DNA of 35,148 nucleotides. It comes from Thermococcus sp. Its GTDB lineage: Archaea > Methanobacteriota_B > Thermococci > Thermococcales > Thermococcaceae. Both the position numbers and the translations under genes were made by a program. The notes below the pieces were generated by a model. That model made no database searches. It was not told where the DNA came from and saw nothing but the letters and a program-made list of their open reading frames with translations. The DNA lies in NCBI GenBank assembly GCA_027074805.1, contig JALTCK010000033.1, forward strand, positions 1 through 35,148, read 5' to 3'. Numbering within the stretch: position 1 is the stretch's first letter; every line of letters starts with the position of its first letter. Of the stretch, positions 1 through 35,148 are shown in pieces.

Positions 1-9
1 CATTTGTGG

Positions 10-471
10 TTATCTCCTTCGGACATAAGTCTTTCTCTCGGCAATGGCTCCACCTTCGAGTTTCATAACGTCTATTCTTTCAAAACCTGCAGTTTCCCAT
101 TTATAGGCAATTAAGTAATCGATGAATTGCTTTATTCGGTAGCGGGTTATGGAATCTGCAACGTACTTGGTCTCGTAGAGTAGTACGAGCTTGTCTGAAT
201 GTTCTGAGAGCCATTTGTATAGTGTTTCCTTCTCCTCAGACCTTTTGGAGAGGGGGTTGACTATGAGGTAAACATCAAAATCATTAGATTCAAATGGAGA
301 ACCGATGTATATTTCTCCATTGATCTGGAAAGGAATGTATTCAGCCAGTCCCCTCTTTCCACCCATAAGCCATGCATCGAGGTATATCCTGGCAAGCCTT
401 TTACCACCCCCTGTGAGCAGCACCCTTCCAGCCTTTAGTCCAGCGATTTCCTTTATCATTTTCATCGTCAA
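10..471 (-). CDS. Conserved hypothetical protein (start may be a few codons downstream)
   Basis: Intact 153-aa ORF with archaeal composition and an ATG cluster at the N-terminus; no recognised domain. Confidence 0.6.
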   Translation of the reverse strand: MTMKMIKEIAGLKAGRVLLTGGGKRLARIYLDAWLMGGKRGLAEYIPFQINGEIYIGSPFESNDFDVYLIVNPLSKRSEEKETLYKWLSEHSDKLVLLYETKYVADSITRYRIKQFIDYLIAYKWETAGFERIDVMKLEGGAIAERKTYVRRR

Positions 472-575
472 GGTGTACTCTCCTCCAGTTAAAAACTCTT
501 TTCCTTATTCAAGAAACCGCAAACTATATATCCAGCACCATGGGTATTATCTTGAAAGACTTTCGAGGTGTTGTT

Positions 576-1892
576 ATGAGGCGGTGGATAGCTTTGTTTT
601 TAATCGGCCTCATGGCCATTAGCGTCGTGGCCAGTGGCTGCATTAGCGGTGGCGGTAGTAGCAGTTCGACATCTACGAATACCCCGACTCCCACGAAGAT
701 AAACATAATTTACACGTACACGGGGTCCTTTAGTGACCCGGCTAAGGGTAAGCAGGCAGCGCAGGCACAGCTCCAGCAGGGGGCGTGGGTTATCTACCAA
801 GTCGCGGGTGGAACTGGACTTGGCGTTTTTGAGGCAGTTGGAGACTACCTCAAGGCTAACAACAAGAAGATGGGTCCTCCTTTTGCGATTGGTGTGGACT
901 CGGCTCAGGATTGGATTAAACCAGGAGTCATAATAGCTTCAATGATGAAACGCGTTGACGTTGGCGTTTACAACGCAGTTAAAGCAGCAGAGGAGAACCA
1001 GTTCCGCGGTGGCGTTGTTGAGCTGGGTCTCAAGGATGGTGGCGTCAAGCTAAGCACGATTCAAGATGTTAAGGCAATGTTTGACTCTCTCCCGGCTGAT
1101 GTCAAGGAAAAGAAACTCCAGGAGCTCGGCTTCCAGAACGAACAGCAACTTCTCGACTATCTCAACAAGACCCGCCAGCAGATCCCCTCGTGGATATGGC
1201 AGGCAGTTGACCAGCTCCAGCAGGAGATAGTCAGTGGCAAGATCATCGTCCCGAAGGCCACTTCCAAAGAGCAGATTGAAGCCCTGAGGAAGGCTCAGAA
1301 CTTGAGCGAAATGGAGAAGTACGGCAAGGAATGGGCGGCCACGGCTCCCAAGCCTGAAACTTACTTCAACAAGACCCTTAACGAGAGGCAGAACACCAAG
1401 AAGATAGCTATCGTCTTCGATGTCGGGGGCAGAGGTGACCTGAGCTTTAATGACATGGCTTACATGGGTGCCGAGAGAGCCGTCAAGGACTTTGGACTTC
1501 AGCTCACCCAGCTCCAAAGCAACAGCCCGAACGACTACTACACCAACCTACAGAGTCTTGCGAAGACAGGTCAGTACGACATTATAATCGCAGTAGGTTT
1601 CATGATGACCGACGCCGTCAAGAAGGTCGCCCAAGAGTATCCTAACCAGAGGTTCGTTCTCATAGATGGCTACGACCCGAACATGCCACACAACGTTCAG
1701 ATGGTTCTTTTCAAGGAGAACGAGGGTTCTGCGCTTGCCGGGGCACTAGCTTCGCTCATAGCACTCAATGACGGCAAGGACACTATAGGTATCGTACTCG
1801 GCATGGAGATACCGGTCCTCTATAAGTTCGAGGGCGGCTATCGCTTCGGCGCCTACTGGGGGCTCGACTACTACAAGACCCACAAGCACTGA
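576..1892 (+). CDS. BMP/PnrA-family substrate-binding lipoprotein (nucleoside-type ABC importer), apparently circularly permuted
   Basis: Lipobox-like signal 'MRRWIALFLIGLMAISVVASGC' and Ser/Thr/Pro linker; BMP motifs 'AGGTGLGVFEA', 'GVIIASMMKRVDVGVY', 'VFDVGGRGDLSFNDMAYMGAERA', 'FKENEGS'. ATG 576 follows gaggtg. Directly upstream of ATPase and permeases. Confidence 0.88.
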   Translation: MRRWIALFLIGLMAISVVASGCISGGGSSSSTSTNTPTPTKINIIYTYTGSFSDPAKGKQAAQAQLQQGAWVIYQVAGGTGLGVFEAVGDYLKANNKKMGPPFAIGVDSAQDWIKPGVIIASMMKRVDVGVYNAVKAAEENQFRGGVVELGLKDGGVKLSTIQDVKAMFDSLPADVKEKKLQELGFQNEQQLLDYLNKTRQQIPSWIWQAVDQLQQEIVSGKIIVPKATSKEQIEALRKAQNLSEMEKYGKEWAATAPKPETYFNKTLNERQNTKKIAIVFDVGGRGDLSFNDMAYMGAERAVKDFGLQLTQLQSNSPNDYYTNLQSLAKTGQYDIIIAVGFMMTDAVKKVAQEYPNQRFVLIDGYDPNMPHNVQMVLFKENEGSALAGALASLIALNDGKDTIGIVLGMEIPVLYKFEGGYRFGAYWGLDYYKTHKH

Positions 1893-1931
1893 CCTCCTTT
1901 TTCTTTCCTTTGTTCTTGGAGGTGATTCCCG

Positions 1932-3455
1932 ATGGAAGAAGAGACTCCCTTACTTGAGATGCGAAACATCGTTAAGGTGTACTCCGATGGAACCAAAGCC
2001 CTAAAGGGGGTGGATATTAAGGTTTACAAGGGTGAGATACTGGGTCTTCTTGGTGAGAATGGGGCTGGAAAAACTACTCTGATGAAAATCCTGTTTGGCA
2101 TGCTCAAACCCACTAAGGGAACCATACTCCTGAACGGAAAGGAAGTCCGGTTTAAGAGTCCTGCTGACGCTTTGGCCAATGGAATCGGAATGGTCCACCA
2201 GCACTTCACCTTGGTCGAGGTCTTCAATGCCCTTGAGAACATAATCCTCAGGATGGAGGGCCACGGTCTGCTTTCGAAGATAGACGTAGACAACGCCAGA
2301 AAAAAGCTCCAGAAACTCATGGATGATCTCAACTTCCAGGTTCCACTTGATGTTCCTGTAGAGAACCTTCCCGTTGGTGTTCAGCAGAGGATTGAGATAC
2401 TTAAGATGCTCTACCGGGATGTTGATATTCTCATACTTGATGAGCCCACGGCGGTTTTAACTCCGATAGAGGTTAAGGAGCTATTCGATGTCCTCAAAAA
2501 GCTGAAGAGCCAAGGAAAGACTATCATCTTCATAAGTCACAAGCTCAATGAGGTCATGGAGATAACAGACAGGGTCACGGTCATCAGGAGAGGTGAGGTC
2601 ATCGGGACAGTTAAAACGCCGGAGGCGACACCCCAGCTCTTGGCTAGGATGATGGTGGGTAGGGACGTTGTCCTTAGGATAGAGAAGCCCCCCAAGGAAC
2701 CTGGAGAGGTCATTCTACACGTTGAGGACCTTTGGGTCAAAGGCGATCGCGGTGAGGAAGCTGTAAGAGGGGTTTCCTTCGATGTCAGAGCCGGTGAAAT
2801 ATTCGGGATAGCTGGCGTTGAAGGCAACGGCCAGAGCGAGCTGATAGAAGCCATAACCGGGCTGAGAAGGGTAGAGAAAGGTAAAGTAAAGGTAAACAAT
2901 GTCGAGATAACTGGCAAAAAGCCCAAGGAGCTCTACGAGATGGGTATAGCCCATATCCCAGAGGACAGGACTCACATGGGACTGATTCTTGATATGACTG
3001 TGATGGAAAATGCCATACTGGGAATGCAGTGGCGGAAGGAGTTCTCAAGGGCCGGGCTGATGGACTGGAAAAGCGTGGAAAGGCATACGAAGCACCTCAT
3101 AGAAGAGTTTGACATAACTGCTCCCGGTGTTAGGTCTCCGGTTAAATCCCTCAGCGGTGGCAATCAACAGAAACTCATAGTAGCCAGAGAGGTCAGCAAA
3201 AAACCGGAGCTCATTATAGCTTCTCAGCCGACTCGCGGTGTTGATGTCGCTTCTACTGAATACATCAGGAATTACCTCGTCAGACTGAGGAACGAGAACA
3301 AAGCCGTTCTTCTAGTCTCCGCAGACCTCGATGAGGTTCTCCAGCTCAGCGATAGGATGGCCATCATGTACGAGGGTCAGTTCATGGGAGTTGTCAAACC
3401 CGATGAGGTTACCGAGGAGCAGATAGGCCTCATGATGGGAGGTGTCAAGGCATGA
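1932..3455 (+). CDS. ABC transporter ATP-binding protein, two NBDs, nucleoside/sugar (NupO/RbsA-like) type
   Basis: Walker A 'GENGAGKTTLMK', Walker B 'DILILDEPTAVL', second NBD 'GIAGVEGNGQSELIEAI' and 'LSGGNQQKLIVARE'. Confidence 0.93.
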   Translation: MEEETPLLEMRNIVKVYSDGTKALKGVDIKVYKGEILGLLGENGAGKTTLMKILFGMLKPTKGTILLNGKEVRFKSPADALANGIGMVHQHFTLVEVFNALENIILRMEGHGLLSKIDVDNARKKLQKLMDDLNFQVPLDVPVENLPVGVQQRIEILKMLYRDVDILILDEPTAVLTPIEVKELFDVLKKLKSQGKTIIFISHKLNEVMEITDRVTVIRRGEVIGTVKTPEATPQLLARMMVGRDVVLRIEKPPKEPGEVILHVEDLWVKGDRGEEAVRGVSFDVRAGEIFGIAGVEGNGQSELIEAITGLRRVEKGKVKVNNVEITGKKPKELYEMGIAHIPEDRTHMGLILDMTVMENAILGMQWRKEFSRAGLMDWKSVERHTKHLIEEFDITAPGVRSPVKSLSGGNQQKLIVAREVSKKPELIIASQPTRGVDVASTEYIRNYLVRLRNENKAVLLVSADLDEVLQLSDRMAIMYEGQFMGVVKPDEVTEEQIGLMMGGVKA

Positions 3456-4492
3456 GCTTTTCCACTGAATTGCGCGGTTACGGAAAACCCCTGGCGGAGA
3501 GTGTTCTCGCGATACTGATTGGGGCGCTCATAGGTGCTATTGTGTTGTGGCTCAGCGGCTATGACGCCGTCGCTGCTTACAAAGCCCTGCTGGAGGGCGC
3601 TTTCCTCGGGGGGAACTTCTCTGAGACCCTCAGCAAGTCTACCCCTCTTATACTCACGGCAATAACCTTCGCTATAGGCGCTAGAACTGGTCTCTTCAAC
3701 ATTGGTGCCGAGGGTGCGGTTTACTTCGGCGCAATTGCGGCCGTCGGCGTTACGCAGGTACTTCAGAACCCCCTCGCAGGTGTGCTCAGCGGACTGCTAA
3801 TCGGTGCCCTCTGGATGCTTCCAGCGGCGGTGCTCAAGGTTTATCGCGGTGTCCATGAGGTCATCTCAACCATAATGCTTAACTGGATAGCGTTTTACAT
3901 TGCCAGTTGGATGGCTCTCAGCGTCTTAGCCAACCCAAACAATCCCAACAGCACCCTGCCAATACCCCCTGGGGCGAGACTTCCACTCCTCGTTCAGAAC
4001 TCCACTCTCTCCATGGCATTCATCATCGCGGTCGTGGCCTCGATAGTGGTTTATGTCATAATGTGGCACACCAGACTTGGTTATGAACTTAGGACGAGCG
4101 GTCAGAACCCAAGGGCTGCTGAGTACGGCGGCATAAACCCGAAGGCCGCGATGGTATGGTCGTTCCTCATCGGGGGAATGACAGCCGGGCTTGCGGGTGC
4201 AGTTCAGATCATGGGCATACCACCGAGTTACTCGATAAGTCAAGGACTGGCCAACGTTTACGGTTACGGTTTCGATGGGATAGGCGTCTCACTCGTAGGC
4301 AGAAATCATCCGCTTGGGATAATCTTTGCGGGGATACTCTTCGGTGCGCTGAACGCTGGTGCAACACAGATGCAACAGACGGGTGTTCCACTGGAGATGG
4401 TCAAGGTCATTGAGGGAATAATCATTGTGGCCGTTGCCGTTCCAGGATTGCTTGACCTCTTCGTGAAGCCCTTTAGGAGGGGAGCCCAATGA
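3452..4492 (+). CDS. ABC transporter permease (BMP/nucleoside-type, NupP-like)
   Basis: Polytopic; 'FNIGAEGAVYFGAIAAV' and 'LRTSGQNPRAAEYGGI'; overlaps the ATPase stop by 4 nt. Confidence 0.9.
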   Translation: MSFSTELRGYGKPLAESVLAILIGALIGAIVLWLSGYDAVAAYKALLEGAFLGGNFSETLSKSTPLILTAITFAIGARTGLFNIGAEGAVYFGAIAAVGVTQVLQNPLAGVLSGLLIGALWMLPAAVLKVYRGVHEVISTIMLNWIAFYIASWMALSVLANPNNPNSTLPIPPGARLPLLVQNSTLSMAFIIAVVASIVVYVIMWHTRLGYELRTSGQNPRAAEYGGINPKAAMVWSFLIGGMTAGLAGAVQIMGIPPSYSISQGLANVYGYGFDGIGVSLVGRNHPLGIIFAGILFGALNAGATQMQQTGVPLEMVKVIEGIIIVAVAVPGLLDLFVKPFRRGAQ

Positions 4493-5400
4493 ATGAGACG
4501 ATGATAGTCGGTCTTCTGCTCGGCTCTCTAGCGGCGATGGTGCCCATAGTCCTCACCAGCGTCGGGGCGACGATAAGCGAGAGGGCTGGCGTTGTCAACA
4601 TTGGCTACGAGGGAATACTGATGCTCTCTGCGTTCTTCGGGACCATTTTTGCGGAGATGGCTCACAACGGCTGGGTCGGTCTTCTTGGTGGGGCACTTAC
4701 GGGTCTGGCACTGGGCGTCGTTCACGGCGTTATAACGGTCTACCTCAAGGGTGACCACGTCATACCGGGCATAGGTCTAAACCTCATAGGTTATGGAGGC
4801 GTCGCCTTTGGAATCCTTGCTTACTGGGGCACCGCGGGCCAGCACCAGGTTCCGAGCTACGCACAGATAAGCCCTCTCTGGATGGACGCCTTCGGGAACT
4901 CGCTGAGTCCGATGGTTCCCATAACATTTTTCATTGCCCTTCTGGCTTGGTGGATGCTCTTCAAGACACCCCTTGGACTTCGCATTCGCTCCGTTGGTGA
5001 GAATCCGGAAGCAGCGGATGCACTCGGAATAAACGTCGAACTCTATCGCTTCACGGCGGTGCTGATAGCCTCGGCGTTGTCAGGCGTTGCGGGAGCCTAT
5101 CTGAGCGTGGATTGGCTTGGAACCGTCACCAAAACAATAGCGGCCGGTAGGGGTTTCATAGCGCTGGCCAACATGGTATTCAGTGGATGGAACCCGCTGA
5201 TGGCTCTCGTTGGAGGCTTCATCTTTGGGTTCTTCGATAACCTGGCCATATACATACAGAACAACCCATGGCTTGCAGGAGCGATACCTTGGCAGTTCAT
5301 AGCGACGTTGCCCTACGTGGTAACTCTTATAGTGGTAGCGGGTATAATAGGCAGGGCTAGGCCGCCTAAGTGGGATGGTATCCCATACAAGAGGGAGTGA
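4489..5400 (+). CDS. ABC transporter permease (BMP/nucleoside-type, NupQ-like)
   Basis: Polytopic; 'VNIGYEGILMLSAFFG' and 'LRIRSVGENPEAADALGI'; overlaps the preceding permease by 4 nt. Confidence 0.9.
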   Translation: MNETMIVGLLLGSLAAMVPIVLTSVGATISERAGVVNIGYEGILMLSAFFGTIFAEMAHNGWVGLLGGALTGLALGVVHGVITVYLKGDHVIPGIGLNLIGYGGVAFGILAYWGTAGQHQVPSYAQISPLWMDAFGNSLSPMVPITFFIALLAWWMLFKTPLGLRIRSVGENPEAADALGINVELYRFTAVLIASALSGVAGAYLSVDWLGTVTKTIAAGRGFIALANMVFSGWNPLMALVGGFIFGFFDNLAIYIQNNPWLAGAIPWQFIATLPYVVTLIVVAGIIGRARPPKWDGIPYKRE

Positions 5401-5451
5401 TTCCCTCTTCTGCGATTTTCCTTTTTCAAGAACGGTGTATAAAAGGGAAGT

Positions 5452-6450
5452 TCATTTTTTCAGGACTACACCAATCGCCGTCCCAAGGACGAGTCCAACC
5501 ATAAGGGAGAGCACCACATATGTCGTTACGTCCGTGCCCTCTACTGGAATCCTTTCAACCTTTCTGCCCAGGGCACTCACGACCGCAGCACTGTTTTCTA
5601 TTAGAACTTCAGTGTAGGGTTGATCACTCCAGAATACCGAGACCTCTACACTCGGTCTTCCACTCTTTGAAGCCAATTCTCTTGCTGCGTTCTTGAGCTG
5701 TTCCGAACTTTCCCTGGTGTAAACCACCATAGAGGTCTTCATGCTCGTCTTAACCAGGCTGTCGACTCCTATGGCTGGTACTTCCTCTTCGGGCTTTATT
5801 GAGGCGACAGCTTTTATTCCAAGCCATTCTATAGCGTACTGGTCTGGTGGCATCTGGATCACCGCTGTGAAATTCTCTTGGACGAGAGCCCTATACGATT
5901 GAACTATCGCCAGAACGCGCTCTTTGAAACTTCGATATTCCTCCTGGTAGAGGTTCTTGTTTCCTGGATCACGTTCGATAAGCGCCTCCTCTGCACTCTT
6001 CGCTATTGAAAGAGCGTTATATGGATCAACCCAGACGCCGTGGGGGTTATTCTTCTCATTATACCAGTGTTCCTTTAGATAACGGAAGCCGTTCCTCTTG
6101 TAATCATCAACGAAGAGGGGTTTGCCGGTTATCACACCCTCCTTGTAGAGCTCTGCTATCTTCTTTTCAACCGGGAGGTGACCGCCCGTGGTGACTATCA
6201 CATCGGCCTTGTGAAGGAGCTCTATCTGGCTGGTTGTTAGCTGGTATTCGTGCGGATCGGCCCCAGGTGGGATTATATAAACTACTTCCACAGAGTCTCC
6301 GAAGGCGTCCTTGATTATGCCAGCGAGGGGCGCTATGGTGGTGACAACAAGGGGCCTTTGAGTTTCTCCACTAACTTCACTGGTGAGGGTGATGAACAAT
6401 AATATGATCAGGATAGTCCCAAGAAGTTTTCTCACTCTCATTTCGGTCAC
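5452..6450 (-). CDS. ZnuA-like (COG0803 type) metal ABC transporter substrate-binding protein with C-terminal TM anchor
   Basis: Signal peptide, 'VVTTIAPLAGIIKDAFGD', 'PGADPHEYQLTTSQ', 'NNPHGVWVDPYNA', C-terminal hydrophobic helix 'VLSLMVGLVLGTAIGVVLKK'. Confidence 0.8.
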   Translation of the reverse strand: MTEMRVRKLLGTILIILLFITLTSEVSGETQRPLVVTTIAPLAGIIKDAFGDSVEVVYIIPPGADPHEYQLTTSQIELLHKADVIVTTGGHLPVEKKIAELYKEGVITGKPLFVDDYKRNGFRYLKEHWYNEKNNPHGVWVDPYNALSIAKSAEEALIERDPGNKNLYQEEYRSFKERVLAIVQSYRALVQENFTAVIQMPPDQYAIEWLGIKAVASIKPEEEVPAIGVDSLVKTSMKTSMVVYTRESSEQLKNAARELASKSGRPSVEVSVFWSDQPYTEVLIENSAAVVSALGRKVERIPVEGTDVTTYVVLSLMVGLVLGTAIGVVLKK

Positions 6451-6529
6451 CCTAACAAAGTCAACGTCTCTGCTTTAAAGTTGTCGGAAACGTTATAAGT
6501 TCCTGGGAGAACTACCACCCGGGATTGTT

Positions 6530-8326
6530 ATGAGGAAACTCTGGGGCTCCATATTACTAATGTTCCTGCTTTTGAGTCTCAGTATCAGTCCCGTTGCGGC
6601 GTATAAAGTAGACTCGCGGGTAACCGTTGAAATAAACCCCAATGCAGAGCTCCTGAGCGTCGTCTACTACCTTGCTTTTGGTAAGAATGACCCATTCGTT
6701 ATAAACAGGGGTGGGTACCTCAAAGAAGTTGATGGTTATTTCGAAGAATACCGGAACATGGAAGCTGTGAGAATGCTTAAAGACTACATCCCTAAAACGC
6801 TCAGCACCCCTGAGAGAGACTACAAACTGATGCTCGTGGAATGGTACCTCCTACAATGCAGTGCACCCCCAGAGATAGAGCCCCAGATTGCGATAGATGA
6901 CCAATGGGTGCTGGAGTTTCTCTCCGCCCTCAGAGAGTTTGCAAAAGAGACTGACTTTATAAAGTTCTACAAAGAGCATCAGGTCTACTACTGGGAGGAT
7001 CTCTCGATATATGTTAACGCTTTCAAACAGCTTCCTCCAGATAAATTCATGGGGAAATATGCGGATGTCAAGGATATTAGCTTTGAGTTTCTACATCCTT
7101 ACCTCGTTGCCATTCACGGGCACAGCTTTAACCCGGTAATCAACGGGCACCAAATTTGGGGTGCGGGAGGCATGCTACCCCTCGTCAGAAGAACCCCTCA
7201 GAGAACCCTCTGGAGTCATGAAACTGCAAGGGACACAATCTTTGGACTCCCATTGAACGGCGACTACATCAATAACGGTGGCCTCGACGAACTACTTTAT
7301 CTAGGCTTCATCTACCACGAGCTCGGGCACGACATAACCCTCCCCCAGCTCTGGGCAAACATTAAGATGGTTGACAACATGAACTACTTCCAGTCCGTGA
7401 TAGAGGAGAATATGCCCTATCTGGCCAAGTACGACATTCACTTCTGGCATCCAGAATCCATGATCTACGAGAGCTTCGCCGATGGATGGGAGGACTTTGC
7501 GCTCTCTCATGTGAACGAGAACTACACGAAGTTAGCCATGTGGATGCAACGTGGCTGGGGTGAGTACTGGATAGATGACGTTGTGAACCTCTATGAGAAA
7601 TACGCCCGCTTAACCAGTGAGACGGGGAGAGGAATAAGCAACTACGTGCCCCAGATGCTCGCGGCGCTTGAGGGAAACTACAGCCCCACCAAAGCCGAGG
7701 AGGAGTTTCAGGAAAGGGTTCCGGTAACACCGCTGATGGCCTTTGACAAGGGGGCAGTTAATGGAAAGGTAATAATAGTCTTTGGGACAAAGAACCCGGA
7801 TGAAAGTGGTGTAAGTTATGATTACCAAACCGCGACCATAGTTGAGATAATGCTCAGGGACTTTTACTCGCAGTGGGAAAGTCCCGTCAACGTCACCATA
7901 AAAGCGGACTTCGACATTACTGACCAGGATCTGAAGGAGAACCTAGTTATACTCGGTGGTCCAGTTACGAACGAGATCGCCAGGAAGATGCAGAACGAGT
8001 TTCCGCTCCGTTTCGTTGAAAAGAATGGGAAGTGGGTCGTAGACCACGATTCTAACTGGAACATAAGTAGCTTTATCCTGACGGGGAACGAGGAAAAGCC
8101 GGTCCTCATTGGAAAGCTCAATGATGCGTCCAACGCCTCATTCATCATGGCGATAAGAAACCCATACAACCCGAAGAACTTCATAGTTTGGATAGCGGGT
8201 GCAGATAGGTATGGAACAAGGCTGTATCTGAACCCCACTTACTATCTCAGCAGCTACGAGGTATGGAGTAAGAAAGGGATAGAGCTCGGCTTCTATGTTC
8301 AGCCGCTGACATCTTCTGGCGGCTGA
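6530..8326 (+). CDS. Secreted putative metallopeptidase (DUF4932-like) with S-layer-like C-terminal region
   Basis: Signal peptide 'MRKLWGSILLMFLLLSLSISPVAA'; zinc motif 'YHELGHD' (HExxH) with downstream 'YESFADGWEDF'; C-terminal 'LGGPVTNEIARKM' and 'NPKNFIVWIAGADRYGT'. Confidence 0.7.
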   Translation: MRKLWGSILLMFLLLSLSISPVAAYKVDSRVTVEINPNAELLSVVYYLAFGKNDPFVINRGGYLKEVDGYFEEYRNMEAVRMLKDYIPKTLSTPERDYKLMLVEWYLLQCSAPPEIEPQIAIDDQWVLEFLSALREFAKETDFIKFYKEHQVYYWEDLSIYVNAFKQLPPDKFMGKYADVKDISFEFLHPYLVAIHGHSFNPVINGHQIWGAGGMLPLVRRTPQRTLWSHETARDTIFGLPLNGDYINNGGLDELLYLGFIYHELGHDITLPQLWANIKMVDNMNYFQSVIEENMPYLAKYDIHFWHPESMIYESFADGWEDFALSHVNENYTKLAMWMQRGWGEYWIDDVVNLYEKYARLTSETGRGISNYVPQMLAALEGNYSPTKAEEEFQERVPVTPLMAFDKGAVNGKVIIVFGTKNPDESGVSYDYQTATIVEIMLRDFYSQWESPVNVTIKADFDITDQDLKENLVILGGPVTNEIARKMQNEFPLRFVEKNGKWVVDHDSNWNISSFILTGNEEKPVLIGKLNDASNASFIMAIRNPYNPKNFIVWIAGADRYGTRLYLNPTYYLSSYEVWSKKGIELGFYVQPLTSSGG

Positions 8327-8625
8327 TCCCCCTCTTCTTTCCTCTTTCCATCCCCGTTGCTCTTTATGTGCGGCTTGCCGATGGCTATGGTAAAGCCCTT
8401 GAAGCTGTCGTCCTTCCTGTTGAACTCTATCGCGAGCGGAAGGCCGTTGTCCTCGTTGAAGACGATACGAACGATCCTCGCTCTTGAGTGATCGCTCAGG
8501 TAGTCCTCCTTGAGGTCGTCGTAGTTGTCCAGCACTTCGTCTATGCTTTCGCTGTGCATCTCGTATATCTCGTTCGCGTAGATGCTGTGATTCCTGATCT
8601 CCTCGACCTTCTTCTCCTTATTCAA
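8299..8625 (-). CDS. Conserved hypothetical protein, about 108 aa
   Basis: Intact charged ORF in the intergenic space; 3' end overlaps the convergent gene by 28 bp. Confidence 0.6.
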   Translation of the reverse strand: MNKEKKVEEIRNHSIYANEIYEMHSESIDEVLDNYDDLKEDYLSDHSRARIVRIVFNEDNGLPLAIEFNRKDDSFKGFTIAIGKPHIKSNGDGKRKEEGDQPPEDVSG

Positions 8626-8637
8626 GCTACCACTCCC

Positions 8638-9285
8638 TCAGGCTTTGCGCCAGGCTCCCTCGCGGAACTTAAAAACCTTCCTGTATTCCGCCATCCGGAG
8701 GGCCTCTTCAAGCTTACCCTTGGGAACCTCAAGGTTATGGAGCTCCTTGAAAAGAGTGACGATTTCATCCGTTGTCACGGCTTCTTTTTCCTCGAGTATG
8801 TTGCTCACGAGGTTTATCATGTCCTCGACGAAGTTCCAGGGAAAGACTATCCAGGCCCAGTCTATCTCCTCGCCGTAGTAGTCGGGCTTGAAGCGGGAGC
8901 CTCTTATCGTTAGAAGCGTGGCGACCCTTATCTCCGCGGGCTTCTGGCCCTCCACGTAGTTCTTCGCGAGGGTGAGGCTCTCCCCCGTGTCGCTGATGTC
9001 GTCGACTATGAGAACCTTCTTGTCCTCAAGGCTGTAGTTGCTGCCGTACTTGAGCTTCGCCTTTCCATCCGGGGTCGCGGTAACGCCCCAGTGCTCGACC
9101 TTGAGGCTGACGAGGTCTTTAACGCCGAGGTAGTCGCAGTACAGGCGCGCGGCGACCCAGCCGCCCCTTGCGAGCCCAACAACAACGTCGGGCATCCAGC
9201 CGTCCTCGAGTACCTTCCAGGCTCCTTCCCTGGCCCATCTCTCAATATCGTCCCAAGAAGCCAGATAAGCCGGAAACTTCTTCAT
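8638..9285 (-). CDS. Purine phosphoribosyltransferase family protein (COG2236-like)
   Basis: PRPP-binding motif 'KKVLIVDDISDTGESLTLA'; 'PDVVVGLARGGWVAARLYCDYLG'. Confidence 0.88.
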   Translation of the reverse strand: MKKFPAYLASWDDIERWAREGAWKVLEDGWMPDVVVGLARGGWVAARLYCDYLGVKDLVSLKVEHWGVTATPDGKAKLKYGSNYSLEDKKVLIVDDISDTGESLTLAKNYVEGQKPAEIRVATLLTIRGSRFKPDYYGEEIDWAWIVFPWNFVEDMINLVSNILEEKEAVTTDEIVTLFKELHNLEVPKGKLEEALRMAEYRKVFKFREGAWRKA

Positions 9286-9543
9286 TGGATTTCCCTAAAT
9301 GAGCGGGGAGAAGGTCATATTTAAGGGTTTTGCTCAGGTCGGAAGAACCACCTTTCCACAACTTTCGCCTTCAGCCCGGGCCCCCTGAACCTCTCGAAAC
9401 CAAATCACGAGTGTATAAATACATTACAGGGTTTCCAATGATTCTCCCGTCTCCTTGCGCTATGACGATGCCTAGAATCCAGATTCATTCACTCATTGAG
9501 TTCCTGCCAAAGGAGAGAAACCAGAACGGGATAAAAGAGGAGG

Positions 9544-10974
9544 TCAGACCTTCACCCTCTTCCACACCGTGCCCTGCGGCGTGTCCTCGAGCTGGATTCC
9601 AAGCTCCCTCAGCTCGGCCCTTATCTTATCCGCTAGCGCGAAGTTCCTCTCCTTCCTGAGCTGGGCGCGGACCTCAATGAGGAGCTTTATTAGTTCCTCC
9701 TCCTCTCCAGCTTTCTGCTCGCGGAAGTAGTCCTCGAAGATGCCGAAGACCTCACTCACAATCTTGAAGAACTCCCAGGCCTTCCTCAGTATGCTCTCCT
9801 TCGGCGTCTCCACCTGGGTCAGGTAGCGGTTGACAGCGTTGCTGGCCTCGAAGACCGCCTTCAGAGCCTCGGCCGTGTTGAAGTCATCATCCATAGCCTC
9901 GTAAAACTTCTCTCTGCCGTTCCTTATCGTCTCGTAGGCCTCGAACTCCTCACTGCCCCACTTGAAGGAAATCTCGGCCTTTTCCATCGCCACTCGGATG
10001 TTCTCGAGAGTGTTATACAGGCGCTCAAGGTTGTTCCTGGCGTGCTCCATGCCCTCCTCCGTGTAGTCGAGCGGCGAGCGGTAGTGCCTCTGGAGCACGA
10101 AGAGCCTTATCACCTCGGGGTCGTAGCGCTTCAGGGCTTCCCTAATGGTTATGAAGTTTCCGAGGCTCTTGCTCATCTTCTCGCCGTTGACCATGAGGAA
10201 TCCCGTGTGCATCCAGTAGCGAACCCACTCGTGGCCGGTGCACGCTTCCGTCTGGGCAATCTCGTTCTCGTGGTGCGGGAAGATGAGGTCGTTTCCGCCG
10301 CCGTGGATGTCGAAGCTCTCGCCGAGGTATTTGGTACTCATCGTGGAGCACTCTATGTGCCAGCCGGGCCTCCCATCGCCCCAGGGTGAAGACCACTTCG
10401 GCTCGCCCGGTTTCGCCTTCTTCCAGAGGGCGAAGTCCTCCGGGTTCTTCTTTCCTTCGCCCGGCTCGACGCGTGCGCCTTTAACGAGGTCCTCCAGCTT
10501 TATCTTACTCAATTTTCCATAATCCTTGAACTTGCGAACTTCAAAATAGACTCCATCGCTTCCCTCGTAGGCGTAGCCCTTCTCCTGGAGCTTTCTCACA
10601 AAGTTGATGATGTCATCGATGTGCTCGGTCACGCGGGGATATATATCAGCCGGCTTGACCTTTAAAGCGGCCATATCCTCTAAGAAGTACTTGAGAAACT
10701 TCTCGACAAGCTCCTTCGGGTCCTCACCTGTCTCGTTCGCCCTGCGGATGATTTTATCGTCGATGTCCGTGAAGTTCATGACCATCAGGACGGTGTAACC
10801 GCGGTGCTCGAAGTAGCGCCTAACCACGTCGAAGGCTATGTACGTCCTCGCGTGGCCGATGTGGGTGTAATCGTAAACCGTCGGGCCGCAAACGTACATC
10901 CTGACCTCGCCATCTCTGAGCGGCTTGAACTCTTCCTTCTGCCTCGTCAGGGTGTTGTATATCTTTATGGCCAT
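9544..10974 (-). CDS. cysS: Cysteinyl-tRNA synthetase
   Basis: '[19 protein letters not shown]' (HIGH motif), 'WHIECSTMS', '[17 protein letters not shown]', '[10 protein letters not shown]' (KMSKS). Confidence 0.97.
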
Positions 10975-11123
10975 TTACACCACCGGAGGAACTTTGCGTG
11001 GGGTTTTATTAGGTTATCGCATTGGAGTACTGTGAAGTTCCTCTGCCGAGATGCCCTCAGAGAATCCCGGCAAAAGCTTAAAAAGGGCCTTCCCAAATCG
11101 GGGTAGAGCTGTTAAAGGAGGTA

Positions 11124-12005
11124 ATGCTCATGGTTAAGGTTCAGAAGGGGGATGTCATAAGACTCAACTACACAGGGAAGGTCAAAGAGACCGGAGAAAT
11201 TTTTGACACCACATATGAAGAGATGGCCAAGGAGGCCGGAATCTACAGCGAGAATGCCGTTTACGGACCGGTCCCGATAGCGGTTGGAGCCGGCCACGTC
11301 CTCAAGGGCCTCGACGAGCAGCTTGAAGGCCTTGAAGTCGGAAAGAAGTATGAGATAGTGGTTTCACCTGAGAAGGGCTTTGGAATGCGCGACCCCAAGC
11401 TCATAAAGACCTTCACCCTCGGCCAGTTCAGGAGGCAAGGTATTTACCCGTTCCCAGGGATGCCGGTGGAAATTGAGACCGAGAGTGGAAGGAAACTCAA
11501 GGGCAAAGTCATGACGGTCAGCGGCGGGCGCGTTAGGGTTGACTTCAATCACCCCTATGCAGGAAAGCACCTCGTCTACGAGGTCGAGGTCGTCGAGAAG
11601 ATAGAGGACCCGATTGAAAAGGTCAGGGCCCTCATAGAGCTCCGTATGCCGAGAGTGGATACTGAAAAGGTCATCATCGAGGTTGGCGAGAAGGACGTCA
11701 CAGTTGACTTCAGCGGGCTCATGGATGAAGTGGACAAGAACACGATAGTCCTCGGCGAGATACTCCTCGAGAGCGACCTCAAGTTCATCGGCTACGAGGA
11801 GGTCAAGTTCAAGCCAACCGTCGAGGAAATCCTCAATCCGCCGGAGGAAAAGGCCGAAGGCGAAAGTCCAGGAGAGGGCGAGGAGAAGGCCGGCGAGGAG
11901 AGCGAAGCTCCAGAAGTCGAGGAAACGACTGAAGAACCCGGGGAAGAGGAAAAGCCCGAGGAAGAGCAGGGAGAAGTCGAGACCGAGAAGCCCGGCAGTG
12001 AGTGA
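11124..12005 (+). CDS. Long FKBP-type peptidyl-prolyl isomerase with acidic low-complexity C-terminal tail
   Basis: 'VQKGDVIRLNYTGKVKETGEIFDTT', 'GAGHVLKGLDEQLEGLEVGKKYEIVVSPEKGFG', 'DFNHPYAGKHLVYEVEVV'; upstream ggaggt. Confidence 0.92.
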   Translation: MLMVKVQKGDVIRLNYTGKVKETGEIFDTTYEEMAKEAGIYSENAVYGPVPIAVGAGHVLKGLDEQLEGLEVGKKYEIVVSPEKGFGMRDPKLIKTFTLGQFRRQGIYPFPGMPVEIETESGRKLKGKVMTVSGGRVRVDFNHPYAGKHLVYEVEVVEKIEDPIEKVRALIELRMPRVDTEKVIIEVGEKDVTVDFSGLMDEVDKNTIVLGEILLESDLKFIGYEEVKFKPTVEEILNPPEEKAEGESPGEGEEKAGEESEAPEVEETTEEPGEEEKPEEEQGEVETEKPGSE

Positions 12006-12038
12006 AGGGTTTTTATCCCCCTCACCCAACTTTTATCC

Positions 12039-12638
12039 ATGCCCCGCAAAAGCCCCCGGCTCCTCTTTGGAATACTCCTGCCCCTTAGCTTCATCCCCTG
12101 GATTCTAGGGGGAGACCTTACAACACACACGGCCTACGTCGTGGTCTTCTACCTTCTTCTACCCTCCTTAATCGGAAGAGCCATGGGATTCGAATGGGGA
12201 GAGATGGGGATAGCCCTGCCAAACGGGAGCGGATGGAGGCTTTTCGCCCTTCTGTTTCTCCTCTCGATACCAGTAAGCATCTACGGGACGACGGTTCCCT
12301 CGATGAAGGAGTACTATCCGATATTCGAGTACTCCGGATGGACAGACTTCGTTCTCAAGGAGCTGCTGATTGGCCTCGTCATGCTGGCCCATGAGGCTTT
12401 CTTCAGGGGCTTTCTGCTCTTCCCCATCGCCAGAGAGAACGAGACCCTTGGGATAATCCTCCAAGACATTCCCTACACCATCGTTCACCTCGGAAAGCCC
12501 GGGATAGAGGTGCCCTACTCCTTTATAGCCGGGATAGTATTCGCGAAGATGGACTTGAAGGGGGAGAGCTTCGTACCGAGCTTCCTCCTCCACTGGCTCG
12601 GCTCCGTTCTCTTCGACGTCCTCTGCGTCCTGCTGTAG
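12039..12638 (+). CDS. CPBP-family intramembrane metalloprotease-like protein
   Basis: Polytopic; 'HEAFFRGFLLF' and 'FIAGIVFA...LLHWLGSVLFD' resemble CPBP motifs. Confidence 0.7.
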   Translation: MPRKSPRLLFGILLPLSFIPWILGGDLTTHTAYVVVFYLLLPSLIGRAMGFEWGEMGIALPNGSGWRLFALLFLLSIPVSIYGTTVPSMKEYYPIFEYSGWTDFVLKELLIGLVMLAHEAFFRGFLLFPIARENETLGIILQDIPYTIVHLGKPGIEVPYSFIAGIVFAKMDLKGESFVPSFLLHWLGSVLFDVLCVLL

Positions 12639-12673
12639 AAAGGGATATTAAGCCGTAACTCCCAATCCCCTTT

Positions 12674-13420
12674 ATGCTGAACTACGGGATCTACAATTGG
12701 AATCGCTATTGGGAGGTAGACCTCCTCAGGGGGATCGGTATAATCATGATGATACTCTCAAACGCAGTAACCGACTTCCAGTTCTTCCTCGGCTACTCCG
12801 ACCACTGGCTATTCTGGAGGGCCTTCGCAATAGCCACCGCCTCGATATTCATCTTCACCTCCGGCCTCTCCTTCTGGATAAGCTACTCCAGAACCCTTCG
12901 AAGAAATCCAAGGCCCTATGGGAAGTACCTGAAGAGGGCCCTGAAGCTGGTCGGTCTCGGATTTCTGATAACCCTCGTGACTCTCTCCTTCCCAACGGGC
13001 ACCATATACTTCGGGATACTAACGTTCCTTGGCGTTTCCACCCTATTGGGCATGCCCTTCTATCGGATGGGAAAGAAAAATCTGTTGATATCTCCGATCT
13101 TTCTCCTAGGCTGGTTCCTAATCAGAAACATTCATGGGCCCCTTTGGCTGCTCCCGATAGGTATGTTTCCTGATTTTTTCATGCTTGACTACTTCCCGAT
13201 ATTTCCTTGGTTCGCAATTTACCTTGTTGGAATGGGTGTGGCGAGCACTCTATATCCTGGAGGGAAGAGGAAGAGGGACATCAGAGCGCCAGGGTTTTTA
13301 CTCGTTCCTTTCATTTGCCTTGCCGGAAGGCACAGCCTCCTTATATACCTCATTCACCAGCCCATAGTAGTAACCATCCTTCTGCTCATCTATGGACAGT
13401 TACATGGCCTTCCAATTTAG
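12674..13420 (+). CDS. Heparan-alpha-glucosaminide N-acetyltransferase-like (DUF1624) membrane protein
   Basis: 'YWEVDLLRGIGIIMMILSNAVTDFQFF' at the N-terminus and 'RHSLLIYLIHQPI' at the C-terminus; multiple TM helices. Confidence 0.78.
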   Translation: MLNYGIYNWNRYWEVDLLRGIGIIMMILSNAVTDFQFFLGYSDHWLFWRAFAIATASIFIFTSGLSFWISYSRTLRRNPRPYGKYLKRALKLVGLGFLITLVTLSFPTGTIYFGILTFLGVSTLLGMPFYRMGKKNLLISPIFLLGWFLIRNIHGPLWLLPIGMFPDFFMLDYFPIFPWFAIYLVGMGVASTLYPGGKRKRDIRAPGFLLVPFICLAGRHSLLIYLIHQPIVVTILLLIYGQLHGLPI

Positions 13421-13735
13421 CTTGGAGCCTAACTGTCCCGTAGCCGACAAAAAGGATTTCCTCTGGGTCAATGGCTTTCAAAACCTCTGCTCTATGAGTG
13501 CCTATCAGAGCCGTTATTCCCGCCTCGCGCGTAATTTCTGTGATTTTTTGGCCACACGTATTACCGTAAGCGTGTTGAGATGTGTCGTGAATTTGTCTAT
13601 AAGAAGGAAGGTGGGGCTATCAGCCAGAAGGACGCTATTTTGCCCCTCTCCTTCTTGCTGGCGTAGAGGTACTGTTCAAGCTCCGCGATAGCCTCAAACT
13701 CAGGCTCTTATCTAGCGTCCCTTGTCCGGGTTTTG
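13420..13735 (-). pseudogene. Frameshifted C-terminal remnant of an ABC-type ATPase (possibly COG2401-like)
   Basis: Reverse-strand fragments in shifting frames: 'EFEAIAELEQYLYASKKERGKIAS', 'VLLADSPTFLLIDKFTTHLNTLTVIRVA', 'KITEITREAGITALIGTHRAEVLKAIDPEEILFVGYGTVRLQ' (degenerate Walker B and H-loop region); no full ORF. Confidence 0.6.
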
Positions 13736-13759
13736 TAGGTATAGAGAAGCTCTCCATTT

Positions 13760-14085
13760 AGGGGGGCCACTGCTTTGTCTTAACTTTTTCCCCGAAAAGT
13801 GGCCAGACGGGGTTTTTATCCCCGCTGTAAAACTTCCAGAGGCGATAGTCGTCAAAATCAAGGATATTAAGTTCTCCCTTCACATCGGGCTTGTGGATGG
13901 CCTCGACCTTGACTTCGTCTCCGGTTAGGAATCACTGGGTGACGTTGCCCGTCATGTAGAGCCTGTAGGTTCCGCTACTCGTCTCATCCTCTAGACCCCA
14001 AGTCAACGGTACTTGAAGCGCGGGATCTCACTCGCAGTAGCCTTCCCTGTAACAAGCATTAAAATCACTGGGAGGAACACGTGGA
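13760..14085 (-). pseudogene. Decayed secreted protein gene remnant
   Basis: Reverse strand: signal-like 'FHVFLPVILMLVTGKATASEIPRFKYR', frameshift, 'LTWGLEDETSSGTYRLYMTGNVTQ', in-frame TGA at 13932-13934 (complement), then 'FLTGDEVKVEAIHKPDVKGELNILDFDDYRLWKFYSGDKNPVWPLFGEKVKTKQWP'. Confidence 0.55.
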
Positions 14086-14098
14086 AGGGAGTAAGACA

Positions 14099-15382
14099 TT
14101 AGCCCAGGAGAAGCCCAACCCTCTCAACGACCTCCTTTGCACTCCTTCCAAAAAGCAGAACCATCGGCTCCTTGCCCCAGTCGCCGAGGTGGTAAATGAG
14201 GTCGGGTCGTTTTTCTGCCCTTTTCACCGCGCTCTCTATGCCCCATTCCATGGTTCCTTTCTCTGCCCTCTTCACTTCTTCAGGCTCCTCCCTCCTGTCG
14301 TAGAAGGAAACGGCGAGGCCGAGTTTTCTGGCCTTCTCGACGAGTTCCTCTGAATAGCGGAGGTTCAGAACGGCCCTGACTTCGGGATAAAACTCGCGCA
14401 TCTTGAGCAGGGCCCTCCTGAGGTGGTCGCTGGCCTTGATCTCAACCGGCCCAACGGGTCTAACCGTTTCACCGTAGCGGACGATCCTGCCCTTCACGGC
14501 AAAGGCCTCGTTGAACGGAGTGGCTAAAGCGAAGTTGGTCCCGACCTCTGGGATATGGGGGTTGAGCCTTTCCCCGAGATTCACGAGCTCTTTAACCGCC
14601 CCCTCAAGCTCTTCCCTGGCCTTCCAGCGGTAGGCATCCCTCTGGAGCTCCCAGAGAGGGTTAACAGATTTAGCCTCGGCTTTCGAGAACCTTATCGAGC
14701 CTTCGACGAAGCGTTTGGCCCTTTTTACGGCCTCAGGAAGCTCAAGGTCCTTTGTTAGGAAAGTAGCTAAAGCCGAGGAAAAGACGCAGCCTGTCCCGTG
14801 GGTGAAGCCTTCTGTCTTTTTTCCGGAAAACTCGTAAAACTCGCCCTCCCAGTAGAGGACGTCCGTGTATCTCAAATGTCCGCCCTTGAGGACGGCGGCC
14901 TTTGCTCCCAGCTCCTCGACAATGGTTTGAGATGCTTTTTTCATGTCATCAACCGAGCTGATTTTCAGCCCGCTCAACGCTTCCGCCTCGGCGACGTTCG
15001 GAGTGACTATCGAGCCTGGGATGAGGGCCTTGATGGATTCGGCTGAATCCACAAGCTTTGCGCCAGTGCTCGAAGCTATAACCGGGTCGAAAACCCTCAA
15101 AAGACCCTTCGTTTCCTTCTCTATCACTTCGGCGATCTCACCGCTCCCAATCATCCCGATTTTAACTGTTCTGATCTCAAAGCCCTCTTTGACGGCTTTT
15201 ATCTGCTCCCTCACAGCCTCCGGTGGGAGAGTGTGGTAGCCCCTGACCTCCGAGGGATTCTGGTAGGTGACAGCAGTTAAAACGGGGAGCGGATGCCCGC
15301 CCAGAGCTGAAACCGTCTCGATGTCGGCCTTTAAGCCAGCTCCGCCCCCCGTGTCAAGGCCGGCAACGATTAAAACGGCCAT
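14099..15382 (-). CDS. thiD: Bifunctional HMP/HMP-P kinase fused to ThiN-type thiamine-phosphate synthase domain
   Basis: 'VLIVAGLDTGGGAGLKADIETVSALGGH', 'TGCVFSSALATFL'; C-terminal ThiN-like 'NPHIPEVGTNFALATPFNEAFAVKGRIVR...VGPVEIKASDHLRRALLKMREFYPEVRAVLNLRY'. Confidence 0.93.
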   Translation of the reverse strand: MAVLIVAGLDTGGGAGLKADIETVSALGGHPLPVLTAVTYQNPSEVRGYHTLPPEAVREQIKAVKEGFEIRTVKIGMIGSGEIAEVIEKETKGLLRVFDPVIASSTGAKLVDSAESIKALIPGSIVTPNVAEAEALSGLKISSVDDMKKASQTIVEELGAKAAVLKGGHLRYTDVLYWEGEFYEFSGKKTEGFTHGTGCVFSSALATFLTKDLELPEAVKRAKRFVEGSIRFSKAEAKSVNPLWELQRDAYRWKAREELEGAVKELVNLGERLNPHIPEVGTNFALATPFNEAFAVKGRIVRYGETVRPVGPVEIKASDHLRRALLKMREFYPEVRAVLNLRYSEELVEKARKLGLAVSFYDRREEPEEVKRAEKGTMEWGIESAVKRAEKRPDLIYHLGDWGKEPMVLLFGRSAKEVVERVGLLLG

Positions 15383-15386
15383 TCCA

Positions 15387-16139
15387 TCACCCCAGCTTCT
15401 GGAGGATTTCAAGGGCAGCTTTCCTCCCGCTCAGGAACATCCCGCCGAATATCGGCCCCATCCTCGGCGCTCCAGCCAAAGCGTTTGCCGCCATGCCCGT
15501 AACGTAAAGGCCTGGAAATACCTCCCCCGTGTGCTCCACCGTCAGCTCTTCCCCCTTCTCTGCCCACATCGGTCCCTCGCCGGGAATCCCCTCCATCAGC
15601 CCGCGCTTGAGGAGGTGCTGGCTGATCTGGGCGCCGTGGCCGGTCGAATCAACAACAAATTTAGCTTCGATCGTGAGGGGATCAACGTGAAGGCCCGTCA
15701 TCATCACCGGCGTCCAGTTGATGACGATTCCAGCGACGCGGTTTTCCTTGACGATTAAATCTTCGACCTCAATCATGTTGAAGAACTTCACACCAGCTTT
15801 CACAGCTTTGCTCGCTATAGTGGTTGCCGTCTCTATGGCATCGGCAACGTAGAGGCCGTTTTTGAAGGGTCTGTAGTTTATCCCGAACTCGTCGAGAATT
15901 TCTTTCGCTTCCTCTTGGACGACTATCCTGTTGAAGCCCATCGCACCGCCCCAGATTCCGCCTCCTATTGAGAGCTTCTTCTCGAAGATTGCCACCTTCG
16001 CGCCGTTCTTGGTCATGTAATAGCCAGCGACCATTCCAGAGGGACCGGCACCTACAATGGCAACATCGAGCGAGAGGTTCTCAAGGAGGTCGTTGAAGTA
16101 AGCCTCAACTATTGCCCTGCTTATCTCAACCTCTTTCAT
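15387..16139 (-). CDS. thi4: Thi4-family thiazole synthase
   Basis: 'DVAIVGAGPSGMVAGYYMTKNGAKVAIFEKKLSIGGGIWGGAMGFN' and 'RMGPIFGGMFLSGRKAA'. ATG at 16139 follows GGTGATC. Confidence 0.92.
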   Translation of the reverse strand: MKEVEISRAIVEAYFNDLLENLSLDVAIVGAGPSGMVAGYYMTKNGAKVAIFEKKLSIGGGIWGGAMGFNRIVVQEEAKEILDEFGINYRPFKNGLYVADAIETATTIASKAVKAGVKFFNMIEVEDLIVKENRVAGIVINWTPVMMTGLHVDPLTIEAKFVVDSTGHGAQISQHLLKRGLMEGIPGEGPMWAEKGEELTVEHTGEVFPGLYVTGMAANALAGAPRMGPIFGGMFLSGRKAALEILQKLG

Positions 16140-16233
16140 CACGATCACCCAAAACCTTTTAAGCCGCGGTCAAAACTGAGTTTTGAAATTTAAAAACTTT
16201 GTTATAAACTGGTTTTAAAACCGGGTGATTGCG
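16140..16233. promoter_or_regulatory. Divergent thi4/thiC promoter with repeated palindromic elements
   Basis: TCAAAACtgaGTTTTGA (16170-16186) and GGTTTTAAAACC (16211-16222); shared AAACTG(A)GTTTTnAAA; A/T-rich TATA-like sequence between them. Confidence 0.5.
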
Positions 16234-17514
16234 ATGACCCAGCTCGAGGCCGCAAAGAGGGGAGAAATAACCGATGAGATGAACTTCATAGCCGAGATGG
16301 AAGGGATAAGCCCTGAAAAGCTCAGGAAGAACGTTGCCAGGGGCCACACCGTCATTTTCCGAAACGTCCGCCACGACTGGGTGAATCCTGTCGCTGTGGG
16401 CAACGTCGTTAGGGTCAAGGTAAACGCAAACATAGGCACCTCCCGCGACATAGTTGATGTAAAGGCCGAGATAGAGAAAGCCAAGACGGCCGTCAAGTAT
16501 GGCGCAGACACCATAATGGACCTCTCAACCGGCGGGGACCTCGACGAGATTAGGAGAACCATAATGCACGCCGTTGACGTGCCGATAGGGACTGTCCCGA
16601 TTTATCAGGCCACCGAGGAGATGCTGGCCAAAGAAAAGGCCATCATCGAGATGAGAGAGGACGACATGTGGAGGGCCGTTGAGAAGCACTTCAGGGACGG
16701 CGTTGACTACGCGACGATTCACGTTGGGGTAACCAGGGAAGTCGTCGAGAAGATGAAGAGGACAAAGCGCGTTGTAGGAATGGTCTCCCGCGGCGGGACG
16801 TTTTTGGCCGCCTGGATACTCCACTGGGGCGAGGAGAACCCGTTCTACAGGGACTACGACTATCTCCTCGAGCTCGCCAAGGAGTACGACGTGGTTCTCA
16901 GCCTGGGAGACGGTATGAGGCCCGGCGGACTGCCCGATGCAGGAGACGAACTCCAGATAGCTGAACTTTACACCCTCGGAAGACTCGTGAGGCGCGCGAG
17001 GGAAGCAGGAGTCCAGACGATGGTGGAGGGACCCGGACATGTCCCCATAGACCAAATAGCGGCCCATGTGAAGCTGGCCAAGGTTGCAACAGACAACGCG
17101 CCCTTCTACGTACTTGGGCCGATAGTCACGGACATCTTTCCGGGTTACGACCACATCACTGCGGCGATAGGAGGGGCAATAGCCGCTTTAAACGGCGCGG
17201 ACTTCCTATGCTACGTGACTCCAGCCGAGCACCTCGGACTGCCAAGGATCGATCACGTGAAGGAGGGAGTAATAGCTGCGAAGATAGCGGCGCATGTTGT
17301 CAATCTAACCCGCTTCGAAGCCGACTTTAAGAAGGACTACCTCATGAGCTTGGCAAGAGGAAAGCTCAACTGGGCTAAGCAGTTCGAGCTGAGCCAGGAT
17401 AAAGAGCGGTTCATTGAGATAAGGAAGGAAAGACCAACCAAAACCGAGGCCTGCTCAATGTGCGGCGACCTCTGCGCGATAAAGCTCATCAACGAGATAC
17501 TTACAGGAGAGTAA
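16234..17514 (+). CDS. thiC: Phosphomethylpyrimidine synthase
   Basis: 'RVKVNANIGTS', 'GADTIMDLSTGGDLDEIRR', 'VEGPGHVPIDQIAAHVKLAK' and C-terminal Fe-S motif 'CSMCGDLCAIK'. Confidence 0.97.
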   Translation: MTQLEAAKRGEITDEMNFIAEMEGISPEKLRKNVARGHTVIFRNVRHDWVNPVAVGNVVRVKVNANIGTSRDIVDVKAEIEKAKTAVKYGADTIMDLSTGGDLDEIRRTIMHAVDVPIGTVPIYQATEEMLAKEKAIIEMREDDMWRAVEKHFRDGVDYATIHVGVTREVVEKMKRTKRVVGMVSRGGTFLAAWILHWGEENPFYRDYDYLLELAKEYDVVLSLGDGMRPGGLPDAGDELQIAELYTLGRLVRRAREAGVQTMVEGPGHVPIDQIAAHVKLAKVATDNAPFYVLGPIVTDIFPGYDHITAAIGGAIAALNGADFLCYVTPAEHLGLPRIDHVKEGVIAAKIAAHVVNLTRFEADFKKDYLMSLARGKLNWAKQFELSQDKERFIEIRKERPTKTEACSMCGDLCAIKLINEILTGE

Positions 17515-17543
17515 TCGGGGATCTAAGAACTGAGATATTGACC

Positions 17544-17579
17544 TTTCTTCAACTTTTGTAATGAACAAAAGGGAAGAAA
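17544..17579. terminator. Interrupted inverted repeat between convergent thiC and acdB
   Basis: TTTCTTC-aa-CTTTTGT-aatga-ACAAAAG-g-GAAGAAA, ending immediately next to the acdB stop. Confidence 0.4.
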
Positions 17580-18287
17580 TCAGAGGAGCATCCTCGCGTC
17601 GACGGCAACAGCTGAGTCCTCGTAGGCAAATATCGGGTTGATGTCCAGCTCCTTGATCTCCGGAAGCTCGAGGGCGAGCTCGCCTATCTTGACTATGATG
17701 TCGGCAAGGGCCTCGATGTCCACAGGCTTCTCACCGCGCGCTCCAGCGAGGATCGGATAGGCCTTGATCTCCTTTATCATGTCGAGGGCCTCGTCCTTGG
17801 TTATCGGGGCAACACGGAAGGAAACGTCCTTGAGTATCTCGACGAAGATTCCACCGAGACCGAACATGATGGCCGGGCCGAACTGTGGGTCGCGGATCAT
17901 ACCGACTATAACTTCCTTGCCGAGCGGGAGCATCTTGTAAACGATGACTCCCCAGAGGTCTGCATCTGGCTTGTAGTTCTTGGCGTTCTCCATGATGGTC
18001 CTAAAGGCCTGCCTTGCCTCCTCGTCGCTCTTGATGTTGACCTTAACTCCACCGGCGTCGCTCTTGTGGATGATCTGTGGGGAAACGATCTTCATAACGA
18101 CCGGGTAGCCGATCTCCCTGGCGAACTGAACGGCCTCCTCCTCGTTGGTGGCGACCTTAAAGTCCGGAACCGGGACGCCGTAGAGCTTGAGTATCTCCTT
18201 AGCCTCCGGCTCGACGAGCGGCCTGTTCTCGGCCTTGGCCTTCTCGATTATCTCCCTGGCCTTAGCAATCCTGTCCATATCAATCAC
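17580..18287 (-). CDS. acdB: Acetate--CoA ligase (ADP-forming) beta subunit
   Basis: ATP-grasp features 'GYPVVMKIVSPQIIHKSDAGGVKVNI', 'GMIRDPQFGPAIMFGLGGIFVEILKDVSFRVAPI', 'ELDINPIFA'; about 230-aa standalone subunit. Confidence 0.93.
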   Translation of the reverse strand: MIDMDRIAKAREIIEKAKAENRPLVEPEAKEILKLYGVPVPDFKVATNEEEAVQFAREIGYPVVMKIVSPQIIHKSDAGGVKVNIKSDEEARQAFRTIMENAKNYKPDADLWGVIVYKMLPLGKEVIVGMIRDPQFGPAIMFGLGGIFVEILKDVSFRVAPITKDEALDMIKEIKAYPILAGARGEKPVDIEALADIIVKIGELALELPEIKELDINPIFAYEDSAVAVDARMLL

Positions 18288-18380
18288 CTCATCAGCTTGA
18301 CATTTCCCAATCCGACCGGGCAGTTAAAAGGGTTTCCATTTGCCAACATTTCGTTTCGGCTCGATTTGAAGTGATGACAG

Positions 18381-18391
18381 GGGTATAAATA
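18381..18391 (+). promoter_or_regulatory. Archaeal TATA box upstream of the DUF4139-like gene
   Basis: 'gggtataaatac' about 25-35 nt upstream of the predicted start. Confidence 0.45.
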
Positions 18392-18414
18392 CCGTGCCGC
18401 CGAAAGGGATATAG

Positions 18415-19728
18415 GTGAATTCTGTGAAGAGAAAGATGATCGCTGGTATTGGAGGTATCTTGATTTTGATCTTGGCGGTTTTTTCTTTCCAGGGGGAAAA
18501 GGCCATGGGAAGTGACACAACAGTTGTCTTGTATAACTCTGCGAAGATTGGGGTTGTAGAGAAAACTCTAGAGCTTGAACTAAACGAGGGTATGACCAAG
18601 GTTCCATTAAACGAACTGGCCGGGCTCAACATAGCCGAGGTCACGATAAGACCCCTCTCCGGGGGGGTTCAGGTTCTCGGCGTCTTCAGCCGGGGCTCGA
18701 ACGGTGACGTCTACAGTGCCAACGTTGGCGGCGAGGTGGAGATAAAGCTCAGGAGCGGCGAGGTCATCAAAGGCAAGTTCCTCGGCTTCAAAAACGGGAA
18801 GATAGCGGTCGAGGGAGACGGCTACTACCTCATAAACCCGAACGAAGTTGCCTATTTTAAGGCCACGAACCTCGAGGGGAAGGCGAATGCCTACGCGGTT
18901 TTGCAGGCGGACAAGGCCGGAAAGTACAACATCAGCGTAACCTACCGCGTCGCCAACATGAGCTGGGAGAGCAGGTACAAGCTCTACATAGGCGACGACG
19001 CCAAGCTCTACGGCTACATCGTGCTCAACAACCCGACGGCTCAGGAGTTCAAGGACGCAAAGGTTCTCCTCGTCGCCGGCGACGTCCAGCTCTACCAGGC
19101 CCTCCCGCAGCCGCGCGTCCTATACGCGAAGGCCGGTACGGGCGTCGAGACGGTTGAAGTGGGCCAGCCCGAGAAGGTCGAAGCCTTCTACCTCTACAAG
19201 CTGGGAATAGTGGACCTAAACCCCTCGAGCACCATGATGTATCCGTACATCTCTATGGAAGTGCCCTTTGAGAGGGAATACCTCTACGAGAGCTGGCCAG
19301 GGAACGGCGAGAGGCCGGTCTACGAGTCGATATCCTTCAAGACCGACAAAGTCCTCCCGGCTGGGATAGTTGAGATTTACAGGGAGACCGATGATGGAGC
19401 GCTGCTGATAGGCGAGAGGCACATAGAGCACACTCCCAAGGGCGAGTCGCTGAGGATAGGCCTGGGCAGGGACTATGACCTTAAAGGAACCACCACGATA
19501 CTCGAGCAGAAGAATGGCGAGGGCTACGCCTACTACAAGATACAGATAACCCTCGAGAACTTCGGTAATGAGACCAAGACGGTGATAGTCAGGCACCACA
19601 AGTGGGGGAAGATCGTCAGTTCGAGCATCGAGCCCATCGACGAGACGGCGAACTACGTGGAGTTCAAGGTAACGCTTAAGCCGGGAGAAAAGAAGGATAT
19701 AGTCTTCGACTACGAAAACCGATGGTGA
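18415..19728 (+). CDS. DUF4139-like secreted/membrane-anchored protein
   Basis: N-terminal hydrophobic segment; 'ISVTYRVANMSWESRYKLYIGDDAKLYGYIVLNNPTAQEFKDAKVLLVAGDVQL' typical of DUF4139. Confidence 0.72.
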   Translation: MNSVKRKMIAGIGGILILILAVFSFQGEKAMGSDTTVVLYNSAKIGVVEKTLELELNEGMTKVPLNELAGLNIAEVTIRPLSGGVQVLGVFSRGSNGDVYSANVGGEVEIKLRSGEVIKGKFLGFKNGKIAVEGDGYYLINPNEVAYFKATNLEGKANAYAVLQADKAGKYNISVTYRVANMSWESRYKLYIGDDAKLYGYIVLNNPTAQEFKDAKVLLVAGDVQLYQALPQPRVLYAKAGTGVETVEVGQPEKVEAFYLYKLGIVDLNPSSTMMYPYISMEVPFEREYLYESWPGNGERPVYESISFKTDKVLPAGIVEIYRETDDGALLIGERHIEHTPKGESLRIGLGRDYDLKGTTTILEQKNGEGYAYYKIQITLENFGNETKTVIVRHHKWGKIVSSSIEPIDETANYVEFKVTLKPGEKKDIVFDYENRW

Positions 19729-19974
19729 TCAGCTTTTCCTTAGCGTTATCTCGAACCTCTTTTCTCCTTTTGTTACGTCCAGAACGAGACTCTTGTCGTA
19801 GTCGATGAACTTCGTCCCGACTATCGCGTAGCCCTCGCCCTTAAGGAAGTCTGCAATTTTGAGGCCAAGATCCTCAAAGAACTCGGCGGCCATTGTTGCC
19901 ATGCTTGGCTCCTTTATCCCGAGTTCATCGTGATACCTTCTTGCGACTTCGAAAACATCCATGGGCACCACCAT
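19729..19974 (-). CDS. Conserved hypothetical protein, 81 aa or slightly shorter
   Basis: Intact ORF; stop codon abuts the convergent gene's stop. Confidence 0.55.
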   Translation of the reverse strand: MVVPMDVFEVARRYHDELGIKEPSMATMAAEFFEDLGLKIADFLKGEGYAIVGTKFIDYDKSLVLDVTKGEKRFEITLRKS

Positions 19975-20020
19975 TTAAACTACCTTCTGCTAAGATAAAA
20001 CGGTTGCGGTAAAAAGAAAA

Positions 20021-21706
20021 TCAGAGGCGACGCCTAATTGCAAGGACAGCAATGCCCAGAAGCATTATCAAACCTGGGCCGCAGATGCCCCCGCCAGCGC
20101 TGGAACTGGAGGGGGTTGAGGAAGGTACAGAGGTCTCTGTGGGCGTAGTGGAAGTAGTGGTTGAAGTGGGGGTAGCAGTTGAGGTCTGGGTTACGGTGCT
20201 TGTTGTAGTGGTCGTGAAGGTAGCTGTGCTCGTTGTACTGGTTGTTGTACTTGTTACCGAAGTTGTGGTTGTGGAGGTGCCTGTAGTCGTGGTTTCGGGC
20301 GGTTTGGGCCCGTAGTAGTACTGGAGTATAACCGGTAAGGATACATCCTTTGGAATGGCACTGCTCTCCTTTACAGTGGGTTTAACCTCAGAGGGTTCAA
20401 TGTGTGGGGCGGCAATGGTGGGGTTAGGGGAATAAGTCAATGCCTTGAAAGACTGATAAATCAGGTTGGAATCCTTGACACCGTTATTAAAGATGGCGCC
20501 ACTGGTTGGGAGCTTGAGTATCCAGGCACTGGTCTGCGCCTTCCCGAAGCTGGAGGTTGAACCAAGGATCACTATACCCTTTGGGGACCCAACCAGGCTA
20601 AACGCGCGTTCGTTGTCTTTTCCACCGTAAATTTTCTGCCAATCCGCCTTTCCGGTGCTGGGTGAGAAGCTGATGATCCATGTCTTAGAACCTCCACTGG
20701 CGGAAGCACTGTACGTGTATCCCGTCAAGAATCCACAGTATGGATTGAACACTGCTAAAGAGGTCCCGACGTCAACGCCGGTTCCACCGTAAGTCCGCAC
20801 CCACTTCAGATCTCCACTGGAGTTAAGCCTTCCAACCCAGAGGTCATAGTCACCAGCACCGAAGCTCTTTGTGGATCCAACGAAAATCACGTCTCCGTCC
20901 AGCAAACTTATTCCAGACACCCACTCGTTGTCAACTCCTCCAAGTATCTTGTTCCAGATAAGGTCCCCATTGCTATCCAGTTTAAGTATCCATCCGTTTC
21001 CTCCCTCTCCGAAATGGTTGTATGGAGCGGAGACGCTCAACCAGTACACGCCCCCGACGTAGATGTTGTTTGAGTCATCAATTGCAACTGAGTCTCCCCA
21101 GTCCCAATTGGTTCTGCCGTAAGTCTTGCTCCAAACCACATCCCCAGTTCCACTTAGCTTTAGAATCCAGAGATCCGAGGACTTCCCTGGGTTGGCCCCA
21201 TAGCTCGTGGTTCCACCTACTATCACTATCTTGCCCGTGTGGTCGATTGCGACGTCCATTGCCCTGTCATCTCCAGGCCCACCGTACGTTCTCTGCCATC
21301 GTATTCTCCCGTCTGGATAGAGACGGAGTACCCAGACGTCATAGCTTCCAGCACCGTAGCTCTCGGTAGCTCCAACGACTATGATGTCCCCGTTAGGTCC
21401 TATTGTGACCCCGGTGGGATAGTCATCTTTTGAGCCTCCATACACCTTGGCCCATTCAACTACCCCATAGGGAGAAAACTTAATCACAAGAACGTCGCCG
21501 TTGTACTTCTCCATTGCGACCCATCCAACCGCGATAATACTCCCATCATCAAGCTGGGTTGCAGCATTGAGACGCAACCATCCGGATCCCCCGAGACTTT
21601 CTATCCAGTATGCCTGGGACTCATCTGCACCTACACTAAGAAACCCTGCCGTGCTGAAAAGCAGGAAGGACACTAAGAGTAAGACCGTCAGCTTTGTCGC
21701 CATCAT
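20021..21706 (-). CDS. Secreted beta-propeller-like protein with Thr-rich stalk and CGP-CTERM anchor
   Basis: Signal peptide; about six to seven repeats of the 'W-K-x-YGG-x-DD' type; Thr/Ser-rich stalk; C-terminus 'GGGICGPGLIMLLGIAVLAIRRRL' (CGP, hydrophobic helix, basic tail). Confidence 0.88.
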   Translation of the reverse strand: MMATKLTVLLLVSFLLFSTAGFLSVGADESQAYWIESLGGSGWLRLNAATQLDDGSIIAVGWVAMEKYNGDVLVIKFSPYGVVEWAKVYGGSKDDYPTGVTIGPNGDIIVVGATESYGAGSYDVWVLRLYPDGRIRWQRTYGGPGDDRAMDVAIDHTGKIVIVGGTTSYGANPGKSSDLWILKLSGTGDVVWSKTYGRTNWDWGDSVAIDDSNNIYVGGVYWLSVSAPYNHFGEGGNGWILKLDSNGDLIWNKILGGVDNEWVSGISLLDGDVIFVGSTKSFGAGDYDLWVGRLNSSGDLKWVRTYGGTGVDVGTSLAVFNPYCGFLTGYTYSASASGGSKTWIISFSPSTGKADWQKIYGGKDNERAFSLVGSPKGIVILGSTSSFGKAQTSAWILKLPTSGAIFNNGVKDSNLIYQSFKALTYSPNPTIAAPHIEPSEVKPTVKESSAIPKDVSLPVILQYYYGPKPPETTTTGTSTTTTSVTSTTTSTTSTATFTTTTTSTVTQTSTATPTSTTTSTTPTETSVPSSTPSSSSAGGGICGPGLIMLLGIAVLAIRRRL

Positions 21707-21804
21707 ACCACCTCCATGGTAACGACCCTAATAAGTTAGGAGTTTCAACTAAATAAGTTTAACTCACTCCAAAAGCTTAAAACACCTTCAACCAGAGAGG
21801 TGTC

Positions 21805-22353
21805 ATGCAGCTTGAAGAGGGCACAATCAAGAAGGGTGATAGATACTACAGAAGGGGTAAAGTCCTCTGGGTCGTCAAGTACGGGGAGAGGCTGTTCTCA
21901 AAGGTGCTCGGGACTTATCCCTATTACGTTGAACTGGATCTTAAAACTGGCAAAAACGTGTGCACCTGTCCGCTTGGGGGAGACTGTAAGCACGTGGCCG
22001 CCACAATGAAAGCCTATGATAGCGGGGCCTACTTTGAGGCACTCTCAAAAAGCGTGGAGGTGTTTCCAGAAGCCACTGCTATGGAGTTTCTAAGCGAGGT
22101 CCCTGAACTGGCTCTCGATGTAACCCTCAAGGAACTAAAATTCTCCCTCAGCACGGACGAGAGCGGAAGCGAGGTAGCATGGCTCTTCCGTAGGGCCATA
22201 AAGCTCATAGAAAAGAGCGGGAGGGAGGAAGCTCTCCACATCCTGGAGGAGGTTCTTGAAGAGTACAAGCACGTGTTTCCGGACTATGACCTAACGATAA
22301 AGCTTGAGAAGGAACTAAGAGCCATTGAAGCCTCGTTTCAAAAAGCCTTATAA
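21805..22353 (+). CDS. SWIM zinc-finger protein
   Basis: SWIM CxC...CxH motif 'VCTCPLGGDCKHVAATMKAY'. Confidence 0.82.
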   Translation: MQLEEGTIKKGDRYYRRGKVLWVVKYGERLFSKVLGTYPYYVELDLKTGKNVCTCPLGGDCKHVAATMKAYDSGAYFEALSKSVEVFPEATAMEFLSEVPELALDVTLKELKFSLSTDESGSEVAWLFRRAIKLIEKSGREEALHILEEVLEEYKHVFPDYDLTIKLEKELRAIEASFQKAL

Positions 22354-22392
22354 ACCCACCACTACTCAAAATAAAACTTAGAGGGTGAGATA

Positions 22393-25300
22393 ATGAAGGC
22401 CATTTATCGGGATATGTGCCCAAACTGTTCTGGCAGAGTCTCCGATGAGAGGTTGTACTTTAAAAATCCCTGTTCCGAATGTATTCCTCAGCCCCTTCAT
22501 GTTGACTCTTATTTTGACCTTATAGGTGCTGTGAGGAACGCTCTTGCACTTCGTGGCACGTTAAAAGAATGGGAAAGACTGTATGAACTTGAAAACGGAC
22601 TGAGGGAGGTAGAGTCATTTTTTGAGAAGGCTACCGGCTTCACCTTCTGGAGCGCTCAGAGAACCTGGGTGAAGAGGCTCCTCAAAGGGCGGAGCTTTTC
22701 AATCATAGCCCCAACGGGAATGGGCAAGAGCACCTTTGGTGCCTTCATGGCTGTGTGGTATGCCCTCAGGGGTAAGAAGTCATACATAGTCGTTCCAACG
22801 ACTTCACTTGTCATCCAAACAGCTAAGAAAATTGAGAAGATCGTTGAGAGGGCAGGTGTTGAGGCCAGAGTGGCGTATTACCACGGGAACCTCAGGAAGA
22901 AGGAAAAGGAGGACATGCTGCGGAAAATTCAGGGGGAGGAGTATGAGATACTTATAACCAGTGCCCAGTGGCTCTCAAGGAAGTACGGGGAAATTCTGAA
23001 GGGAAGGCACTTCGATTTCCTCTTCGTGGATGATGTCGACGCCTTTCTGAAAGCAAGCAAGAACATAGACCGGTCCCTTCTCCTCCTCGGATTCAACGAG
23101 GATATGATAGAAAAAGCATGGGAGATAATCCGACTGAAAAAAGAGATGGCTCGGTATCTCAACGGTCGGGCTGAAGACAGGGATGAAAGGCTCAAAGAGT
23201 TGAACGGGAAGATAAGGTCCATACAGCGGGATATAGAGGCGTACAAGGCCAAACATGAGATAGGAAAAATGGTCATAGCTTCTGCCACCGGAAGCGCAAG
23301 GGGGGACAGGATAAAGCTCTACCGAGAGCTCCTTGGATTCGAAGTTGGGAGTGGAAGGAGTGCACTCAGAAACGTAGTGGACAGTTACATGAAGCCCAAG
23401 AAGGACATAGGAGAGCACCTGGAGGAGCTCCTTGAGAGGCTTGGAAAAGGCGGGATAATATTCACACCCATCGACCAGGGCTTGGGCTATGCGGAGGAGC
23501 TCGCGAAGTACCTCCGCGAACGTGGTTTTAAAGTTGAACTGGTAAGTTCTAAGAATAGGAAGGCCATCGAGCGCTTTGAGAGTGGCGAAGCCGATTATCT
23601 GATAGGCTCAGCCACCTACTACGGCTCCCTCGTCCGAGGTCTTGATTTGCCACACCTCATCCGTTATGCCGTCTTCACAGGAGTTCCAAAGTTCAGGTTT
23701 TCGATAGATCTTGAGAGGCCGACAATCTACCGAGCCCTCGGTCTGCTCAGTGAGGTTATGGACTTCCTAAGTGACGAAGACAGGAAGCAGGCTGAAAAGT
23801 TACACGCAAGGCTGAGAAGGTTGATACGTAACATACCGCAGTTTGAACTTCTGAAGATAGAGGAGGCCCTGGCAGAGGGGCTCCCGATAGAAAACGGCTT
23901 TCACAATCATGTACTTGATGTCTTCAGGGAACTCGTCGAGTTTCTTAGGAGGGTTTTGAGGGACGAAGAGGTCATGAAGAAGTTGGCTGAAGATCCCTTT
24001 ATAAGCCTAAATGAGGAGGGAGGTAAATGGTACGTAGAGATTCCGGATGTGAGGACCTACATCCAGGCAACGGGAAGGACAAGCCGTTTGTTTGCCGGTG
24101 GAATAACGAAAGGTCTCAGCGTCCTCATAGTCGACAACGAAAAGGTCTTCAACGGCTTAGTGAGGCAGATGCGCTGGCGCTTCACCGAGTTCAAGATGGT
24201 ACCCTTTGAGGAGCTTAATCTGGATGAAATTCTGGGACAAATAGATGAGGATAGGGAGAAGGTCCGTCTGGTGATGGAGGGCAAGATAAGCGCCAGGGTG
24301 AAGGATCTCGTTAAATCAGCCCTCATGATAGTTGAGAGCCCCAACAAGGCCAGAACCATAGCGAACTTTTTCGGTCAGCCCAGCAAGACGCGCATAGGTG
24401 ATTTAGTCGCTTATGAGGTCAGTATAGGCAACATGATGCTGACGATTTTGGCCAGCGGCGGGCATATGTTCGACCTCGTGACGAATGAGGGCTACCATGG
24501 TGTCCTGATCAAACGGGAGGGGGAACCCTTTAAGTTCATCCCGGTTTACGACACGATAAAGCGCTGCCGCGACTGTGGTCATCAGTTCGTGGACTGGGAG
24601 GAAAAAGGCGTCTGTCCGCGTTGCGGCTCAACAAATGTGCGGGATGCCCTCGAGAACGTCAAGGCAATGCGTGAGCTGGCTCAGGAGGTTGACGAGATTC
24701 TAATAGCAACCGACCCCGATACCGAGGGGGAAAAAATAGCCTGGGATATAAGGAACGTCCTAAGTCCTTACACGCCGAACATCAAACGCATAGAGTTCCA
24801 TGAGGTTACGAGGCCGGCAATTATGAGGGCAATAAGCGAGGCCAGGGACGTCAACGAGGGACGTGTGAATGCTCAGCTTGTAAGGCGCATAGAGGATAGG
24901 TGGATAGGCTTTGAGCTGAGTCAGGAGCTCCAAAGGGTCTTCGAGAACCACAACCTCTCTGCAGGAAGGGTTCAGACTCCAGTGCTTGGCTGGATAATAG
25001 AAAGGTACAAGGAGTTCACCGAAAGCGAGACTTACTTCCTCGGTCTTACCCTCGAGAATGGCCTTCATATGACTGTGGAGATAGGGAAGGAGGGCAAAAA
25101 GGTCGAACCCCCTGAGTACGTCACCGTTGAAGACGTCCAGCTCGAGGATAGGGAGCTGAACCCGTCGCCACCGTATACCACCGATGCGATGCTTAAGGAT
25201 GCATCAACTTTCCTTAAGCTCTCGGCACCCCAGACGATGCGTTTAGCTCAAGATCTCTTCGAGCTCGGTCTGATTACCTATCACCGCACTGACTCGACTC

Positions 25301-26067
25301 ATGTCAGCAACACAGGAATAGAGGTTGCAAAGGAGTATATCATCCAAGAAATTGGGGAGGAGTACTTCAAACCACGTCCGTGGGGCGAGGAGGGTGCCCA
25401 CGAGGCCATAAGGCCTACTAGACCTATAGACACCGGTCGTTTGATGCAACTCATCAGGGACGGCGTCATCCAGCTTCCTAGGAATCTGACGAGGAACCAC
25501 TACAGGCTCTATGATATGATATTCAAGAAGTTCATGACGAGTCAGATGGTGCCGGCGAAGATACTCTACGAAAAAGCCGTCATAGACGCAGGGGTTGGAA
25601 AGGCGGAACTCGAGGGGTATGTCAAGGTTCTCGAAGATGGGTGGACAAAACTTCGTTCGCCACCGATGAGAGAACTTCCCAAACTCGAAAAGGGTGCCAA
25701 TTTGAGAGTCACGGAGGCAAAGAAATGGAAGGCTCCAAAGATTTCCCTGTACACCCAGGGGGATATAATAGCCCTCATGAAGGAGCGGAAGATAGGAAGA
25801 CCTTCAACCTACGCAAAGATCGTCGAAACACTCCTGCGCAGGTATTATGTCATAGAAACTAGGGGGAGAAAGAAGCTGGTTCCAACAGAGCAGGGCATAA
25901 AGGTCTATCACTACCTCATGAGCAAGTACAAGGATCTAGTCAGCGAAGAAAAGACGAGGGAACTGGAGGAGACAATGGATTTGATAGAGGAAAATCGGGC
26001 CGATTATCAGGGGGTACTCAACAATCTCTATAGGGAGTTGACGACTTATCTAAGGAAAGCTTTGTGA
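22393..26067 (+). CDS. rgy: Reverse gyrase
   Basis: N-terminal zinc finger 'CPNCSGRV...CSECI', helicase Walker A '[11 protein letters not shown]', '[18 protein letters not shown]', topoisomerase '[17 protein letters not shown]', second zinc finger 'CRDCGHQF...CPRCGS', catalytic Tyr region '[14 protein letters not shown]'. No intein visible. Confidence 0.98.
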
Positions 26068-26261
26068 CATTAAACAACATCACCACTTATTTCTTGAATT
26101 GTTATCGAAATATTCTCGCAATAAATTCTCTTTTAGTAGCAACCAAAAGATTAAAAACAATAAGCGTGGTAAATGGTTTGCGTTTGAATGCATACTCCCT
26201 AATATCACTGGGAGTCATTGGGGGGATATTGGACTTGGATAATACCCGGAACTAAGTAAAC

Positions 26262-26278
26262 GTGGAAAAAATTTATAT
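26262..26278 (+). promoter_or_regulatory. BRE/TATA promoter of the TrmB-like gene
   Basis: 'gtggaaaaaatttatatgcc' about 50-60 nt upstream of ATG 26324. Confidence 0.5.
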
Positions 26279-26323
26279 GCCCTTATGCCCAATACTGAAT
26301 TAGAAAATGTGGTGGTGGTAAAC

Positions 26324-27118
26324 ATGGTTAAGGACAGAATGGTGGAACTCCTTCAGGAACACTTTGAGTTGAACCTCTACGAGGCAAGGGCGTACGTGGC
26401 TCTCGTTGGCTTCGGAGTCCTTACTCCGGCGGAACTTGCCAGCGTTTCCGAAGTCCCGGCTCCGAGGACATATGACGTCCTTAGGAGCCTTGAGAAGAAG
26501 GGCTTTGCCATAAGCCAGCCAGGGAAGGTGAACAAGTATAGGCCGGTTCACCCGCAGAACATTCTCGAGAAGTTCATCGAGGAGTGGCAGGAACGTGTTA
26601 AGGAAGAGCTTGAAGAGAAGAAGAAGGCCAAGGAAGAGCTTCTTGAGCTCATGACTCCTCTAATAGAGACGGAGATTCCAAAATACGGCGTCGAGAGGGT
26701 TTGGGTCGTCCGTGGGATTAGGAACGCCACCCTAAAAACTAAGGAGATGTTCGAGGAGGTCAAGGAGCAGGTACTCCTCGCGGACGATGGTTACATTGCC
26801 ATTAACCTTGAGAGTGAGATCATCAAGGCAATTGACAACGGTGTCAAAGCCAAGATAATCGTCACCAAGCCCGTTCTTCAGAGGATAAACACCTCAAAGA
26901 TAATGGACTACTACAAGGCCAAGAAGCTCGAACTCAAGGTTATGGACGCCATTGAACTCCCAATGCTCATCTGTGACGACGAGGTATTCTTCGCCCTCGA
27001 GGACATGGCTGCTAGGTACTTTAACTACGAGACCCAGATCTGGATAAAAGATTTCAGGATAAAGGCTCTCTTCGAAAACAAGTTCAAGGAATACTGGAAG
27101 AAGGCCAAGAAGGCCTGA
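26324..27118 (+). CDS. trmBL2: TrmB-like protein, TrmBL2-type chromatin/transcription factor
   Basis: 'MVKDRMVELLQEHFELNLYEARAYVALVGFGVLTPAELASVSEVPAPRTYDVLRSLEKKGFA' plus TrmB-like C-terminal domain; start chosen at 26324 after ggtggtgg rather than the longer ORF start. Confidence 0.88.
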   Translation: MVKDRMVELLQEHFELNLYEARAYVALVGFGVLTPAELASVSEVPAPRTYDVLRSLEKKGFAISQPGKVNKYRPVHPQNILEKFIEEWQERVKEELEEKKKAKEELLELMTPLIETEIPKYGVERVWVVRGIRNATLKTKEMFEEVKEQVLLADDGYIAINLESEIIKAIDNGVKAKIIVTKPVLQRINTSKIMDYYKAKKLELKVMDAIELPMLICDDEVFFALEDMAARYFNYETQIWIKDFRIKALFENKFKEYWKKAKKA

Positions 27119-27139
27119 TTCTTTTCTTAACTTTTGTCC

Positions 27140-27352
27140 TTAGATGTACTTGAACTCGTTCTCCTCTGGACGCTTTTCCCTGAGTTTCCAGAGTAGCCTG
27201 CCGTCTTTTTGAAAACTCTCAACTTTTCCCTGCTCAACGAATCTTAAAAGGTATCTTCGCACTTCCAGGACCTTCAATCCGGTCGCGGAAGATATCTCCT
27301 CGATCGTCATGGGACCCTTCCCCAGGACTTCAAGAACTCTCCTGTTCTTCAT
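27140..27352 (-). CDS. Small winged-helix DNA-binding-like protein
   Basis: 'GPMTIEEISSATGLKVLEVRRYLLRFVEQGKVESFQKDGRLLWKL'; overlaps the upstream gene by 4 nt. Confidence 0.62.
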   Translation of the reverse strand: MKNRRVLEVLGKGPMTIEEISSATGLKVLEVRRYLLRFVEQGKVESFQKDGRLLWKLREKRPEENEFKYI

Positions 27353-27675
27353 TCTCCTCCCTCCAGTTTTTTGTAGCGTTCCAACAGGTTAATTATGAGT
27401 CCCATGACCCTTAAATGTTTCTCCAGTAAATCTATGTCATCGGGAAGAGAAGCTGCAAGCGTTTCAAGCTTCGTCCTCAGAGCATTCTCAACGCTCTTTA
27501 TCTCCCCCCCTCGTTGCTTGGAGCGGTATTCACAGACCGGACAGAAAACCCTTCCGTCTTTCTCAAACAGGGGGGAGCCGCACTTAGGGCAGTGCTTATC
27601 TAGCATCTTAGCACCAGAAAGCATCAAGGGCATTATTATGTTCTTGATCTCCCATTCGGTAGGCCCACTCTCCAT
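27349..27675 (-). CDS. Sjogren's syndrome/scleroderma autoantigen 1 (COG1645)-like Zn-ribbon protein
   Basis: 'HCPKCGSPLFEKDGRVFCPVC' zinc ribbon after 'MLSGAKMLDK'. Start 'MESGPTEWE' at 27675. Confidence 0.75.
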   Translation of the reverse strand: MESGPTEWEIKNIIMPLMLSGAKMLDKHCPKCGSPLFEKDGRVFCPVCEYRSKQRGGEIKSVENALRTKLETLAASLPDDIDLLEKHLRVMGLIINLLERYKKLEGGE

Positions 27676-27679
27676 GGAA

Positions 27680-28405
27680 TCACCCCATGAGCAGGCTGAA
27701 AACTTCGAGGATTGCTTTTTTCCCGAGTCTTGATCGTTTAACCCTGTCTGAGACCTCAGCAATGTCAAATGCCATTATTTTGAACCTCCTTTTTATCTCC
27801 TCCAGGAGGTTGAGGAGCTCTTCAAGAGTTAGTTCACCGTGCTGAAAGCGGGCTATTTTGTACTCGGGCCTGAGGACGTCCATGTCGACGCTCAGGTAGA
27901 TTTCATCCCCAAGATACTTTTTGGCATCTTTCATGATTTCTTCAAGGGGTGTCGTCTGAAGGTTTTTGTAAGCCCTCCATTTTCCGCGGGTCTTCCTGCT
28001 CCTGAGAAGTGCGGGGAATATCTTCACCCGTTTCGTCCACAGTTCGGTTCTGTCGGTAGTGGGAATCATTAGGACTGGTGCTAGGACGACAGCACGGTAC
28101 ACGTGGCGGTTCTCAAGTGCATAAGCGAGCCAAGACCCGTGGTCGAGGTAATCATGCATTAAATCAGTATGGGCATCTAGACTGAGGAGTGATATAGCTT
28201 TAAGCTTCTCCACTATGCCGTAGGTGGCTAGATGCTCCCCGACAACGTAGGCACGGTCCACTGGTATTCTCTCGGCGAGAAGATCGACTCTGCTGGACTC
28301 TACGATCACGTAATCGTCTATCAGCTTATTCCTCTTCAGGAGCTCGAGGGTGTAGAGAACACCTTCCCTGTTGGGTTTCTCGCCGAATGGGATGAAGGTT
28401 ACCAT
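27680..28405 (-). CDS. Arginase/agmatinase-like ureohydrolase superfamily protein
   Basis: 'LLSLDAHTDLMHDYLDHGSW' and 'IYLSVDMDVLRP' resemble the DAHxD and DxD metal motifs. Confidence 0.72.
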   Translation of the reverse strand: MVTFIPFGEKPNREGVLYTLELLKRNKLIDDYVIVESSRVDLLAERIPVDRAYVVGEHLATYGIVEKLKAISLLSLDAHTDLMHDYLDHGSWLAYALENRHVYRAVVLAPVLMIPTTDRTELWTKRVKIFPALLRSRKTRGKWRAYKNLQTTPLEEIMKDAKKYLGDEIYLSVDMDVLRPEYKIARFQHGELTLEELLNLLEEIKRRFKIMAFDIAEVSDRVKRSRLGKKAILEVFSLLMG

Positions 28406-28542
28406 TATTCCACCGGGTGGAGATGCGGGTTCATCTTTTTAAATCTTGGGAAAGAATGTTGACATAGAGATGTTAAAATCAAAAGCCAACCTTTAAAAAC
28501 TAGCACTCTAAAGCTTAATCGAAAAATTTTGGAGGTACGGAG

Positions 28543-29763
28543 ATGATACTCCAGGTCGCCCTTGATCTCACCGATGTTGAGCAGGCCATTTCTATAGCTG
28601 AAAGAGCCGCTCACGGCGGTGCGCACTGGCTTGAAGTTGGCACTCCCCTCATAAAGAAGGAGGGAATGCGTGCCGTGGAGCTTCTGAAGAGACGTTTTCC
28701 GGACAGGAAAATAGTGGCTGACCTTAAGACTATGGACACCGGTGCCCTAGAGGTGGAGATGGCCGCAAGGCATGGGGCCGATGTTGTTTCTATTCTCGGA
28801 GTTGCCGACGACAAAACAATTAAGGACGCTGTTGAGGTTGCCCGGAAGTACGGGATACGAGTCATGGTGGACCTCATAGGAGTTAGGGATAAGGTTAAGA
28901 GAGCCAAAGAGCTCGAGAAGATGGGGGTTCACTACATACTAGTACACACCGGCATAGATGAGCAGGTTCAGGGGAAGACTCCACTCGAAGACCTTGAGAA
29001 GGTCGTTCAGGCTGTCAGGGTCCCCGTGGCCGTCGCTGGAGGCCTCAATCTTGAGACCATTCCAAAGGTCATAGAGCTTGGTGCCACCATAATAATCGTC
29101 GGAGGGGCCATAACAAAGGCAAAGGATCCAGAGAAAATCACGAGAAAGATCATAGATCTCTTCTGGGGAGAGTATATGATGACCATAAGGAAGGCCATGA
29201 AGGACATCGTGGAGCACATAGGGAACGTTTCTGAACAGATCAAGCTAGAGCAGGTTAGGGGTTTCGTCGATGCAATGATAGGGGCCAACAAAATCTTCAT
29301 TTACGGGGCTGGAAGGAGCGGGCTAGTCGGAAAGGCCTTCGCCATGAGGCTTATGCACTTAGATTTCAATGTCTACGTCGTTGGTGAGACCATAACGCCA
29401 GCTTTTGAGCCTGGAGATCTCCTGATAGCCATCAGCGGTTCAGGTGAGACCACGAGCATAGTTGACGCAGCAGAGATAGCTAAGAAACAGGGTGGAAAGG
29501 TCGTCACGATAACATCCTACGCTAACTCCACCCTCGGAAAGCTCTCGGATGTCGTCGTTGAGATTCCAGGAAGGGCAAAGACGGACATACCAACCGATTA
29601 TATCGCCCGGCAGATGCTCACTCAGTACAAGTGGATAGCTCCCATGGGGACTCTCTTTGAGGACTCAACCATGGTATTCCTGGACGGAGTAATAGCCCTC
29701 CTCATGGCAACATTCCAGAAGACCGAAAAGGATATGAGGAGGAAGCATGCGACCCTTGAATAA
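28543..29763 (+). CDS. Fused 3-hexulose-6-phosphate synthase / 6-phospho-3-hexuloisomerase
   Basis: HPS half 'LQVALDLTDVEQAISIAERAAHGGAHWLEVGTPLIK...VADLKTMDTGALEVEMAARHGADVVSILG'; SIS half 'IFIYGAGRSGLVGKAFAMRLMHL...AISGSGETTSIVDAAEIAKKQGGKVVTITS'. Confidence 0.95.
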   Translation: MILQVALDLTDVEQAISIAERAAHGGAHWLEVGTPLIKKEGMRAVELLKRRFPDRKIVADLKTMDTGALEVEMAARHGADVVSILGVADDKTIKDAVEVARKYGIRVMVDLIGVRDKVKRAKELEKMGVHYILVHTGIDEQVQGKTPLEDLEKVVQAVRVPVAVAGGLNLETIPKVIELGATIIIVGGAITKAKDPEKITRKIIDLFWGEYMMTIRKAMKDIVEHIGNVSEQIKLEQVRGFVDAMIGANKIFIYGAGRSGLVGKAFAMRLMHLDFNVYVVGETITPAFEPGDLLIAISGSGETTSIVDAAEIAKKQGGKVVTITSYANSTLGKLSDVVVEIPGRAKTDIPTDYIARQMLTQYKWIAPMGTLFEDSTMVFLDGVIALLMATFQKTEKDMRRKHATLE

Positions 29764-29772
29764 GGGATAGAT

Positions 29773-30525
29773 ATGCCATCCTTTACCCACATTTTTGTTG
29801 GAATCGGAAACACCGGTTCGAGGATAGTGAATGGGATAAAGGCGGATGGAATAGTGAAAGTCACAGTGAATCCAGCCTACTACTTACTCCCGAGCTCAGA
29901 GAGGTATGCACAAAGGCTCAGTTCCTTTTTTGAGTCTATTCCGAAAAACTCATTTCTATGGCTGGTTTTCGAGGACAAGCCGTTAAACCACGAGCTTCGT
30001 GAGGTTATAGAAACTGCTCTCCCAGGTGACGTAATTAAGCTAGCCTACGTTCTTACTCCCAACAGAGAGCTCGTAACCACTGGAAAACCGAAGTGGGCCG
30101 AAGGATTTGAGACTGTATTCTACGACTCGCTATGGGACTTCTTCAACGGGAAATACTCAATATCAAAGGCCTTTGAAAGCGCCAGTCAGGGGATAGGCCG
30201 CATGTTCTCAAAACTCTACTACTATCTCGAAACCCAGATGCTGGTCAACATTGACTATGCGGATCTTTTCAACATGATAAAAGGGGGGAATGTAGGGATA
30301 CTCAGACTCCTGAGAGGTGTTGACTTTGACTGGCACTGGGGTCTATGGGATAGGGGTCTCGTGGCACTCCTAGTTGGAGAGGAGGCTCCTCTCAAAGATG
30401 CTCACAGCATACTGGGAAGGTTCCAGGAGATACTCTCAGAGAAGGACGTGATTTGGGGCGTGATAACGGACAAAGATCTCGGAAGGGACTCCGAGATACT
30501 GGCCCTTCTTGTCAAGAGGTGGTAG
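29773..30525 (+). CDS. Divergent tubulin/FtsZ-superfamily-like protein
   Basis: N-terminal 'FVGIGNTGSRIVNGI'; C-terminal 'IDYADLFNMIKGGNVGILRLLRGV...KDVIWGVITDKDLGRDSEILALLVKRW' resembles FtsZ C-terminal sandwich. No GGGTGSG-type loop seen. Confidence 0.55.
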   Translation: MPSFTHIFVGIGNTGSRIVNGIKADGIVKVTVNPAYYLLPSSERYAQRLSSFFESIPKNSFLWLVFEDKPLNHELREVIETALPGDVIKLAYVLTPNRELVTTGKPKWAEGFETVFYDSLWDFFNGKYSISKAFESASQGIGRMFSKLYYYLETQMLVNIDYADLFNMIKGGNVGILRLLRGVDFDWHWGLWDRGLVALLVGEEAPLKDAHSILGRFQEILSEKDVIWGVITDKDLGRDSEILALLVKRW

Positions 30526-30526
30526 A

Positions 30527-31171
30527 ATGAAGGCCCTGTTCTTCGATATAGACGGGACGCTCTTAACCGAGATGCCTCTGATAGAGATGTTCCTTCCTCA
30601 GGTCTATGAGAAGCTCTCTAAGAAGCTCGGAGTGGACAAAAAAGAGGCCAGAGATAGGTTTTTAACCGAGATATTTGGAAGGCGGGACACCTATGACTGG
30701 CATGACTGGAATTTCTTCTTCAGGCTCTTTGACCTTGATGTGAAATACGAGGACCTTCTGAGGAGTTACCCTCACAAACTTCACGTCTATCCTGATACAG
30801 TACCAACCATCGAATGGTTGAGGGATGAAGGCTATAGGCTGGGAGTTATAACGAGCGGACCGGAATACCAGAGACTAAAGCTCAGAATCGCGGGATTGGA
30901 CAAGTATTTCGACGTAGTAGTCACAAGGGATGACGTGGGTGCGATAAAGCCGGAGCCTAAAATCTTCCTCTACGCCATTGAAAGCGTTGGAGTTGGACCT
31001 AAAGACTCTGCCATGGTGGGTGATTCACTCAGTCAGGACGTCTACGGCGCTAAAAACGTCGGAATGAAGGCGGTGTGGATAAACCGAAACGGGGATAAAG
31101 GATACAACATGGCAGATTACGAAATAAGAACCCTTCATGAGCTGAGAAAGATTGTGGGGGATGGGCTATGA
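30527..31171 (+). CDS. HAD-family hydrolase
   Basis: 'LFFDIDGTLL', 'GVITSGPEYQRLKL', 'AIKPEPKIFLYAI', 'AMVGDSLSQDVYGAKNVGMKAVWINR'. Confidence 0.93.
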   Translation: MKALFFDIDGTLLTEMPLIEMFLPQVYEKLSKKLGVDKKEARDRFLTEIFGRRDTYDWHDWNFFFRLFDLDVKYEDLLRSYPHKLHVYPDTVPTIEWLRDEGYRLGVITSGPEYQRLKLRIAGLDKYFDVVVTRDDVGAIKPEPKIFLYAIESVGVGPKDSAMVGDSLSQDVYGAKNVGMKAVWINRNGDKGYNMADYEIRTLHELRKIVGDGL

Positions 31172-31347
31172 AGGAAATTTTCAATGCAGATGGGATTTTT
31201 GTGAAGTATAGAGAGAAGAGAGTTGAGCTCGAGAATGGACAGGTACTTACCCACAGGAGTGAAGAACCGACGGAGCTCTGGTGGGATCTCAAGGAGGCCA
31301 TTAAGGGCAAGAAGGTTAAAATAGTCGTCTACGAACTCGAGGAATGA
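31168..31347 (+). CDS. Small conserved-looking protein, 59 aa (not in supplied ORF track)
   Basis: ATG overlaps the HAD stop (ATGA); translation MKEIFNADGIFVKYREKRVELENGQVLTHRSEEPTELWWDLKEAIKGKKVKIVVYELEE; stop 4 nt before the next ATG. Confidence 0.65.
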   Translation: MKEIFNADGIFVKYREKRVELENGQVLTHRSEEPTELWWDLKEAIKGKKVKIVVYELEE

Positions 31348-31350
31348 AGT

Positions 31351-32175
31351 ATGATAGGGCACTTAATCAACACCGATGTGGGAAACCGAGGGATTACTAC
31401 GCTCTACCTTGAATACCGCAGAAGAAACTTTAATTTTTTGAAAAACGCTGCAAAAACCTTCCTTAACAACTATGAGCACACTCTCATCGTCACGGGGTTT
31501 CCAATCCCTCCAACAATGAGGGCTGAAACGGATGGTCCACCCGGGGCGGTTGCCCTTTACAATGCCGTAGAAAAGCTCGGAGGGAAGGCTGAAATACTCA
31601 CCTATCCCGAAATCGAGGGGGCCCTCAGAGCTTTCGGGATAGCCTTCACAAAAAATCCCCCCATTGGGGACTATTCTCTGCTCATCGCTGTTGAGACACC
31701 TGGAAGGGCAGCAGATGGGAAATACTACTCCATGAATGGGCTTGAGATAAGGAGAGGAACGTTTGACTGGGCTGTTGAAGAGGCCAGGGAGTTTGGAATT
31801 CCAACCATTGGGATTGGAGATGGTGGAAACGAGGCTGGAATGGGCAAAATAAATGATCTCGTAGCGAAGTACGTTCCCAACGGAGAAAGGATAGGGAGCG
31901 TCGTGGAGACCGATGAGCTTATCCTATCCGCGGTCTCCGACTGGGGAGCATACGGTTTGATCGGGGAGGCGGCGCTTGCCGAGGAAGAGCTCCTGGATGT
32001 GCTGGAAAATCTGGATGAGGGGAGGATCCTGAGGCTTCTCTGGAAAAACGGGATTATAGATGGGGTCTCTAAAAAGGTTGAGCTTAGTGTTGATGGGATA
32101 CCTGAAAGGGTACACTCCAAATTCATTAGGCTCTTAACCTCTGTTGTTGAATTTAAGATAGCCCTAGGAGATTGA
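31351..32175 (+). CDS. DUF4392 / D-glutamate cyclase-like protein
   Basis: 'VTGFPIPPTMRAETDGPPGAVALYNAVEKLGG', 'IPTIGIGDGGNEAGMGKI', 'VVETDELILSAVSDWGAYGL'. Confidence 0.75.
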   Translation: MIGHLINTDVGNRGITTLYLEYRRRNFNFLKNAAKTFLNNYEHTLIVTGFPIPPTMRAETDGPPGAVALYNAVEKLGGKAEILTYPEIEGALRAFGIAFTKNPPIGDYSLLIAVETPGRAADGKYYSMNGLEIRRGTFDWAVEEAREFGIPTIGIGDGGNEAGMGKINDLVAKYVPNGERIGSVVETDELILSAVSDWGAYGLIGEAALAEEELLDVLENLDEGRILRLLWKNGIIDGVSKKVELSVDGIPERVHSKFIRLLTSVVEFKIALGD

Positions 32176-32209
32176 AACATTTATAAATCTCACTTTCTTT
32201 TCTAGCCTC

Positions 32210-32830
32210 ATGAAGCTCGAAGACTTTATTTCCTATCCAGAGTCCCATGAGCTTATCAAAAGAACGCACGAATTTGCCCGCTCATTCTTTGAGAGGAACG
32301 GAACCCACGGCTTCGATCACGTAGAACGTGTTTTCAACCTATGTCTTCACATAGGTCGAGAGGAGGGGGCTGACCTCGAGGTTTTGGCCCTAGCTGCACT
32401 CCTCCACGATGTTGCAAGACCTCTAGAGAGCGCTGGGAAGGTTCGAGACCACGCAGTTGAAGGGGCGAGAATAGCAAGGCGCTTTCTCAAGGGCCTCGAT
32501 TATCCTGAAGAGAAGATTGAAAGGGTTGTCCATGCCATAGAGGCTCACCGTTTCTCTCGTGGGCCTGAGCCGAGAACGCTGGAGGCCAAAATCCTCAGTG
32601 ACGCTGACAAGCTCGATGCAATAGGCGCGATTGGAATAGCACGAGTTTTCATGTATTCCGGGGAGCATGGGCGGGACATAGCAGCATCCTTAAGGCACTT
32701 TGAGGAGAAAATATTGAAACTGAAGGATTTGATGTATACGGAAACGGCAAAGCGCATTGCCGAGGAGAGACATCGATTCACCAAGGAGTTTATCAGGAGG
32801 ATACTGCTGGAAATCGAGGGAGAGATGTAA
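32210..32830 (+). CDS. HD-domain phosphohydrolase
   Basis: 'GTHGFDHVERVFNLCLHIGREEGADLEVLALAALLHDVARP' and 'ILSDADKLDAIGAIGIAR'. Confidence 0.88.
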   Translation: MKLEDFISYPESHELIKRTHEFARSFFERNGTHGFDHVERVFNLCLHIGREEGADLEVLALAALLHDVARPLESAGKVRDHAVEGARIARRFLKGLDYPEEKIERVVHAIEAHRFSRGPEPRTLEAKILSDADKLDAIGAIGIARVFMYSGEHGRDIAASLRHFEEKILKLKDLMYTETAKRIAEERHRFTKEFIRRILLEIEGEM

Positions 32831-32931
32831 CCTTCCATGAGCTTTTGATTCATAATAAGGTTTTTAAATGCCTCCCTGAATTAAGGGTTAGCTCCTTTAA
32901 TGTCATTTTTTCAAGCGAGGAGGTGAGAAAG

Positions 32932-33444
32932 ATGAAGGCGCCGATCTGTGAGGTGTGCTTAAAAACCGACGGCATTCTCTGCCCCGCTGATGAGAAAAAA
33001 CTCCAAGAGGGTATCATATCTGAGCTCGACGTTAAAGTTGCGAGACTGCTTTACAAGCTCATCGGCGACGTTGATATGGAGTTCAAAAAAGCCGTTGAAG
33101 CCGGTGATCTTGTTGTCATCATGGTTGGAGAAGGCGATGTTCCAATCACGATCGGAAAGGCTGGAAAGAACATTAAAGCCCTTATGAGGGAGCTCGAGAA
33201 GAGGATACGCGTTATAGAGGCCGCTGATGTAAATTCCCCAGAAGACCTCAAAAAACTTGCCACTGACCTTCTGTATCCAGCTGGAGTCTTTGGAGTCAAC
33301 ATCGTCTACAAACCCGGTGGTGGCCACTACTACAAAGTTCTAATCCTTAGTAGAGACAGGAAGAAGCTTCCAGAGAAACCGCAGCTCCTTGAGGAGATAC
33401 TTTCTCAGATAGCGGGTGCAGAGGTTAAGATAACTTTCATCTGA
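32932..33444 (+). CDS. NusA-like KH-domain transcription factor with N-terminal Cys motif
   Basis: 'APICEVCLKTDGILCP' and KH-like 'VIMVGEGDVPITIGKAGKNIKALMRELEKRIRVIE'; ATG 32932 follows gaggtg. Confidence 0.82.
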   Translation: MKAPICEVCLKTDGILCPADEKKLQEGIISELDVKVARLLYKLIGDVDMEFKKAVEAGDLVVIMVGEGDVPITIGKAGKNIKALMRELEKRIRVIEAADVNSPEDLKKLATDLLYPAGVFGVNIVYKPGGGHYYKVLILSRDRKKLPEKPQLLEEILSQIAGAEVKITFI

Positions 33445-33468
33445 TTTTGCCGTTCTGGAGGGTCTGGA

Positions 33469-34785
33469 ATGTACCGAACTCACTACTCCGGAGAAATAAC
33501 CGAGAAGCTAAACGGAGAGCGCGTCAAGGTTGCTGGATGGGTGTGGGAAATCAAGGATCTGGGTGGAATAAAGTTCCTCTGGCTCAGAGACAGGGAAGGA
33601 ATTGTGCAGATAACTGCACCCAAAAAGAAGGTCGATCTGGAGATATTCAAGCTCATCCCAAAGCTAAACGCGGAAGACGTTGTTGCTGTGGAGGGAATCG
33701 TTAATTTCACCCCAAAGGCGAAGCTCGGCTTCGAGATACTTCCAGAGAAGCTCGAAGTCCTAAGCAGGGCCGAGACCCCACTCCCGCTTGATCCTACGGG
33801 AAAAGTCAAGGCTGAGCTCGACACTAGGCTTGACAACCGCTTCATGGATCTGCGGAAACCAGAAATCATGGCCATCTTCAGGATACGGTCCAGCGTTTTT
33901 AATGCAGTTAGGGACTTTTTCCACAGCGAGGGCTTCATAGAAATTCACACGCCGAAGATCATAGCTACTGCTACAGAAGGGGGCACCGAACTCTTTCCGA
34001 TGAGGTACTTCGAGAAGAACGCCTTCCTTGCGCAGAGTCCTCAGCTGTACAAGCAGATGATGATGGCGAGCGGTCTCGACAGGGTCTATGAGATTGCCCC
34101 GATTTTCAGGGCGGAGGAACACAACACAACCAGGCATTTAAACGAAGCCTGGAGTATCGATGCTGAGATGGCTTTCATTGAGAACGAGGAGGAGGTAATG
34201 GGCCTCCTCGAGAGGCTCGTGGCTCATACAATCAACTACGTCCGCGAGCACAACGCGAGGGAGCTTGAGACCCTCAACTTCGAGCTCGAGGAGCCAAAAC
34301 TGCCCTTCCCGCGCGTGAGCTACGACAGGGCCCTTGAGATTCTGGCCGACCTCGGCAGGGAGATTCCCTGGGGAGAGGACATAGACACCGAGGGCGAGAA
34401 ACTCCTTGGAAAGTACATGCTCGAGAACGAGAACGCCCCTCTCTACTTCATCTACAAATACCCAAGCGATGCCAAACCGTTTTATATAATGAAGTACGAT
34501 GACAAGCCCGAAATCTGCCGTGCCTTTGACCTTGAATATCGGGGTGTTGAGATAACATCTGGAGGCCAGAGAGAGCACCGTATTGAGGTCTTAGAGAAGC
34601 AAATCAGAGAGAAAGGACTAAATCCCCGGAACTTCGAGTTCTATCTTAAGGCCTTCCGCTATGGAATGCCTCCACACGGCGGTTTCGGACTAGGTGCCGA
34701 GAGGCTGATAAAGCAGATGCTCGATCTCGGCAATATCCGAGAGGTCATCCTATTCCCACGTGACAGAAAGAGGCTCACACCGTAA
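33469..34785 (+). CDS. aspS: Aspartyl-tRNA synthetase (archaeal type)
   Basis: OB-fold N-terminus, '[51 protein letters not shown]', C-terminal '[35 protein letters not shown]'. Confidence 0.97.
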
Positions 34786-34851
34786 GGCCTTTATACTGTT
34801 TCCATCTTTATAACGTGAGGTAAGTCATAAACTCAGTGGGAGGATGAAAGA

Positions 34852-35148
34852 ATGCGAAGATTGCTCGCCTTGATAATGGTCCTGTCCTTTCTTCTGGTTC
34901 CACTTGGAACCGTGCATAATCAAGTGGCCGCCGCCAAGGAGCTTCCCTGGGCCGAAGTTAGTGGCATAAAGCTATCGTTGGGTGACAGTGTGACCTTCGG
35001 AAACTACGTTATTACTGTAACTGACATTGATTCGACCACGTGGAGTAAGGCGATTCTCAAAGTTTCAGGCCCACAAGGAACCAAAGAATTTACTCTGGCG
35101 GAAAACGAAAAAGCCTATTACCCCAATTCTGACAATCCTCTCTTGGGG
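34852..35148 (+). CDS. Secreted, possibly S-layer-like protein; truncated by the window edge
   Basis: ATG after gggaggatg; signal peptide 'MRRLLALIMVLSFLLVPLGTVHNQVAAA' then 'ELPWAEVSGIKLSLGDSVTFGNYVITVTDIDSTTWSKAILKVSGPQGTKEF'; open to the end. Confidence 0.65.
   Translation, partial: MRRLLALIMVLSFLLVPLGTVHNQVAAAKELPWAEVSGIKLSLGDSVTFGNYVITVTDIDSTTWSKAILKVSGPQGTKEFTLAENEKAYYPNSDNPLLG

Follow-up and report, generated by a model that had tools for sequence, protein, structure and literature searches.

A circularly permuted PnrA/BMP-family lipoprotein (NupD) in Thermococcus and the probable exchange of its operon at one locus

A gene near one end of the stretch of DNA analysed here (the window: 35,148 nucleotides, the entire contig C33 of a Thermococcus MAG with 173 contigs, 88.7% complete) appears to encode a substrate-binding lipoprotein of the PnrA/BMP family with the two halves of its chain in reverse order. 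Is this a genuine circular permutation, and if so, how often did it arise and how did it reach the genomes in which it is found? On the evidence below, the protein is almost certainly a true circular permutant of the PnrA/BMP fold and an ortholog of NupD (TK0657). The whole account, with a single origin and spread of the complete operon by in situ replacement, is a step less secure but still very likely.

Order of the halves and the modelled fold

The ORF at 576–1892 is intact and encodes a 438-aa lipoprotein (Table 1). It matches the Pfam family Bmp (PF02608) with 172 bits against a cut-off of 24.1, in two stretches that cover both halves; the best of these, residues 278–426, corresponds to profile positions 4–149, i.e., the N-half. 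In phmmer searches of solved structures the whole protein matches 4pev (E = 6.7e-66), residues 38–227 aligning with 4pev 216–399 (C-half) and residues 257–427 with 35–210 (N-half). Since the C-half of 4pev is matched before its N-half, the order of the halves is swapped, and when the halves were searched separately the result was the same against all PnrA/BMP structures. In 6yab the N-half match stops at residue 166 and the C-half match starts at 173, so nothing notable is missing at the permutation cut. The profile and structure matches bear out what a sequence-only reading had proposed, a C-half placed ahead of the N-half after the signal peptide. Members of PF02608 carry the N-half before the C-half; with this order reversed, the window protein belongs to a permuted subgroup of the family and is not a canonical member. 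It does have the lipobox signal of BMP/PnrA proteins and an operon with an ATPase and two BPD_transp_2 permeases. The operon genes are co-directional, with short or overlapping joins, and the ATPase and both permease genes (1932–5400) are directly downstream and intact, as had been noted.

Table 1. Features of the nup locus in the window (positions in nt; residues are those of the 438-aa protein).
Feature	Positions	Strand	Remarks
Left flanking gene, 153-aa protein	10–471	-	At the locus in both operon types; tracks species, not operon type
Lipoprotein signal peptide and lipobox (ASGC, Cys22)	576–641	+	Host-specific; retained during the proposed operon-allele swaps (pair alignments)
Conserved lipobox-coding stretch GTGGCCAGYGGCTGCAT	627–643	+	Proposed left junction of allele exchange (sister-pair alignments)
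Ser/Thr-rich spacer downstream of the lipobox	642–695	+	
Canonical C-half of the PnrA/BMP fold, residues 41–256	696–1343	+	Placed first
New linker APKPETYFNKTLNERQNT, residues 257–274	1344–1397	+	Bridges the former termini (C to N); a short strand and a helix in the model
Canonical N-half of the PnrA/BMP fold, residues 275–438	1398–1889	+	Placed last
ABC transporter ATPase, two ABC domains, TK0658/NupA type	1932–3455	+	Single clade in permuted genomes
Permease 1, BPD_transp_2, NupB type	3452–4492	+	
Permease 2, BPD_transp_2, NupC type	4489–5400	+	Proposed right exchange junction in the last codons
Right flanking gene, ZnuA-like	5452–6450	-	Tracks species, not operon type

A linker does join the halves, but not all of what had been assigned to it is new. 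Proteins of the sister genera have an 'LYTYTGS' strand and a tail, 'EMEELAKQWESS' up to the stop codon, which leads straight into 'EMEKYGKEWAAT' of the permuted proteins. The first five residues originally counted as linker (EWAAT) align with this canonical C-terminal tail, so the insertion comes to only about 18 aa. The chain is opened at the loop that connects the 'FEGGYRFGAYWGLDYYK' helix to the 'INIIYTYTGSF' strand; the 18-aa linker would bridge the old termini.

An AlphaFold2 model, for which permuted proteins were aligned together with canonical halves entered separately, has a pLDDT of 89.3 and a pTM of 0.87, with disorder confined to the signal peptide and spacer; for a canonical control (G019, locus L098) the values are 90.1 and 0.87. 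Rotated at the linker, the secondary structure elements of the permuted model (EHEHEHEEHEH / EHEHEEHEEHHHHHH) are identical to those of the control, and the linker adds a short strand and a helix. In Foldseek comparisons, where alignments follow sequence order, the control matches PnrA entries end-to-end (356–389 columns, TMt 0.73–0.84) and the permuted model matches one half only (~155 columns, TMt ~0.4), which is the signature expected of a permutant. This check had been proposed along with the permutation itself, as had a model without a single closed fold as grounds for abandoning it; at the pTM obtained, the model points to a closed fold for exactly this protein. Sequence matches, the 22 orthologs described below, and the model with its canonical control all uphold the permutation.

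Seven pocket positions (BmpA F27, F176, D19, D24, D98, D225, and K242, with equivalences assigned by motif and not by superposition) do not vary among the 83 proteins compared (22 permuted, 61 canonical). In BmpA the nucleoside pocket has two stacking Phe, with Asp and Lys for the ribose (PMC13325309, PMC7093131). TK0657 of T. kodakarensis was identified as the G012 gene, with T39 and K117 at the published genome positions; it clusters with the window protein, and K117, which was mutated in an evolved strain, is the equivalent of pocket residue Lys242. Deletion of TK0657 impairs nucleoside-dependent growth, and mutations in it were studied alongside RuBisCO overexpression (PMC12628685), so that wild-type activity is something we infer. 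The pocket residues and this phenotype suggest that the ligand of the window protein is probably a nucleoside. The protein would be the lipid-anchored substrate-binding component of a nucleoside ABC importer, NupDABC; as in PnrA, a nucleoside would be held between the two lobes and passed to the heteromeric permease pair for ATP-driven import. The lipid anchor would now connect to the C-half, the other half from that in canonical proteins. An altered ligand, or a role as sensor instead of transporter, would leave the fold real and is conceivable in that two operon types coexist and could differ in specificity, but it is unlikely: none of the seven pocket residues varies, the permuted gene is accompanied by the importer genes, and the nupD deletion has the phenotype just described.

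Distribution and origin of the permuted order

The permuted order occurs in 23 of 61 Thermococcus genomes, the window's included. Of the other 22 copies, 21 are full-length and 78–90% identical to the window protein, and one is truncated by the end of its contig (92% over what remains). Six of the permuted genomes are closed or nearly closed (G006, G008, G010, G012, G013, and G021); more than half are fragmented drafts or MAGs. The junctions fall at identical residues in all of them, the linker is conserved (84% mean column identity among permuted proteins), and dN/dS values of 0.01–0.12 in both halves (eight pairs) indicate strong purifying selection. The window's position, only 576 bases of DNA separating the gene from the end of a contig that is itself one piece of a much-divided MAG, might raise the suspicion that assembly or binning had put the halves in the wrong order. 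The probability of this is negligible, as the same order is found in 22 further genomes, closed ones (G008, G010, G012, and G013) among them, and in TK0657 of T. kodakarensis, an independently sequenced strain. Misassembly, named at the outset as a possible refutation, is thus ruled out by the closed genomes. Close orthologs in canonical order, named with it, are indeed found, but they represent an alternative allele carried by sister species and are no evidence of error: the two forms are about 70% identical per half and found at the same locus.

No further permuted matches were listed across the family (95 genomes, 6 genera) or the phylum (116 genomes). The copies in all other Thermococcaceae have the canonical order, as do all the relatives found in other phyla, those in Thermoproteus, Desulfurococcales, and Staphylothermus. 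The family and phylum searches, without a permuted match outside the genus, indicate that the canonical order is ancestral. No plasmid record covered 80% of the permuted gene as query, with all matches below 60% identity, and among viral relatives of the fold there was one weak match only (TM 0.25).

A few genomes have unusual complements at this locus. G042, a 53%-complete MAG, has both operon types (L051 and L069, on contigs C17 and C27), and the upstream flanking gene is present beside each; the bin probably mixes two species. Neither type of NupD was found in G049, G041, or G034; G049 is 95% complete and the EF-2 sister of the permuted G045, and may have lost the nup operon. In G029 (locus L104; binding protein and permease 1) the canonical binding protein differs from its closest relatives in a changed, shortened tail ending in AIEEAQAEDHQR, which suggests a frameshift or local rearrangement.

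When the permuted or canonical state was mapped on trees of the N-half, C-half, ATPase, permease 1, and permease 2, it changed once on each. Support is 100 for the permuted clade of binding proteins and 100/100 for that of the concatenated operon, and as the binding protein, ATPase, and both permeases each give one permuted clade, a single origin is indicated. The permuted clade, the canonical operons of Thermococcus, and those of the sister genera form an unresolved trichotomy. Repeated, independent permutation at the same place might be read into the scattering of the permuted state on species-level markers (14 changes on EF-2), but is highly improbable: beyond the five single-change trees, the linker is homologous in all permuted proteins, and the half trees are the opposite of permuted copies nesting with canonical relatives from the same species. 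The permutation would have occurred once, on the stem of a distinct Thermococcaceae operon lineage, and duplication, fusion, and trimming are a plausible route to it. Neither an intermediate nor a donor lineage was found among the genomes compared. A short similarity between the two breakpoints had been taken as a trace of repeat-mediated duplication and loss, but this does not hold up: when 500 pairs of 40-nt windows were drawn at random from this gene, 65 (13%) reached its 8/9-nt match, i.e., it is at chance level and no evidence for such an origin.

Two operon types at one site

Permuted and canonical operons are found at the same site, between the 153-aa-protein gene and the ZnuA-like gene. 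The latter is adjoined in the window by a gene (6530–8326) for a secreted 598-aa protein with a DUF4932 domain and a weak S-layer match, retained at the locus in many Thermococcus. Within the locus, the identity of the operon genes to the window tracks operon type and that of the flanks tracks species. The permuted state changes 10, 11, and 8 times on flanking-gene trees and 14 times on the EF-2 tree, at least 12 of these on well-supported branches (EF-2 being a single marker and most of the trees coming from quick searches). By AU tests, one clade of all permuted genomes is rejected for EF-2 (p 1e-5) and for both adjacent flanks (p < 1e-49). With closed or near-closed Thermococcus genomes only (n = 27, one outgroup row being added for EF-2), there are five changes on EF-2, five on the ZnuA-like gene, four on the upstream gene, and one on each operon gene, and the AU test on EF-2 again rejects a single permuted clade. 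Among pairs with an EF-2 distance below 0.06, the upstream gene has diverged equally in pairs of the same and of opposite type (0.130 and 0.123), whereas the five operon segments differ by 0.10–0.13 within and 0.24–0.34 between types. One change in the operon genes, against 8–11 in the flanks and 14 on EF-2, indicates that the permuted operon is an allele repeatedly exchanged in situ, a conclusion that is very probably correct.

The edges of the exchanged segment are visible in alignments of sister species. G031p and G019, of opposite types, are 92–98% identical through the promoter and signal peptide up to the lipobox codons (GTGGCCAGCGGCTGCAT), where similarity collapses. The left junction is likewise at the lipobox in the pairs G021/G007 and G008/G060, and is less sharp in G004/G011 and others. 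On the right, similarity resumes in the last codons of permease 2 (ending in KARPPKWDGRPYKRE and the stop codon) and continues through the ZnuA-like gene. With junctions at these two points, each species keeps its own promoter and signal peptide and exchanges the mature binding protein as a unit with all parts of the transporter.

It could be argued that the Thermococcus ancestor already had the two operon types and that differential loss sorted them, with no transfer between species; the permuted operon does branch as deeply as the split between canonical operons of Thermococcus and of other genera, and T. kodakarensis, near the base of the EF-2 tree, has an early-branching permuted copy. This is quite unlikely, however. 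There is no reliable genome with both operons (G042 is the doubtful bin described above), both types are at one locus between the same flanking genes, and the switch between them is sharp at two points in sister species that otherwise share nearly all of their promoter and signal sequence. Alternating alleles at one locus would require recombination in any case.

Under the exchange reading, the permuted operon would have spread among Thermococcus species by homologous replacement of the resident operon, crossing over on its left side at the conserved stretch that encodes the lipobox and on its right side at the 3' end of the gene for permease 2. Natural competence is documented in T. kodakarensis (PMC7936305), which makes uptake of linear DNA followed by homologous recombination the likely route; natural transformation would then be the means of exchange. 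No mixed operon, with permuted and canonical parts, was seen among the genes available. The constant co-travel of the four genes fits either a single recombination tract or co-adaptation of binding protein and permeases, and such co-adaptation may exist. More tentatively, with a little less than an even chance of being right, two long-lived alternative nup operons may swap at the lipobox codons as cassettes, each placed behind the promoter and signal peptide of the recipient; the permuted protein would then never be combined with canonical permeases, nor its permeases with a canonical protein, since the move of the tether made them co-adapted. That selection maintains the alternatives is possible to about the same degree.

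The canonical operons of G089 (genus g5) and G061 (genus g2), at loci L109 and L115, branch within the canonical operons of Thermococcus, so that operons at this locus may be exchanged between genera as well.

Comparison with known systems

The topology itself is not new. TK0657 (NupD) of T. kodakarensis was described in October 2025 as having a 'flipped domain arrangement' by AlphaFold3 (PMC12628685); the permutation proposed for the window is therefore right but its topology already published. The window protein resembles NupD (~80% identity) in its swapped halves, junctions, linker, NupABC partners, operon, and locus. That study treats one species, without the term circular permutation, and is silent on distribution, single origin, and operon exchange; the single origin and repeated exchange of the permuted operon appear to be unreported.

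Since sister species have the two forms at one locus, along with partner genes and closed genomes, the costs and benefits of a permutation could be tested directly, and paired permuted and canonical operons would allow tests of binding protein–permease matching and of how the permutant originated. To our knowledge, it is unusual for a natural circular permutant to have close unpermuted relatives within its genus. A lipobox serving as a recombination joint also suggests how archaea could swap lipoprotein transporters while keeping their own expression and export signals. Genetics are established in T. kodakarensis. Together with its natural competence (PMC7936305), this makes comparisons of permuted and canonical forms feasible.

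Among the better-known members of PF02608, PnrA/TmpC of Treponema pallidum (2fqw), PnrA of S. pneumoniae (6yab), BmpA/BmpD of Borrelia, and 4pev of Aeropyrum share the fold elements and pocket residues of the window protein, but have their halves in canonical order and lack the linker. A different use of the canonical domain is seen in G031 (contig C1, L070:8340–11468), where a 1042-aa protein combines a canonical-order BMP domain, a hydrophobic stretch, DUF7662, and a Ser/Thr kinase (PF02608, PF24698, PF00069). The first ~250 nt of its C-half resemble the permuted type (up to 87–92%), the remainder does not; its neighbours include an OppA-like binding protein–kinase fusion (3294–7100) and a further kinase gene (315–2051). 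From its domains it looks like an archaeal nucleoside-sensing receptor kinase, and it was rejected as a second transporter copy in that genome.

The solute-binding protein 5er3 of Rhodopirellula baltica ranks second among Foldseek matches of the permuted model (408 columns, TMt 0.58), the only solved structure near the top of the list to align with it end-to-end; at 10% identity it was missed by phmmer. It is not among the best 50 matches of the canonical control, and so possibly shares the permuted strand order; it may be an unrecognised permutant of a type I binding protein.

Another type I substrate-binding lipoprotein with a natural circular permutation, TpMglB-2 (Tp0684) of Treponema pallidum, was reported in 2016 as 'Type Ic' and retains ligand binding (PMC4990184). 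It differs from the window protein in being a glucose binder of another family and in the position of the cut, which lies in the N-lobe and moves the first three N-lobe strands to the C-terminus (PMC4990184). In the window protein all N-half elements (EHEHEHEEHEH) move as one. The permutations of TpMglB-2 and NupD are independent events.
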